A stretch of DNA of 64,000 bases, from NCBI RefSeq assembly GCF_018398315.1, contig NZ_JAHBRW010000001.1, forward strand, positions 124,001-188,000. Reading direction: 5' to 3'. A program made the translations under genes and the position numbers. The notes beneath the pieces were generated by a model. The model did not search any database. It was not told the origin of the DNA and saw only the letters and a program-made list of their open reading frames with translations. This document shows, in pieces, positions 1-64,000 of this stretch. How positions within the stretch are numbered: the stretch's first letter is position 1; every line of letters begins with the position of its first letter. Source of the DNA: Chelatococcus sp. YT9 (GTDB lineage Bacteria > Pseudomonadota > Alphaproteobacteria > Rhizobiales > Beijerinckiaceae).

Positions 1-1
1 T

Positions 2-115
2 GGCCACAACAATCTTTCCTCGACGGCGCGCTACACCAAAGTCTCGAACGGTCTGATCCGGCGCACGACAAGCCCGCTCGACCGGCTGAACATCGAGGTG
101 GTGCCGCCCAGTTGA
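2..115 (+). CDS. C-terminal end of a tyrosine recombinase (partial, start outside window)
   Basis: The frame is open from the first complete codon to a TGA at 113-115. It encodes about 37 residues starting GHNNLSSTARYTKV. This fits the C-terminal box of phage-integrase/Xer-type tyrosine recombinases, with the conserved G-H and, ten residues later, a Tyr at the place of the catalytic nucleophile. It ends 12 bp before an IS91-type transposase reading frame. Some IS91-family elements carry a tyrosine recombinase gene just ahead of tnpA, so this is probably part of the same element. Only the tail is visible, so activity cannot be judged. Confidence 0.75.
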   Translation, partial: GHNNLSSTARYTKVSNGLIRRTTSPLDRLNIEVVPPS

Positions 116-127
116 TCGGTTCCGCCC

Positions 128-804
128 ATGTCGGCGAGACTGGAGGTGGCGGATATCTTCCGCCGCCATGGCGAGGCGTATCGGCAGGTTCATGACGGTC
201 ATCTCGGACGCGTCGAGCGCCGCGTGATGAGCGCCATCGAACTGTGCCGGACCGCCGAACTCGGCGGCCATGTCGATAGCTGCCGCTCCTGCGGGACGAT
301 CCGCGTGGCCTATAATTCCTGCCGCAACCGGCATTGCTCCAAGTGCCAGGGCAGGCCTGCCGGGACTGGCTCGCCGCGCGGCAGGACGAGCTTCTTCCGG
401 TTGCCTACTTCCACGTGGTGTTCACGCTGCCGGCCGAGATCGCCGCGATCGCTTTCCAGAACAAGGCAGTGATGTACACGATCCTGTTCAAGGCGGCCGC
501 CGAGACGCTGCGCACCATCGCCGCTGATCCCAAACATCTCGGCGCCCAGATCGGCCTCATCGCGGTGCTGCACAGTTGGGGTCAAACTCTCACCTACCAC
601 CCCCATCTGCATTGTATCGTGCCGGGTGGTGGCATCTCGCCCGACGGCACACGCTGGATCTCGTGCAGGCCGGGCCTCTTTTTGCCCGTGCGGGTGCTGT
701 CGTGCTTGTTTCGCTGCCGCTTCCTGGAGGAACTGCGAGTGGCCCATAACGCGGGTCACCTGGGCTTCTTCGGCGACCTTGCCCACCTGGACACGTTTCT
801 GTAA
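128..804 (+). pseudogene. IS91-family transposase remnant (frameshifted, 3'-truncated)
   Basis: The N-terminal part (128 to about 345) encodes the zinc-ribbon region of IS91/IS801-type rolling-circle transposases, with paired cysteines in CRSC and CRNRHCSKCQG. The reading then continues in another frame from about 345 with ACRDWLAARQDELLPVAYFH and HSWGQTLTYHPHLHCIVPGG, which includes the conserved His-rich (HPHLHC) motif of the Y1-type nuclease. The shift lies in the stretch around 344-350. The frame ends at 804, where the sequence runs into a 130-bp tandem repeat, so the catalytic Tyr region and C-terminus are missing. The gene is dead unless the frameshift is a sequencing artefact, and even then it is truncated. 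Confidence 0.85.
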
Positions 805-1186
805 TTGGTCAACGGGTTCTCCGTTCTGAAGTGCTCGTCGTCTGCGGGCTTCACGCTTCTGTTCGTGGTCGTCGCGATGGACGCCACACTCTGGGCTCTT
901 CGATGGTGGGTTTGAATGCTGCAAGCTTCTGTAATTGGTCAACGGGTTCTCCGTTCTGAAGTGCTCGTCGTCTGCGGGCTTCACGCTTCTGTTCGTGGTC
1001 GTCGCGATGGACGCCACACTCTGGGCTCTTCGATGGTGGGTTTGAATGCTGCAAGCTTCTGTAATTGGTCAACGGGTTCTCCGTTCTGAAGTGCTCGTCG
1101 TCTGCGGGCTTCACGCTTCTGTTCGTGGTCGTCGCGATGGACGCCACACTCTGGGCTCTTCGATGGTGGGTTTGAATGCTGCAAGC
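797..1186. repeat. Three perfect tandem copies of a 130-bp unit
   Basis: Units lie at 797-926, 927-1056 and 1057-1186 and look identical base for base. Each begins TTCTGTAATTGGTCAACGGG and ends AATGCTGCAAGC. The period is not a multiple of three, so open frames crossing the copies change frame from unit to unit and are unlikely to be coding. The array starts inside the IS91 transposase remnant and stops about 100 bp before the IS110-type gene. Perfect identity argues for a recent duplication or for an array kept homogeneous by recombination. Confidence 0.95.
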
Positions 1187-1282
1187 TCGAAAGCGTGATC
1201 ATTGGGTCACAAGGTGTCCAACGCAGTCATTCTGGCCCACACGCTCTCCGCATTCTCACGACGGGCGTGATGGGTGATCAGT

Positions 1283-2314
1283 TCAGCTGTTCATGGCGGC
1301 CGGCCTTTCGATGGAGAATTCGGTTTCATCGCTCCACATGCGGTGCAACACCACGGCAAGACGGCGCGCCAAGGCGACCTTGGCTTTGCGAGCTCCGCGT
1401 CGGCGTGCAATGCCGAGGGCCCAGGACTTCAGCCAGTTATCCGCCTTGCAGCGCGTCATCATGACGTTGGCGGCTTCATAGAGCATGGCGCGCACCATGG
1501 CGTCGCCGCACTTGGAGATACGTCCGACCTGCTCCATTTCTCCGGATGCATGCACCCGTGGGGTCAGGCCGAAGACGGCGGCGACAAGCCGGGAACTGTC
1601 GAAGCGCCAGGGAACGTCTACGCCGGTCCGGAAGGTGAGCGCGGTGACCGGGCCAACGCCCGGCATCGTCATCAACAGGCGGCAGGTCGCGTCCTTCTTC
1701 ACGATGTCGAGCACCATCTTGTCGATCACCGCCAAAGTGCGAAGTCCGTCTTCATAGGCGACGAGCAGCGGTTCGGTCATCGCCAGCAGCACCGGATCGT
1801 CGATGGCCTCGCGGACCCGGCGCGCATAGAGCGTGTTCTTGCCGCCACCGGTGCGGATGCCGAATGCCTTCAGCGTGCCGCGCACGGTGTTGATCAGATC
1901 CTTGTTGCGCCGGACCATGGACTGACGATGGCGCAACAGCAATCTGATCCGCTGGCTGTAATCGGTCTTCACATGGGTTGCCTTGAACAGGCCGGTGCGT
2001 ATCGCCTGGGCGATCAGGCGGGCATCGCGGCGATCCGTCTTCACCGGCGAGGCTTTGGCGAACGCCTTCATCTGCCGAACCTCGATGCAGAACACCGGCA
2101 GGCCGCGTTCTGCCAGGCCACTATAGAGCCATGGCGCCAGAGGGCCGGCCTCGAAGCCAACGCGCATGATCGTTCCGTCGAGGTCAGCGAGGCAGGCGCC
2201 GATATCATCGGGGTGGCTGGCGACACTGCGCTCCATGACAACCCGGCCGTCTTCACCGAGCACGCACACGGCGGTCTGTTCCAATGACACGTCCAATCCG
2301 ACATAGTAGTTCAC
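1283..2314 (-). CDS. IS110-family transposase (DEDD recombinase)
   Basis: This 343-residue protein has the two-domain IS110 layout. The N-terminal RuvC-like DEDD domain starts YYVGLDVSLEQ, with the first Asp at residue 8 and a later TDRRDA box. The C-terminal domain has the TMPGVGPVTA helix-hairpin-helix and a PRVHASGEMEQVG segment holding the Ser used by this family. The GTG at 2312-2314 is chosen because AAGGAG lies 7 bases upstream and it gives the usual MNYYVGLDVS start. The reading frame looks intact. Non-coding flanks are short: about 96 bp to the tandem repeats downstream, and less than 160 bp upstream to the next transposase gene. IS110-family elements encode a bridge RNA in such a flank. 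Confidence 0.92.
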   Translation of the reverse strand: MNYYVGLDVSLEQTAVCVLGEDGRVVMERSVASHPDDIGACLADLDGTIMRVGFEAGPLAPWLYSGLAERGLPVFCIEVRQMKAFAKASPVKTDRRDARLIAQAIRTGLFKATHVKTDYSQRIRLLLRHRQSMVRRNKDLINTVRGTLKAFGIRTGGGKNTLYARRVREAIDDPVLLAMTEPLLVAYEDGLRTLAVIDKMVLDIVKKDATCRLLMTMPGVGPVTALTFRTGVDVPWRFDSSRLVAAVFGLTPRVHASGEMEQVGRISKCGDAMVRAMLYEAANVMMTRCKADNWLKSWALGIARRRGARKAKVALARRLAVVLHRMWSDETEFSIERPAAMNS

Positions 2315-2473
2315 GGCGGTTCTCCTTCTCTGTTTCATCACAGAGCGATCCTATCGCTCAACAGGGAGAACCGTCGCCTCAGGGCTATGCCCAAATTATT
2401 CCAGCTCGAAAAACCTCGCGTTTTGGGCCGGGATTTGATTCCATTGCCGTGCTGATTTGCACGGAGAGGGTGG

Positions 2474-3556
2474 ATGCGGGGACAGGCGGGATTTTGGGAC
2501 ATCGATGAGCGCTATGCGCGGCTGAGCGAGGCCGGCGACCCGCTGGAGAAGCTGAACAGCGTGGTGCCGTGGGAGGTGTTCCGCAAGCCGTTGGCTAAGG
2601 CGCTGAAGCGCTCGGACGGGTCCAAGGGTGGCCGCCCTGCCTATGACATGGTCCTGATGTTCAAAATCATGGTGCTGCAAGCACTTTACAGTCTGTCGGA
2701 CGATCAGGCGGAGTTCCAGATCCAGGACCGGCTTTCCTTCATGCGCTTCCTGGGCCTTGGGCTGGGCGATCACGTTCCCGACGCCAAGACGATCTGGCTG
2801 TTCAGGGAGCATCTCGTGCAGGCCCGAGCAATAGAGAACCTGTTCGCTCGTTTCGACAAGCACCTCGCCAGGGCTGGATACCTGGCCATGGGCGGTCAGA
2901 TCGTCGACGCCACGGTGGTTGCCGCACCCAAACAGAGAAACACCGACGATGAGAAGGCGGATATCAAGGCGGGCAAGATCCCCGACGAATGGAAGGACAG
3001 GCCCGCGAAGCTGCGGCAGAAGGATCGCGATGCGCGATGGACAGTGAAGTTCTCGAAAGCGAAGGTCGATGAGGATGGTAAGGAGCATAAGCGCGACATC
3101 GCCGTTCCCGTCTTTGGTTATAAAAGCCATGCCTCGATCGATCAGCGTCACGGCTTCATCCGTGGCTCGACCGTCACCCATGCCGCCGCCTATGACGGTG
3201 CACAGCTCCGCAACGTGGTGAAACGGCCAAACACCGGCTCGACCGTGTGGGCCGACACGGCCTATCGGTCGAAGAAGAACGAGGCCTGGCTCGACAAGAA
3301 CGGCTTCGTCTCCGACATCCACCAGAAGAAGCCGAATGGTCGGCCGATGAGCGAGGCGATGGCGCGGGCCAATGGCCGGCGATCAAAGATCCGATCGTGC
3401 ATCGAACACGTCTTCGCTCACCAGAAGGCCAGGATGGGCCTGTTTGTCAGGACCATTGGCATCGCAAGGGCCACGATGAAAATCGGCATGGTCAATCTTG
3501 CCTACAGTGCGCCTCGACCCGGATTGTCCGGGGCGCATATGTTCGGAATGCAATGA
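2474..3556 (+). pseudogene. IS5-type transposase with truncated C-terminus
   Basis: The first ~344 residues are a DDE transposase of the IS5 family. They have a DUF772-like N-terminus, Asp in GGQIVDATVV, Asp in VWADTAYRS and Glu in SCIEHVFAHQKARMG, then GMVNLAY. Family members normally continue NLAYN-F-RRL from there. Here the frame runs into unrelated residues (SAPRPGLSG...) from about 3507 to the TGA at 3554-3556, so the C-terminus and the right end of the element are lost. The ATG at 2474 follows GAGGGTGG. All three catalytic acids are present, but without its right end the element cannot move by itself. Confidence 0.8.
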
Positions 3557-3572
3557 GAAAGGAGGGAAATCA

Positions 3573-4431
3573 GAGGGCGTTTGGAAATTAACCTTGAGCG
3601 AGCCGGTTGAGCATGAGGCGGGCTGCTGCGATGTCGATCATCGTCTCTGACGTCTGTACACGGTACTCATAGTCCTTGCTAAGCCGACGATTGCGACCGA
3701 GCCAGGCGAAGCTGCGCTCGACGATCCAAGTCAAGCCCGTGATCTTGAAGGCGCGCTGACGACGCTTGACGATCTGCAGCCGCCAACCTTGCTGTTCTGC
3801 CAGCGCGCGGGAGAGTTTCTTGCTCTCATGACCCGCGTCGGCGATGATGGTGGTGATCGCCGGAAAGAGCGCGCGCAATCCGTTTGTCAGCAAGGCACCG
3901 GCGCGCCGATCCGAAACATCGGCAGCTTCGACGCGGTTGGCGATCGGCAGGCCGAGCGTGTCGACCAGAATGTGACGCTTTCTGCCCTTCACCCGCTTGA
4001 AGGCGTCAAAACCGCGGGTTCCGCCGACCTCGGTGGTCTTGACCGACTGTCCATCCATGATCACGACGGTCGGACATTCCGCGCGACCGGCCCGAAGTCG
4101 GGTAAGCCGGTAGAGTTCACGTTGCAGACAAACCCAGATGCCGGTTCGCTGCCATGACCGAAAGTACCAGTAGACCGTGTTCCAGGCAGGGAAATCTCTC
4201 GGCAGTTGGCGCCATTGGCAGCCGGTACGCAGCAGATAGAAGATCGCGTCCAGGACGGCACGAAGACTGATCCGTCGTCGTCGGCCGCGCCGGCTCGCTT
4301 TCGGCAGTAGCGGCTCAACAATCGACCATTGTTCATCCGTCACGTTCGATACGTACTGGCTACCGCCCATCCCTTGCCTCCGTTCAACGGACGGCAAGGA
4401 ACACCGCAATCCTTAATTTCCAAACGCCCTC
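3573..4431 (-). mobile_element. Complete IS5-family element (IS427-like), 859 bp
   Basis: The element is bounded by perfect inverted repeats: 3573-3590 (gagggcgtttggaaatta) and its reverse complement at 4414-4431. They extend one more matching base on each side. It carries one transposase gene on the minus strand. The flanking trinucleotides are TCA on the left and TAA on the right. Both fit the TNA target used by several IS5 subgroups but they differ, so there is no intact target duplication. The right end sits inside a GNAT gene, and the left end lies next to the remains of another IS. This suggests a deletion or recombination after insertion. Confidence 0.92.
3588..4370 (-). CDS. IS5-family (IS427-like) DDE transposase
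   Basis: This 260-residue transposase has an N-terminal DUF4096-type region (NVTDEQWSIVEPLLP) and a DDE domain. The first Asp is in VVIMDGQSVKTTEVGG, the second in IIADAGHES and the Glu in WIVERSFAWLGRNRRLSKDYE. The ATG at 4368-4370 is preferred because GGAGG lies 7-10 bases upstream; an upstream frame extension is open but starts beside the terminal repeat. Length and catalytic residues are normal, so the element is probably functional. Confidence 0.93.
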   Translation of the reverse strand: MGGSQYVSNVTDEQWSIVEPLLPKASRRGRRRRISLRAVLDAIFYLLRTGCQWRQLPRDFPAWNTVYWYFRSWQRTGIWVCLQRELYRLTRLRAGRAECPTVVIMDGQSVKTTEVGGTRGFDAFKRVKGRKRHILVDTLGLPIANRVEAADVSDRRAGALLTNGLRALFPAITTIIADAGHESKKLSRALAEQQGWRLQIVKRRQRAFKITGLTWIVERSFAWLGRNRRLSKDYEYRVQTSETMIDIAAARLMLNRLAQG

Positions 4432-4433
4432 TA

Positions 4434-4667
4434 AGCCACGTCCCGGCGCAGGTCATCCTGATAGCGCCGCACGCGCCGACGAAACGCGGCTTTGGTCAGG
4501 TCATCCGATGGCCAGATCGGCTCCCACGGCTCCAGGAAAGCCCGGCTCTCCTCCCGCAGCGCAGCCCAGGCCGCGTGATCCGACATCTGAGGCACCCGGA
4601 GGTAGACACCGTCGCCCCGGATCGCGGGAGGCGGTTCATGGATCGGCGCAAAGCGGAAGATGACCAT
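4434..4667 (-). pseudogene. GNAT (RimJ/RimL-type) N-acetyltransferase, 3' end cut off by IS
   Basis: The 78 codons left encode the N-terminal part of a RimJ/RimL-like GNAT acetyltransferase, including GVYLRVPQMSDHAAW and SRAFLEPWEP, a pattern common in alphaproteobacterial RimJ homologues. The last native codon is at 4434-4436 and the stop TAG is supplied by the IS end at 4431-4433. The acetyl-CoA-binding motif region (V/I-x-x-x-x-Q-x-x-G-x-A/G) is missing, so it cannot be an active enzyme. The ATG overlaps the stop of the M16 peptidase gene (TGATG), so it was the last gene of that operon. Start is 4667; a GTG one codon upstream is also possible. Confidence 0.85.
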
Positions 4668-5992
4668 CACCCTTCTCCAACCGGACCGGAGCCAACCGCC
4701 GCAGGGAACAGCCGTTCTGCAATGCGCCCGAGCGGCGGCAATCCCTCGAGCGCGCCGATAGCCGCCAGTATCGGCGGCGATGCCGTGAGAGCGGCCGCCG
4801 CTTTACGTACATCCGACACTGAAACCGCCTCCAGCCGGGCGACGACCTCGGCGCTCGGGATGACGCGATCGAGCGCAATGAGTTGCCGGGCGATCTGCTC
4901 CACGCGGCTCGCTGGTGACTCCAGCGCCGTGAAATGAGCGACGCGGAGCTGGGCTTTGGCCCTGGCGATCTCCACGTCAGTGGCGCTGTCGGTGGCGTCA
5001 CGCAAACAATCCAGCGCAACCGGCATCAGCTCGGCCAGATCCTCCGGCGCGGTCGCGGCGGAGATGCCGAACACGCCGGCATCTGCGAAGGACCAGTGGA
5101 AGGCCTCCACCGCATAGGCGAGCCCCCGCGCCTCGCGCACCTCCTGGAAAAGGCGCGATGACATGCCCCCGCCGAGAAGGTTGGCGAAAACCTGCAAGGG
5201 ATAGAACGCCTCGTTGAGAAAGGAGGCGCCGGCAAAGCCGATGAGCATGTGTACTTGCTCAAGATCGCGATCGAGCCGGACTTCCGTGCCGCCCCGGTAT
5301 TGCGCGGGCGCGGGCGCCGCGGCACAGCCCGGCGGCAGGGCGGCGAACAGCCGCTCGACGGAAGCAACGACGGCCTCATGGTCAACGGCGCCGGCCGCGG
5401 CAACAACCATCCGGCCGGCACGATATTCCCGCGCCAGAAAGCGCTTCACCGCACCCGGATCGAAGCTCGCGACTGTCGCGGGCGTGCCCAGGATTGGCCG
5501 GCCGAGCGGCTGACCCGTGAAAGCACCTTCGAGAAAAAGATCATTGATGAGATCGTCAGGGGTGTCCTCGACGGCCCCGATCTCCTGGAGGATCACAGCC
5601 TTCTCGCGTTCGAGCTCGGCGGCGTCGATGACGGACTCGATGATGATGTCAGCGAGGATGTCGAGCGCAAGGTCGACGTCCCCGGCCATCACACGCGCGG
5701 TATAGGCCGTGTGCTCGATTCCCGTCTCCGCGTTGAGGTCGCCGCCCACCGCCTCGATAGCCTCGGCGATAGCCCGCGCCGAGCGTCGGCGCGTGCCTTT
5801 GAAGGCCATATGCTCCAGAAGATGGGACAAGCCGTGCTCGCTTGCCCCTTCATGCCGCGAGCCCGTGCCCACCCAGACGCCGACCGCAGCCGTCGCTACA
5901 TGTGGAAAATGTTCCGTCGCGACCCTCAGCCCCCCGGCGAGGGTCGTTACACGGACATTGGTATCGATCTGCGGCGGGGAGCGCAGGTTCAT
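4667..5992 (-). CDS. M16-family zinc metallopeptidase (mitochondrial processing peptidase-like)
   Basis: This 441-residue single-chain M16 peptidase resembles the alphaproteobacterial relatives of mitochondrial processing peptidase beta. The inverted zinc motif HLLEH is at residues 57-61, followed by the downstream acidic helix (ELEREKAVILQEI). The C-terminal inactive half has LLGGGMSSRLFQEVREARGLAY, the conserved Gly-rich/R-Y region. The frame is open a further 125 codons upstream but that part overlaps thrC. The ATG at 5990-5992, 7 bp after the thrC stop, gives the usual family N-terminus. It is in one transcriptional direction with thrC and SURF1. Its substrate is unknown. Confidence 0.93.
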   Translation of the reverse strand: MNLRSPPQIDTNVRVTTLAGGLRVATEHFPHVATAAVGVWVGTGSRHEGASEHGLSHLLEHMAFKGTRRRSARAIAEAIEAVGGDLNAETGIEHTAYTARVMAGDVDLALDILADIIIESVIDAAELEREKAVILQEIGAVEDTPDDLINDLFLEGAFTGQPLGRPILGTPATVASFDPGAVKRFLAREYRAGRMVVAAAGAVDHEAVVASVERLFAALPPGCAAAPAPAQYRGGTEVRLDRDLEQVHMLIGFAGASFLNEAFYPLQVFANLLGGGMSSRLFQEVREARGLAYAVEAFHWSFADAGVFGISAATAPEDLAELMPVALDCLRDATDSATDVEIARAKAQLRVAHFTALESPASRVEQIARQLIALDRVIPSAEVVARLEAVSVSDVRKAAAALTASPPILAAIGALEGLPPLGRIAERLFPAAVGSGPVGEG

Positions 5993-5999
5993 GCACCGC

Positions 6000-7403
6000 T
6001 CACTGCAAGGCTCGCGCGCGATTACGGATGAAGGCCTCGATGGCCGACGCATCATTCGCCACAACGGTGAAATGTTCCGGCCTTTCATAGAGATCGGCCA
6101 GATGATCTGGAAGCGGCGGGCGGACGCCAGACGCCTGCTCGACGGCATCCGGGAACTTGGCCGGATGGGCCGTCGACAGCGCGACCATCGGCACCGAAGG
6201 GTCGGCGGATTGCGCGCGCCGTGCTGCCGCGAGCGCGACCGCCGTATGCGGATCGGTGAGATAGCCAGCCGTCTTCCATGTCTGCGCGATCTCCGCGCTG
6301 GTCTCCTCCTCCGACACCGCCTCCGCGCCGAACTCGGATCGGATCGCAGCAAGCGATGGGTCTCCAATGGTGAACGAGCCGGCTTGCGTCAAATGCGCCA
6401 TCAAGCGGCGGACCTCATTCGCGTCCCGGCCATAGGCGTCGAACAGAAGGCGCTCGAAATTGGACGAGACCTGGATATCCATTGACGGCGACGATGTCGG
6501 CTTGACGCCCGTTACGGTGTAGCTGCCTGTGTTCAACGTCCGCGCCAGGATATCGTTGTCATTGGTGGCAATGGTGAATCCGGCGACAGGCAAGCCCATG
6601 CGCTTGGCCGCATAGCCGGCGAAGACATCACCGAAATTGCCTGTCGGCACACTGAAGGATACCGGACGGTGCGGCGCGCCGAGGCTGACCCCTGCCGTGA
6701 AATAGTAGACCGTCTGAGCGACGATCCGCGCCCAGTTGATGGAATTGACCCCCGAGAGCTTCAAGGCGTCTCGGAAGGCGTGATTGTTGAAGAGCCCCTT
6801 CAGGATCGCCTGGCAATCATCGAACGTGCCCTCCACCGCAATGGCGTGGACATTCGGCGCATCGACGGTCGTCATCTGCCGCCGCTGGACTTCGGACACC
6901 CGCCCATGCGGATAGAGGATGAACACGTCAACCTGATCGAGGCCCCGGAAGGCCTCAATCGCGGCCGAGCCGGTATCGCCCGAGGTCGCCCCTACGATGG
7001 TCGCGCGCTCGCCACGTGCCTTGAGCACATGGTCCATCATGCGGCCGAGAAGCTGCATGGCCACGTCCTTGAAGGCAAGTGTCGGCCCGTGGAACAGCTC
7101 GAGCACGAAGAGGTTGTCGTCAAGCTGCACGAGCGGGCAAACTGCGGGGTGCCGGAATGTGGCGTAGGCTTCCTTGATCATGCCGGCCAGGACGTCATCC
7201 GGAATTTCGCCACCCGTCAGACGCCCGACAACCATGCCGGCAATGGCCTCATAGGACCGGCCGGCAAAACCTGCGATCTCTTCTTGAGAGAGAACCGGCC
7301 AGTTTCCAGGCACATAGAGGCCGCCATCACGCGCGAGGCCGGCAAGCAAGGCTTCCGTGAAACCTATGACGGGTGCTTCGCCCCGGGTCGACACATGCAA
7401 CAA
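6000..7403 (-). CDS. thrC: Threonine synthase
   Basis: It converts O-phosphohomoserine to threonine with PLP, the last step of threonine synthesis. The 467-residue protein has the PLP lysine in HGPTLAFKDVAMQLLGR, the phosphate loop in GATSGDTGSAA and the N-terminal DGGLYVP box. A TTG at 7401-7403 is chosen as start: GAGGAGA lies about 6 bases upstream and it yields MLHVSTRGEAP, the usual family N-terminus. An in-frame GTG 10 codons upstream overlaps this ribosome site and is less likely. thrB lies at 40576-41541 in the same window but not in an operon with it. thrC is followed immediately by the M16 peptidase gene, a common Rhizobiales neighbour. Confidence 0.97.
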   Translation of the reverse strand: MLHVSTRGEAPVIGFTEALLAGLARDGGLYVPGNWPVLSQEEIAGFAGRSYEAIAGMVVGRLTGGEIPDDVLAGMIKEAYATFRHPAVCPLVQLDDNLFVLELFHGPTLAFKDVAMQLLGRMMDHVLKARGERATIVGATSGDTGSAAIEAFRGLDQVDVFILYPHGRVSEVQRRQMTTVDAPNVHAIAVEGTFDDCQAILKGLFNNHAFRDALKLSGVNSINWARIVAQTVYYFTAGVSLGAPHRPVSFSVPTGNFGDVFAGYAAKRMGLPVAGFTIATNDNDILARTLNTGSYTVTGVKPTSSPSMDIQVSSNFERLLFDAYGRDANEVRRLMAHLTQAGSFTIGDPSLAAIRSEFGAEAVSEEETSAEIAQTWKTAGYLTDPHTAVALAAARRAQSADPSVPMVALSTAHPAKFPDAVEQASGVRPPLPDHLADLYERPEHFTVVANDASAIEAFIRNRARALQ

Positions 7404-7494
7404 AATCTGTCTCCTCGAACACTCGGCGGACACTACGCCCGTGTCATTCGTGAGACAAGAAAGTCTTACGTTTCAGCGATCTCCGCGCGGTCGC

Positions 7495-8253
7495 TCACGG
7501 CGATAGCCGCGGCTGTCGGCGTCGCAGAGCCCAGGCGAGGAACACCGCGATGAGCGTCGCCGCGAGCCCAAACCAGGTCAGCGCGTATTCGAGATGTCGG
7601 TTCGGGAAGGTGAGCACCGTCAATCCCCCGCGCGGCCAGGCCGGCCCTCCTTCCACCAAGGCCTGATCGACGAGGAAGGGCGCGACACGCTCGAAGCCGA
7701 GCGACGCGCCAATACGAACAGGGTCTCGTGTGAACCAGTCCCCCTCTGCAGGATTATCCCGCGCGGGCCTGTCCTCCGGCACGAACCATCCCTGCTCCTG
7801 CGGCGCCCGCATGAGACCTGTGACCACAACCGGGGGCGTGGCCGCGCCCGCGTCGATACGCAGAGTGTCCCGTAGTTCCCGGGGAACGAAGCCCCTGTTG
7901 ACGATCACGATGCTGCCATCGGCGAGCTTGAGCGGCGTCAGGACCATGTAGCCGAGCGTCGCCCCTCCTTTTGGGCGCAGCTCAGCATTGGCTGTCACAT
8001 AGACGGTCTTGTCGTCCAGGAACCGGCCTTCCGCCCTGACGGGCCGATACTCATCCTGCGCTGCGGACCAGGTCGCCCATGTCGTCTCTGGCGGCAAGGC
8101 GACGGGCGCATCATGGATGCGCGCGCTGATCCGTGTGATGAGCTGTTCTTTCCATTGGAGCCGCTCGAGCTGCCAGAAACCAAGTCCGAGCAGGATGGCG
8201 AGCGCCACGAGTGTGCACAGGCCGGGAACGAGAAGTTGCCGAAAGCGGCTCAT
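7495..8253 (-). CDS. SURF1 family cytochrome oxidase assembly protein
   Basis: This 252-residue inner-membrane protein helps insert haem a into cytochrome c oxidase subunit I. It has the typical layout: one N-terminal membrane helix (about residues 8-27) ending in GFWQLERLQWKEQLI, a periplasmic middle with EGRFLDD, VNRGFVP and W-F/D-W patches, and a second helix near the C-terminus (about 224-243, HLEYALTWFGLAATL). Its start overlaps the stop of the DUF983 gene, and the whole run continues from ctaE, so it belongs to the oxidase operon. Confidence 0.95.
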   Translation of the reverse strand: MSRFRQLLVPGLCTLVALAILLGLGFWQLERLQWKEQLITRISARIHDAPVALPPETTWATWSAAQDEYRPVRAEGRFLDDKTVYVTANAELRPKGGATLGYMVLTPLKLADGSIVIVNRGFVPRELRDTLRIDAGAATPPVVVTGLMRAPQEQGWFVPEDRPARDNPAEGDWFTRDPVRIGASLGFERVAPFLVDQALVEGGPAWPRGGLTVLTFPNRHLEYALTWFGLAATLIAVFLAWALRRRQPRLSP

Positions 8254-8627
8254 CAGCGCTCTAACCGTCCTTCCTCGGCCTTGTTATGGTATTGCAGCGC
8301 CACCATCACGCCCTTGAAGGGGCGCAACATGCCGAGGCACACGATGAGCGCCACCGGCAAGGTCGTGACAAGATGAACCCACCACGGCGGCTCATAGGAT
8401 ACCTCGAGCCAGAGGGCCAGGCCGCAGACGATGAAGCCGCCGATCAACATGATGAAGACGGCTGGGCCATCCGCGGAATCGGCGAAGCTGTAGTCTAGGC
8501 CGCAGGCTTCACAGCGGGACTTGAGCGCGATGAAGCCGTCGAAGAGCCTCCCCTGGCCGCAGCGCGGACAGCGCCCGGCAAGTCCTGTCGGAATTGGCGA
8601 CTGCGGAGGATAGTCCTGATCGCTCAT
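8253..8627 (-). CDS. DUF983 small membrane protein
   Basis: A 124-residue protein with two CxxC pairs (CPRCGQGRLF and CEACGL) near the N-terminus followed by two membrane helices. This is the DUF983 pattern, found between ctaE and SURF1 in many alphaproteobacteria. The cysteine pairs suggest metal (zinc or copper) binding and a role in oxidase biogenesis, but its function is not established. Its stop codon overlaps the SURF1 start. Confidence 0.93.
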   Translation of the reverse strand: MSDQDYPPQSPIPTGLAGRCPRCGQGRLFDGFIALKSRCEACGLDYSFADSADGPAVFIMLIGGFIVCGLALWLEVSYEPPWWVHLVTTLPVALIVCLGMLRPFKGVMVALQYHNKAEEGRLER

Positions 8628-8646
8628 GACATGGTTCCCTCGTTAT

Positions 8647-8728
8647 GGGCCATCTTCCTTCAAGATGGTCCATGCGTGGCCCCTGAATGCGGCAAAGGCG
8701 CGGACCGCGAGACGGCCGCGCCTTTGCC
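8647..8728 (-). terminator. Two strong hairpins between ctaE and DUF983
   Basis: A 10-bp stem with one G-T pair lies at 8647-8656 / 8662-8671 (5-base loop). A perfect 12-bp stem lies at 8691-8702 / 8717-8728 (ggcaaaggcgcg and its complement, 14-base loop). Neither has a T-run. They fill the 248-bp gap downstream of ctaE and may stabilise the ctaE mRNA end or act as partial terminators that lower expression of DUF983-SURF1. Confidence 0.5.
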
Positions 8729-8875
8729 ATGACTGCCTCGCCCGTGCGTGGCTCCTGATCCCTGTCAGGCCGACTGATTGACAGCCCGCCCCGAATGCCA
8801 CCCGGCTCAACGGCCGCATGATGCTCAAAGGAGAGACCCCGAGCACCACGCGTCAACTCACACCCGCGCCACCGG

Positions 8876-9724
8876 TCAATGGCTCGGGCCAGCGCCCCAC
8901 ACGTAGATCGCGGCGAAAAGGAACAGCCACACCACGTCGACGAAATGCCAATACCAGGCGGCGAACTCAAAGCCGAGATGCTGGGTTGGCGTGAAATGGC
9001 CGATGTACATCCTGTAAAGGCAGACCGCCAAGAAGATGGTGCCGATGATGACGTGGAAGCCGTGGAAGCCGGTCGCCATGAAGAACGTGGCGCCGTAGAT
9101 GTTCCCGGAGAAGCCGAAGTGGGCGTGGCTGTACTCGATGGCCTGAACCACGCTGAAGAGAAGGCCGAGCGCGACGGTGAGCCACAGGGCCTGCTTCACG
9201 CCGGCCCGATCACCGTGGATCATGGCATGGTGCGCCCAAGTCACCGTCGTGCCCGAGGTCAGAAGGATCAGCGTGTTGAACAGCGGCAGATGCCAGGGAT
9301 CGAACGTCTCGATGCCCTTTGGTGGCCAGACACCGCCGGTGAACTCCGCACGGGCGTACTGAATAGCCTCATGGGGGAACAGGCTCGCATCGAAATAGGC
9401 CCAGAACCAGGCTACGAAGAACATCACCTCCGAGGCGATGAACATCATCATGCCGTAACGGTGATGGAGCTGCACCACACGGGTGTGATCACCCGTGTTG
9501 GCTTCGTGAACCACATCGGTCCACCAGGCGAGCATGGTGTAGAGCACGCCGATAAGACCGAGGCCGAAGAGCAGCGGACCCGCGTGCAGGCCACCCACCG
9601 CCATGTTCTTCATCCACATCACGGCGCCGACGGCCATGATGAAGGCGCTGAAGGAGCCCACGAAAGGCCATGGGCTCGGATTGACCAAGTGATAATCGTG
9701 ATGCTTGGCGTGCGCCTCAGCCAT
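8876..9724 (-). CDS. ctaE: Cytochrome c oxidase subunit III
   Basis: This 282-residue polytopic protein has the seven-helix CoxC/COX3 pattern. Conserved segments include WWTDVVHEANTGDHT, FFVAWFWAYFDASL, WPPKGIETFDPWHLPLFNT, ATGFHGFHVIIGT and the C-terminal HFVDVVWLFLF. The acidic residues that line the lipid-filled cavity and the entrance of the D channel are in these helices. It forms the aa3-type oxidase with CtaC and CtaD. It lies 44 bp downstream of ctaG. Confidence 0.98.
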   Translation of the reverse strand: MAEAHAKHHDYHLVNPSPWPFVGSFSAFIMAVGAVMWMKNMAVGGLHAGPLLFGLGLIGVLYTMLAWWTDVVHEANTGDHTRVVQLHHRYGMMMFIASEVMFFVAWFWAYFDASLFPHEAIQYARAEFTGGVWPPKGIETFDPWHLPLFNTLILLTSGTTVTWAHHAMIHGDRAGVKQALWLTVALGLLFSVVQAIEYSHAHFGFSGNIYGATFFMATGFHGFHVIIGTIFLAVCLYRMYIGHFTPTQHLGFEFAAWYWHFVDVVWLFLFAAIYVWGAGPSH

Positions 9725-9768
9725 GACCTAGATCTCCGGTGCCTCGTTCGAGCGTGGGGCCGGCGCCC

Positions 9769-10434
9769 TCACAGTTGTGACTTGTCGCTGCCCTTGCGGT
9801 TGTCGCCCTCGGCATCAGCCAGCGGAGCGCCATCCTTGGAAGGGAACATGGTGTAAGACAGCGTGATCGTGGATAGATCACGCAAATTGCGGTCCTTGGC
9901 GAGGGCTGGATCGACGTAGAAGACGACCGGAGCCTCGATCACCTCGCCGGGCTGCAGCGTCTGCTCCGTGAAGCAGAAGCACTGTATCTTCACGAAATAG
10001 GCGCCAGCGAGGTCCGGCTGAACGTTGAAGCTTGCGATCCCGGTCGTGGGCCGGGTCGATGTATTGGAGATCCTGTAAAAGATGGTCTTCGTCTCGCCAA
10101 GCCTGACATCGACGGTGCGAACCTCCGGCTTGAATTGCCAGGATACGCCTTGCGATGTGTTCGCGTCGAAACGGACGGACATGCCACGGTCACTGACGAC
10201 ATCGGCAGGACCGGTTCCCACCCGCGGCGTGCCTCCAAAGCCGGTGACGCGACAGAAGAGATCATAAAGAGGGACGGCTGCAAACGACAGGCCCGTCATT
10301 ACAGCCACCACACCACAGCAGATGACCGCGGTGCGTCGGGCCGCTCGCTGTGCCGCAACGCGGCGCGCCTGCTTTTCCTCAGGCGTGAAAGCAAGAACGG
10401 CTGATTTTCCGGCGGGGTCATGAGGCGTTGTCAT
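9769..10434 (-). CDS. ctaG: Cytochrome c oxidase assembly factor CtaG/Cox11
   Basis: A 221-residue copper chaperone for the CuB site of subunit I. It has a short cytoplasmic N-terminus, one membrane helix (about residues 35-57, ending VPLYDLFCRVTGFGG) and a periplasmic Ig-like domain with the copper-binding C-F-C-F in KIQCFCFTEQTL. The gene sits between a CoxF-like gene and ctaE, the usual place. Length and motifs are normal. Confidence 0.97.
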   Translation of the reverse strand: MTTPHDPAGKSAVLAFTPEEKQARRVAAQRAARRTAVICCGVVAVMTGLSFAAVPLYDLFCRVTGFGGTPRVGTGPADVVSDRGMSVRFDANTSQGVSWQFKPEVRTVDVRLGETKTIFYRISNTSTRPTTGIASFNVQPDLAGAYFVKIQCFCFTEQTLQPGEVIEAPVVFYVDPALAKDRNLRDLSTITLSYTMFPSKDGAPLADAEGDNRKGSDKSQL

Positions 10435-10449
10435 CAGCGTCCCCTCCCG

Positions 10450-10704
10450 TCACAAAGGCCGGTTCATGACGTTGGAGCCGAGGCGCGCGAGCGTCATCAC
10501 GTAGAACAAGATAACGAGCGCACCGAGCGTCAGAGCAATGGCGATATTGCGGGTCCGCCGGCGGCGCGTTTCGGCAGCGCTCAGCACGATACCCTGGTCT
10601 TCCTTGCCAGACTGGCCGGTGGAGCCTTTCGACGCTGGTTGCCCCTGCTTCGAAGGCTCCTTGGGAGCGGGCGTGGTGTTGGCGGGCTTGGCACCGGAAC
10701 TCAT
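10450..10704 (-). CDS. CoxF-like small membrane protein of the oxidase operon
   Basis: An 84-residue protein with a Ser/Pro/Lys-rich hydrophilic N-terminus and one C-terminal membrane helix ([20 protein letters not shown]), ending NVMNRPL. This matches the small CoxF-type proteins encoded between ctaB and ctaG in Rhizobiales. The frame is open upstream into ctaB, but the ATG at 10702-10704, which overlaps the ctaB stop, is the natural start. The specific function is not known. Confidence 0.8.
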
Positions 10705-11729
10705 GACAGGCTCCCGGCCATCCACTGCCACAATCCGACGACGCGCGTGAGATCCAGGCTGCCATGCCCGCCGAAGCCGGACAGATGCTCGACCAGAAGC
10801 GTCGCGAACAGAAGAAAGAGATAGAAGATCGAGAAGGCGAACAGGTGATAGGCCGCTCGCGTGGCCGGCTGCCCGACCCGATTCCGGTAAACCCGCCAAG
10901 CCAGCACGAGCATGGCTGCACCCGCGATCATGGCGATCACGGCATAGGCCGTACCACCGAAGCCAAGGATGAAAGGCAGCATGCCGCAGGGCACGAGAAC
11001 GAGCGTGTACAGAAGAATCTGGAACCGCGTCGCGTCCGGGCCAGCAACGTTCGGCAGCATCGGGATGCCCGCCCGTGCGTAATCGTCAGACTTCACCAGA
11101 GCGAGCGCCCAAAAATGGGGTGGCGTCCAAAGGAAGATGATGAGGAACAGCGCCAATCCATCCAGGCTGACCTGCCCCGTGACGACGGCCTCGCCGATCA
11201 TCGGCGGGAATGCACCGGCAGCGCCCCCAATCACGATGTTCTGCGGGGTCGAGCGCTTCAGCCACATCGAGTACACGACGGCGTAGAAGAAGATCGTGAA
11301 TGCGAGGAAGGCCGCCGCGAACCAGTTCGATGCGAGCCCAAGCACGACCACCGAACCGCCCGCCAGCATCATCCCGAAGGACAGCGCCTCGCTCGGCAAG
11401 ATGCGGCCTGCCGGAATCGGCCGGTTGCGGGTGCGCGACATCACAGCGTCGATATCGGCGTCCCACCACATGTTGAGACAACCCGAGGCGCCCGCGCCGA
11501 TGGCAATCGCCAGGACGGAAACGAAACCGAGAATCGGATTGACGTGCCCAGGCGTCACGATCAGGCCGACGAGGGCAGTGAACACGACGAGTGACATGAC
11601 CCGCGGCTTGAGCAGGCTGACGAAATCGCGGATCTCGCCCGTCGACATCGTCGAGAGCGCCGCGCCGTGCGTATCGCCTGAAACTGCAGCGCCACCGGCC
11701 TTCACGAACTCATCCCTCACAACAGCCAT
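10701..11729 (-). CDS. ctaB: Protohaem IX farnesyltransferase (haem O synthase)
   Basis: This 342-residue UbiA-superfamily enzyme adds a farnesyl group to haem B to give haem O, the precursor of haem A in the oxidase. It has the first Asp-rich motif [21 protein letters not shown], the second Asp-containing loop [14 protein letters not shown], the [12 protein letters not shown] signature and about eight to nine membrane helices. The ATG at 11727-11729 is chosen; a longer open frame upstream is not conserved in composition. It is in line with ctaD (143-bp gap) and overlaps the CoxF-like gene. Confidence 0.96.
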
Positions 11730-11872
11730 GATGCTAAACCCGAGGGCCGGCACAGGCCGGCCCGTAGACCTCATCGTGATTAACGGTGCAGGCTGCCAAG
11801 CAACCCGCGAGAACTTATCACAAAGCGGGGCGCGGGACGGCAGATGCAAACCCGCGCAGCTTCCCGCTCTGC

Positions 11873-13543
<1,671 letters not shown>

Positions 13544-14398
13544 TTATTCCGCGCTCAGCACTTCCGTCCGCGAAGCCACCGCCAGGGGGGCCTTGCTGGT
13601 CGAAGCGAATTTCTGCTTCGCCTCCGTCAGCCACGCAGCATACTGCTGCTCGCTGACGATGCGAATGGCGATGGGCATAAAGGCGTGGTTCTGGCCACAG
13701 ATCAGCGAGCACTGGCCGTAGAAAATGCCCTCCTTCTCTGCCTTGAACCACGTCTCGTTCAGGCGGCCCGGGATCGCGTCGATCTTAAGGCCGAACGAAG
13801 GCATCGCGAAAGCATGGATGACATCGGCCGCGGTGACCTGCACGCGCACCGTCTTGCCGACGGGCAGAACCACTTCGTTGTCCACGGCCAGCAGACGCGG
13901 CTGACCATTGGCATCCATGTTGGAATCAAAGCTGAAACCGCCGTTTTGATCCTCAGGATATTCATAGGACCAGTACCACTGATGGCCAGTCGCCTTGATC
14001 GTGATGTCGGCCGGCGGGGTCACGAGCTGCAGGCGCAGCAGGCGGAATGACGGCACCGCGATGACCACGAGGATGAGCACGGGAACGATGGTCCACGCCA
14101 CTTCCAGGAGCGCGTTGTGCGTCGTCTTGGACGGAACGGGGTTCCGCTTCTCATTGAACCGAAATACGACGTAAATGATGAGGGCGAGCACAAACACCAC
14201 GATAATGCTGATAATCCACAGCAATCCATCGTGGAACCAATGCATGAATTCGGCGACACCGGTGACGGGAACCTGCAACCCCATCTGCCATGGGGATGGC
14301 TGGCCAACACCCGCAAAGGCCGCTCCCGACTGCACGACAAGCGCAGCTGCAGCGACAAGTGCGGCCAGGAACCGCAAACGAAAACTATCCATTCCCAT
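13544..14398 (-). CDS. ctaC: Cytochrome c oxidase subunit II (CuA subunit)
   Basis: A 284-residue protein with a signal peptide, two membrane helices (about 54-80 and 96-118) and a periplasmic cupredoxin domain. The aromatic patch GHQWYWSYEYP and the CuA loop CSLICGQNHAFMP are visible, with the upstream His in VIHAFAMPSFG. The usual loop reads CSELCG; here the Glu position is Leu. That residue ligates copper through its backbone carbonyl, so binding may survive. It is the first gene of the oxidase operon. Confidence 0.96.
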   Translation of the reverse strand: MGMDSFRLRFLAALVAAAALVVQSGAAFAGVGQPSPWQMGLQVPVTGVAEFMHWFHDGLLWIISIIVVFVLALIIYVVFRFNEKRNPVPSKTTHNALLEVAWTIVPVLILVVIAVPSFRLLRLQLVTPPADITIKATGHQWYWSYEYPEDQNGGFSFDSNMDANGQPRLLAVDNEVVLPVGKTVRVQVTAADVIHAFAMPSFGLKIDAIPGRLNETWFKAEKEGIFYGQCSLICGQNHAFMPIAIRIVSEQQYAAWLTEAKQKFASTSKAPLAVASRTEVLSAE

Positions 14399-14808
14399 CG
14401 GTCGTCCGAAGCTCCCATGGCCAGCGAAGCGTTACACGCCATCCCACGGGTAAGACCCCTTGCGGTTCTTCCCCCATGAGCAGGCGTTACGCTTCTACGC
14501 CACCTACCTACTTGACCCAACTCAGAAATCACAAGAGCGTCTTCCGTGCAACGTCGTTCGGCGCAGCCGTTCATGCGGCATAAAAGCGCGAACATCGACA
14601 ATGCTTGCAGGCCTTAGTGTAGAACGCTTCAAAGCTTCGCAAGCCGGTTCGCCATGCTCGCGTCACATTCCCCAGTGGTTGTGTTTCTTGACACCGCGCC
14701 GACGGCGTGGTCGGAACACAGCATATGATTGCGGCTCCGGAGACACAGGCGATTCGCTCCGAAGGCGCGTTTGTCAGCCACAGCGCATCCCAGGGGAACC
14801 GCTCCACC
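14399..14808. other. Divergent upstream region of ctaC and the ialB-like gene
   Basis: This 410-bp gap has no convincing gene. It must hold the promoters of the oxidase operon (leftward) and of the IalB-like gene (rightward). A TTGACA at 14688-14693 is followed by TATGAT only 30 bases later, too far for a simple sigma-70 promoter. I could not assign a clear promoter for either side. Confidence 0.5.
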
Positions 14809-15327
14809 ATGCATCGCTGGAAAGCCCGCCTCATTCTGGCCTGTCTCGCGTTCCTCACCTCTCTCTTCGGCATTGGCACGATGAATGCGGCGATGGCGCA
14901 GGGCGCGGTTCGCGGCAGCTACGGCGAATGGCAGATGCGCTGTGAGGTGCCGCCTGGCGCCAAGAACGAGCAGTGCGCGCTTGTCCAGAGCGTGGCCGCC
15001 GAGGATCGGCCGAATGTCACGCTGCTGGTCATTATCCTGAAGACTGCCGACAACAAGAGCAGGCTTCTGCGCGTAGTCGCGCCGCTCGGCGTGCTGCTGC
15101 CGGCGGGTCTTGGCCTAAAGATCGACCAGACCGACGTCGGCCGCGCGGGCTTCGTCCGCTGCCTGACAACGGGCTGTGTGGCTGAGGTCGTCATGGACGA
15201 CAACCTCACAAATCAGCTTCGCACGGGCAAGGCCGCGACCTTCATCGTCTTCCAGACGCCTGAGGAAGGCATCGGCATCCCGGTTTCACTGACCGGCTTT
15301 GACAAGGGGCTGGAAAGCCTCCCCTGA
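14809..15327 (+). CDS. Invasion-associated locus B (IalB) family protein
   Basis: A 172-residue exported protein of the IalB family (COG5342). After an N-terminal signal sequence ending near MAQGAVRG it shows the family pattern YGEWQMRCE, ending with PVSLTGFDKGLESLP. Four cysteines (about residues 47, 56, 115 and 119 of the precursor) may form disulfides. The ATG at 14809 follows an AGGGGAA ribosome site by about ten bases and starts the signal peptide; an earlier in-frame ATG at 14707 would add 34 non-signal residues. Despite the name the family is widespread in free-living Rhizobiales and has no proven function there. Confidence 0.88.
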   Translation: MHRWKARLILACLAFLTSLFGIGTMNAAMAQGAVRGSYGEWQMRCEVPPGAKNEQCALVQSVAAEDRPNVTLLVIILKTADNKSRLLRVVAPLGVLLPAGLGLKIDQTDVGRAGFVRCLTTGCVAEVVMDDNLTNQLRTGKAATFIVFQTPEEGIGIPVSLTGFDKGLESLP

Positions 15328-15350
15328 AAGCACCGGCGCGCCGAAGCGCA

Positions 15351-15378
15351 CTGGAGCCGTCCACCTGGAGCCGTCCAC
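15351..15378. repeat. Perfect 14-bp tandem duplication
   Basis: The unit ctggagccgtccac occurs twice in direct succession (15351-15364 and 15365-15378), between the convergent IalB-like and glycosyltransferase genes. It is a simple replication-slippage duplication with no visible function. Confidence 0.9.
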
Positions 15379-15394
15379 CTCCTGGCAGCGTGGT

Positions 15395-17691
15395 CTAGAC
15401 CCGCTGCGGACGCTGATGGCGGCGATGAGCTGCTCGACGAGCCATGTGGCGGACCACATCGTGGGCCGAGGAATGCGCCGGGCGGTGGTAGCGAAAGCGA
15501 TACCAGGCACGGATGACGTTACGAGCGCTAAGCCAGACCAGCAGCATGCTGCCTGCCGCGATCATTCGCAGCGGCATCGGCAAGCGTATCCAGTAGCTGT
15601 GCGCCTTCAACGCTGCTTGCATGAACTGTCCCTCCGGCAGCCGGCTGGTCTGACGCTGCTCCTGAAACTGCCTGACTTCGCTCTCCACCGTCGCGGCGGC
15701 GCAAACCGCGAGAAGCCGACCATGATCACCCAGACTGGCGGAAGCCGCACCGCGCATCATGTCATGAATCAAAATCGGGCGAGTCTTGGCCTCCGCCTCG
15801 CATCGAGCAATCATCGATTCAGCCCGGCGTCGATAGTAAAAATAAACGCCGGTGGTGACGAGGCAACGCACATCCGCCTGGGATAGCCTGAGATACAGAT
15901 CCCAGTCCTCATAGGCTCGCAATTCCTCCCTGTAGGGGAAGCGCTGCAGCAGCGTCTTTCTGAAGACCGCCGTCGCGGTCGAAAACCTGTTTTCGGTCAG
16001 GCCTGCGACGGCCGCCTCGCCTGTGAAGATTGCGTAGTCAATGAAATTTGCCTGCTCTCCGGGGAGAGGAATTCCACTCGTTTCGTTGAAGTAGCCGGCC
16101 TGGGTGACGACGAAGTCAAATTCAGGATTGCGCTCGAGCCCGTCGACCGCGAGAGACAGAAAGCCCGGATGCAGAAGATCGTCGGCGTCGAGAGTCAGGA
16201 TGTATTGACCCGCCGCATGGGCGACGCCGACGTTGCGGGCATTGGCAAGGCCGCGATTACATTCGAGCGTTACGACTTTCAGTCGTGGATCATCCTTGCG
16301 CCGCAGCTGTTCGACAATGAAGCGGCTAGCCTCTTCTGTTGACGCGTCATCCACAACGACAATCTCGATATTGTCATAGCTGAGATCGAGAATGCTCTGG
16401 ATCGCTTCCGGTATGTAGGCGCCAAGATTGAAATGCGGAATCACGACCGAGACGAGCGGCTCGCTCGTCACAGCATACCGGCGTCCGACCGGTGGCAGGT
16501 TCTCCCACGGCCAGGGATCAAGAGGTAGTGAGACTGGCTGCAGGTGAAGCGTCGGGGAAAAAATGCGCTCCAGCGCATCGGTAAGGCCGAGGGCCGTTCC
16601 GTCGAACTTGACGCAGTTCTCGCCATCAATCCATGGCGTACCCACTCCGAAGGCCGGATTGGCGCCATTCAGCACGACCCGTGCGCCGAGAAGGGAGGCC
16701 TCGTAGGCCGCGAGGCAAAAAGACTCGATTTCGCTCGGCACAACCACCGTACTCGCCGCTATCATCGCCTGACGCTGGCGATCACCCGTATTGGGGCCTT
16801 TTTGGAAGCGAGGCCCGAGGTCGGACGGGATCAACGAGTCGATATAAGTGTAGTAGTCCGGCTCGAAGGCATGGGCATTGAGGGCAGCCGTACCGACGTA
16901 GCCGGCTTCGCGGCGCATGAAGCCTGAAACGCCTCGCACGAACAGGTCGGGTCGCTTGAAGGGCTGCACTTTGGAAATGAAGCGGATTGCCTGGTCGGAA
17001 GCGGCGTCAATGGTCTGAGCCGCCGGCTCGCGCCCGTCGAGGAGCACGGGCGGCGCGTGCATGATGAGACGTCGCTCCCAATCGGCGGGATCGAGGCCGA
17101 AGATCGCGCGCGCCAGTTCCGCGAAGGGACGCGACTGGCCAACCACGACATCGCAATCGCGCAGGCACTTCCGCTCGAGATCACACAGGTTGAGATCGTT
17201 GCGCGAGATCGCCCGGGGCTCGGCCTGCAACAGGACGCGATGGGCGCTATGGAGGCGGACCGCGACAACGGCATTGCCGAGAAAGCCTCGCAGCCGGTGT
17301 TCCTGGATAGTGGCGAAGCCGAGCCCGCCCCAATCCGGAAATTCGACATAGTCGAGCACGTGGCGTGTGGCGGCTTCGGCGAGGGCCTGCTGCACGACGA
17401 CCGACCGCCAGTGATGCGGGCTATGTCCATAGGCTGCCGCAGGTGCCACATGCGCGCCGAGCATCCGGGCCTGGCGACTTGGCTCGTGCCGCGACGTATC
17501 GACCTTCACGAGCCCAACGCCAGGGAAAAGTTCGGCAAAGCCATCCGTCGCCACGTCAGCATCGACCAGGATGACGAGAGAGCGGTTGCGGTCCTCGTCG
17601 CTCATGCTGGCAAGCATGTTGTGCAGCACGCGACCGATCCCCCCGGCGTGAAGGGCGCAAGCTCGAAAGTCACGAATGCCAAGATACCCAT
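15395..17691 (-). pseudogene. Two-domain glycosyltransferase (GT4-like + GT2) with apparent N-terminal frameshift
   Basis: The downstream frame (15395-17629, 744 codons) encodes a GT-B/GT4-like domain (FISKVQPFKRPDLF, and VPSEIESFCLAAYEASLLGARVVL). A GT2 domain follows from about residue 390 (SVVIPHFNLGAYIPEAIQSIL, VVVDDAST, LTLDADDLLHPG), then a helical tail with a possible membrane segment. The expected start, ATG at 17689-17691, opens MGILAFVTFELAPFTPGG in another frame. With one extra G in the run of six (C6 at 17639-17644 on the plus strand) it joins as PGGIGRVLHNML, the N-terminus expected for this family. The ATG lies 4 bp after the stop of the upstream gene. Either the gene is frameshifted or the G-run is miscalled. 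Likely role: assembly of surface glycan. Confidence 0.8.
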
Positions 17692-17695
17692 CGCC

Positions 17696-19681
17696 TCAGA
17701 GCTCCAGGAATTCACGGTAACGGTCAATCGCGATGGCATTGCTCTGCGCCTGGTAGTCGCGCGTGAGATGTTCGCGTTCATCGCGGGGGATATCGAGCAC
17801 ACGCTCGATGGCGGCTCTCACCTCCGTCGCTGCCGAGACATCATCGACTTGGGTGAGGCGTACATACGGATGATCCTCCAGCGCATCGAGGAAGAGAGGA
17901 CCGCGGATACATGGCCGACCGAGGCTCTGTGCCTCAAGATTGACCACCGGATGACAATCGATAAGCGACGCATTCAGACACATTTGCGACGCCGCCATAC
18001 GACGGAACGTGTCCTCCCGGTCCCGGAACTGTATGTGCTGTAGCTTTGCGTCGAGCGGCGGCGGCAAAGCGAGATCTTCCGCGTAGACCCAGATCTTCTC
18101 GACGGACGGCGACAACGCCGCACCGAGGACGTTGGTAGAAACGTTCTTGATCCAGCCGGCCCACCCCGGAGCAAAAACCGTCGCGGGGAGCGGATCGCTC
18201 CTGAAACAATCCGAAGCGCCATGTTGCGGCGAGAGGTTGAACAGCAGTGGCCTGAACAGTCCGCAGACCGGAAAGTCAAAGCCTGGGCGCATGAAATGCG
18301 CCTTGCGCAGGCGCCCCCTTCTCAGGAGGTCGATAACGCCAAAGGCATAGTGACGCTCCCGGTTATTGATCCACTGGGTCGTTCCGCCATGGTGCACCAG
18401 GAACATCCGCTCACCAAACCCCTGACCGGCAAGCCCTTCCACAATCGCTGGCGTGTTTTCCGAGAAGCCGTGAAAAACGATGCGCTGAACCCCCGCCGCC
18501 AGAATGGCGCGTACGGTCTCTCGCAGAACGCGGCCATTTACCGGCTCTGCGGACAGAGCGAGCTTTCGGCCTGGGAGCGCGCCGGCAGCGGCTCTTATCC
18601 CGAACCACTCCTTGTGGAAGACGTGGAGCACCTGGCCAAAGCCCGGGACGTCATGGGCATAGCGCGTGTCAGGCTCTATATCCCAGAGGCTGAAAGGCGA
18701 AGCGCTCTGCCTGGCCGGCGGGGTCGGTTGCTGATCGACTTCGGGGCGCCTCGCCGTTCCGAGGACAGCACCAAGTGTCTCATCCAGCCGCTCGCGCTTG
18801 CCACGCGCTTCCCTCATTTCCCTAATAACGCGCTCAAGATGAGTATTGCGCTCCGACAGATCATGAACGCGGGCCTGGGCCGCGCTATCGAGGCTTCCTG
18901 ACGGATCGGGCGGTCCGTTCGGCGCACCTCTCAATTGCTCCAGCGTGTAAGAAAGCGCGAGCACGCGCAGCTCCTCGAGATCCAGCGACCTGTCGTGGAG
19001 CGTCGATGGGTCCCGATAAGTGAAGCGACTGTCTCGCGGCCCATCGAGGGGGGCAAGAATGTAGATCCCGTGCTGATCGGTAACGCCTTCGATGACAGCG
19101 ACATCCCACACCCCCGCGGCGTAGTCTGCGAAAGCATGAACCCAGCAACCGGCATGCCAAGTGTTCTGGAACAGTGTCGCCGCCACGAGACGGTTCTCGA
19201 TGAGAACGAGTCGCCCTTCCGGTGCGAGCCGCCGAGACATCTGGCTGATGAGTTCCTGCGCCTGAGCCTCGTTGTTGTGGATAAGGACCGAGATTGTAAA
19301 AATGATATCAAAGCAATCGGTCGGAAAAGCCGCTTCGATCGAGTCCGCCACCCGGACGCGGTCGCGCGCCACCTCCGCGAGCGCCGGGGGCGGCGCGGTG
19401 AGGAGATCCGCGACCATGGCCGATGAAAAATCGTAGCCGTGATAGGCGACCCCTTGCAGCGCGCTTATGGGCCCTGCGAGTCGTCCAAAACCACAGCCGA
19501 AGTCGAGCACGCGCAGAGGCCTATCGAGTTTTTGACGACGCCGCTCCTGCTCCAGATATGACAGGAGCCAGGCCTCCTGCTGTCTATAAGCACTGTTGCC
19601 TGTTTCTATCCTGTAGGCCTGTTGCTGCTGATAATCACGACCTGACTTTTCTTTCCAATACTGTCTGTTGGCGATGTTCAT
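17696..19681 (-). CDS. Fusion: SAM methyltransferase - coiled coil - glycosyltransferase
   Basis: A 661-residue protein. Residues about 40-180 are a class I SAM methyltransferase (VLDFGCGFGRLAG, then YHGYDFSSAMV and DIIFTISVLIHN). A charged segment at about 265-310 (HDLSERNTHLERVIREMREARGK, split here only by position) looks like a coiled coil. Residues about 320-661 resemble a GT-B transferase: HGGTTQWINNRERHYAFG is near its middle, and the C-terminus has the donor-side pattern LIDCHPVVNLEAQSLGRPCI. It is encoded 4 bp upstream of the two-domain glycosyltransferase, so they are surely co-transcribed. The sugar and acceptor are unknown; modification of a surface polysaccharide is inferred. Confidence 0.8.
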   Translation of the reverse strand: MNIANRQYWKEKSGRDYQQQQAYRIETGNSAYRQQEAWLLSYLEQERRRQKLDRPLRVLDFGCGFGRLAGPISALQGVAYHGYDFSSAMVADLLTAPPPALAEVARDRVRVADSIEAAFPTDCFDIIFTISVLIHNNEAQAQELISQMSRRLAPEGRLVLIENRLVAATLFQNTWHAGCWVHAFADYAAGVWDVAVIEGVTDQHGIYILAPLDGPRDSRFTYRDPSTLHDRSLDLEELRVLALSYTLEQLRGAPNGPPDPSGSLDSAAQARVHDLSERNTHLERVIREMREARGKRERLDETLGAVLGTARRPEVDQQPTPPARQSASPFSLWDIEPDTRYAHDVPGFGQVLHVFHKEWFGIRAAAGALPGRKLALSAEPVNGRVLRETVRAILAAGVQRIVFHGFSENTPAIVEGLAGQGFGERMFLVHHGGTTQWINNRERHYAFGVIDLLRRGRLRKAHFMRPGFDFPVCGLFRPLLFNLSPQHGASDCFRSDPLPATVFAPGWAGWIKNVSTNVLGAALSPSVEKIWVYAEDLALPPPLDAKLQHIQFRDREDTFRRMAASQMCLNASLIDCHPVVNLEAQSLGRPCIRGPLFLDALEDHPYVRLTQVDDVSAATEVRAAIERVLDIPRDEREHLTRDYQAQSNAIAIDRYREFLEL

Positions 19682-19917
19682 GTCATCTACCGCAATTTTT
19701 TCTTATGAAAAAAGAAGAGGAATTCTTTCACTATATATTCATACACTATGAACGACATGCTCTTGGCATGGCAAGATGTTTTTCAATATTCGTTCGCTGC
19801 CCTGGCGCTGAGAGAACCCCTGCGTCGAGCGATGGTTTGACCAGGGCGCTCCTCTATGGCTCTTTGTTCAGATCCAACCTATGCAGGAATGCTGATGAAC
19901 TGGCAGGGAGATCGTGA

Positions 19918-20520
19918 ATGGTTGTGATGGCTCGAGACCGGCATATCGTCAGGCCGGCCCTTCGGAGCGGTGCAATCGCTTTGGCTGTCGGCCTGATGCT
20001 GGCAGGCTGCTCATCCTCTTCCGGGACGTCGAGCGGCGGCACTTCGGTCGGCAATTTCCTGCTCTATGGCGGAGCCACCGTGCCCCCGGAAGCAGCGGTG
20101 CCAGAGTACGAGGTCGTTTGCCCCAAGGTCGATATCACCGAAGGCGGCTCCGCCATTCGGGTCGGCGGCGAGAATCCACGCTACCAGGTCTCCATCACCG
20201 ATGTCGCCCGGGAATGCACCATGACCGGCGGCGGTGGTTATCAGCTGAAGATCGGCGTCGAAGCGCTCGCGCTGCTCGGTTCCGGCGGCAATGTCGGCCG
20301 CGTTACCGTCCCGGTGCATTTCACCGTCAAGCGCGGCAATACAGTCGTCGCCAATCGCACCCGCACAACCGCCGTGGCGTTCGCCTCTGGGGAAACGCAA
20401 ACCGCCTTCACTGTGGTTGAGGACGGTATCGATGTTCCAGCCGGTGAAGGCGAAGTCACCATCATGGTTGGCCTCGGCAGCGCCCCAGCACAGGCGCGCA
20501 CAGGCGGTCGTCGCCGCTAG
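19918..20520 (+). CDS. Conserved lipoprotein of unknown function
   Basis: A 200-residue protein with a charged N-terminus, a hydrophobic stretch and a lipobox LAGC (Cys about residue 31), followed by a Ser/Gly-rich linker. The rest is beta-rich with VCPKVDITEGGSAIRVGG and a C-terminal TIMVGLGSAPAQARTGGRRR. Proteins of this shape are common in Rhizobiales but none of the motifs gives a function. The ATG at 19918 follows AGGGAG by 7 bases. It is transcribed alone, away from the glycan genes and toward the gcv riboswitch. Confidence 0.8.
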   Translation: MVVMARDRHIVRPALRSGAIALAVGLMLAGCSSSSGTSSGGTSVGNFLLYGGATVPPEAAVPEYEVVCPKVDITEGGSAIRVGGENPRYQVSITDVARECTMTGGGGYQLKIGVEALALLGSGGNVGRVTVPVHFTVKRGNTVVANRTRTTAVAFASGETQTAFTVVEDGIDVPAGEGEVTIMVGLGSAPAQARTGGRRR

Positions 20521-20636
20521 AGCAATCCGGGATGAAGAAATGCCGTTTCCCCGCAAAATTGCGCAGGAATAGAAGCTCCGGGTGATTCAGCGCCCGAAAA
20601 GACGTGCAGCGCAAAAGCGGAATCACTCCGCGCCGA

Positions 20637-20664
20637 TTGACAGATCTGGCCGAGGGCTTATGAC
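20637..20664 (+). promoter_or_regulatory. Probable sigma-70 promoter of gcvTH
   Basis: TTGACA at 20637-20642 is separated by 16 bases from TATGAC at 20659-20664. A start near 20671 would put the transcript just ahead of the first glycine aptamer. This is a sequence match only. Confidence 0.6.
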
Positions 20665-20679
20665 GGTCACTGTCGTTCA

Positions 20680-20886
20680 TCCCTGCGGAAGAGCCCGGAC
20701 CGCCCCACGGTCCGGCGCCGAAGGCGCAACCACCCCGGAAACGCTCAGGCACAAGGGACCGCACGGGATTTGACACTCTGGAAAGCGGGTTGCCCCTTGG
20801 GCCGCCTCACCGACGGGGGTAATCGCGGGATGGCTATGACGCCGTCCAGGCGGGAAATCTCTCAGGTCCACAGACAGAGGGGGTGC
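20680..20886 (+). promoter_or_regulatory. Tandem glycine riboswitch upstream of gcvT
   Basis: Two glycine aptamers lie head to tail. The first (about 20680-20768) has the core CGCCGAAGGCGCAA and GGAAACGCTCAGGC with a closing ACAAGGGACCGCACGGG. The second (about 20772-20886) starts TTTGACACTCTGGAAAGC, has the core CACCGACGGGGGTAA and ends GGGAAATCTCTCAGGTCC then ACAGACAGAGGGGG. The short joining sequence TTTGACACTCTGGA is typical of alphaproteobacterial tandem glycine switches. A hairpin (atccggt / accggat, about 20892-20915) and a small GCCC/GGGC hairpin follow and may form the expression platform before the gcvT ribosome site. Confidence 0.9.
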
Positions 20887-20970
20887 GCATGGATCCGGTT
20901 TCCATTGGGACCGGATGCCCGTTTGGGCAATTATAACCATGGGCGTCCCTATTTTGTGGAAGGATCTGGA

Positions 20971-22110
20971 ATGGCGGGCCAGTCGAACGACGATCTCCCC
21001 TTGCGTACTCCATTATACGAGCGGCACGTTGCCCTTGGCGCTCGCATGGCGCCCTTTGCCGGCTATGAAATGCCTATCCAGTACAGCAAGGGCATCCTGC
21101 ACGAGCATCTTCATACCCGGGCGGCGGCTGGATTGTTCGATGTCTCGCACATGGGGCAGGCTGTTCTCGTCGGTCCCGATCACGCGACGACCGCAGCCGC
21201 GCTGGAAGCTCTCGTTCCCGCCGATATTGCCGGGCTGGGCCTCGGTCGGCAGCGCTATACTCAGTTCCTCAACGAGCAGGGCGGTATCCTTGACGATCTC
21301 ATGGTTGCGCGCGGCCCCGACCCGGCGGACGACGGCAAGCTTATGCTCGTGGTGAACGCAGGCTGCAAGGAATCCGATTACGTCCACCTCAACCTGAACC
21401 TGCCGGAAGAGGTCAAGCTGCAGCGCAACGACGACAGAGCACTGCTCGCGCTCCAGGGTCCCCAGGCCGCAGCCGTTCTCGCACGCTACGACGAAGCAGC
21501 CGCGGGAATGGGCTTTATGACCGTCGCCGCGCTCACCATCGGCGATATTTCGACGCTCGTCTCACGTTCCGGCTACACGGGTGAGGACGGCTATGAGATC
21601 TCCGTCGCCAACGGTGACGCGGTGGCGCTCTGGGATCTGCTCATGAGCCAGCCTGAGGTCGAGCCGGTTGGCCTCGGCGCGCGCGATTCGCTGAGACTCG
21701 AGGCGGGCCTCTGCCTCTACGGTCATGACATCAATCAGGAGACCTCTCCCGTGGAGGCAGGCCTCTCCTGGTCCATCCAGAAGCGCCGACGCACCGATGG
21801 CGGCTTCCCCGGCTATCGCCGCATCGTAGGCGAGCTCGCCGAGGGGCCGCTGCGGCAGCGCGTCGGTATCCTGCCCCAGGGGCGGGCGCCGGCACGGGAG
21901 GGCACGCAGATTCTCGATGCCAGCGGCGAACTCATCGGCGAGGTGACCTCAGGCGGCTTCGGACCGACGGCTGAGGGCCCCATCGCTATGGGCTATGTCG
22001 TCCGTGACTTCGCGGCGGTGGGCACGGATATTCAGCTGTCCGTACGCGGCAAGCTTCTTCCTGCGAGCATCGTTCCCCTTCCCTTTGTCGCTCATCGCTA
22101 CAAACGCTGA
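20971..22110 (+). CDS. gcvT: Glycine cleavage system T protein (aminomethyltransferase)
   Basis: A 379-residue protein that takes the aminomethyl group from lipoyl-GcvH and passes the one-carbon unit to tetrahydrofolate, releasing ammonia. It has LYERHVALGARMAPFAGYEMPIQY near the N-terminus (quoted family region), DVSHMGQ, SRSGYTGEDGYEI and GLGARDSLRLEAGLCLYGHD with the folate-binding acid. The ATG at 20971 follows GGAAGGA; the frame is open back into the riboswitch, which rules out the longer version. gcvH follows after 27 bp. Confidence 0.97.
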   Translation: MAGQSNDDLPLRTPLYERHVALGARMAPFAGYEMPIQYSKGILHEHLHTRAAAGLFDVSHMGQAVLVGPDHATTAAALEALVPADIAGLGLGRQRYTQFLNEQGGILDDLMVARGPDPADDGKLMLVVNAGCKESDYVHLNLNLPEEVKLQRNDDRALLALQGPQAAAVLARYDEAAAGMGFMTVAALTIGDISTLVSRSGYTGEDGYEISVANGDAVALWDLLMSQPEVEPVGLGARDSLRLEAGLCLYGHDINQETSPVEAGLSWSIQKRRRTDGGFPGYRRIVGELAEGPLRQRVGILPQGRAPAREGTQILDASGELIGEVTSGGFGPTAEGPIAMGYVVRDFAAVGTDIQLSVRGKLLPASIVPLPFVAHRYKR

Positions 22111-22137
22111 TCAACAGAAGACCTTCCGGAGAAAGAT

Positions 22138-22512
22138 ATGACCACACGGTATTCCAAGGACCACGAATACGTCCGCCTTGAAGGTGATACGGCGACCGTC
22201 GGTATCACCGACTATGCCCAGGAGCAGCTCGGGGACGTCGTGTTCATCGAACTCCCCGAGATCGGCAAGGTGTTTGCCAAGGGCGACGATGCCGCCGTGG
22301 TGGAGAGCGTGAAGGCCGCGAGTGAAGTCTACGCGCCGCTGGCGGGTGAAGTGGTCTCCATCAATTCTGAGTTGGAGGCCGCTCCCGGGACCATCAATGA
22401 AGATCCCACCGGCAAGGGCTGGTTCTTCAAGATGAAGCTCGCTGATCCAGCCGAGTTCGAGAGCCTGATGAGCGAAAGCGACTACGAGGACTTCCTGAAG
22501 TCGATCAGCTGA
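22138..22512 (+). CDS. gcvH: Glycine cleavage system H protein
   Basis: A 124-residue lipoyl carrier that shuttles the aminomethyl group between the P, T and L proteins. The lipoyl lysine is in [14 protein letters not shown], and the protein has the usual length and start ([16 protein letters not shown]). It is the last gene of the unit: a strong terminator lies 30 bp after its stop, and no gcvP follows, although gcvP commonly follows gcvH in this group. Confidence 0.98.
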
Positions 22513-22541
22513 TCTCATCTGCATCGCCGCCTAAAACGACG

Positions 22542-22567
22542 AACCCCGGCGCACGCCGGGGTTTTTT
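22542..22567 (+). terminator. Rho-independent terminator of gcvTH
   Basis: A GC-rich stem aaccccggc/gccggggtt with a short loop is followed directly by a run of six T. It lies 30 bp after the gcvH stop. Confidence 0.93.
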
Positions 22568-22627
22568 CGTTGGGCCGTCGCCGTTCATCGGCGGGGATGT
22601 CCCGGCCAGGGTTGCGAAACCGCAGGT

Positions 22628-22667
22628 GAAAAAAGAAAGCCCGGCTCCGCATACCAGAGCCGGGCTT
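22628..22667 (-). terminator. Rho-independent terminator of the F0 ATP synthase operon
   Basis: On the minus strand a 10-bp stem (22638-22647 / 22657-22666, agcccggctc and complement) with a 9-base loop is followed by TTCTTTTTTC. It lies 34 bp downstream of the last F0 gene. Confidence 0.9.
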
Positions 22668-22700
22668 CCTATTGAACCGGAGCAGAATGCTCAGGTGTTA

Positions 22701-23180
22701 TCAGTTAAGCTTCGAACGCAGGTCGGCAAGGCTCGACGCAAAGATCGAAGCGCCCTTCTCACCCTGGACGGCATCCTTGAGGACGACCTCGGATGCCTTC
22801 AGGGCGGCATCGATAGCCGCTGCCCGCACTTCCGCCGTGGCCTGAGCCTCCGCCTGAGCGATCTTCGCCTCGGCGGAAGCCGTGCGGCGCGCCACAAAGT
22901 CGCTCATCCGCTGGTGGGCCTCATTGGCAACGCGCTCAGCTTCCGCCTTCGCATTCGCGACAATGTCCGCGGCTTCCTTCTCGGCCGCAGCCCGCTTGGC
23001 CTGATATTCCTTCAGGAGGGCCTCGGCCTCAGCACGGAAGCGCGTCGCCTCGGCCAGTTCATCGGAGATGCGCTTGGCACGGGCATCGAGCCCCGCAACG
23101 ATAGCCCGACCGCCACCCAGATAAAGCGCCAGAACGAGAAAGAGAACGAACGAGACGGCGGCCCAGAAAGTGGCGTCCAT
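22701..23180 (-). CDS. atpF: ATP synthase F0 subunit b
   Basis: A 159-residue peripheral-stalk subunit with one N-terminal membrane helix (FWAAVSFVLFLVLALYLGGG). A long Ala/Glu-rich amphipathic helix with an 11-residue-type periodicity follows, ending SLADLRSKLN. It pairs with the b' subunit encoded 4 bp upstream. The absence of F1 genes here is normal: alphaproteobacteria keep F0 and F1 genes in separate operons. Confidence 0.96.
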   Translation of the reverse strand: MDATFWAAVSFVLFLVLALYLGGGRAIVAGLDARAKRISDELAEATRFRAEAEALLKEYQAKRAAAEKEAADIVANAKAEAERVANEAHQRMSDFVARRTASAEAKIAQAEAQATAEVRAAAIDAALKASEVVLKDAVQGEKGASIFASSLADLRSKLN

Positions 23181-23184
23181 GATC

Positions 23185-23718
23185 TTACCCCTTCAAGGCT
23201 GTCTTGACGGCCGCGGAGACCTGTTCCTGGGGCGGCTTGTCGCCGAGCACGCGCTGAAGGATTGCGTCAGCCGCATCGGTGGCGATGCCCTCGACATGGG
23301 TGAGCGCTGCCGCCTTTGTCTCCGAGATGACCTTCTCGGCCGCAGCCAGCTTCTCGGCCAGGGCCGCGTCAAGCTCACGACGCTTGGCGTCCGTTTCGGC
23401 CTGCAGGCGCTGATGCGTCTCGGCCGCGATCGCCTGCGAACGGGACTTTGCATCCGACAGCGCCGCCTCATAGGCGAGACCAGCCGCTTCGGCTTCCTTC
23501 TTGGCGGCAATCGCCTCATGAAGGTCGCCCTGAATTTTTTCGTGCCGCTGCGCAATAGTTCCGCCGATGCGCGGCAATGCCACTTTCGCGAGGAACCAGT
23601 AAAGCAGAGCGAATGTCACCGCCAACCAGAACAGCTGCGACGCAAACGTCTCGGCTTGGAACGGCGGGAATGCGCCGCTGCCATGGGCTTCGGCCCCAGT
23701 CGTGACCGGTTCGGCCAT
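23185..23718 (-). CDS. ATP synthase F0 subunit b' (AtpF-like)
   Basis: A 177-residue b' subunit with a hydrophilic N-terminal leader of about 30 residues, one membrane helix (LFWLAVTFALLYWFLAKVALP) and a long charged coiled helix. Having both b and b' is typical of photosynthetic bacteria and alphaproteobacteria, where they form a heterodimeric stalk. It is 80 bp downstream of atpE in the same operon. Confidence 0.95.
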   Translation of the reverse strand: MAEPVTTGAEAHGSGAFPPFQAETFASQLFWLAVTFALLYWFLAKVALPRIGGTIAQRHEKIQGDLHEAIAAKKEAEAAGLAYEAALSDAKSRSQAIAAETHQRLQAETDAKRRELDAALAEKLAAAEKVISETKAAALTHVEGIATDAADAILQRVLGDKPPQEQVSAAVKTALKG

Positions 23719-23798
23719 TCGTCAACTCCGCATCGCGCGATGACCCCCGGACGCGAGTTCCGAAGGTCTGGTCGCCATCACTCGAATGTAGCTTCGCC

Positions 23799-24026
23799 TC
23801 AGACGGCGAAGAGCAGAAGCAGCGCGACGAGAAGCGAGAAGATGCCGAGAGCTTCCGTCAGCGCGAAGCCGAGGAGCAGGGTCGGGCGCTGGCCATCAGC
23901 CGCAGACGGGTTGCGCAGGGCGCCGGCGAAGAACTGACCGAAGAGGTTGCCGAGGCCAATGGCGGCGCCGGCCATACCGAGGCACGCGAGACCCGCGCCG
24001 ATGTACTTTGCTGCAACAGGATCCAT
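23799..24026 (-). CDS. atpE: ATP synthase F0 subunit c
   Basis: A 75-residue two-helix proteolipid of the rotor ring. The polar loop RNPSA and the second helix with the proton-carrying acid ([20 protein letters not shown], Glu) are visible. The first helix has the small-residue pattern [19 protein letters not shown]. Length and sequence are normal for a proton-driven alphaproteobacterial c subunit; there is no sodium-binding signature. Confidence 0.98.
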
Positions 24027-24069
24027 CTTTAGTGCTCCTTGGGAGATGGCGGAAAAACCGGCCGGGGTA

Positions 24070-24819
24070 TCAGTGGCCGGGATGCAGGGCGTCGTGCAGA
24101 TAAATGCTTGTCAGCACGGCGAAGACATAGGCCTGCAGAACCGCGACGAGCACCTCAAGCGCAGTCAATGCGACAGTGAAGATGAGCGGCAGAGGCGACA
24201 GGATGGCGAGGAAGCCCTGGGCCAGCAGGATCGTGACAAAACCCGCGAAGATCTTGAGGGCAATGTGTCCGGCCAACATGTTGGCAAAAAGACGAACAGC
24301 CAGGCTGATCGGGCGGGACAGGAAGGAGACGACCTCAACGGCCACGAGCAGCGGCAAGAGCCAGCCTGGCACGCCGGAGGGCACGAAGAGCTTGAGGAAG
24401 CCCATGCCATGTTTGGCGAAGCCATAGACGATCACGACGCCAATGACGAGAAGCGACAGCGCTCCCGTGACGATGATCTGGCTCGTGACCGTAAACGAGT
24501 ACGGCAGCAGACCCAGCACGTTCGCCATCAGAATGAAGCTGAAGAGCGAGAACACGAACGGCAGGAAAACCATGCCGTCCTTGCCGGCGGATTGTCTTAC
24601 GGTGTTGGCCACGAACTCGTAGGTTAATTCCCCGAGATTCTGGAGGCGGCCGGGCACCATAGCGCGCCGGCTCGAGGTCAGCAGCAGGAAGACGATGACG
24701 ATCGCCACCGAGGCGACCATGAAGGCCGCAGAATTGGTGAAGTGAATCGGGGATTCACTGATGTGGAAAAGCGGACCCGAGAGGGGCTTAATCTGGAACT
24801 GTTCGGTGGGACTGGCCAT
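24070..24819 (-). CDS. atpB: ATP synthase F0 subunit a
   Basis: A 249-residue membrane subunit that forms the proton half-channels against the c ring. The essential Arg is in [15 protein letters not shown] and the C-terminal helices have [19 protein letters not shown]. The ATG at 24817-24819 gives [13 protein letters not shown], matching the usual family start; an in-frame ATG eight codons upstream is less likely. It lies between atpI and atpE. Confidence 0.97.
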
Positions 24820-24893
24820 TGGCCGCTCGGCTCCCGCTTCCATGTCCGCGCCGGATGACCGGACGCACTCCGCCTAACCAAAGACCAGGATCG

Positions 24894-25259
24894 CTATTTC
24901 CTCGATCCCGACCTCACGAACCCGGCCGCGCGCATGACGTTCATCACGCCCGCCGCAAAACCGAGCAATAGAAGGATCATCAGGCCCCACGGCTTGGTGC
25001 CGAAGAACTGATCCACTCCCCATCCAAGGGCCGCCCCGACGATGACGCCGGAAACGAACTCCCCGGCAAGCCGCATGGCGCTTCCAAGCGACGAGGCATC
25101 CGCCTTGTCACCGGCGCCAGCCTCTCCCGAAGGAGATTGCCTTGCCTTCTCCGCCACAGCGAGCCTGTCACCAAGATCATGGAGCCGCTTGGCGAGCTCC
25201 TGATCTCTGGATCCTGCCGGGCCGTTTGTCCCGGATGGCGGCGGCTTATCACCAGCCAT
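24894..25259 (-). CDS. atpI: AtpI-like protein (ATP synthase-associated)
   Basis: A 121-residue protein with a hydrophilic N-terminal half and two C-terminal membrane helices (LAGEFVSGVIVGAALGWGVD and PWGLMILLLLGFAAGVMNVM). This matches the alphaproteobacterial AtpI/AtpQ-type proteins encoded first in the F0 operon and thought to help c-ring assembly or magnesium/proton handling. It follows a 5' leader of about 118 bases. Confidence 0.9.
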   Translation of the reverse strand: MAGDKPPPSGTNGPAGSRDQELAKRLHDLGDRLAVAEKARQSPSGEAGAGDKADASSLGSAMRLAGEFVSGVIVGAALGWGVDQFFGTKPWGLMILLLLGFAAGVMNVMRAAGFVRSGSRK

Positions 25260-25383
25260 GGCAGATCCCTAGGAATGACGGCGCACAATGGCGCAGCTAG
25301 ATGAGATCCATGTAGACAAACGTCAAGCCGGCACTCTTTTTGAGGGTGTCGGCGTGAAGTTCAAGGCTCCATGAACGCGGCGC

Positions 25384-25412
25384 ACAATAGTGAGCGACCG
25401 GGAGAGTGTCAA
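25384..25412 (-). promoter_or_regulatory. Sigma-70 promoter of the F0 ATP synthase operon
   Basis: On the minus strand TTGACA (25412-25407) is separated by exactly 17 bases from TATTGT (25389-25384). This predicts a start near 25377 and a leader of roughly 118 bases before atpI. The rest of the 246-bp gap up to smc shows no gene. Confidence 0.75.
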
Positions 25413-25505
25413 GAATACGGCGAAAAAGTATAAGTCCTTGAGATAATTGGAAAAATTACAACTCCACCGTGACCCGGGAGAAATACTTTCCTCCCTATCC
25501 AAACA

Positions 25506-28500
25506 TTAGGTCGCTTCGAGGATGCGTTCGGCGACCTCAAGGTCCACTGAGACAAGCTGCGAAACCCCGCGCTCGGCCATCGTCACGCCGAACAGCCGGT
25601 CCATCTGCGCCATGGTGATCGGATTGTGGGTAATGACGATGAAGCGCGTTTCCGTCTGCCGGGCCATGTCACGCAAGAGCTGGCAATAGCGCTCGACATT
25701 GGCATCATCGAGGGGTGCGTCCACCTCGTCCAGAACGCAGACGGGCGAGGGGTTTGTGAGGAACACCGCGAAAATGAGCGCCGTCGCGGTCAGGGCCTGC
25801 TCGCCACCGGACAGAAGCGTCATCACCTGGGGCTTCTTGCCGGGCGGCCGCACGAGGATCTCCAGGCCGGCCTCAAGCGGATCGTCCGAATCAATCAGCG
25901 TCAGCTCGGCCGTGCCCCCGCCAAAAAGGCTGGTGAACAAGCGCTGGAAATGTCCGTTCACGATATCGAAGGCGGCGAGCAGCCGCTCGCGCCCCTCACG
26001 ATTGAGATTGCCGATCGCCTGGCGCAGGCGCCGAATCGCCTCCGTCAGGTCACTGCGCTCGCCGGTGAGACTGTCTCGCTTCTCCTCGGCTTCCGCCAAT
26101 TCCATCTCGGCGCGCAGGTTGACCGCGCCCAGCCGTTCGCGATCAGCCTTCAGGTCGGCAAGCCTTGTCTCCACGGTCGAGGCTTCCGGCAATTGCGAAT
26201 CGACGGCGACGCCCGCCTGCTCGTGGAGCGTGGCCGGCGAGGCCTCCAGCGTTTCGGCAACGTCGCGCATGACCTCCGTAAGCCTGGCGCGTGCCGCCTC
26301 GAGGCGGGCTTCCGTTCCGGCGCGTGCCTCGCGGGCGGTCGCGAGTTCTTCGAGCGCAACCTTGGCGAGCCGATCCGCGTCTACGAGAGCCTTTTCAGCC
26401 TCGGCGAGACGATCGGCGGCCGCCTGGCGCCGCTCCTCGGCCTCGGCAATCTCCGAGAGAAGCGTGCGGCGGCGCAGCAGAAACGTATCGGACGCCTCCG
26501 CGAGCTGTTCGAGCTCGGTCTCGGTGGCGGCACGACGCTCGGCGAGTTCCTCACTGGCTTCCGCCGCGCGCGTCGCGCGGGCTGTCCAGGCGTCGATCTC
26601 CGCAGCGATCGCGGCGTGGCGTTGGCGGCGCAGTTCCGCCTCGCGCTGCTGGCTCTGGACCTTTGCCCTGACATCAGCGGTCGCGCCGCGCTGGGCGGCC
26701 ACGATCGCCGCCGAACTATCAAGCCGCCCCTTTATCTCGGGCAAAGTATCGAGTTCGTCCAGCCGCGCCTCGATTTCCTCGATACGGGCCAGCCCTTCCT
26801 CCTCCGCCGCGCAAAGCCGGGCCTGAGCCTCAACGAGGCCGAGCCGGCGCGCTGCCGCCGCCGCGTCGTTGCGCTCGGCCGTGGTGAATGCCTCGCGGGC
26901 CCTGTCCATTTCGCGGCGGGCAGCGCGCTCGGCCTCGATCGCGGCTCCCTCCCGGCGAGCGGCCTCGGCGACGCTTTCGCGGGCGTCGTGCAACCCTTCG
27001 GCCGCTTCATCTGCGGCGAGACGCGCCTCGGCAGCCTCGGCCTCGAGCTCGGCGAGACGATTGCGTTCGGCGAGTCGGCGTGCCGCTGGGGATGGTGCCT
27101 CGGCGGCGACCGTGAAGCCGTCCCAGCGCCAGAGATCACCTTCGCGCGAGACGAGCCGTTGTCCGGGCTTCAGCGAAGGGCGAAGCCGCGCTCCGTCACG
27201 ACGCTCCACAACGCCGATCTGGCTCAAGCGACGGGCGAGAGCGGACGGTCCGTCGACACTGTCGGCCAGCGGCACTGCCCCATCTGGAAGTGCCGGGTCT
27301 TCCGCCGCCATGGCCGAGACATCCGCCCAGTGTGAAGGCGCAGAGCACGCGAGCGGGGCGTCGAGATCCTCGCCGAGCGCAGCGGCAAGCGCGGCTTCAT
27401 AGCCCTTGCTAACCGTGATGGTCTCTATGACACCCTGCCAGGGGCCGTCCGTCGGCGCCGCAACAAGCTTTGCGAGGGTCCGCGCCTCGGTGTCCAGGCG
27501 CTGCGCCCGACGCTCCAGCTCGGCGGCGGGGCCTGCGACTTGGGCTTCGCGATCGCGCGCCATCTCGACGGCGAGGCGCGCCTCGGCGATCCCCTCCTCG
27601 GCGATCGCGGAACGCTCTTCGGCCAAAGCCAGGCCCTCGCGGAGCGCTTCCAGGGCGTCCGCTCCGGCAGTGCCGTCGTCCAGCTCGGCGAGTTGATCTT
27701 CAATGACCCTGCGTTCATGTGCGGCGCGCTCGACGCGGGATCGCTCATCCCGCAGCGACCGCTCGAAGGCAGCGTGTTTGGCGCTCGCTTCCGCGAGCTC
27801 TGCCTGAAAGGCGACCAGCTCGCGCTCGGCGCTCGCCAGGCGCGCCTCCGCCGTCGCCAGTTCTGCCTTGAGGGCCTTTGCGTCGTCCGTGTCGCCCGAG
27901 GCAGCGCTGAGTTCGTCCTGTTCGCCCCGCAGCTTCAGCAGCGTCATCGCCGCGTCGCTACCCGACGCCTGTTCACGCGCCAGATCACGGTCGATTTCGA
28001 CCAGCCGGCGCTCCAGCTCGGTCTGTCGCTCGCGCGAGCGCCGCTCCTCGCCATCGAGCTCGTTGCGCGCCAGGGTCAAGCGCTGCAGAGCCGCCGCAGC
28101 CTCGACCTCTACCTGTCGCAACCCCGGAAGCGCGTGAGCTGCAATGGCCTGCGCCTTGACAGCCTCAGCCTGCGCCTGGGTGCGTTCTGCAACCAGCCTC
28201 ACTTCAGCAGCCAGCGCCTGCTCGGATTGCGCCACGGTGGCACGCGCCTCGGTGAAAGCAATGAGCAGGATGAGCGCTTCAAGCTTGCGGATGTCGGCCG
28301 ACAGCGAGCGGTATCGCTGGGCCTGCCGTCCTTGCCGGCGGAGCGCATCGACTTGCGTCTCGATCTCGCGCATCACGTCATCGAGCCGCAGCAGGTTGTC
28401 CTCGGCCGCCTTGAGGCGCAATTCGGCTTCATGGCGGCGGGTATGCAGGCCAGCGACGCCGGCCGCATCCTCCAGGATACGGCGGCGCGCCTGAGGCTTC

Positions 28501-28964
28501 GCCGCGATGATCTCGCCGATCTGCCCCTGGCGCACCATCGCGTGGGAACGTGCGCCGGTCGCCGCGTCCGCGAACAGGAGTTGCACGTCGCGGGCACGGA
28601 CCTCGCGACCGTTGATGCGATAGGAGGAGCCCGACTCACGCTCAATCCGGCGGGCGATTTCCAGATTGTCGGAATCGTTGAAGGCAGCAGGCGCCGTCCG
28701 GCCGCTGTTGTCCACGACGACCATCACCTCGGCGCTGTTGCGCGCCGGCCGACCATTGGTGCCGGCAAAGATGACGTCATCCATGCCCGAAGCACGCAGG
28801 GACTTATACGAGCTTTCGCCCATGACCCAACGAAGCGCCTCGACGAGATTCGACTTCCCGCAGCCATTGGGGCCGACGACACCCGTGAGGCCCGGCTCGA
28901 TCAGGAACTCGGACGGCTCGACGAAGGACTTGAAGCCCGCGATCTTGAGGCGAGTGAGCTTCAT
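25506..28964 (-). CDS. smc: Chromosome segregation protein SMC
   Basis: A 1152-residue condensin ATPase. The Walker A motif GPNGCGKSNLVEALRWVMGE is at about residues 32-40 onward. A hinge region at about 500-650 (GVIETITVSKGYEAALAAALGE) splits two long Ala/Glu/Arg-rich coiled coils. The C-terminal lobe has the ABC signature LLSGGEQALTATAL and Walker B CVLDEVDAPLDDANV. The ATG at 28962-28964 gives the standard MKLTRLKIAGFKSFV start. It loads on DNA with ScpA/ScpB to organise and separate chromosomes. The coiled-coil composition leaves very long antisense open frames, which are not genes. Confidence 0.98.
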   Translation of the reverse strand: MKLTRLKIAGFKSFVEPSEFLIEPGLTGVVGPNGCGKSNLVEALRWVMGESSYKSLRASGMDDVIFAGTNGRPARNSAEVMVVVDNSGRTAPAAFNDSDNLEIARRIERESGSSYRINGREVRARDVQLLFADAATGARSHAMVRQGQIGEIIAAKPQARRRILEDAAGVAGLHTRRHEAELRLKAAEDNLLRLDDVMREIETQVDALRRQGRQAQRYRSLSADIRKLEALILLIAFTEARATVAQSEQALAAEVRLVAERTQAQAEAVKAQAIAAHALPGLRQVEVEAAAALQRLTLARNELDGEERRSRERQTELERRLVEIDRDLAREQASGSDAAMTLLKLRGEQDELSAASGDTDDAKALKAELATAEARLASAERELVAFQAELAEASAKHAAFERSLRDERSRVERAAHERRVIEDQLAELDDGTAGADALEALREGLALAEERSAIAEEGIAEARLAVEMARDREAQVAGPAAELERRAQRLDTEARTLAKLVAAPTDGPWQGVIETITVSKGYEAALAAALGEDLDAPLACSAPSHWADVSAMAAEDPALPDGAVPLADSVDGPSALARRLSQIGVVERRDGARLRPSLKPGQRLVSREGDLWRWDGFTVAAEAPSPAARRLAERNRLAELEAEAAEARLAADEAAEGLHDARESVAEAARREGAAIEAERAARREMDRAREAFTTAERNDAAAAARRLGLVEAQARLCAAEEEGLARIEEIEARLDELDTLPEIKGRLDSSAAIVAAQRGATADVRAKVQSQQREAELRRQRHAAIAAEIDAWTARATRAAEASEELAERRAATETELEQLAEASDTFLLRRRTLLSEIAEAEERRQAAADRLAEAEKALVDADRLAKVALEELATAREARAGTEARLEAARARLTEVMRDVAETLEASPATLHEQAGVAVDSQLPEASTVETRLADLKADRERLGAVNLRAEMELAEAEEKRDSLTGERSDLTEAIRRLRQAIGNLNREGRERLLAAFDIVNGHFQRLFTSLFGGGTAELTLIDSDDPLEAGLEILVRPPGKKPQVMTLLSGGEQALTATALIFAVFLTNPSPVCVLDEVDAPLDDANVERYCQLLRDMARQTETRFIVITHNPITMAQMDRLFGVTMAERGVSQLVSVDLEVAERILEAT

Positions 28965-29156
28965 GGTGTGACCATAACGGGCTGCCGCCGGGCGCCCGCG
29001 GCTCCGGCGGTCAACACACATTGTTCGGCCCAGCCGGAATCAGCGCCGGCTACTAACGCCGGCAGGTCCCGCGATGGAGCATCTTGTCCCATCGAAAGTC
29101 CGGTGCGCGGCGCCAGCCACGTGGGAGCGCGCGCCGCCACATACGCCGCGTGATCC

Positions 29157-29804
29157 TTACCCGCCGACGAGGGGTGTAAGAATCTGCTCCAGACGATCAA
29201 CCGAAATCGCTCCGTTCTCAGCCTTCCCATTGATGAAGAAGGTGGGGGTGGCATTGACGCCGAGCTTGTTGGCGCCGTTGTCCCTTACCCAGTTCACCGC
29301 ATCATAGGTCTTCTGGTCCTTCAAGCAGGCTTCGAAACTTTCCTGTGTGAAACCAGCCTGCTTGGCTAGTTGCAGCAAGGCATCGAGCGGCTTGTCGTTG
29401 AAGGCCCAGTTGCGCTGCTGATCGAACAGCAGATCCGTCACGGCATAGTATTTATCGTTGCCAGCGCAACGGGCCAACATGAAGCCCGCCGTCGCCAGCG
29501 GATCCAGCGGGAACTCGCGCAGGATGAAGCGCACCTTGCCGGTATCGATGTATTTCGACTTCAATGTGGGATAGGTCGCCTCGTGAAAATGCGCGCAATG
29601 CGAGCATGTCAGAGAGGCGTATTCGATGATGGTAACCTTGGCATCGGGAGAGCCAAGCACGACGTCGCCGAGCGGCCCCTGCGCGTTGAGATCGGTCGGC
29701 GACTGGGCCATGGCCGATTGCAAGGAAAGCCCCGGGAGACCTATGACACCTGCGGCAATGGTACCGACAAGGCAAGCAGCGAAAGTGCGACGGCTGAGCG
29801 TCAT
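29157..29804 (-). CDS. DsbA-family (thioredoxin-fold) periplasmic protein
   Basis: A 215-residue protein with an N-terminal export signal containing SRRTF (a Tat-like Arg pair) and a cleavage region near SAMAQS. The active-site motif is CSHC in YASLTCSHCAHFHEATY, with the cis-Pro loop GVNATPTFFINGK. It matches the DsbA/Com1-type thioredoxin_4 family and probably makes or shuffles disulfides in the periplasm. It lies between smc and the DciA-like gene, a conserved alphaproteobacterial neighbourhood. Confidence 0.93.
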   Translation of the reverse strand: MTLSRRTFAACLVGTIAAGVIGLPGLSLQSAMAQSPTDLNAQGPLGDVVLGSPDAKVTIIEYASLTCSHCAHFHEATYPTLKSKYIDTGKVRFILREFPLDPLATAGFMLARCAGNDKYYAVTDLLFDQQRNWAFNDKPLDALLQLAKQAGFTQESFEACLKDQKTYDAVNWVRDNGANKLGVNATPTFFINGKAENGAISVDRLEQILTPLVGG

Positions 29805-29979
29805 CGCGATAGTCTCCTTGATAGGGCGCCGCCTCCGGCGGCGAGTTCGAGCTACACAGGCAAGTCAGATTGCTGGCCACGCCTGTTCGGCGCACACCAT
29901 AGATGCGGCAACGCATCTGGCAAGCGACCGTTCAGTCACGGTTACGTGCAATAGCGGCCTAAAGGCGGCGAAAGGTTGT

Positions 29980-30543
29980 CTACCGCGACAGCACCGCCTG
30001 ACCAAGACGTCTGAGCGCCTGTTGCAAGCCTTCGTCGGCCACTTCCGCGATGCGGTCCTCAACAGCGCGCGCGGCCGCCGACGACAGGTGCCGGGGCGGC
30101 TCGGCGACCACGGGTCTGCGCTGCAGCGGTCCCTGGCGCAGGGCGAGTCGCGCTACGCAGCGCCAGCCGAAATGGCTGTTCACGCGCTCGATGACGACAG
30201 GCGCCATATGCTGCAACTCAAGCGCGAAAGCGCCCGTGACACGCACCACAAGCGTCGCGGGCTCTGCCTCATCGGCATAGCGCCGCCGGGCCCCTCCTGG
30301 CCAGTCGAGCCTGATAGGTTCAGCGTGGCGCGCCAGCCGCTCTCCAACGATTTCGGGCCAGGCCATGATAATGTCGGCCGCCGCGAAGCCCTGCTTTGCG
30401 AGCACCGGCGCGATGCAGTCATCCACAAGATCGGCTAGAGGCTTCGCCAGAAGCCGCTGATGCGGCCGCGCGAAGGCCCCCCCCGGAGCGCGTGGAACAA
30501 GTCGCTGGTTAGACCGGAAAGATTGCGTCATAGCTCGATCCAA
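29980..30543 (-). CDS. DUF721 (DciA-like) protein
   Basis: A 187-residue protein with the DUF721/DciA core: ADIIMAWPEIVGERLARHAEPIRLDW, then TLVVRVTGAFALELQHMAPVVIERVNSHFG. DciA is the loader of the replicative helicase DnaB in bacteria lacking DnaC, so this may be that factor; the family assignment is from the domain only. The start may be the ATG four codons in (30531). It is divergent from mutY. Confidence 0.88.
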   Translation of the reverse strand: MDRAMTQSFRSNQRLVPRAPGGAFARPHQRLLAKPLADLVDDCIAPVLAKQGFAAADIIMAWPEIVGERLARHAEPIRLDWPGGARRRYADEAEPATLVVRVTGAFALELQHMAPVVIERVNSHFGWRCVARLALRQGPLQRRPVVAEPPRHLSSAAARAVEDRIAEVADEGLQQALRRLGQAVLSR

Positions 30544-30670
30544 GGCTCATCCCGATGTCCGAACGCCCCCAAAGCGGCCAACCCCAGAGGGGCCGAGCGG
30601 TCCCTTGAGCCAATCACAAGCAACGGACTTGCTCTAGCCTGACCGCGAGCAGGCCGCTACAGATCACATC

Positions 30671-31840
30671 ATGGTAGACACCGAAGCCGCCGCCGTGAAG
30701 CCCGCTCGCAAGCCAGCCCAGTCGAGGCGCCCTTCACGCGCGATCCCGGAACAGGCCGATCTTCTCGCACCAGCGGCCAGCTCGGAGCCTGTGGAGGCCG
30801 CGGCCCTGCTCGCCTGGTACGACCGCCACCGCCGCGACCTGCCCTGGCGGGCAAAGCCCGGCGAAACGGCCGATCCCTACCGCGTGTGGCTGTCGGAGAT
30901 CATGCTGCAGCAGACCACCGTGACAGCCGTGAAGCCATTTTTTGAACGCTTCCTGCAGCGCTTCCCGACGGTCGGTGATCTCGCACGCGCCCCTCAGGAG
31001 GCGGTGATGCAAGCTTGGGCGGGGCTTGGCTACTACTCTCGCGCGCGCAATCTGCATGCCTGCGCGCAGATGGTCGTGGCTCGCCATGGCGCACGCTTCC
31101 CGGCCGACATTGAACAGTTGCGTGCCCTGCCCGGCATCGGCGCCTACACGTCAGCCGCTGTGGCCGCTATCGCGTTCGACATTCCCGCCGCGGCCGTCGA
31201 TGGCAATGTCGAGCGGGTGCTGGCGCGCCTTTATGCGGTGGAAGAGCCGCTGCCCAAGGCTAAACCGCTGTTCCACGCGCTCGCCCAGGCGCTTGTTCCG
31301 CCCCAACGCGCCGGGGACTTCGCGCAGGCCTTCATGGATCTCGGCGCGACCATCTGCACACCGAAGCGGCCGGCCTGCGTGTTGTGCCCCTGGTCCGCCG
31401 CTTGTCTGGCGCGCGCCGCGGGCACCGCGGAAACCTTTCCGCGCAAGGCTGCCAAGAAGGAGGGCACGTTGCGTCTCGGCACGAGCTTCGTGGCCGTGCG
31501 GAGTGATGGCGCGGTCCTGCTTCGCACCCGGCCGCCGGAGGGGCTGCTCGGCGGCATGGCAGAGCTGCCCGGGAGTCCATGGTCTCCGGAGGGGCCCGGC
31601 CCTGACGTGCTGGCGCACGCGCCGCTGCAGGCGCGCTGGGCTGCGCTGAACGGAGCGGTGCGCCACGTTTTCACGCATTTTCCACTGGAGCTGACGGTTC
31701 TGCGCGCTGACGTGTCCCAGAAGACCCCTGCCCCGGTAGGCATGCGCTGGGTGGCCGCCGCGAAGCTCAATACCGAGGCCCTGCCCAGTCTGATGCGCAA
31801 GGTGCTCGCCAAGGCTCGGATCGAGACCCGCCGCTCCTGA
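30671..31840 (+). CDS. mutY: A/G-specific adenine DNA glycosylase
   Basis: A 389-residue repair enzyme that removes adenine paired with 8-oxoguanine. It has SEIMLQQTTVTAV, the helix-hairpin-helix LPGIGAYTSAAVAAIAF, the catalytic Asp in AAAVDGNVERVLAR and the [4Fe-4S] loop with spacing C-x6-C-x2-C-x5-C (CTPKRPACVLCPWSAAC). The C-terminal Nudix-like domain (LGGMAELPGSPW, HVFTHFPLEL) reads 8-oxoG. It has an N-terminal extension of about 40 residues, common in this group. Confidence 0.98.
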   Translation: MVDTEAAAVKPARKPAQSRRPSRAIPEQADLLAPAASSEPVEAAALLAWYDRHRRDLPWRAKPGETADPYRVWLSEIMLQQTTVTAVKPFFERFLQRFPTVGDLARAPQEAVMQAWAGLGYYSRARNLHACAQMVVARHGARFPADIEQLRALPGIGAYTSAAVAAIAFDIPAAAVDGNVERVLARLYAVEEPLPKAKPLFHALAQALVPPQRAGDFAQAFMDLGATICTPKRPACVLCPWSAACLARAAGTAETFPRKAAKKEGTLRLGTSFVAVRSDGAVLLRTRPPEGLLGGMAELPGSPWSPEGPGPDVLAHAPLQARWAALNGAVRHVFTHFPLELTVLRADVSQKTPAPVGMRWVAAAKLNTEALPSLMRKVLAKARIETRRS

Positions 31841-31948
31841 GCGCCTGTTACCTCACTATTCCGGCAAACGTCTTATCCGGGCGGTAAAATATAGCGCCGA
31901 TCATGAAGGCCTCGGTGCCCGGTGTGCGGGCCGGATGGACGAAGATCG

Positions 31949-32665
31949 ATGCTGACCGCCGCGAACCGCCGCTCCCTCGTCGATAATGCCATCGACAATA
32001 TCCGCAGCGCGATCGAGGCCGGCACCTGGTCTATCGGCTCGCGCATTCCAACTGAGACGGAACTTGCGGGCCATCTGAAAATCAGCCGCAACACCGTGCG
32101 CGAGGCGGTGAGAGCCCTAGCCCATGCCGGCATTCTCGAGGTCCGCCAGGGCGATGGCACCTATGTGCGCAGCCAGACTGATTCCGCTGCCCTGTTGAAG
32201 GCCCTCGCTGACACGAGCTTCGATGACAGGCTCGACCTTTGGCGGATGTTGAACGAAGCCCTGGCGCGTCTAGCGGCCGAACGTCGCGATTTCGAGGATG
32301 TCGGCCGCATCACTTCCGCTATCGAGGACATCTTCACCTCCCCGTCAAAAGGTCGCGGTTCCGGGCCCAGTGAATATCGTTTCCACTGCTCCGTCGCCGA
32401 CGCGGCCCACAATAAGGCCATTTCCTCACTCTATCGCGTCGTCGCGTCATCCGTCAGTCTACTTTCACCGCGCGCCCAAAATCTGCTAGATACGGGACGC
32501 GATGCTGGCGCGGCACGTCCCGCGCAAGATGATTATAGGGCGCTGCTCGACGCCATCGTCAGCCAGGCTCCCCAAGATGCCGCGCGGGCCGCGCGACATC
32601 TCGTCGATTGTTCTTTTGTGGCCGTGGCCGGGCCTCAGGCGGAAGACCCCTCCCCGCCGCCCTGA
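31949..32665 (+). CDS. FadR-type GntR family transcriptional regulator
   Basis: A 238-residue regulator. The N-terminal winged helix has SRIPTETELAGHLKISRNTVREAVRALAHAGILEVRQGDGTYV (described as one winged-helix block, residues about 30-75), and the C-terminal all-helical FCD domain has the His ligands near EYRFHCSVADAAHN. The start at 31949 (MLTAANRRS) is chosen; a start nine codons upstream is possible. It is 11 bp upstream of an MFS exporter gene in the same direction, and it probably controls that transporter. The inducer is unknown. Confidence 0.88.
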   Translation: MLTAANRRSLVDNAIDNIRSAIEAGTWSIGSRIPTETELAGHLKISRNTVREAVRALAHAGILEVRQGDGTYVRSQTDSAALLKALADTSFDDRLDLWRMLNEALARLAAERRDFEDVGRITSAIEDIFTSPSKGRGSGPSEYRFHCSVADAAHNKAISSLYRVVASSVSLLSPRAQNLLDTGRDAGAARPAQDDYRALLDAIVSQAPQDAARAARHLVDCSFVAVAGPQAEDPSPPP

Positions 32666-32676
32666 AAGCTGATGCA

Positions 32677-34020
32677 ATGACGACAGAGGTAGCGGGACCA
32701 ACCGCGCCCGGTTTGCCCGAAGGACATATATCGTCCAAGGGCCCAACTTCTCCCACCCTCGCAGACGAACTCCTTCCCGAAGCGTCACTGGTTGAACCAC
32801 CTCAAGCTCCAGCTGCCAGCCCAGGGGTGCCGCGTTGGTGGCTAGCCATCGTGCTGGTTCTCGTTTCCATCAACCTTCGGCCGGCGCTTTCCAGTGTCGG
32901 CTCGGTGCTCGAGGAACTGATGCGCGACACCGGCGCATCCACCACCTTCGTCAGCGTGCTCACCACGCTTCCGGTCCTGTGCCTCGGAGCGCTGGGCCTG
33001 ACGGCGCCCCCGCTCGCCCGCCGCTTCGGCACGGAGCGGGTCGTGCTGGTCGTTCTTCTCGCCATGGCAGCGGGCCTCGCACTGCGCCTCTTCCCATCCA
33101 TGCTGCCGCTACTCGGGAGCACGATCGTCGCCGGCGCCGCAATCGGCATCATCGGCGTGCTGATGCCGGGGCTTGTCAAGCGGGACTTCCCAAAACACGC
33201 CAGTCTGATGACCGGCGTCTATACAATGGCGCTCTGTGCCGGTGGCGCGCTCGGGGCCGGCGCGACTGTGCCATTGGCCAGGGCCTTCGACAGCTGGCCC
33301 GCCGCGCTCGCCTTCTGGGCGGTGCCCGCCGTGCTCGCCGCCATCCTATGGTGGCCCTGCATCCCCAAGCGGCTCAGCGATCACGCCAAGCCCGTCCAAT
33401 ATGCCGTCACCGGCTTGTGGCGAGATCGCCTGGCCTGGCAGGTAACCCTTTTCACCGGCCTGCAATCGCTGCTCGCCTATATCGTCTTCGGCTGGCTCAT
33501 TCAGATCCTGCGTGACCGCGGCCTCGATCCCATGACGGCCGGGCTCACGGTGTCGGGTTCGGTGCTGGCTCAGGTGCCAGCGGCGCTGATCGCGCCGATC
33601 CTCGCCGCGCGGAGGCGGGACCAGCGTGGCATGATCATCATCATCATGTCGATCGGCCTCCTCGGTATGCTCGGTTGCCTTTTCGCCCCCCTCTCCACCG
33701 TCGCGATCTGGGCCTTGCTGCTGGGTATCGGCCAGGGCGGGAATTTCGCGCTGGCGCTTCTCACCATCGTGCTGCGGTCCCCCGATGCCCATGTAGCCGC
33801 GCGGCTCTCGAGCATGGCGCAGAGCGTCGGCTATACGCTAGCCGCCACCGGGCCATTCGCAACCGGGCTCCTGCACAGCTGGACAGGCTCCTGGGACAGC
33901 GTCGCGCTGCTTTACGCCGGTGTCACGATCGCGGGCATGCTCTTCGGGCTCGGAGCCGGCCGCGCGCGGCACGTGAATGTGACGGTGACCGCAGTGCCGC
34001 AGAAGCCGGATTCACGCTAG
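32677..34020 (+). CDS. MFS transporter, CynX/NimT family
   Basis: A 447-residue 12-helix carrier. A hydrophilic N-terminal tail of about 50 residues precedes WWLAIVLVLVSINLRPALSSVG, the CynX/NimT (cyanate/nitroimidazole) subgroup signature; the loop PPLARRFGTERVV is the MFS A-like motif. The pairing with the upstream FadR-type regulator matches the YeaN/CynX arrangement seen in other proteobacteria. Substrate unknown; members have been linked to cyanate and 2-nitroimidazole. Confidence 0.88.
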   Translation: MTTEVAGPTAPGLPEGHISSKGPTSPTLADELLPEASLVEPPQAPAASPGVPRWWLAIVLVLVSINLRPALSSVGSVLEELMRDTGASTTFVSVLTTLPVLCLGALGLTAPPLARRFGTERVVLVVLLAMAAGLALRLFPSMLPLLGSTIVAGAAIGIIGVLMPGLVKRDFPKHASLMTGVYTMALCAGGALGAGATVPLARAFDSWPAALAFWAVPAVLAAILWWPCIPKRLSDHAKPVQYAVTGLWRDRLAWQVTLFTGLQSLLAYIVFGWLIQILRDRGLDPMTAGLTVSGSVLAQVPAALIAPILAARRRDQRGMIIIIMSIGLLGMLGCLFAPLSTVAIWALLLGIGQGGNFALALLTIVLRSPDAHVAARLSSMAQSVGYTLAATGPFATGLLHSWTGSWDSVALLYAGVTIAGMLFGLGAGRARHVNVTVTAVPQKPDSR

Positions 34021-34056
34021 CGGCGGCAGCTGGAGGGTAGGACTGTCTGGAAGAGC

Positions 34057-34986
34057 CTACCGGGTATCTTGTCCCAGAAGCATCTGCGCCTCCCGCAGCC
34101 GGTCCTGCAAAATGGCAAGCTCAGACCGCGCAACGCGAGCGTCTCTTTCCGCCTTCGTTACCCGTTCCTGAAAGGCCGCACGCTCAGCATCCCGATCTTG
34201 ACGTTCGAGCTCCAGCTTGCTTTGCAAATTCTGTGGGAGGTCCGGAAAGACGAAGGCATCGACGAAGATCAGGTTCACGTCGGTCTTCCCGACCAGAACG
34301 TAGTTCTGCGATGCGAGGTAATCGATGATCGCTTGAGCGTTTCCTGAGATATGGTGCTCGGACGGCTCAGCCTGGACGATATACGGGCGGAAGCGACCAA
34401 AATCAGTATCCTTCAGCACCTGCAGGTCCATGCCCTCGATGTCGATCGACAAATAGATGGGCGGATCGCTCGCAAAATGCTGTGCCAAGAGATCGTTGAT
34501 CCGCAGAGCTGGCACATCGACCTCAACGACGAGGCCACCCCCGGCACCTGGCCATCGCGTGACGAAGGCCCGGTCGAGCGAACTTAGCTCGCTGGCTCGA
34601 GCAATCGCCAAACGCACGATCTCAGCATCGGCATCGGTGATCGCCGCATGCACAATCTCATCCTGGGGCCGGGCTGCGCGCAGGTCATCCAGCAGGGCCG
34701 GATTGGCCTCGACGATGACGCCGGTCATGCCAAGCTTGCGGTTGAGCAGGAAAGTCGCGCTGGTCGCGATCGGGTGATTGCCCCCGATCTCGCAATACCG
34801 TTGCCTAGCAGGATCCAGCCCCAGCCTAAGACAGCGTGCCTCGATCAGCGCCGCCACGATCAGATCTTCCGCGCATTGCGCGAAATGCTCTGCAAGATAA
34901 GTCGGCAGATCGGGAGGCCTAAGGCCCACGGCAGCGATCAGCTCATATGCAAAAACATTGATACGCCTGCCGGATTCGATCGTCAT
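34057..34986 (-). CDS. FkbM family methyltransferase with C-terminal coiled coil
   Basis: A 309-residue protein. The SAM-binding part begins YCEIGGNHPIATSATFLLN and has GVIVEANPALLDDL and the FkbM signature YLSIDIEGMDLQVLKDTDFGR followed by IVQAEPSEH. From about residue 255 the chain is highly charged (KLELERQDRDAERAAFQERV), a likely coiled coil. FkbM enzymes O-methylate sugars in glycans. It ends a three-gene run behind a GT2 and a HAD protein, which supports a surface-polysaccharide role. Confidence 0.88.
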   Translation of the reverse strand: MTIESGRRINVFAYELIAAVGLRPPDLPTYLAEHFAQCAEDLIVAALIEARCLRLGLDPARQRYCEIGGNHPIATSATFLLNRKLGMTGVIVEANPALLDDLRAARPQDEIVHAAITDADAEIVRLAIARASELSSLDRAFVTRWPGAGGGLVVEVDVPALRINDLLAQHFASDPPIYLSIDIEGMDLQVLKDTDFGRFRPYIVQAEPSEHHISGNAQAIIDYLASQNYVLVGKTDVNLIFVDAFVFPDLPQNLQSKLELERQDRDAERAAFQERVTKAERDARVARSELAILQDRLREAQMLLGQDTR

Positions 34987-34999
34987 TGCGATTTAGCCT

Positions 35000-36034
35000 T
35001 TAGACACGTCCCCGCATTTTTGCGATAAAGCGGCGGAATGGATAGAGCTTTCGCCATGCCCAGCGAGGCCCGCGGAGCATCTGGTTAATGGTATGCAACG
35101 TGGGTTCGAACTGGCGGAGTTGACTGCTCAGTTGGTCGCTAAGCTGCTGGTTAAGCCAACGGATCTCCTCCTGCTGCTGGCTCATCCGCTTCAGAAGAAT
35201 ATGCATTAGTCCTATATGGCCTGGACTATCACGAAGTAAAGGCCTTATCAAACTATTCGCATAATACACGCCATATATATCGTGCTTTGTCTGGCCCTTG
35301 CCCACAGAATTCCCATAAACATTGGCTTCAGCAGAGTAAGATCTTTGATGGTAATAGCACAAATTTTCATTGATCGTTCCAATATCGCCGGCCAGCATAA
35401 TACGTAGATTATAATCCCAGTCCCCCAATACCGGCAGATGGCGATTGAACTCCCCTATTGTATCCACCACTGAGCGGCGTATGAGCAGGCAGATCGGGGG
35501 GATGCAATTCGTATGGAGCATCCCACCAAAATCAATCAGCTCCCTCCAGTATCCCCATTCCATCCGCGCTTCTTCGACGACCATATCGCCCTGGATGCGC
35601 TCCATGACGACCTGGCACCGCGCCGCAACCGCTGCACAATTGGCATTGCTTGCATTGTTGAGAAAGCCAACCGTTCTCGCGAGAAAATGGGGGTGCCAAG
35701 CATCATCATCATCATGAACCGCGATGAAATCCCCCTGCGACGCGTGGAGCGCCGCATTAGACGCCGCCTCCATTCCCTTTGATGTTTCGTGATGAATCGT
35801 CGTCAGACGATCACCGAAAGCGCCCGCATATTGCGCGCAGATTTCATCCACCGGACCCGGCCTGCCGCCATCATTGACGAGGTATAGATGCCAGTCCTGA
35901 TGGGTCTGATTGAGCACACTGGCAAAGGCGCGAACGAGAAGAACAGGACGATCCTTCGTACGCATAAGTATAGAAACGCGAGATCCAGGGCTCGCATCAA
36001 CATCATCCATGCTAGTTGGAAATAACTTGCTCAT
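35000..36034 (-). CDS. Family 2 glycosyltransferase
   Basis: A 344-residue GT-A enzyme: SILMRTKDRPVLLVRAFASVLNQTH, LVNDGG and the metal-binding DDDDAWHP (DxD equivalent), then IRRSVVDTIGEFNRHLPVLGDWDYNLRIML. The C-terminal part has a Q-rich helical stretch (RMSQQQEEIRWLNQQLSDQL). Bases around 35200-35500 are visibly richer in A and T than the flanking housekeeping genes, fitting horizontal origin. It lies 13 bp from both neighbours of the cluster. Confidence 0.92.
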   Translation of the reverse strand: MSKLFPTSMDDVDASPGSRVSILMRTKDRPVLLVRAFASVLNQTHQDWHLYLVNDGGRPGPVDEICAQYAGAFGDRLTTIHHETSKGMEAASNAALHASQGDFIAVHDDDDAWHPHFLARTVGFLNNASNANCAAVAARCQVVMERIQGDMVVEEARMEWGYWRELIDFGGMLHTNCIPPICLLIRRSVVDTIGEFNRHLPVLGDWDYNLRIMLAGDIGTINENLCYYHQRSYSAEANVYGNSVGKGQTKHDIYGVYYANSLIRPLLRDSPGHIGLMHILLKRMSQQQEEIRWLNQQLSDQLSSQLRQFEPTLHTINQMLRGPRWAWRKLYPFRRFIAKMRGRV

Positions 36035-36046
36035 ATCTCGACTATT

Positions 36047-38131
36047 CTACCAGAACTGGCGAAGGACTCGCTCACCCAGATGGGCGAGGTTGCTGCGGGC
36101 GAATTCGTTGACGATCTGTCGGTCGACGTCACCGCCGGTTGCGCGCCAATGTCGCAACATGCCTAAACGCCACCCCGTTCTTTGGAAGGCCGCCATACGC
36201 TCTTCGGGTGATGCTGGAAGGCTGTTTGGAAAAACCGGATTGAAGGCGGCATGGTCGAACGTTGAGCAGTGGCCAAGCGTCGCAAGCATGTCAAGCTCAG
36301 CGCTGCTTGGGGAAAGAATGACCGCTGCCAGCGCGGCCTTGGCGTTCTCGACCGTAAGATCATCGATGGTCAGCCCGCGATAGCTTCCGTTATTGAAAAG
36401 CTCAGCAATACCTTCGACTACGCCATCCTGAAAGTGACGGGTCACTGATTGATATTGCTGCTTTTCACCAGGACTATCGGCCAGAGCTGGCTTCCAGCCA
36501 TTACCTTCGCGCTCATAGCCCCTCACGGTCCCGTGCGGGGCCGAATGAAGCTCCTCAAGCAACTCCACAGCTCCATGGACCGCGGATTGCTCGTTGAAGC
36601 TCTGGAATTCGTTTGCAAATGCCGCTTCCATATAGCCGGCGGCGAATCGATTAGCCAAGGCTGTCGGCCAAAGCCCATAGTAAAAACCTGCAATCTCAAA
36701 GTCTGTCCGAACCGATCGCCCGACCTTGCGAAGCGACCGCTGCATCGTGCCGTTCCAACCCATGTCGATCATGGCCACCTTGCCGTCCGCGAACAGTCCC
36801 TCCTGCTCGAGATAGCCAAGGATGGAATCATAGGCCGGCTTGAGGATGGCGTGAACCTCACTTGCATGGCGCTGAAGAAGCGAGTGGAGCGTCGTAATAT
36901 GCCCTGCTTTCCAGAGCAACGGCGTATCGGGCGGGCCGATCTCCTGGCGCGCATCGGCGACCAGGCCGGGAATTCCGTCCAGTCCTGCGCGCTTGAGCAC
37001 GGTATCAACAGTGACGATACCGTCACTCGTTGAAAGAAAATCTATAAGTTCCGACGAAAGCCGCTTGGGCGTACTGTCCAGGTAGCCGCAGGCCAGATTG
37101 AGCGGGCGCCGAGCGATATAGAGATAGCTGTCCGTTACGGCGCTGGCATAGTCGAGGCCGGCCGCGCGCCAAGCCCGCTGAATGAGCCAGCCGTCCCGCG
37201 CGCAGAAATAGACGCGATCGATCTTGTGTCGGCGCAACCGCTCGTCAAGCCAGCGCACATAGGTTCCGACGACGAGAACGCCTAGTGCCTCGCCCAACTG
37301 CCGGGCGGTTGCCTCCTGGCCGAGCACCTTCCCCGCGTCTTCGCGCGCAGCCAGCTCACCGAGCCGCTGGGCTCGCGAGAACGGAAGCAAAGCCGGCGTG
37401 AGCGGCGCGCCGACACGACGCTCCGACTTGGCGCGGCTATAGAGCAACGTCGTGACGCCATAATCACGAGGTTTCGTGTAGTCGGCCCAATGATCGTCGC
37501 CAATATGGAGGATCCGCCGGTCTGGCGCGCCGACCACCGGCCATACCGCACCGGTCGATTTTGTGACCTTGGCATGACCCGACATCAGAAGTTCGGACCA
37601 TCCCGCAAAGCCGTTCTCGACAAGCCTCTCCGCCACGAAGGCAACGGGAAGATACATGTCAGAAACGAACATGAACGGGATCTCGCGACGGCGCAGCTCC
37701 GCGATCAGTGCAAGCGTATCAGGGACAGCAACGAGAAGCTCCGTCTCGACGGCCAGCTCCAACTGGCGGCCTTCCGCCACAATCTGCGGGTTGCCTTTCC
37801 ACAGGAGCGCGAAATGTTCGTAGATCTCATCGAATGTGATGTCTTCCGCGCCGAAATTGCCATGATGAATCCGCGCGGCACGCTCAGCGTCTTCACGCGC
37901 GAGCGCGAACCCATCTGCTTCAGCATTGAACTGACTGGTAAGACGCCGCTCGACTTCGGCAAATACATCAACAGGACTATCCAACAGTCGCGTCAGAACT
38001 GTGTCAAAAATATCAAATGAGACAATGTCAACCGCCTGTGCCTTATCAAGTGCAGACCTAATGAATTGAATATCGCTCTGCCACGATCCTAGAACGTCCC
38101 GCTGAAAAACCATTCCCCCACCTATACTCAC
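36047..38131 (-). CDS. COG5610-like HAD superfamily protein with large C-terminal domain
   Basis: A 694-residue protein. The N-terminal HAD domain has DIVSFDIFDTVLTRLL (residues about 35-50, nucleophile and acid/base Asp), a motif II segment FMFVSDMYLP, the Lys segment GHAKVTKSTG and the C-terminal acids in ILHIGDDHWADYTKP. The remaining ~430 residues form a distinct region with YFCARDGWLIQRAW and KVAMIDMGWNGTMQRSLRK. Proteins of this type sit in surface-polysaccharide clusters, but the substrate is unknown. First gene of the GT2-FkbM run. Confidence 0.85.
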   Translation of the reverse strand: MSIGGGMVFQRDVLGSWQSDIQFIRSALDKAQAVDIVSFDIFDTVLTRLLDSPVDVFAEVERRLTSQFNAEADGFALAREDAERAARIHHGNFGAEDITFDEIYEHFALLWKGNPQIVAEGRQLELAVETELLVAVPDTLALIAELRRREIPFMFVSDMYLPVAFVAERLVENGFAGWSELLMSGHAKVTKSTGAVWPVVGAPDRRILHIGDDHWADYTKPRDYGVTTLLYSRAKSERRVGAPLTPALLPFSRAQRLGELAAREDAGKVLGQEATARQLGEALGVLVVGTYVRWLDERLRRHKIDRVYFCARDGWLIQRAWRAAGLDYASAVTDSYLYIARRPLNLACGYLDSTPKRLSSELIDFLSTSDGIVTVDTVLKRAGLDGIPGLVADARQEIGPPDTPLLWKAGHITTLHSLLQRHASEVHAILKPAYDSILGYLEQEGLFADGKVAMIDMGWNGTMQRSLRKVGRSVRTDFEIAGFYYGLWPTALANRFAAGYMEAAFANEFQSFNEQSAVHGAVELLEELHSAPHGTVRGYEREGNGWKPALADSPGEKQQYQSVTRHFQDGVVEGIAELFNNGSYRGLTIDDLTVENAKAALAAVILSPSSAELDMLATLGHCSTFDHAAFNPVFPNSLPASPEERMAAFQRTGWRLGMLRHWRATGGDVDRQIVNEFARSNLAHLGERVLRQFW

Positions 38132-38810
38132 TCCGCGATAAATCTTGGGCTCAAGAAGGTGCCGCAGATCCCCCAGACCGCCGAAAGAAATACGTCCTCC
38201 TTAGGCGACCGCAGTTTGCATAGGATAGTAACGAAATAGTGGCAAGTCGCCGCAAACGATAGCGGCCTTATTGCATTCCATACCTCCGACAAAAGAGCGC
38301 TTGACCTACCCATGACAGCGGCGACAGCCGCGGCCGGACTATGGGAAGCACGTCTCCTTCAGGTATATAGTTGTCACTAATGACTACACGGGTGCCGGAG
38401 GTAACAACAACGCTCGGGTTTCATCACCTAAGAATGCGATCCTGCCCAGCCCAACCGCCGGAACGGCCATATCCAGAATATGCTGGACGTCTTAGACGCT
38501 TGACTAGAATTGCAACCAGCGCGCGCGCAATCCCCGCAACGGAAGACGACCGTCGTCTGATGATATCCAAAATCCTGATCGGGAGCCGGAATTCACATGA
38601 GCCGCAATTCATGACCACCCAGCCGGCCCGCGTAGCTCGTGGATTAAGCGCTGAGCCATCACCACGTATGGTGCGTCAAATCCATCGCACCCGATGATAT
38701 GATCGGTTTTTATCGCTGGCTCCACGCGCCATGACCAGCACCCGCCACTCTTGGGTCGGCGAAAGGCCGGCCTTTCAGCCGGCTCGCCCTCCGCCGCAGG
38801 GGTGCACGCA
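38132..38810. other. 679-bp gap upstream of the glycan cluster and downstream of ccrM
   Basis: No gene here is convincing. Open frames such as 38371-38697 lack a family match, a good ribosome site or typical composition. The right part must hold the ccrM transcript end: a perfect 16-bp palindrome gaaaggccggcctttc lies at 38761-38776, 35 bp after the ccrM stop. The left part should hold the promoter of the HAD-GT2-FkbM run. Confidence 0.5.
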
Positions 38811-40004
<1,194 letters not shown>

Positions 40005-40129
40005 TTACGCAACTGACAATCCGGATCATGCGGGGTTTAGGTAAAAATCAGGTTGAGCAGAAGTAATTCACAATGTGCCGTTTTGGGGCTGCAAATTTTG
40101 CAGTGTGCTGAGCCTGCTTTGCGAAGCGC

Positions 40130-40579
40130 TCAACGCATTGCCTTGAACGGCGCCATGCCGGCCCGGGCCAGCGCGTCGACACGCTCGTTTTCGGCGTGGC
40201 CGGCGTGGCCCCTCACCCAATGCCAGGAAACCGTGTGCCGCGCCTGCGCCTCGTCGAGGCGTCGCCACAGGTCCTCGTTCTTCACAGGCTTCTTGTCCGC
40301 CGTGCGCCACCCCCGCGCTTTCCAGTTCGCGAGCCACTGGGTAACGCCGGAGCGGACATATTGGGAATCCGTGTAGAGATCGACGGCGCAGGCGCGCTTC
40401 AGCGACTCGAGGGCGGAAATCGCGGCCATCAACTCCATCCGGTTGTTGGTGGTCATCGCCTCGCCGCCCGAGAGTTCCTTCTCATGACCTTTATAAGCAA
40501 GCACGGCCCCCCAGCCGCCCGGGCCGGGATTCCCGGAACACGCGCCATCCGTGTGGATCACGACACGGTCGGCCGTCAC
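40130..40579 (-). CDS. rnhA: Ribonuclease HI
   Basis: A 149-residue enzyme that cuts RNA in RNA-DNA hybrids. All four catalytic acids are visible: Asp in [17 protein letters not shown], Glu in NNRMELMAA, Asp in LYTDSQYV and Asp in NERVDALAR. The basic protrusion ([17 protein letters not shown]) is present. The start overlaps the end of thrB by 4 bp, as in many Rhizobiales. Confidence 0.98.
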
Positions 40580-41541
40580 CGGCGCAGCCCGTAGTCACGC
40601 GCGTCGATAACACGGCGATGGAAAGCGAGCTTACGGTCGTATTCCAGGGGATCCTTTGGCCTTACCAAGGCACCCGGCGGAACATTCAGCCAGTCGACAA
40701 GTCGGGTCAACATGAAGCGCAGCGCCGAACCGCGGCAAAGGATAGGCAACGCCGCCACTTCCTCCGGCGTCAGGGGGCGCTGCGCCTCATAGCCATCGAT
40801 CAGCGCCTGGCCCTTGGTGAGGTTGAAGGATCCGTCCGCCTCGAAACACCAGGCATTGAGGCAGATCGCCAGGTCATAAGCGAGGGCGTCATTGCAGGCG
40901 AAATAAAAATCGATCAGCCCGGACAGCGTCTCTCCGATGAAGAACACGTTGTCGGGGAAGAGATCCGCATGGATGACCCCCTGAGGCAGGCCGGTCGGCC
41001 AGTCACGCTCCAGTTCCACGAGCGCGGCGGCGGTGCGCGCGGTTAAGCCGGCGGCCACGCGATCGGCGCCATCGCCCGCCTGCTCGAAAAGGGGGCGCCA
41101 GCCGGACAAAGACAGGTTGTTCGGGCGCCGGATGGAGAAATCCGCGCCGGCCTTGTGAAAAGCGGCGAGCGCGCCGCCGACGGCGCGGCAGTGCGTGGCC
41201 GTCGGCCGCTTGACCCAGACACCGTCGAGAAAGGTCACGATCGCGGCCGGTCGGCCCGCGAGCCTGCCCAGGGTTTCGCCTGAACGCATGCGCACAGGCT
41301 CGGGGCAGATGATGCCGCGCCTGGCGAGATGGTCCATCAAGCCGATGAAGAACGGCAGGTCCTCCTGGCGGACACGCTTCTCATAGAGGGTCAGGATATA
41401 AAAGCCGCGCTCGGTATGGAGCAGGAAGTTCGAATTCTCGACGCCCTCGGCGATGCCCTTCACCGAGAGCACCTGGCCAATGTCGTAGCCTGCGACGAAG
41501 CTCGCGAGCTCCTCGTCGCCCACCTCCGTGTAAACCGCCAT
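40576..41541 (-). CDS. thrB: Homoserine kinase (APH-fold ThrB)
   Basis: A 321-residue kinase of the aminoglycoside-phosphotransferase fold (COG2334 type), used in many proteobacteria to phosphorylate homoserine before ThrC. It has [29 protein letters not shown] at the N-lobe, the catalytic loop [14 protein letters not shown] and the metal motif [11 protein letters not shown]. It is encoded between ispH and rnhA with 3-bp and overlapping junctions, so the three genes are co-transcribed. Confidence 0.97.
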
Positions 41542-41544
41542 CGC

Positions 41545-42528
41545 CTACTCCGCCGCCTGGTCCCGCAAGGCCCGCGGCAGCGGGAAGAACACGCTTTCAT
41601 CCGCAGTCGAGACCGTTTCCACCGTTACCGCGAAACGTTCGGCAAAAGCATCGATAATTTCTTCCACCAGAATCTCGGGCGCGGAAGCGCCTGCGGTCAC
41701 ACCAAGGGTCCTGATACCGGAGAAAAGGCTCCAGTCTATCTCGTCGTTGCGCAGCACGAGACGGGCTACAGGGCAGCCGGCGCGCTCCGCGACCTCGCGC
41801 AGACGCTGGGAATTGGATGAATTCGGAGATCCCACCACGATCATGGCATCCACCTGGGGCGCCACGCGCTTCACCGCCTCCTGGCGATTGGTCGTGGCAT
41901 AGCAGATGTCTTCCTTATGCGGTGCGGCAATCGTGGGAAAACGCGCCTTCAGGGCATCGACGACCGCCTGGGTATCGTCCACCGACAAGGTCGTTTGCGT
42001 GACATAGGCGAGATTGTCCGGGTCCGCGACCGCGATCGTGCCAACATCTTCGATCGTCTCGACGAGGGTTATCGCACCTGGCGGCAGCTGCCCCATCGTG
42101 CCGACCACTTCGGGGTGGCCAGCGTGGCCGATCAATAACACGTGTCGGCCCTTCTTGTGATGCACCTCGGCCTCACGGTGAACTTTGGTCACCAGCGGGC
42201 AGGTTGCGTCAATTCCGAAAAGACGGCGTTTCAGAGCCTCGTCGGGCACGGATTTCGGCACGCCATGGGCAGAGAAGATAACAGGCGCCTCAGTGTCCGG
42301 CACTTCATCCAGCTCGTCCACGAAGACGGCGCCCTTCCGCTTGAGGCTCTCCACGACATATTTGTTGTGGACGATCTCGTGACGCACGTAGACTGGCGGA
42401 CCATAGAGCGCGAGGGCCTTTTCAACCGCGTCGATAGCGCGGACGACCCCTGCACAGAACCCACGCGGCGCACAGATCAGCACCGTCAGTGGCGGCTTTG
42501 CAACAGGGGTATCTAAGACAGCGGTCAT
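41545..42528 (-). CDS. ispH: 4-Hydroxy-3-methylbut-2-enyl diphosphate reductase
   Basis: A 327-residue [4Fe-4S] enzyme, the last step of the MEP isoprenoid pathway, giving IPP and DMAPP. The three cluster cysteines are in [24 protein letters not shown] and [13 protein letters not shown]. The proton-relay motif [17 protein letters not shown] and the catalytic VTAGASAPE are visible. It is the first gene of ispH-thrB-rnhA. Confidence 0.98.
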
Positions 42529-42612
42529 CGTGCTTTCCGGCTAGGCATAGCTGGATGTGGCGGTAGCAGGCATGGCATGTCAAGCCGAGCGCGGTTCAAT
42601 AGGTTGAATATC

Positions 42613-43245
42613 ATGTCTCAGTTGAAGCTCGCCATCTTCGATATGGACGACGTTCTCTGCACCTATGATCGCGCGGCCCGCATCGACACCCTCGCCGCCC
42701 TCAGCGGCCGCTCCCCAGACTACATCCTCTCCGCGATATGGGATTCGGGCTTCGAGGCGCGGTCCGACGCCGGGGATCTCGACGCGGCCCGCTATCTCGC
42801 CGGCTTCGGCGAGCGTCTCGGCTACCCGTTGACCCGCACGGAATGGGTCGACGCGCGACGGCTTGCGATGCATCCCCGTCCAGAAGTTCTGTTGATGGTG
42901 GAGGCGGTGAAAACGCGCGTGCCGGTGGCACTTCTCACTAACAACGGCTTTCTCGTCGCAGAGGAAATCGCGACCCTTTTTCCCGCGCTCCCCGCGCTGT
43001 TTGGTGAGCGGCTGTTCGTCTCAGCCATGTTCGGCCTGAAAAAACCTGATCCCGAGATCTATCGCGCAGTCGCGAGGCGCGTGGGCGTCGCCCCGCACGA
43101 GGCCTTTTTCACCGACGACAAACCGCGTAATGTCCGGGGCGCCGAGATGGCGGGACTTACCGGTCATGTCTTCGTCTCTCCAGAGGGCTTGGCCTCCGCG
43201 CTTGCGCGACATGGCTTGATCGACAGCGCCCTCCCCCCGCCTTAG
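42613..43245 (+). CDS. HAD-IA family hydrolase
   Basis: A 210-residue phosphatase-like protein: nucleophile motif AIFDMDDVLCTYD, motif II LLTNN, motif III lysine in FGLKKPDPEIY and motif IV FTDDKPRNVRGAE. Start at 42613 follows AGG at ten bases; an ORF extension upstream lacks HAD sequence. The substrate cannot be told. It is divergent from ispH and about 100 bp from the Kef gene, with which it may share a transcript. Confidence 0.9.
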   Translation: MSQLKLAIFDMDDVLCTYDRAARIDTLAALSGRSPDYILSAIWDSGFEARSDAGDLDAARYLAGFGERLGYPLTRTEWVDARRLAMHPRPEVLLMVEAVKTRVPVALLTNNGFLVAEEIATLFPALPALFGERLFVSAMFGLKKPDPEIYRAVARRVGVAPHEAFFTDDKPRNVRGAEMAGLTGHVFVSPEGLASALARHGLIDSALPPP

Positions 43246-43344
43246 TTCATAGCGACAGAAGTGCAACGACGCCTCCGTCGAGGCATCGCGCGCATCCGGC
43301 AATGGCTCCGTCCATCTCTTTCCTTCGAGCTCGCAGAGCATTCC

Positions 43345-45210
43345 ATGAACGACAGCGCCTCCCATGCCAGCTACCTGCTGCCGGTCCTCGTCTTCTGCGG
43401 CGCAGCCGTCGTAGCCGTGCCGATCTTCCGGCGCATCGGCCTTGGAGCTGTGCTTGGCTATCTCTGCGCTGGCGTCTTCATCGGTCCGGATGGGCTGGCA
43501 TTGATCGGCGAGCCTGAAACGGTTGCCGGGGTCGCCGAGATCGGCGTGGTGCTCCTCCTCTTCATTGTAGGGCTCGAACTCAACCTGTCGCGGCTCTTCG
43601 CCATGCGCCGCGACATTTTCGGCCTGGGCCTGACGCAGCTTCTGATGACGGGTGGTGTTGCAATGCTGGCGCTTACCGCCGCCGGCATTCCGATGCGCGG
43701 CAGCGTTGTCACCGGCCTCGCGCTCGCGCTGTCGGCGACGGCCATCGCCCTGCAGACCCTGGAGGAGCGGGGCGATCTGCATGCCACCTATGGCGAGCGC
43801 AGTTTCGCGATCCTCCTGTTCCAGGACCTGTCGATCGTCCCGATCCTCGCACTCGTGCCCCTGCTCGCCACCACGACAGTGCTCAGCGCTGGCGGCGGCA
43901 GCCTCGTCATGACTCTCTTCGAGATCGCTCGCGCGCTGATCGCCGTTGCCGCGGTCGTGCTCATCGGCCGCTATCTGCTCAATCCGTTCTTCCGGCTGCT
44001 CGCTTCAAGCGGCGCGCGTGAGGTGATGACCGCAGCGGCATTGCTCGTCGTACTTGGTGCGGCTTTCATCATGGAGAAAGTCGGGCTGTCGATGGCGATG
44101 GGGGCCTTCCTCGCCGGCGTGCTGCTCGCGGAATCGAACTTCCGCCACCAGCTGGAGGCCGATATCGAGCCCTTCCGCGGCGTGCTGCTGGGCCTGTTCT
44201 TCATGAGCGTCGGCATGTCCATCGACATCGACGTGATCATCGCGCATGTAGGCCTGCTGGCGCTTGCTGTCCCGGCGCTCGTCATCGCCAAAACGCTGAT
44301 TGGGGCCACCGCGGGCCGCATCTTCGGCAGCAGCTGGCGCGATAGCTTTCGGATGGGTGCCTTGCTTGGTCCGGCGGGCGAATTCTCGTTCGTCATCTTT
44401 CCCCTGGCGGGTTCGCGAGGACTGCTCGACGGTGATCAGGTGCAGATCGTGACCGCGATGGCCGCACTGACGATGCTCATCGGTCCGATCTTCGCCAAAG
44501 TCGTGGACAGGGTCCTCGAACGAACGCGCCCGCAGGTGGACGCCGGAGACACGGATCTCGAGGCGCTCGCCGATGCGAACGGCAAGGTCATCGTCATCGG
44601 CTTCGGGCGCTTCGGACAGGTGGTGAACCAGATCCTGCTCGCCCAGCGGATCGACGTCACCGTCATCGATCACGATGTCGACCGCATTCGCGAGGCATCT
44701 CGCTTTGGCTTCAAGGTCTATTATGGTGATGGAACGCGGCTTGATGTGCTGCGCGCTTCGGGCGCCGCGCAGGCGACTGTCATCTGTGTCTGTGTGGACA
44801 GCCCCGAGACGGCGACCACGATCGTCGAGCTTCTGCGAGCCGAATTTCCCGACGCGGCCGTCTACGCCCGGGCGATCGATCGCGCCCATGCAATCGCACT
44901 GATGCAGCAGGAGGTTGATTATCAGCTGCGCGAAACATTCGAATCCGCGCTGACACTGGGGCGCGCCGCGCTCGAGGAGCTCGGCTATAGTCGCGAGGAC
45001 GCGATTGCCGTTCAGGATGACGTCCGGCGACGCGACGTTGCGCGGCTGATGCTGCAGAAGAGCGATGGCTTCCTGGGGGGAGCGGACCTGCTTCACCACG
45101 GTCTGGCGGCGGTCGTCACGCCGGAACCGCTGACGGAACCTCCGACCTCTTCTCAAGCGCTCAGCGCCGAAACACGGGACATTCTCGCCGAGGGCGATGC
45201 AGCACGGTAG
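43345..45210 (+). CDS. Kef-type monovalent cation:proton antiporter with TrkA-N domain
   Basis: A 621-residue CPA2 antiporter. The N-terminal ~390 residues are a 12-13-helix Na+/H+ exchanger domain (GYLCAGVFIGPDGLALIGE, SMAMGAFLAGVLLAESNFRHQLEADIEPFRG). From about 410 there is a Rossmann RCK domain (VIVIGFGRFGQVVNQILL) that in KefB/KefC binds glutathione adducts and NADH. No KefF/KefG-type oxidoreductase is adjacent. gshA is nearby (48333) but not in the operon. Start at 43345 fits the membrane domain; an upstream extension is unsupported. Confidence 0.92.
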   Translation: MNDSASHASYLLPVLVFCGAAVVAVPIFRRIGLGAVLGYLCAGVFIGPDGLALIGEPETVAGVAEIGVVLLLFIVGLELNLSRLFAMRRDIFGLGLTQLLMTGGVAMLALTAAGIPMRGSVVTGLALALSATAIALQTLEERGDLHATYGERSFAILLFQDLSIVPILALVPLLATTTVLSAGGGSLVMTLFEIARALIAVAAVVLIGRYLLNPFFRLLASSGAREVMTAAALLVVLGAAFIMEKVGLSMAMGAFLAGVLLAESNFRHQLEADIEPFRGVLLGLFFMSVGMSIDIDVIIAHVGLLALAVPALVIAKTLIGATAGRIFGSSWRDSFRMGALLGPAGEFSFVIFPLAGSRGLLDGDQVQIVTAMAALTMLIGPIFAKVVDRVLERTRPQVDAGDTDLEALADANGKVIVIGFGRFGQVVNQILLAQRIDVTVIDHDVDRIREASRFGFKVYYGDGTRLDVLRASGAAQATVICVCVDSPETATTIVELLRAEFPDAAVYARAIDRAHAIALMQQEVDYQLRETFESALTLGRAALEELGYSREDAIAVQDDVRRRDVARLMLQKSDGFLGGADLLHHGLAAVVTPEPLTEPPTSSQALSAETRDILAEGDAAR

Positions 45211-45263
45211 CTCTGACGAGAGGTCGTATTCCGCGATGGGCGACCGCAACTCCGCTTGCGCTG

Positions 45264-45299
45264 AAAAGAAAAGGGCCACTGACTGAAATCAATGGCCCT
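45264..45299 (-). terminator. Terminator of the DUF1127 gene
   Basis: On the minus strand a 7-bp stem (45272-45278 / 45293-45299, agggcca and complement) with a 14-base loop is followed by TTTTCTTTT. It lies about 55 bp after the DUF1127 stop and between two convergent genes. Confidence 0.75.
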
Positions 45300-45353
45300 C
45301 GTGGTCACCTGAAGTCATGGGACTATGTCGTCCCGGATCTTGTCGCGATGTAT

Positions 45354-45677
45354 TCATGCGCGGCGCATGGATTTACGAACGCGCTTCTCCGCACGCTCGG
45401 CGAGAATGACGGAAGGATCGCTATGGAGGGGCTGGGACAACGCGCCGGCCACATCGCTGCGCGACAATCCGATGTCGTGCAGGGCGCGCTCGTCGAACTC
45501 CGTCAGCTGCCACACCTCACGCCGGTGACGCAGGGCCCGCGCAGTGCGAGCGATCCGGAAAGCCACAACCCAGCCCAGCCTCTGAAGCCGCGCACCCCAG
45601 ACTGATGCCTGAACTAGCCTGCCACCCTTCTGGCTGTGCGCTAATCTACTGTTTTCACTGGATAAAACTTCTTCCAT
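45354..45677 (-). CDS. DUF1127 domain protein
   Basis: A 107-residue protein whose C-terminal ~45 residues carry the DUF1127 signature (REVWQLTEFDERALHDIGLSRSDV). The N-terminal half is basic and unconserved. Small DUF1127 proteins influence RNA turnover or phosphate and cell-aggregation responses in Rhizobiales, but this longer form is uncharacterised. The ATG at 45675-45677 follows AGAAGGA. It is divergent from a LysR gene and has its own terminator. Confidence 0.85.
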   Translation of the reverse strand: MEEVLSSENSRLAHSQKGGRLVQASVWGARLQRLGWVVAFRIARTARALRHRREVWQLTEFDERALHDIGLSRSDVAGALSQPLHSDPSVILAERAEKRVRKSMRRA

Positions 45678-45838
45678 CGATCCGATCCTTCTGCCACGAG
45701 GGGCGAAAAAAACGTAGCCGCGCGCCATCACGCCTCGAAAAGAAGCGCAACATGGCCACCGCCTTCGGTCCCTCTTTCTGGATACAAGGCCACTATAACC
45801 GAAGCGGACGAATCACTACAGAGAATGTTTTTCATTGA

Positions 45839-45858
45839 AATCATCACGAAATATGATT
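45839..45858. promoter_or_regulatory. Possible LysR-regulator site
   Basis: A perfect 6-bp inverted repeat (aatcat at 45839-45844, atgatt at 45853-45858) with an 8-base gap lies in the AT-rich intergenic region 36 bp upstream of the LysR start. Its size and place fit an autoregulatory LysR box, but no binding data can be inferred. Confidence 0.35.
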
Positions 45859-45893
45859 GAATTCGTTCTCATCGAAATCGCGCGGGGGATGCC

Positions 45894-46790
45894 ATGTCCC
45901 ATCTTCTCGACTCGGATCAGCTCAAGACCTTCGTTGCCATCGCGGATACGGGGTCGTTCACGCGTGCCGCGGAGCTCGTTCACAAGACCCAGTCGGCAGT
46001 CTCCATGCAGATGAAGCGGCTCGAGGAGCGGCTTGGCCTCGCCGTGTTCGAACGTGATGGCCGGCACTCGCGGTTGACGGAGGATGGCGAGCGTCTCCTC
46101 GATTACGCGCGCCGCATCATCCAGCTCAACCGCGAATGTCTGGCGAGCTTCGGCGAGGCCGACCTGGCCGGCCGCGTACGCCTTGGGCTGCCCGATGACT
46201 ATGCCGACCGCTATCTGCCGGAGATCCTGGCCCGCTTCTCGCGCTCGAATCCGAAGGTGGAAGTCACCGTCGTCTGCGAGCCCACTCCTATCCTGCTCGA
46301 ACGGATCCAGGCGGGAGATCTCGACCTCGCGATCATCACGCATATCGAAAGCCGGCCCCATCTGGCGGAGGTGGTCCGCGTGGAGCAACTCCTTTGGGTC
46401 ACATCGACACGACATTGCACCCACGAGGAGACACCAGTCCCCCTCGCATTGGGACGCTCGACATGCAACTGGCGGCAAAGCGCAACGGAAGCGCTCGACA
46501 GTGCCGGCAAGCATTATCGCATTCTCTATTCGAGCTGGAACTCCACCGCGGTTGGTGCCGCGGTCATGGCAGGGCTCGCGGTGGCGGTGCTACCCGAAAG
46601 CGCCGTTCGTCCCGGCATGCGGGTGCTCGGTCCATCGGACGGCTTCCCCGCGCTTCCCTCCTGCAAGATCGGGCTCGTTCGTAACAATCGCGCCTCGTCG
46701 GCACTGAGCGCCGCGCTTGCCGAGCACATCATCCAAAGCCTCGACAATCTCCGTCGCGACCGCCAGTTCATCGAAATGGCGGCCGAGTAG
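45894..46790 (+). CDS. LysR family transcriptional regulator
   Basis: A 298-residue regulator. The N-terminal helix-turn-helix has LKTFVAIADTGSFTRAAELVHKTQSAVSMQMKRLEERLG (residues 9-47). It is followed by a linker helix and a periplasmic-binding-like effector domain from about 93 (GRVRLGLPDDYADRYLPEIL). The divergent layout with the DUF1127 gene suggests it regulates that gene; effector unknown. Confidence 0.93.
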   Translation: MSHLLDSDQLKTFVAIADTGSFTRAAELVHKTQSAVSMQMKRLEERLGLAVFERDGRHSRLTEDGERLLDYARRIIQLNRECLASFGEADLAGRVRLGLPDDYADRYLPEILARFSRSNPKVEVTVVCEPTPILLERIQAGDLDLAIITHIESRPHLAEVVRVEQLLWVTSTRHCTHEETPVPLALGRSTCNWRQSATEALDSAGKHYRILYSSWNSTAVGAAVMAGLAVAVLPESAVRPGMRVLGPSDGFPALPSCKIGLVRNNRASSALSAALAEHIIQSLDNLRRDRQFIEMAAE

Positions 46791-46882
46791 CGAAGATCTC
46801 CGGCGGCTGGGCGCACCGGGCATCGAGGGTGCGAGCGCTCCGTGCCGGTCGCATCTTTTCACCGACCAGAGGCATCCTTTCC

Positions 46883-46904
46883 GGCGGGATGATCATATCC
46901 CGCC
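46883..46904 (-). terminator. Hairpin downstream of the Flp pilin gene
   Basis: A perfect 8-bp stem (ggcgggat / atcccgcc) with a 6-base loop lies 9 bp after the pilin stop. No T-run follows on either strand, so it may be a weak terminator or an mRNA-stabilising hairpin. Confidence 0.5.
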
Positions 46905-46912
46905 AGCAAGGC

Positions 46913-47068
46913 TCAGCGCAGCGAGCTGGAGGCGGTCTCGATCAGCCTGAGAATGCTGGGGCCGATGATCGAGAGATTGGCGATGATGCCGACAACGACG
47001 AAGGCGGCGATAACCCCGTATTCGATCGTTGTGGCCGCCTTCTCGTTCCGCAAATACGCTTTGAACAT
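46913..47068 (-). CDS. Flp/Fap type IVb pilin (51 aa)
   Basis: A short gene on the minus strand, ATG at 47066-47068 and TGA at 46913-46915. It begins MFKAYLRNEKAATTIEYGVI and continues with a hydrophobic helix (IAAFVVVGIIANLSIIG). This is the Flp pilin pattern: basic leader, the conserved Thr-x-Ile-Glu-Tyr-Gly with the Glu at position 5 of the mature helix, then one membrane helix. GGGAG lies 6 bases before the start. Length (51 aa) is normal for Flp. No tad/cpa genes are near, so it is an isolated pilin. Confidence 0.9.
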   Translation of the reverse strand: MFKAYLRNEKAATTIEYGVIAAFVVVGIIANLSIIGPSILRLIETASSSLR

Positions 47069-47248
47069 GCCAGTCTCCCGTCACGCTGAGAGCATCGGGG
47101 GCAAGCCCTGTCGAACACGTTAAAGCCACACCGGCGGGCCGGCTTATCACGGCTCAGGGTATATGAGCGGTAAAGACCGGATCGGACCATTTGCTCTATC
47201 CGACGCAGGGAGGCAGATGCTCGCAGCGTTGCTTCACGCGCGTTCCCC

Positions 47249-47277
47249 TTGACACGTCTCAGCCGATATCATTTAGT
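47249..47277 (+). promoter_or_regulatory. Possible promoter of the MarR-GNAT gene
   Basis: TTGACA at 47249-47254 is followed after 17 bases by TTTAGT at 47272-47277 (4 of 6 to the -10 consensus). The -10 lies inside the left arm of the 19-bp inverted repeat. Confidence 0.5.
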
Positions 47278-47305
47278 TGCATGATACAACTAAATGATAT
47301 CGGCT
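47261..47305. promoter_or_regulatory. Perfect 19-bp inverted repeat (probable MarR operator)
   Basis: Arms agccgatatcatttagttg (47261-47279) and its exact reverse complement (47287-47305) flank a 7-base spacer. The repeat ends 4 bp before the ATG of the MarR-GNAT gene and covers the predicted -10 and transcription start. Long perfect palindromes at this position are typical of MarR autoregulatory sites. The region where a Shine-Dalgarno site should be (gatatcggctgatc) has none, so translation may be leaderless or start on a short leader. Confidence 0.85.
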
Positions 47306-47309
47306 GATC

Positions 47310-48257
47310 ATGTCTCCTCCCGCGGCGCCCCGGTTCATCGATGCCATCCGTGCAGCATCGCGTCAGCTCGTGCGGGAACTCGGCTTTATGGGCGGATCCT
47401 TCGCTGGGACCGACCTCTCTCCCTCAGCGGTTCATGCGCTGATCGAGATCGACGCAGGGGGGGTCACGGCCCGCGATCTGGCGGAGCGCCTTCACCTCGA
47501 AAAATCGAGCATCAGCAGAATGCTGCGCAAGTTGGTGGCTTCGGGATTGGTGGGAGAGGCCCCCGGAGATGAAGATGGGCGCCTCAAAATGCTGTCGCTG
47601 ACGACTTTCGGAAAAGATCGTGTCGACGCCATCCATGCTTTCGCGCGCAATCAAGTGGCTGATGCGCTTGGCCGCCTCAAGCCCGGCGAGGAGCGCGTGG
47701 TCCTCGAAGGCTTGCGCCTTTACGCCGACGCGCTCGCCACTCCGCGTGAAGGCCACGCCGGAGTTAGTTCTATGGAGATCGTGAGCGGATACCGCCCCGG
47801 GCTTATCGCGCGCCTCACGCAAATGCATGCGCTCTATTATTCGCGAGTTGCGGGCTTCGGCCAACGGTTCGAGTCCGTCGTCGCGACCGGCGTGGCCGAG
47901 TTCTGCAACCGCCTGGATTCACCCCGGAATGCGATATGGACCGTGACGCAAGGCGGGGAAATCATCGGCTCGGTTGCGATCGACGGCGAAGATCTCGGCG
48001 CCGACATTGCGCATCTACGGTGGTTCATTGTCGATGACACCGTGCGAAACAGCGGTGTCGGGCGCAGGCTGCTTGCGACGGCGCTGGCCTTCGCCGATGA
48101 GAAAGGCTTCTCCGCAACGCATTTATGGACGTTCAGCGGCCTTGCCGCCGCCCGGCACCTTTATGAGAAACACGGCTTCGTCTGTGCCGAGGAGTGGACA
48201 GGCACCCAATGGGGCCATGAAGTCCTTGAGCAGCGTTTCGAACGCGCCCGCCCATGA
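47310..48257 (+). CDS. MarR regulator fused to GNAT acetyltransferase
   Basis: A 315-residue protein. Residues about 1-150 are a MarR winged helix (LSPSAVHALIEIDAGGVTARDLAERLHLEKSSISRMLRKL, then GDEDGRLKMLSLT, the DxR wing). Residues about 160-315 are a GNAT domain with the acetyl-CoA loop VRNSGVGRRLLATALAFADEKG and HLWTFSGLAAARHLYEKHGF. Such bifunctional helix-turn-helix/GNAT proteins are known in proteobacteria, but few have defined targets. It is preceded by a perfect palindrome that probably binds the MarR half. Confidence 0.92.
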   Translation: MSPPAAPRFIDAIRAASRQLVRELGFMGGSFAGTDLSPSAVHALIEIDAGGVTARDLAERLHLEKSSISRMLRKLVASGLVGEAPGDEDGRLKMLSLTTFGKDRVDAIHAFARNQVADALGRLKPGEERVVLEGLRLYADALATPREGHAGVSSMEIVSGYRPGLIARLTQMHALYYSRVAGFGQRFESVVATGVAEFCNRLDSPRNAIWTVTQGGEIIGSVAIDGEDLGADIAHLRWFIVDDTVRNSGVGRRLLATALAFADEKGFSATHLWTFSGLAAARHLYEKHGFVCAEEWTGTQWGHEVLEQRFERARP

Positions 48258-48332
48258 AAGACAAGGGTCCGCTGAACCGGCGGCCACGTATTTGAGCCGG
48301 CAGGGCGTTCCGATATCCGCATCGCGTTCACG

Positions 48333-49703
48333 TCAATAAACGTATGTCTTGAAGACGGGCTCGACGTTCTCCCGCCACGTGTCGGCATAGCGCGCGAGCA
48401 TGCGCTGTGCGGCATTTTCGCCGCTGGTGACCACCTCATCCAATATGTCCAGGAAATGGCCCTCATCGCGGCCCTGAGCATCGCGGCGGCCTCGCCGGGC
48501 GAGGCCCGCGCGCGAAAGGTCAAGCACGTCGCGCGCCACCTCCCGGAGTGGGCGCCCCGCAACGGTCGCGGCCAACCCCCGCACGGGAACGTCGCGACGC
48601 AGGGTCTCGCGATCCACGTTGCTCCAGCCCTTGACAAGCTCCCAGGCGCCATCACGCGCGACATCGTCATAAAGCAGGCCGACCCAGAACGCCGGCAGCG
48701 CGCAGAGGAAAGGTGTCGAGCCGGTGTCAGCGCCCCGCATCTCCAGATAGCGCTTCAGGCGCACCTCGGGAAACAGCGTAGAGAGGTGGTTAGCCCAGTC
48801 GGAGAGCGTCGCGCGTTCCCCCGGCAGGGCCGCCAAGCGGCCGGTCATCAGATCCTTGAAAGAAGCGCCCGTGACGTCGTGGTAAGTGTCGCCACGCTTG
48901 ACGAAATACATCGGAACGTCGAGCGCCCAATCCACATAGCGCTCATATCCCATGCCGTCCTCGAAAGCGAAGGGTAGCATGCCCGTGCGATCGGCGTCCG
49001 TATCGAGCCATATGCGCGAACGCATGGACTGGAAGCCGTTCGGGCGGCCCTCCGTGAAGGGCGAATTGGCGAACAATGCAGTCGCGAGCGGCTGCAGCGC
49101 CAGGCCGATTCGCAACTTCTGGACCATGTCGGCCTCGGAGGCGAAGTCGAGGTTCACCTGAACGGTCGCCGTCCGGAACATCATGTCGAGACCATGCTGG
49201 CCCACCTTCGGCATGTAGCGGCGCATGATCTCATAGCGCCCTTTTGGCATCACGGGCGTATCGTCCAGGCTCCACAGCGGGCTCATGCCGAGCGTGAGAA
49301 ACGCAATTCCGAGCGGCTCCGCCACCTCGCGCACCTGGGCGAGATGGGCGTGGGTTTCGCAGGACATCTGATGCAGCGTTGTCAGCGGAGCGCCCGACAG
49401 TTCGAACTGCCCGCCGGGTTCGAGCGAGATGGCCCCGCCGCCCGTGACGTCCTCAAGGCCGATGGGATGGTCGCCTTCCATGATAGGCCGCCAGCCGAGA
49501 AGGCCCTGCATGCCGTCGAGCAACGCCCTGATACCGCGCGGCCCTTCATAGGGCACCGGACGGTTATCTTTGACATAGAAAGGGATTTTCTCGTGCTCGG
49601 TGCCGATTCGCCACTGCTCGGCAGGCTTGGCGCCCTCTGCGATATAGGCAATCAGCTCGTCGCGAGAGGCAATCGGCGACGCATTCGAGGAATCCCGGGC
49701 CAT
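48333..49703 (-). CDS. gshA: Glutamate-cysteine ligase (plant/alphaproteobacterial type)
   Basis: A 456-residue enzyme that makes gamma-glutamylcysteine, the first step of glutathione. It has IGTEHEKIPFYV near the N-terminus, GGQFELSGAP, the segment FRTATVQVNLDF and LRRDVPVRGLAATVAG. It is the redox-type GCL of plants and alphaproteobacteria, not E. coli GshA. AGGGAAG lies 8 bases before the ATG. gshB is not in the window. Confidence 0.95.
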   Translation of the reverse strand: MARDSSNASPIASRDELIAYIAEGAKPAEQWRIGTEHEKIPFYVKDNRPVPYEGPRGIRALLDGMQGLLGWRPIMEGDHPIGLEDVTGGGAISLEPGGQFELSGAPLTTLHQMSCETHAHLAQVREVAEPLGIAFLTLGMSPLWSLDDTPVMPKGRYEIMRRYMPKVGQHGLDMMFRTATVQVNLDFASEADMVQKLRIGLALQPLATALFANSPFTEGRPNGFQSMRSRIWLDTDADRTGMLPFAFEDGMGYERYVDWALDVPMYFVKRGDTYHDVTGASFKDLMTGRLAALPGERATLSDWANHLSTLFPEVRLKRYLEMRGADTGSTPFLCALPAFWVGLLYDDVARDGAWELVKGWSNVDRETLRRDVPVRGLAATVAGRPLREVARDVLDLSRAGLARRGRRDAQGRDEGHFLDILDEVVTSGENAAQRMLARYADTWRENVEPVFKTYVY

Positions 49704-49824
49704 ACAAAGACTTCCCTGCGGCCCGGCATCGGGCGTGATGACAATTGCAGGAGTAGATAGAGTGCTGAACGCGGCTCGGCAATGGACTCAGGAAAGCGAA
49801 ATCTGAGCCGCCCCTCGGGCAATG

Positions 49825-50625
49825 CTAGCCCGCCCGTGGCGCAAGCTCCCGCCAATCGCCCATGACGCTCTGTACCAGGGCCAGCGCGGCGACGGCCGCC
49901 GTATCCGCGCGCAGGATGCGCGGGCCGAGCGCAAGCCGCAGCACGCCCGGGTGGGCGGAAAGGAGGCGGCGCTCGTTCTCGTCGAAGCCGCCCTCCGGTC
50001 CTATGAGGACCGCGACCTCGTCCGCGATGCCGAGCCCGGTGAGAGCCGCAATGGGATCAGGCTCCGGCGCTTCCTCGTCGCAGAAGATGAGCCGACAGGT
50101 CGGGGGCAGGTTTGCCAAGGCTTCGGCGAGGCGCACTTCCGCCCGAACTTCCGGCACGGAGAGGATGCCGCATTGCTCGGCCGCCTCGATGACATTGGCT
50201 ACGAGGCGATCGTGATTGATCCGCGTGACCTGTGTGTGCTGCGTCACGGTCGGCGTCAGGCTTGCGACGCCCATCTCCACGGCCTTCTGGACGACATAGT
50301 CGAGCCGCGCCTGCTTAAGCGGCGCGAAGAGGTAGTGGACGCCTCCAAGACCCGTTTGCTCTCTGGTCTTCTCGCGGATTGCAAGTGCTAGTCCCCTTCG
50401 CCCCGACGATGCGATGTCGGCGCGCCATTCGCCGTCGCGGCCATTGAAGACGAGGACAGATTGGCCAGCCTTCAGGCGCAGCACGTTGCCGAGGTAGTTT
50501 GCCTGCGCCTTGTCGAGCTCCAGCACCCTCGCGCGCGCGAGGCCCGTATCCAAGAACAGGCGCGGCGCCCGGGCTGAGCGATGCGAGGATTGATATGCGG
50601 TTCCGCTCACGTCATTGACCGTCAT
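49825..50625 (-). CDS. rsmE: 16S rRNA m3U1498 methyltransferase RsmE
   Basis: A 266-residue SPOUT methyltransferase. The N-terminal PUA-like domain has NYLGNVLRLKAGQSVLVFNGRDGEW. The C-terminal trefoil-knot SAM site has VLIGPEGGFDENE and RLALGPRILRADTAA. Length normal. It lies 121 bp upstream of gshA in the same direction, a frequent neighbour pair. Confidence 0.96.
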   Translation of the reverse strand: MTVNDVSGTAYQSSHRSARAPRLFLDTGLARARVLELDKAQANYLGNVLRLKAGQSVLVFNGRDGEWRADIASSGRRGLALAIREKTREQTGLGGVHYLFAPLKQARLDYVVQKAVEMGVASLTPTVTQHTQVTRINHDRLVANVIEAAEQCGILSVPEVRAEVRLAEALANLPPTCRLIFCDEEAPEPDPIAALTGLGIADEVAVLIGPEGGFDENERRLLSAHPGVLRLALGPRILRADTAAVAALALVQSVMGDWRELAPRAG

Positions 50626-51035
50626 GCAAATGGAGCCTTGCGTGTGGGTGATTCGGCTGCACCAAGGCCCGCCGACCTCACCGGAAGCCAGTGATCACGA
50701 CATTGTAAGGTGGGTAAAGCCGCCGCCTCGGTTTTTTACGCCGTTGGCAGGCGTAGTGGATCCGCTCGAAAACGGCCACAATCCTGCAGCATCTGTGGCG
50801 GCGGGTTGGAAAGAGCGGGTCAAGGCGTTTCAGTGGTTTGCCTTTCGCGCCCGCTTTGTTCATAGACAGATGCAAGCTGTTTTTTCGCATTCGTGCGGAC
50901 GACGCGGCGCGTCATTTGGAGTGGAGATCATGCATCTTGAGGTCAATCTCTCTTCGTAGAGCTCGGCCCCGGGGTGGCATTCTTCCCTGTTGCGAATTAA
51001 ACTTATCGTTAATAGCGGCAAACGAGGGTTGGTTG
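50626..51035. other. 410-bp gap between rsmE and the secreted-protein gene
   Basis: Open frames here are short and without recognisable domains. The region must hold divergent promoters for rsmE and the downstream secreted protein. I saw no clear RNA element. Confidence 0.45.
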
Positions 51036-51518
51036 ATGAAACGGTTGGATGGTTTGCGGGTCCGTCACCTGGCTCTTTTCGCTGGGCTGATGCTCGCGCC
51101 GTTCATGGGCCCTGCGATTTCTCCCGCTGCAGCGCAGGCGTCCGGCTGCGAGCAGATCAAGACTTTTCTTGATCAGCGGAAGGCACTTGTCGAGCGTCTG
51201 AACAAACTCGGAAAGAAGCCCGACGCGAAATCGGCCTGCTCGCTTTTGACGAATCTCGCCAGCAATGGTTCGAGCACGTTGAAATGGGTCGATTCCAACA
51301 AGGCCTGGTGCCAGATTCCGGACGAGTTCGTGAACGGCTTTAAGGCTGATAACTCCCGAGTGACCAAATTCCGCGGGCAAGCCTGCAACGCGGCAGCCCA
51401 GCAAGCGGCGATGCAAAAGCGGGCCCAGCAGCAGCAACAGTCGAACTCGCCTTTCAACGTTCCGCCCGGCGGCGACGTCCTGACAGGCCCGATGCGGATT
51501 CCGCAGGGAGCGCTTTAA
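51036..51518 (+). CDS. Small secreted protein, Cys- and Gln-rich, unknown function
   Basis: A 160-residue protein with an N-terminal signal peptide (MKRLDGLRVRHLALFAGLML, cleavage near PAAAQAS). Four cysteines follow the signal (CEQIK, SACSL, AWCQIP, QACNAA), probably two disulfides. The C-terminal segment is Gln-rich (QQAAMQKRAQQQQQ) and then Pro/Gly-rich. GAGGG lies seven bases before the ATG at 51036; an earlier in-frame start lacks a signal. Similar proteins occur in Rhizobiales; no function is known to me. Confidence 0.78.
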   Translation: MKRLDGLRVRHLALFAGLMLAPFMGPAISPAAAQASGCEQIKTFLDQRKALVERLNKLGKKPDAKSACSLLTNLASNGSSTLKWVDSNKAWCQIPDEFVNGFKADNSRVTKFRGQACNAAAQQAAMQKRAQQQQQSNSPFNVPPGGDVLTGPMRIPQGAL

Positions 51519-51652
51519 CCCTTCGGCTACTGCCCGAGCGAAGTCGGGGCGTTCGTGCGTGATCGCCCCGCGTATTTCGCCCTCGAACGCTTCTTTTCCC
51601 ATGCCTGTTACCAACTGGTGTGGGATTTCTCCGCCCGCAGGCATGATCGCCC

Positions 51653-52591
51653 ATGATCGACAGTATCGACCGCCCCCTGCCCGATGCCCCCCTTGGCAAC
51701 TGGGTCGATCGATATGCCCCGCAGGCCTGGCGGCCCTATCTGCGTCTCGCACGCATGGACCGGCCGATCGGCTTGTGGTTGCTCCTGCTGCCGTGCTGGT
51801 GGTCAGCGGCGCTAGCTGCCGGCGCGCTCGGACGCTCAGGCCCGGACCCCTGGCATCTCGTGCTGTTCATGATCGGCGCGACAGCCATGCGCGGGGCTGG
51901 AAGCACTTACAACGACATCGTCGATCGCGATCTCGACGCCATGGTGGCCCGCACGCGCCATCGTCCTTTGCCGTCAGGGCAGGTCACGCCCCGCCAGGCG
52001 CTCGTGCTTCTCGTCGCCCTCTGCCTGATCGGACTTGGCGTCCTCCTGCAATTCAACCGCTTCGCCATCATGGTTGGGCTCGCGTCGCTCATCATCGTCG
52101 CGATCTATCCGTTCATGAAGCGGGTCACATCGATGCCGCAGCTCGTGCTCGGCCTCGCCTTCGCCTGGGGTGGCCTGATGGGCTGGGCTGCGCTCGCCGG
52201 TCGGCTCGATCCACCCGCCTTCCTCATCTATGGCGCGGCCATCGCCTGGACGGTGGGTTATGATACGATCTATGCCCTTCAGGATATCGAGGATGATCCC
52301 ATCGCCGGGATCAAATCCTCGGCGCGACTGTTCGGCGCCCATGCCAGACTTGGCGTGGGATTTTGCTATGCGCTGGCCGTGCTGCTCGCCCTCGCCGCTG
52401 TTGTCTTGGCGCATGGGGGGGCCCTCGCCTACTGCGGCCTCGCGGCTTTCGCAGGGCATCTCGCGTGGCAGCTCTCTCGGATCCGCCTGGGGGACGAGGC
52501 AGGCGCGCTCAGGCTCTTCAAATCGAACCGCGACGCAGGCCTCCTCCTGTTTGCGGGATTGACGCTGGATGCCATTCTGCGGAATGTCTGA
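51653..52591 (+). CDS. ubiA: 4-Hydroxybenzoate polyprenyltransferase
   Basis: A 312-residue membrane prenyltransferase of ubiquinone synthesis. The two Asp-rich motifs are NDIVDRDLDAMVARTRHRPL and YDTIYALQDIEDDPIAGIKSS, with eight to nine helices. An N-terminal extension (about 25 residues ahead of YLRLARMDRPIGLWLLLLPC) is usual in alphaproteobacteria. It could also prenylate a related benzoate. Confidence 0.95.
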   Translation: MIDSIDRPLPDAPLGNWVDRYAPQAWRPYLRLARMDRPIGLWLLLLPCWWSAALAAGALGRSGPDPWHLVLFMIGATAMRGAGSTYNDIVDRDLDAMVARTRHRPLPSGQVTPRQALVLLVALCLIGLGVLLQFNRFAIMVGLASLIIVAIYPFMKRVTSMPQLVLGLAFAWGGLMGWAALAGRLDPPAFLIYGAAIAWTVGYDTIYALQDIEDDPIAGIKSSARLFGAHARLGVGFCYALAVLLALAAVVLAHGGALAYCGLAAFAGHLAWQLSRIRLGDEAGALRLFKSNRDAGLLLFAGLTLDAILRNV

Positions 52592-52597
52592 TCACGA

Positions 52598-52945
52598 TCA
52601 GCGCCACACGAGCGGTGGTGCTTGCAGGGAGGCGGTCTTGCGGCGCACGAGGAAGCGAGGCCGGCGGCCTGAGAGCAATGCATGGCGGCGGCTCGCTCCG
52701 ACGGCGCCAAGCCGCACTGCTCCGACATTGTCGTAAAGCCGCTCATAGATCTCAGCTCCGGGTGCGTTCCGGACGTCCGCACACCCAGTCGCTCGTCGGC
52801 CAATCGGCAGGAGCAATAGGAGGCCTGTTGCCTTCGCGCAAGCCTGCCATTGGGCCACGATCTCAGTCGCATCAAAGAAGCCCACAACATCCTGCCGGCT
52901 ACCATCGACGACGATGAGAGCGAAGCGCTCCTCCAGGTGGGTCAC
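52598..52945 (-). CDS. Possible DUF6101-family protein, N-terminus unclear
   Basis: A 115-residue frame from a GTG at 52943-52945. The middle (ATEIVAQWQACAKATGLLLLL) and the Arg-rich tail (GRRPRFLVRRKTASL) resemble the second half of a conserved Rhizobiales protein (DUF6101), which normally has another 70-100 N-terminal residues. In the adjacent upstream frame (to about 53132) the segment RRRYQGLAFKPLGDP looks like the missing preceding part, suggesting a frameshift near 52930-52950. The gene is convergent with ubiA. Family assignment is tentative. Confidence 0.45.
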   Translation of the reverse strand: MTHLEERFALIVVDGSRQDVVGFFDATEIVAQWQACAKATGLLLLLPIGRRATGCADVRNAPGAEIYERLYDNVGAVRLGAVGASRRHALLSGRRPRFLVRRKTASLQAPPLVWR

Positions 52946-53491
52946 CGAGGGGCTTGAAGGCGAGGCCCTGGTACCGTCGCCGGTCGGCGCCTGCGCCTCC
53001 CGGGCGGACGGCCAAGCGGGGGAGCGACGCCACCGGAGGCTTGGGTTCCGCTGATCGCGCCGCCCCGGGTTCGGGCTGCATTGAGCAGTTGTCGCCGGGG
53101 CGGCTTTTCCTAAAGGATGGAACGCCTGGCATTATCTGACACCTTCTGCTTGACGAGCTCTGGCTTTCTTGGATGAAGCCCTCGCATCGACGCCCGCATC
53201 ATGCGCCAATCAATGGTATATTGGGTTAAAGTGTTGGGTTAAGATGCTGTAACTGTGTGAAACGTGCGGCGATGCTCAACGAAATCTTTCCGTGAGTGGG
53301 TTCTGCTCGTCGGAATACCTCCGACGGGCCGGTGATCAAGATGCTGCTCCTGCCCTGCAGAGCTGCGTTGCAGAAACGCCGGCAAACGCCCGCGCCCGGC
53401 CGTTTCACGCGGTTGCCGGAACAGTTGCCGGAACACGGGCGCGGGCGTAGAAGGCCCGTGCACTGGCGTTCTCATCCACAGCTCGGGACCG
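52946..53491. other. 546-bp gap, possibly holding a decayed gene start
   Basis: No complete gene. The left part (52946-53132) may be the out-of-frame N-terminal part of the DUF6101-like gene. Around 53222-53242 a tgggttaa motif is repeated. The rest shows no feature I can support apart from being upstream of the inositol-monophosphatase-family gene. Confidence 0.4.
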
Positions 53492-54316
53492 ATGCCGCTT
53501 TCCTTCAACGAGCCGACCCAATTGCGAACCTTCCTGCGCGCGACGGCCGAGGAGGCCGGCCGTGTAGCGCTGGCTCATTTCCGCGAGGGATTGGCCACGA
53601 CGGCGCGCACGTGGGCCAAGATGGGCGGCTCGCCGGTTACGGAAGCAGACATCGCTGTCGACAGGCTCCTTCGCCAGCGATTGTCCGATGCCCTGCCGGA
53701 AGCCGGCTGGCTCTCGGAAGAGACGACCGACGATCCGATCCGGCTTAACCAGCGGATCATGTGGGTGGTCGACCCGATTGACGGCACGCGCGCCTTTGCG
53801 GCAGGCGACCCGCGCTGGGCCGTGGCGATCGCCCTGATGGTGGACACGCGGCCGATCGCCGGCATCGTGCACGCTCCGGCGCTCCGGTCTAGCTACGAGG
53901 CGATCCGCGGCCATGGCGCCCTTCACAACGGGCGGCCTCTTCATGCCCGCTCCCAGCCCCTGGGTGAAGGCCTCCGCATCGCGGGCCCAAAACCGGAGCT
54001 CGAGCGCGTGGCACGGCACGTGGCCGGAGCACTGCCACAGCCGAAAATCCCCTCCCTCGCGCTGCGCCTTGCGTTCGTCGCCGACGGCCGCCTCGATGTG
54101 GGGGTGGCCTCTTCCAATGCGCATGACTGGGATATTGCCGCTTCCGACATTGTTCTGTCCGAAGCCGGCGCCATACTGACGGAGGCGGACGGCCGCCATC
54201 CCGTCTATAACAAACCCCGGCCAACCCATGGCATACTTGTCGCAGCAACGCCTCAGCTGCACAGGCAAGCTCTGGCGGCCTTCACAGCGTCCCGGCGGCC
54301 TGGTGCCACAACCTGA
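53492..54316 (+). CDS. Inositol monophosphatase family protein (CysQ-like)
   Basis: A 274-residue Mg2+-dependent phosphatase: WLSEET, the metal motif IMWVVDPIDGTRAF and HDWDIAASDIVLSEAGAILT. The family covers IMPase, CysQ (PAP phosphatase) and SuhB; the sequence alone does not separate them, but CysQ-type is usual next to DUF4170 in Rhizobiales. First gene of the lipid A/LPS block, 30 bp ahead of DUF4170. Confidence 0.9.
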   Translation: MPLSFNEPTQLRTFLRATAEEAGRVALAHFREGLATTARTWAKMGGSPVTEADIAVDRLLRQRLSDALPEAGWLSEETTDDPIRLNQRIMWVVDPIDGTRAFAAGDPRWAVAIALMVDTRPIAGIVHAPALRSSYEAIRGHGALHNGRPLHARSQPLGEGLRIAGPKPELERVARHVAGALPQPKIPSLALRLAFVADGRLDVGVASSNAHDWDIAASDIVLSEAGAILTEADGRHPVYNKPRPTHGILVAATPQLHRQALAAFTASRRPGATT

Positions 54317-54345
54317 CCCCAGGGCGCTTCACGCGGAGCTAGACC

Positions 54346-54579
54346 ATGAGCGAAACCGGCAGCAGGCAACTTCTCCACCTCGTCTTCGGCGGCGAGCTGG
54401 AGCATCTGGACGGATATGACTTCCGCGACTTGTCGAAACTCGACATCGTCGGCATCTATCCCGACTACAAGAGTGCCCATGTCGCGTGGAAGGCCAAGGC
54501 GCAGTCGACGGTCGACAATGCCCACATGCGCTATTTCATCGTTCACCTGCACCGGCTCCTGACGCCGGACGCGGTTTGA
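54346..54579 (+). CDS. DUF4170 small protein
   Basis: A 77-residue soluble protein (LHLVFGGELEHLDGYDFRDLSKLDIVGIYPDY, a compact alpha-beta sequence) matching DUF4170. It sits between the IMPase-family gene and the DUF374 acyltransferase, a conserved order in Rhizobiales. Function unknown. Confidence 0.9.
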   Translation: MSETGSRQLLHLVFGGELEHLDGYDFRDLSKLDIVGIYPDYKSAHVAWKAKAQSTVDNAHMRYFIVHLHRLLTPDAV

Positions 54580-54601
54580 GCGCGGGACTCTCGCGGACAT
54601 A

Positions 54602-55354
54602 ATGGCCAAGCCCCTCAAGCGGCTACTGCGATCGCGGCCGGTCCAATCCCTGCTCGGGCACCTGCTTGCGGGCTACCTCCGGCTTGTCCAGCGCACCAAC
54701 ACCTTCGTCTGGGACCGCGACGGCAGCGCCGACGCTGCCTATGCCCGCATTGGGCCCCTGCCAGTTATCGTGGCCATGTGGCACGGGCAGCATTTCATGA
54801 TCCCCTTCGCGAAACGGCCAGGGGATCCGGCCGCCGCCCTCGTCTCACGCCATGGCGATGGCGAATTCAACGCCATTGCGCTGGCGCGCCTCGGCATCCG
54901 CGCCATCCGCGGCTCTGGCGCGCGCGGTACGAAGGTCCGAGAAAAAGGCGGCGCAGCAGCCTTGCGAGGCCTCCTCAAGACACTGGCCGACGGCGAGATG
55001 GTCGTGCTGACGGCCGATATTCCCAAGGTCTCGCGCGTCTGCGGAGAGGGGATCGTGATGCTCAGCCGATTGTCCGGAAGGCCGGTCGTGCCAGTGGCGG
55101 TCGTCACGAGCCGGCGCATCGATTTTCGTAGTTGGGACCGGGCCTCGATCGGGCTGCCCTTCGGACGAGGGGTCATCGCCGTCGGAGACGCAATCACTGT
55201 TCCACGCGACGCTGATCCCGAAACACTGGAGGCCTGCCGGCTCAGGATCGAGGAGGAACTCGACGCGGTGCACGCTCGCGCCTATGGCGGCATCGGCACT
55301 GTGGATCCCGGCGCACGCTCCATGGCGGCTGACACAAAAAGCCATGCCGCCTGA
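54602..55354 (+). CDS. DUF374 lysophospholipid acyltransferase-like protein
   Basis: A 250-residue DUF374 protein: IVAMWHGQHFMIPF (His near the acyltransferase H-x4-D position), AIRGSGARGTKVREKGG and VVLTADIPKVSRVCGEGIVMLSRLSGRPVVPVA. The N-terminus has a short amphipathic stretch. It is encoded ahead of waaA and lpxK, so it likely acts on lipid A or a lipid precursor; the acceptor is not known. Confidence 0.9.
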   Translation: MAKPLKRLLRSRPVQSLLGHLLAGYLRLVQRTNTFVWDRDGSADAAYARIGPLPVIVAMWHGQHFMIPFAKRPGDPAAALVSRHGDGEFNAIALARLGIRAIRGSGARGTKVREKGGAAALRGLLKTLADGEMVVLTADIPKVSRVCGEGIVMLSRLSGRPVVPVAVVTSRRIDFRSWDRASIGLPFGRGVIAVGDAITVPRDADPETLEACRLRIEEELDAVHARAYGGIGTVDPGARSMAADTKSHAA

Positions 55355-55646
55355 TATTTTCACCGCTATTCAGTACGTTACATTCACGTGTTGTCGATCA
55401 GCGCATTCCGTACTTGCAATGGGATGCAAGAGGCTGTTGACGGTCAGGAATGACTTGAACCTCGCAGGAGTCAGTACTGTTTAACGCGGACCGGCCCTGA
55501 CCATAACCGCCTTTGCCCGGCCTGCATGCCCGAAGCCTTTTGGCCCCATTTCTTTAGCCATATCTTGACGATTATCTCGTGGATGAAGAGCACGTGAGAG
55601 ACTGGATAGCCCGCCCCTGGAGCCGCTTGGCAGGAGCCCCCGTCGC

Positions 55647-56942
55647 ATGAGCATGCGTGACAGCTTTTTGCTTCGGCTCTACGGGACGATCATGGCGGCG
55701 CTCGAACCCGTTGCGGCGCTCGCTCTGCGCTGGCGCCAGAAGCGCGGCAAGGAGGACCCGACGCGCCTCGCGGAGCGGCGCGGCTTTCCCGGCCGCGCCA
55801 GGCCAGACGGGCGCATCGCCTGGGTGCACGGCGCGAGCGTCGGCGAGATCGTCTCTCTCCTGCCCGTCATGGAGCGCCTCACGCGCCGGGGTTTCACCGT
55901 GCTTGTCACGTCAGGGACGGTGACCTCCGCCAAGATGATCACCCGGCGCCTTCCGCCACGCGCGCTCCATCAGTTCATGCCGCTGGACGTTCCGCGCTAC
56001 GTGAGGCGCTTCCTCAACCATTGGGAGCCCGACCTCGTCCTTATCGCCGAGTCAGAGCTATGGCCGAACATGATCAGTGAGGTGCATGATCGCGGCATCC
56101 CGCTCATTCTGGTCAATGCCCGGCTTTCGGAGCGCGCGCTCCGCCGCTGGCGGCGTTTTCCCAAGAGCGCTCGCTATCTCCTGCAGAGTTTCGATCTATG
56201 CCTGGCGCAGTCGAAGGCTGACGCCGAGCGCCTCGCAACGCTCGGCGCGCCGCGTGTCAACATCGCCGGAAATCTCAAGTTCGACGTGCCGGCTCCGCCC
56301 GCAGACGCATCCTCGCTCGCAACCCTGACGGGCTTGATCGGTGACCGACCGGTCTGGGTCGCGGCCAGCACCCACGGCGGCGAAGAGGAAATGGTTGCCG
56401 CGGCCCATCGCATGCTCCTCGCGTATCAGCCCGACCTTCTGACGATCATCGCCCCCCGCCACCCCGAGCGGGGCGAGGCCGTCGCCGAGATCGTCCGGCG
56501 GGCCGGGCTCACGGTGGCGCAACGGTCCCATGGCCTTTTGCCTGACCGGCACACGGACATCTATGTCGCCGATACGATTGGCGAGCTCGGCCTGTTCTAC
56601 CGGCTGGCCACCGTTGCGTTCATCGGGCGCTCACTGGTGCCGCTCGGTGGTCAGAACCCGATCGAACCCGCCAAGCTGGGCACGGCGATCCTCCACGGTC
56701 CTTATGTGCACAATTTCGCGGATGTCTACGCGGCCATAGACCGTCGCGACGGCGCCTTGCCGATCTCCGACGAGGAAAGCCTCGCACGCGCGCTTTCGCT
56801 CTTATTCTCGGATGCCGCGCGCACCCGCTCGATGGCGAGGGCTGCGGCGGCGACGGTGGAGGAGCTCGGCGGCGCGGTGGAGCGCACCATGAACGCGATC
56901 GAGCCCTATATCCTGCAGATGCATCTGGAAGCACGCGCATGA
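55647..56942 (+). CDS. waaA: 3-Deoxy-D-manno-octulosonic acid (Kdo) transferase
   Basis: A 431-residue GT-B enzyme that adds Kdo to lipid IVA at the inner membrane. It has an N-terminal membrane anchor, the HGASVGE motif with the catalytic Glu, ESELWPNMI, and GRSLVPLGGQNPIEPAKLG near the donor site. AGGAG lies ten bases before the ATG at 55647. It is followed after 46 bp by lpxK. Confidence 0.97.
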   Translation: MSMRDSFLLRLYGTIMAALEPVAALALRWRQKRGKEDPTRLAERRGFPGRARPDGRIAWVHGASVGEIVSLLPVMERLTRRGFTVLVTSGTVTSAKMITRRLPPRALHQFMPLDVPRYVRRFLNHWEPDLVLIAESELWPNMISEVHDRGIPLILVNARLSERALRRWRRFPKSARYLLQSFDLCLAQSKADAERLATLGAPRVNIAGNLKFDVPAPPADASSLATLTGLIGDRPVWVAASTHGGEEEMVAAAHRMLLAYQPDLLTIIAPRHPERGEAVAEIVRRAGLTVAQRSHGLLPDRHTDIYVADTIGELGLFYRLATVAFIGRSLVPLGGQNPIEPAKLGTAILHGPYVHNFADVYAAIDRRDGALPISDEESLARALSLLFSDAARTRSMARAAAATVEELGGAVERTMNAIEPYILQMHLEARA

Positions 56943-56988
56943 GGGTTGGGGTATCTCAGTGCCGTGCCCTACGGCTGGCGGCCGATTG

Positions 56989-58002
56989 ATGCGCACGCCG
57001 TCTTTCTGGTGGCGTCCGCAACCCACGCTGCTGGCCCGCCTTCTGCAGCCAATCGGCTTTATCTATGGCGCGATCACGGCGCGCCGCATGGGCCGTCCCG
57101 GCGCTAAACCGCCCTGCCCTGTGATCTGCATCGGCAATCTGACGGCGGGAGGCGCCGGAAAGACACCCGTCGCCATCGCCATCGCGGATCTGCTCAGCGC
57201 CCGCCAGGAAAGGCCTTACGTGCTGAGCCGCGGCTATGGCGGGCATCTCGCGGGTCCTGTCATCGTAACACCCGGCCTACACGACGCGGAAGCCGTTGGC
57301 GACGAGCCGTTGATCATCGCCCGCCATGTGCCTGTGGTTGTCTCGCGTGACCGGCCAGCCGGCGCGACCCTCGCCAAGGCTGAAGGCGCGTCGGTCATCG
57401 TGATGGACGACGGGCTGCAAAACCCCTCCCTTGCCAAAACGGTTACTTTCGCCGTGGTCGATGGCGCAGCCGGTTTCGGCAACCAGCTCTGTGTTCCGGC
57501 CGGCCCTCTCCGCGCCGCCCTGCCCGTTCAGTTACCCCATGTCGACGCGTTCCTCGTGGTCGGTCAAGGCCCAGCCCGCGCGGCTGTCATGGACATTGCC
57601 CGCCACCGCCCGGTCTTTACCGGGGCGCTCGTCCCAGACCCAGAAGCCGCTGCCGGCTTGCACGGCAAGCGTGTCGCGGCCTTCGCCGGGATCGGCCGGC
57701 CGGAGAAGTTTTTCGCAACCCTGCGGTCTATCGGAGCGGAGGTCGTCGACGAAGCAGCATTCGGTGACCACCAGCCCTACACGCCGGCGGATTTGCGAGC
57801 ATTGGCGGCCCGCGCCAAAGCTCTGGACGCCCTGCTCGTCACGACGGAGAAGGACCTAGCGCGCCTCGGCGACGATATCAGCCATCTGCCAGGCCTCGTG
57901 GTGTTGCCGGTGCGGTTCGTGCCTGACGACGAAAAGGGTCTTGCCGCATTCGTGTTGGGCTGGCTGCGCAAGACGAAGAAGGGCCGGAAGCGGACCGCCT
58001 AG
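56989..58002 (+). CDS. lpxK: Tetraacyldisaccharide 4'-kinase
   Basis: A 337-residue kinase that phosphorylates the lipid A disaccharide. Walker A is in GNLTAGGAGKTPVAIA and the catalytic Asp segment in VIVMDDGLQNPSL; SRGYGG is also present. The start at 56989 gives MRTPSFWW, the usual family start; a GTG ten codons upstream is possible. It is the last rightward gene of this block. Confidence 0.96.
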   Translation: MRTPSFWWRPQPTLLARLLQPIGFIYGAITARRMGRPGAKPPCPVICIGNLTAGGAGKTPVAIAIADLLSARQERPYVLSRGYGGHLAGPVIVTPGLHDAEAVGDEPLIIARHVPVVVSRDRPAGATLAKAEGASVIVMDDGLQNPSLAKTVTFAVVDGAAGFGNQLCVPAGPLRAALPVQLPHVDAFLVVGQGPARAAVMDIARHRPVFTGALVPDPEAAAGLHGKRVAAFAGIGRPEKFFATLRSIGAEVVDEAAFGDHQPYTPADLRALAARAKALDALLVTTEKDLARLGDDISHLPGLVVLPVRFVPDDEKGLAAFVLGWLRKTKKGRKRTA

Positions 58003-58070
58003 GAGCCGTCGGATGACACCGACATTCCGACATAACCTTCCATCTGAGAGTGCTGAATACCGAGTGACCC

Positions 58071-58292
58071 TTACGCCCGGCGAAGAGCCTTGTAGCGCTC
58101 GAGCACGGCCTCGGGCGAGGCATAGGCCTCTTGACGGTCGACACTCCAGTAGCGGAGCTTATCGAGGGGAATGCGCTCGCCCGTGACCGAGCAGACCACA
58201 TAACTGCCGGGCTTCAGCACGCGAAAGTCCGCGTCGAGATATTGGAGACTGGCCTCACCATTTCCGTTGAAGCGATAGTCATGCCGGTTCAT
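58071..58292 (-). CDS. DUF2093 small protein
   Basis: A 73-residue protein, MNRHDYRFNGNGEASLQYLD at the start, then YVVCSVTGERIPLDKLRYWSVDRQEAY. This is the DUF2093 family, a small conserved Rhizobiales protein placed next to lpxK and xseA. Function unknown. The frame is open further upstream into the xseA end but the ATG at 58290-58292 fits the family. Confidence 0.9.
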   Translation of the reverse strand: MNRHDYRFNGNGEASLQYLDADFRVLKPGSYVVCSVTGERIPLDKLRYWSVDRQEAYASPEAVLERYKALRRA

Positions 58293-58320
58293 CGTGACGC
58301 CCTTGCTCGATCTGCCGCGA

Positions 58321-59946
58321 TCATGTGTCGAACAGGCTGCTCTGCTTGTCCGAGCCGGCCTTTCCCGCCTCACCCGTCTTTCGGGTCGTGGTGCGGCCGC
58401 CCCGCGTTCCCCTTCCGGCGCCCTCCGCGCCATCAACCGCGACGGCGCCAAACTCGCCATCGGACAGCATGATCGTCATCGGCATGCCCGCCGCCACCGT
58501 GCTTGCACTCCGGACAGGGTGCCGCGCCTCATCCAGCACCAGCGCATAGCCCCTGGCGAGCACGCCCTTGTGGCCTAGACTGTCGATCAGTTTCCAGACG
58601 CTTTCAAGCTGCTTGCAACGGCGCGCCACGATTTCCGGTGCTATCTCTTCAAGGCGCCCCCCCGCGATCACGAGCCGATCGCGGCCGCGATCGAGCCTGT
58701 GTCTCAGGCCCTGGCTCGATAGCCGACCCGCTACCCGCATGAAAGCCCGGGCGTAGCGATGGCTGTTGGCTGCAAAACAGCGATCGAGCTGCTGCCCAGC
58801 CCGCGCCAGCCGGGCCCGCGACTGTTCCAGCTGCAGATGGGGCGAGAGGCGCACGAGACGCCGTGCAAGGGCCGTGAGCGCAATTTCGTGCCGGCGCGCG
58901 TTGACACGCAAGCCATGGACGAGCTTGCCGGCAGCGAGATCGAGCCGCTGGCGCGGCCCGGCGATAAGATCCTCCGGCCGGCGCAAGGCTCGCGTCAGGC
59001 TGCGCAGATCGGTTCGGCGGCGCTCACTGAGCCGCGCCATCGCCTCGCCGTGGCGGCGGCCAAGATCGGCAACGCGCAGCGCGAGATCCCGCCGCACGGG
59101 CACGACCTTCTCGGCCGCACCGGTCGGCGTCGGACAGCGCAGATCCGCGGCATAGTCGATGAGGGTCCAATCCGTCTCATGGCCCACAGCCGAAATGAGC
59201 GGGATGTCGCTGGCGGCGGCGGCACGCACGACCGCCTCGTCATTGAAGGACCATAGATCTTCCAGCGAACCGCCGCCGCGCGCGACGATGATGACATCGG
59301 GCCGAGGGATGGGACCGCTGGCGGGAAGCGCGTTGAAGCCGTCGATGGCTGCCGCCACCTCGGCGGCGCTCGTCTCCCCCTGCACGCGTACGGGCCAGAC
59401 GAGTACATGGCTCGGAAAACGATCCTCCAGCCGATGGATGATATCGCGGATGACAGCGCCCGTCGGTGACGTGACGACGCCGATGACGTTTGGCAAGAAC
59501 GGCAGAAGCTGCTTGCGCGCCTCGTCGAACAACCCCTCAGCCGCAAGCTTGCGCCGGCGCTCCTCCAGGATCGCCATGAGCGCGCCGACGCCCGCCGGCT
59601 CGATAGCCTCGATGATGATCTGGTATTTCGAGGAGCCGGGAAAGGTGGTGATGCGGCCGGTGACGACCACTTCCAGTCCTTCCTGCGGCTTGATCTTGAG
59701 GCGATTGAAGACACCCTTCCAGATCACAGCCTCGAGCTTGGCGCCCTCGTCCTTCAACGCGAAATAACAGTGGCCGGAGGAATGCGGTCCACGATAGCCG
59801 GAGACCTCGCCCTTGAGGCGGACGTGGCCGAACGCATCCTCCAACGTCCGCTTCAGGGCGCCGGACAGGCTCGATACCGTCCATTCCTGAATGTTCGTCG
59901 CGGAACCTTCACCCGCGAAGTTCTGACCCGTCATGCTGTCGCTCAT
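58321..59946 (-). CDS. xseA: Exodeoxyribonuclease VII large subunit
   Basis: A 541-residue nuclease subunit. An N-terminal OB fold ([24 protein letters not shown]) is followed by the catalytic domain with VITSPTGA-type ([17 protein letters not shown]), [18 protein letters not shown] and [29 protein letters not shown] long basic helical part and a Gly/Arg/Thr-rich tail follow. The C-terminal tail is longer than in E. coli but normal for this order. A start four codons downstream (59934) is possible. xseB is not here. Confidence 0.96.
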
Positions 59947-60027
59947 GGCGGCACGATACCGGCTGCCGGGACGCGATCAAGCAGAAAGGCACGCGGCCAC
60001 ACGCCCTCTCAGGCAACGACGTCCCGC

Positions 60028-60915
60028 TCAGGCGACGCTCGGGGCAACGCCGCGCTTGCGCTCGCGATGGAACATGTAGAGCACCGAGGCGATGACGATG
60101 GCGGCGCCGAGCAGCATGTGGACGGTCGGCAGATCTCCAAACAGCAACGCGCCAACGATCAGCGCCCACACGAGCTTCGTATATTGCATCGGCGCGACGC
60201 TGGAGGCAGGCGCCAACCGCAGCGCTTCGAGAAAGAGGAACTGAGCCGCAACATTAAGAAGTCCGCCAACGACCACAAGGCCGATATCGAAAGCCGACGG
60301 CGGGGAGAACCAGAGGAAGGTACCTGGGATCCCGGCCATCAACTGGCCCGCGAGCACGGCCCCAACCATCATGTTGCGGCTTTCGGTGGCACCGATGGAC
60401 CGCATGATCAGCACGACCGCAGTCGACACGAAGATGCTGATGAAGGCCGCGATATGGCCCATGTTGACCGCTGCATATCCCGGCCGGACCATAATGAGAA
60501 TGCCGATGAGGCCCGCGATCACGGCAGCCCAGCGCCGAATACCGACTTCCTCCCGCAAGATAAGAACAGACGCCAACGTAACCAATAGAGGCGACGCAAA
60601 AGTTATCGCATAGACATCGGCAAGCGGAAGCAAGGAAAACGCATAAAGACCCGCCGTTGATCCGATGCCGGCTAACAGGCCGCGCAAAGCCAGAAGCTTC
60701 GGATTACGGACGTGTCGATCATGCACGAGCCCGCTTCTTTTGGCGATATAGCCACCCCGCATGAATATCAGCAGCACAACGACGGACGCCACGCAGGCCT
60801 GCATCGTGATGATCTGAAAAACCGGATGACGGGTCGAAAGGAGCTTTACGACCGTATCGCAGCCTGCGAAGACGAGATTGGCGAGCACGGCATAGAGCAT
60901 TCCGCGCGCATGCAT
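60028..60915 (-). CDS. EamA-family (DMT) transporter
   Basis: A 295-residue ten-helix permease made of two EamA halves (VFAGCDTVVKLLSTRHPVFQIITMQ, MVRPGYAAVNMGHI, then the second repeat ending ASSVAPMQYTKLVWALIVGALLFGDLP). The C-terminus is short and basic. The start is uncertain among 60927, 60915 and 60900. Such proteins export metabolites or drugs; the substrate cannot be told. Confidence 0.88.
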   Translation of the reverse strand: MHARGMLYAVLANLVFAGCDTVVKLLSTRHPVFQIITMQACVASVVVLLIFMRGGYIAKRSGLVHDRHVRNPKLLALRGLLAGIGSTAGLYAFSLLPLADVYAITFASPLLVTLASVLILREEVGIRRWAAVIAGLIGILIMVRPGYAAVNMGHIAAFISIFVSTAVVLIMRSIGATESRNMMVGAVLAGQLMAGIPGTFLWFSPPSAFDIGLVVVGGLLNVAAQFLFLEALRLAPASSVAPMQYTKLVWALIVGALLFGDLPTVHMLLGAAIVIASVLYMFHRERKRGVAPSVA

Positions 60916-60927
60916 TGACAGTATCAC

Positions 60928-61412
60928 GGCAATAGCTGGAGACGGCTCTCGCCGCTCACCTCTGGACGTTCCCTGGACGTCCTATCATGCACGCTCCGCA
61001 CCTTTTGGGTTATTACAATTCAGCATGGCAGCCCAGCGTCAGGATCCTCCTTTAACGATCTGTTCATCATGCTTTTTTCGCGAGGCGAAACAGATCGAAT
61101 CACACGGCGTCAAACGCCATTCAGCCGGCCAGGTGACGCGATCAATGCGGCGCGGCGCGAACCCCGCTTCAGATCCAACCGACGCATCCGCGAACTACCG
61201 CGCCGACCATTCCTCTTCGAAGTCAGCGCTTCACTCCCCCGGATCAACGACCGACGGCATGACGGAATCGAACCCTTCCCATCATGAAAGCGGCTTCCGC
61301 TTATGCCATTTGATTTTTGCAACTGCCTTGCTTGCGGTGATCGCATATGAATGGAGAGACAACGGGAGCCCTCTCGCGTCGTGCCATCACACTATGACAG
61401 GATGCCTGTAAT
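60928..61412. other. 485-bp gap between divergent EamA and cardiolipin synthase genes
   Basis: No gene is convincing: the longest rightward frame (61025-61411) has unstructured composition with one short hydrophobic stretch and no family features. It should hold promoters for both neighbours. Confidence 0.45.
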
Positions 61413-62933
61413 TTGACTTTTCTTGATCCGGCCAATCTCGTTTGGCTGACGCATGGCGCGGTCATCGCGGGGATTTCCATCCACGTGATCATGAAGCGTC
61501 CGGCCACGGGCGTGGCGCTCGCGTGGCTCCTTCTGATCGCGCTCCTGCCCTTCGTCGGCCCTCTTCTCTACTTCCTTATCGGCAATCGACGCATCAGCGG
61601 CCGCCGCTCACGTGGCTTCCAGCATCTGCGCCAGGTTTATGAGAGCGATGCCGACCAGACCGACAGTGACGTGGTGCCCGAGATCGACTGGTCGGACCTT
61701 CCGCCGAGTGCTAACGGCATCCATCGCCTCGGCCTCCTCACCGCCGGCAGCAGCCTGACGAAGGACAACGCCTTCACGCTCCTCTCGGGTACCGACGAAA
61801 TTCTCGACAGGATCACGCGGGACATCGATGGCGCCAAGACCAGCATCCTGATGGAGTTCTATATCTGGAACGCTGGCGGAAAGGCGGACGAGGTCCTGGC
61901 GGCGCTGGTTCGCGCCGCAGAGCGCGGGGTGAGCTGCCGCGTCCTCATCGATGCGCTCGGCGCACGGCCCTGGTGGAAGACCGGCCAGCCGCAACGGCTG
62001 CGCGATGCCGGCGTCGAGCTGCGCGAGGCATTGCCCGTCGGCCTGCTGCGCAGCGCTGTCGGCCGCACGGATCTCAGGCTCCACCGCAAGGTTGTCGTGG
62101 TCGACCAGGCCATCGCCTGGACGGGCAGCATGAATCTCGTCGATCCCGCGTTTTTCAAGCAGGATGCCGGCGTCGGGGAGTGGGTCGATGCCATGGTCCG
62201 CCTTGAAGGTGGCGTGGTGACCTCCCTGGCCGCCGTGATGATCGGTGACTGGTCGCTGGAGACCGGCGAAAAGCCCCTCATCCTCACGCCGCGACCGCAG
62301 ATGGTTCTCACACCCGCGACAACCGCCGATGCGCTCGCGGGCGACGGCGCCTATGACGAGCCGATGCCGGAGAGACAACGGCCAGGCGCGGCGATGCAGG
62401 TGGTCGCCTCAGGCCCCGGCGAGACCGGTGATGGGCTTCTTCTGATGCTGATCGCGCTCGTGAGCGCCGCCACGTCCGAGCTCGTTCTGACCACGCCCTA
62501 TTTCGTGCCGGACGAGTCTTTATTGCGCGCCCTACGCGCCGCCTCTGGTCGCGGCGTCAAGGTTTCTCTTGTCCTTCCGGAGAAGGTCGACTCTCTGCTC
62601 AGTCGTTATGCCAGCCGATCTTATTACGATGAACTTCTTGAGATGGGCGTGAACGTCTACCTTTACAAAGGAGGGCTTCTGCATACCAAGTCGATCACGG
62701 CGGATGGCGAGCTCGCGATGTTCGGAACCGTCAATCTCGACATGCGCAGCCTCTGGCTCAACTACGAGGTCGCCCTGTTCGTCTATGATCAAGATTTCGC
62801 GAGGACATTGCGTCGCCTCCAGGAAACATACATCTCGGATTCCGAGCTGCTCGAGCGGAGCAGTTGGTCTGCACGACCTTTCCTGGAGCGGTTCGTCGAA
62901 AATGTTCTGCGCCTGTCCGGTCCACTCCTGTAA
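61413..62933 (+). CDS. cls: Cardiolipin synthase (phospholipase D family)
   Basis: A 506-residue enzyme that joins two phosphatidylglycerols, or PG and a CDP-lipid, to cardiolipin at the inner membrane. Two N-terminal membrane helices (WLTHGAVIAGISIHVIM and LLLIALLPFVGPLLYFLIGN) precede two HKD motifs: LHRKVVVVDQAIAWTGSMN and LHTKSITADGELAMFGTVN. The frame starts with TTG at 61413, the first in-frame start after an upstream stop; it gives MTFLDPANLVWLTH. Length is normal. Confidence 0.94.
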   Translation: MTFLDPANLVWLTHGAVIAGISIHVIMKRPATGVALAWLLLIALLPFVGPLLYFLIGNRRISGRRSRGFQHLRQVYESDADQTDSDVVPEIDWSDLPPSANGIHRLGLLTAGSSLTKDNAFTLLSGTDEILDRITRDIDGAKTSILMEFYIWNAGGKADEVLAALVRAAERGVSCRVLIDALGARPWWKTGQPQRLRDAGVELREALPVGLLRSAVGRTDLRLHRKVVVVDQAIAWTGSMNLVDPAFFKQDAGVGEWVDAMVRLEGGVVTSLAAVMIGDWSLETGEKPLILTPRPQMVLTPATTADALAGDGAYDEPMPERQRPGAAMQVVASGPGETGDGLLLMLIALVSAATSELVLTTPYFVPDESLLRALRAASGRGVKVSLVLPEKVDSLLSRYASRSYYDELLEMGVNVYLYKGGLLHTKSITADGELAMFGTVNLDMRSLWLNYEVALFVYDQDFARTLRRLQETYISDSELLERSSWSARPFLERFVENVLRLSGPLL

Positions 62934-62948
62934 GTCCCTGTCACGAAG

Positions 62949-63713
62949 GTGCGCGCCTTGATCAAGCGCGTCGCCCTGCTGATCCTCATCCTGTTTCTCA
63001 TCCCGCTCGCCACCCACGCGGCCTGGTGGCATGAGCAGGGCTGGCCGCGTTCCTGGTCGGAAGCGGACTGGACCTCCGCCCGCATCCTGCCAGAAGCAAC
63101 CGCCGAGCCCGAGGCGGTCGTCCATGTGCTCGCCGCTCGCGTCGGGCGCTGGCGAGGCATCGTGGCGCATCACAGCTGGATCGTGCTCAAACAGGCGGGT
63201 GCTGCGCGCTATACGCGCTACGATGTGGTGGGCTGGGGCAATCCGGTCAGAACCAACCATCGCGAGGCCGACGCCCGTTGGTTCGGCAACGAGCCCAGCA
63301 TTCTGTTCTCGCTGCGCGGGCCGGAGGCAACAGCGCTTATCCCACGCATAGAAGCAGCCATAGCGGCCTACCCGCACGCTGCGTTCGGCAGCTATGCCGC
63401 ATGGCCGGGTCCAAATTCCAATACATTCGTTTCATATCTCGCGACCCGGGTGCCGCAGCTTGCGGGCGCGCTGCTGCCAACGGCACTCGGTAAGGATTTC
63501 CGCGGCGACGGCTGGTTCAATGGTGGCCTGTTCGCGGGGCTGGCTCCGAGCCGCAGCGGCCTGCAGTTCTCCGTGCTCGGCGCCCTCGGTCTCACCGTGG
63601 CATGGATCGAAGGTATCGAGATTAATGTTCTCGGCCTCGTCGCCGGGCTCGACATCCGCCGTCCGGCCCTGAAACTGCCCGGCTGGGGCCGCATCGGCCT
63701 GTCGCCAGCCTGA
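62949..63713 (+). CDS. DUF3750 domain protein
   Basis: A 254-residue protein with an N-terminal membrane anchor (VALLILILFLIPLATHAAWW) and the DUF3750 core: IVAHHSWIVLKQAGAARYTRYDVVGWG, NSNTFVSYLATRVPQL and a C-terminal GLQFSVLGALGLTVAWIEGIEINVLGLVAGLD. GTG start 15 bp after cls, so both are likely co-transcribed. Function unknown; the family frequently accompanies membrane-lipid genes. Confidence 0.9.
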   Translation: MRALIKRVALLILILFLIPLATHAAWWHEQGWPRSWSEADWTSARILPEATAEPEAVVHVLAARVGRWRGIVAHHSWIVLKQAGAARYTRYDVVGWGNPVRTNHREADARWFGNEPSILFSLRGPEATALIPRIEAAIAAYPHAAFGSYAAWPGPNSNTFVSYLATRVPQLAGALLPTALGKDFRGDGWFNGGLFAGLAPSRSGLQFSVLGALGLTVAWIEGIEINVLGLVAGLDIRRPALKLPGWGRIGLSPA

Positions 63714-63879
63714 TCCCCCTATTGGCCGGATCCTTCCCGGCCCGCCCCATTGGCCTGACGACCTCAAGCCGCGGTCAGCCGCTGATGGATTTCAAGGCGG
63801 CGATTTCCTCCGCGCCGTTTCGGATAAGCGCATCGAGAATATCCGCGGTCCATCCGCCTGCTTTCCATACAATTCGACA

Positions 63880-64000
63880 CTACCCGCGCCGCCACAAATT
63901 GAGCGAAATTTTACGTAAAAGCTAACTAATAATAGTAAATATATGATTTATAATTGTTATATTTTTAAAATACCTATCATATTATATTCAGGATTATTTA
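63880..64000. other. Abrupt AT-rich tract at the window end
   Basis: After about 63890 the sequence changes from GC-rich to strongly AT-rich, with runs such as taataatagtaaatatatga and ttatatttttaaaa. No gene can be read in it. It may be a regulatory region or the edge of a transferred segment beyond the window. Confidence 0.6.

Follow-up and report, generated by a model that had tools for sequence, protein, structure and literature searches.

A long perfect palindrome lies over the predicted promoter of a MarR-GNAT fusion gene in Chelatococcus sp. YT9, and it is fairly probable, taking the comparative evidence in one joint account, that this palindrome combines an operator for autorepression with outer arms generated by quasipalindrome correction. 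The conserved core of the palindrome is very likely the operator through which the MarR-GNAT gene represses itself, while the long arms around it were probably made by template switching, a mechanism suggested by the pattern of arms among related species. The best explanation of the long arms does not need them to have a function. The operator itself is ordinary and well conserved, and it is the recurrent copying of one arm from the other at this site that is the interesting part. The window referred to below is the whole stretch of 64,000 nucleotides that was analysed, and the features that matter here are collected in Table 1.

Table 1. Features of the MarR-GNAT gene and its upstream region, in positions of the window.
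Feature	Position	Strand	Remarks
Predicted -35, TTGACA	47249..47254	+	TTG 33-36 bp before dyad in 50/94 family-1 loci
Left palindrome arm	47259..47279	.	TCAGCCGATATCATTTAGTTG, 21 bp
Probably rewritten left-arm stretch	47263..47270	.	CCGATATC; exact reverse complement of 47296-47303; direction of copying most likely as given in the text
Predicted -10, TTTAGT	47272..47277	+	overlaps left half-site; 17-bp spacer from TTGACA
Core operator (very likely), TAGTTG-CATGATA-CAACTA	47274..47292	.	upstream of 97/98 family-1 loci
Predicted 5' leader	47284..47309	+	26 nt; start placed at dyad from the -10 position
Right palindrome arm	47287..47307	.	21 bp; exact reverse complement of left arm TCAGCCGATATCATTTAGTTG
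Presumed right-arm template	47296..47303	.	GATATCGG; length as in G003 right arm, partly identical
MarR-GNAT fusion gene	47310..48257	+	315 aa
MarR_2 domain	47412..47582	+	residues 35-91; Pfam E 1.7e-12
GNAT domain, Acetyltransf_1	47895..48179	+	residues 196-290; Pfam E 1.1e-14

The encoded protein contains a MarR winged-helix domain, with both the MarR_2 match and a further MarR match (2.1e-8) exceeding the Pfam cut-offs, as well as a GNAT domain, for which the Acetyltransf_1 match likewise exceeds its cut-off, and the fusion of these two domains that had been named in an earlier sequence-only reading of this DNA is thereby confirmed. Both halves are kept in all 13 aligned proteins, the window protein included, and R246, G249 and G251 are invariant in these 13 proteins; the window protein carries RNSGVG, which we take to be the GNAT cofactor-binding stretch. 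No solved structure of a full-length relative was present among 17 matches at E 0.01 or below, all of them covering one half of the protein, and no characterised MarR-GNAT fusion was found in the open-licence literature among the matches listed. Upstream of the gene, and divergent from it, lies a short ORF on the minus strand (window 46917-47068), the product of which presumably resembles a Flp/Fap-type pilin.

The inverted repeat spans 49 nt (47259-47307) and consists of perfect 21-bp arms around the 7-nt centre CATGATA, with 23 of 24 pairs matching when the centre is included. The sequence-only reading had correctly recognised a perfect palindrome at this place, but had given it a length of 19 bp, and it had put the end of the repeat 4 bp before the ATG, whereas the gap to the ATG at 47310 is 2 bp. 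According to the available text of a genome-wide study in E. coli, repeats of this kind are enriched in promoter regions and depleted immediately 5' of start codons (PMC6060812); because they are scarce there in E. coli, a repeat that stands 2 bp from an ATG is unusual. When 864 kb of the genome (the 64-kb window plus 800 kb, taken as 40 stretches of 20 kb) were screened for repeats with perfect arms and a centre no longer than 10 nt, the 49-nt palindrome came first in length, and the two that followed it had arms of 16 bp each. A control set of 445 further sites in this DNA that combine 6-bp arms with a 7-nt centre contains a single one that goes on pairing for another 8 bp or more, as compared with 15 bp at the MarR-GNAT site, this control being limited in that it is mostly coding DNA, where selection against extension is possible.

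Several simple explanations of the palindrome could be rejected. A chance origin is countered by the genome-wide length rank, by the 445-site control and by the arm reshuffles described below; membership of a repeat family or mobile element is countered by the single exact match of the core in the genome; and a search for a terminator found none. As separate observations, one of the two repeats with 16-bp arms (L185 21-57, G000:C2:80021-80057) lies 13 bp upstream of a 266-aa ORF, the product of which presumably resembles a GntR/FCD-type regulator, and is another long palindrome at the promoter of a probable regulator, and an A+T-rich repeat with 12-bp arms (L169 12827-12857, G000:C1) overlaps the start of ORF 12843-13769, which we take to resemble a LysR-type regulator.

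Relatives of the gene were drawn from four sources, namely 60 genomes, 55 of which had some match, a genome collection (33 loci), 397 genomes of the order (63 matching at 1e-40) and 385 genomes of the class (7 matching). Excluded were 14 loci whose match was partial and in most cases limited to GNAT (L008, L012, L013, L019, L021, L022, L024-L026, L065, L097-L100) and the weak MarR-only matches L027-L032. Taking away the 10 loci that were assigned by hand to a second subfamily reduced 108 loci to 98 family-1 loci, among which are both duplicates (L034, L082) and L040, with a site 212 bp from the match. The same 108 loci were separately reduced to 97, by leaving out 7 below the core score, L016 and L040, whose best site is more than 120 bp away, and the duplicates L034 and L082; these 97 less 3 of the second subfamily gave a set of 94.

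Conservation of the core is nearly complete in this material. A strong match to TAGTTG-N7-CAACTA was found upstream of 97 of the 98 family-1 loci, in the region between 300 bp upstream and 60 bp downstream of the point where the match starts, and in 0 of 98 coding controls of equal length, while 85 of 94 loci have the shorter form GTTG-N7-CAAC. In the genome itself the core has a single exact match, with one further place at 3 mismatches, and its simplest reading is probably local self-repression. The comparison of upstream regions in relatives, which had been proposed as a check by the sequence-only reading, comes out in favour of the operator, and the self-repression claimed there is well supported at the level of sequence by this conservation, by the overlap of the core with the -10 and by its one exact match in the genome. 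At two loci (L064, L088) two core-like operators, adjacent or overlapping, are found just upstream of the MarR-GNAT gene.

The position of the promoter is conserved together with the core. In 50 of the 94 loci of family 1 a TTG starts 33-36 bp before the dyad, as compared with 5.45 on average and 9 at most in the controls. At the position of the -10 hexamer, which is provided by the left operator half-site, the 94 loci have TATAGT in 28, TATGGT in 12 and TTTAGT in 11 cases. Since a generic sigma-70 promoter scan reported no site, the assignment of the promoter rests on this conservation, which agrees with the earlier claim that the palindrome overlaps the -10 and the transcription start. A MarR-GNAT dimer bound to the core would then cover both the -10 and the transcription start at the dyad. 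A palindromic operator over the repressor's own promoter is the general type among MarR-family autorepressors, and the present case is like them in its winged-helix MarR domain and in a conserved palindrome over its own -10 and transcription start, but unlike them in the C-terminal GNAT domain, in having one exact site in the genome and in the far longer perfect arms of the putative operator. No account of the operator of the MarR-GNAT fusion family was found in the open-licence literature among the matches listed.

In contrast to the core, the outer arms lie outside the conserved operator and vary by species, a point that the sequence-only reading had missed. Their sequence is not conserved among species, and they are self-complementary in a minority of loci: in 11 of 97 loci (L003, L061, L063, L074, L077, L084, L089, L091, L095, L102, L115) pairing runs on without a mismatch for 8 bp or more, counted from position 10 outward, whereas 2000 reshuffles in which right arms were redealt among loci gave 0.24 such loci on average and never more than 3, a null that models descent incompletely. 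When each 90%-identity cluster is represented by a single locus, 10.2 of 69 are extended (0.2 expected), and the corresponding figure for 75%-identity clusters is 4.0 of 25 (0.17 expected); clustering at 65% leaves 3 clusters, with nothing significant and no power. At positions 13-20 the number of pairs per locus is overdispersed (variance 4.27 vs 1.89), as expected if few loci have complete tracts and most have none, and once the first mismatch of a long stem (at least 6) is passed, pairing falls to chance level (0.24, 131 cells), so that the stems end abruptly. Tracts with abrupt ends, as a template switch would leave them, are thus indicated by both the drop in pairing and the overdispersion. 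A rise of core symmetry was looked for in the extended loci and none was found.

It is conceivable that the long arms form an extended operator, the flanks of which would be touched by extra MarR-GNAT subunits or dimers in a species-specific manner, with selection keeping the symmetry. Consistent with this, pairing in the flanks stays above the null without the 19 best-paired of the 94 loci (0.325 vs 0.268, sd 0.017), and mild base preferences are seen at positions 13-15; this residual pairing may stem from slight preferences in the flanks, from tracts that have decayed or from common descent. However, long arms are present in 11 of the 97 loci and most relatives are without them, the outer sequences of the extended loci are mutually unlike, and the abrupt ends of the stems speak against it as well, and an extended operator is therefore considered unlikely.

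The arms of the two sister species bear on how template switching might have proceeded. In the alignment of the sisters, the left-arm sequence CAGTTCTTG is common to G003 and G002, while GGCTGATCATG, from the right arm onward, is common to the window and G003. The two arms of the window are instead reverse complements of each other, and its left arm is one base shorter than the left arms of the sisters, with the 8-nt stretch CCGATATC where both G003 and G002 have a different stretch of 9 nt. One arm is therefore like that of a relative and the other is its reverse complement, which is the pattern that a template switch would produce, and copying in the window most likely went from right to left. 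Because the gene tree, which groups the window, G002 and G003 with full support, leaves a trichotomy among the three, this direction rests on what two of the three share. In G002 the apparent direction is the opposite one (TTGTCC on the left, GGACAA on the right), with an imperfect copy that has two mismatches. A weaker additional case is that of L077 compared with L078 and L080, in which the left arms are identical and the right arms differ.

On the preferred account of template switching, the nascent strand would, during replication and guided by the short operator palindrome, have switched template and used one arm to synthesise the other as its reverse complement, which amounts to quasipalindrome correction. 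The left-arm stretch in the window would most likely have been rewritten in this way from the right-arm stretch that is its presumed template, and separate events of the same kind would have taken place at the homologous operators of other species. It has been described, in the available text of the work concerned, that quasipalindrome mutations in E. coli invariably make the palindrome perfect, one arm templating the other, and that they are stimulated by DNA-protein crosslinking agents (PMC6357072). Work on the hairpins of RNA genes indicates, in its available text, that template switching can make perfect stems in a single event (PMC8794818). In both of these systems, as here, an imperfect inverted repeat has one of its arms replaced, over a whole tract, by the precise reverse complement of the other, and the present case differs from them in that it comes from comparative genomics, concerns a probable operator and is recurrent at homologous sites. 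No account of operators created by template switching was found in the open-licence literature among the matches listed.

Selection could also maintain pairing regardless of sequence if the long palindrome regulated the promoter as a cruciform or DNA hairpin, and this would fit perfect pairing despite unrelated sequences, the location of the palindrome over the -10 and, in the available text on E. coli, the finding that promoter regions are enriched in such repeats (PMC6060812). Such a role is nevertheless quite improbable, as the long arms occur in a minority of loci and are absent from the sister G003, and as the same text describes such repeats as under-represented directly ahead of E. coli start codons (PMC6060812).

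A further alternative is that the palindrome acts at the level of RNA, as a hairpin in the 5' leader which would mask the start codon region as a thermosensor or attenuator. Both arms, if transcribed, fold at -33.9 kcal/mol (z -7.85), but because the conserved promoter geometry puts the start at the dyad, the predicted transcript has the right arm alone, for which 189 of 200 shuffles fold as well. By this promoter prediction the two arms are not transcribed together, as a regulatory RNA hairpin would need. Mismatches inside stems (6 G-T, 8 A-C, 13 other) show no excess of G-T, and because of this lack of excess the stems are apparently not selected as RNA, although G-T is slightly more frequent than A-C (105 to 85) when every mismatch between positions 8 and 20 is counted, whether it falls in a stem or not. 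In addition, Rfam yielded no RNA family at gathering score. Since the promoter geometry speaks against it and G-U pairs are not in excess within the stems, the leader hairpin was rejected as a highly unlikely reading.

The available information on the translation start also differs from the leaderless model of the sequence-only reading. With transcription predicted to start at about 47284, the leader would be about 26 nt long, and the distance from operator centre to start codon has a median of 25 bp in 97 loci, so that leaderless translation is not supported. The gene had further been said to lack a Shine-Dalgarno sequence, and pairing is indeed weak (-1.7 kcal/mol); yet this is no special trait of the gene, since weakness is common in the family, with a median of -3.1 kcal/mol over the 97 loci, the window included, and values of -5 or better in 21 of them. 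That the palindrome replaces the ribosome site of a leaderless gene, with acetyl-CoA or acetylation switching DNA binding, is in keeping with the weak pairing and with the fusion of MarR and GNAT domains, but in view of the predicted leader and the spacing in relatives it is scarcely credible; the domain fusion by itself suggests that acetyl-CoA or acetylation may be linked to DNA binding.

A second MarR-GNAT subfamily is preceded by another core, TTGACT-N-AGTCAA (e.g. L010, L131, L159). For this subfamily 70 of 102 matching loci were read and joined with 6 earlier ones, and of these 76 loci 6 failed the score, leaving 70, two of which are identical. Arm extension was found in 5.0 of 61 clusters as against 0.14 expected, and pairing at positions 13-20 is slightly raised, at 0.322 vs 0.285 with 90% clustering and 0.307 vs 0.279 with 70% clustering. 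The extreme case in this subfamily is L131, whose arms pair up to a distance of 25 bp from the axis. Several members have another TTGAC-type site downstream of the first core.

The symmetry of repressor sites in bacteria is usually ascribed to selection by a symmetric dimer. If homologous operators are recurrently rewritten arm from arm, as proposed here, symmetry would be supplied by mutation. It can be put forward, tentatively, that autorepressor operators are natural hotspots of template switching, in which the short palindrome repeatedly triggers the copying of one flank onto the other. If this were true, a bound repressor would perhaps stall the replication fork and so promote the switch, and the symmetry and length of operators would be partly mutational and would not result from selection on binding alone. 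Rewriting of arms, if it takes place, would also mean that long palindromes at promoters require no function and that covariation around operators may be mistaken for RNA structure. In this regard, the MarR-GNAT loci would offer a natural series of operators with which to ask if template switching is favoured by a bound repressor.
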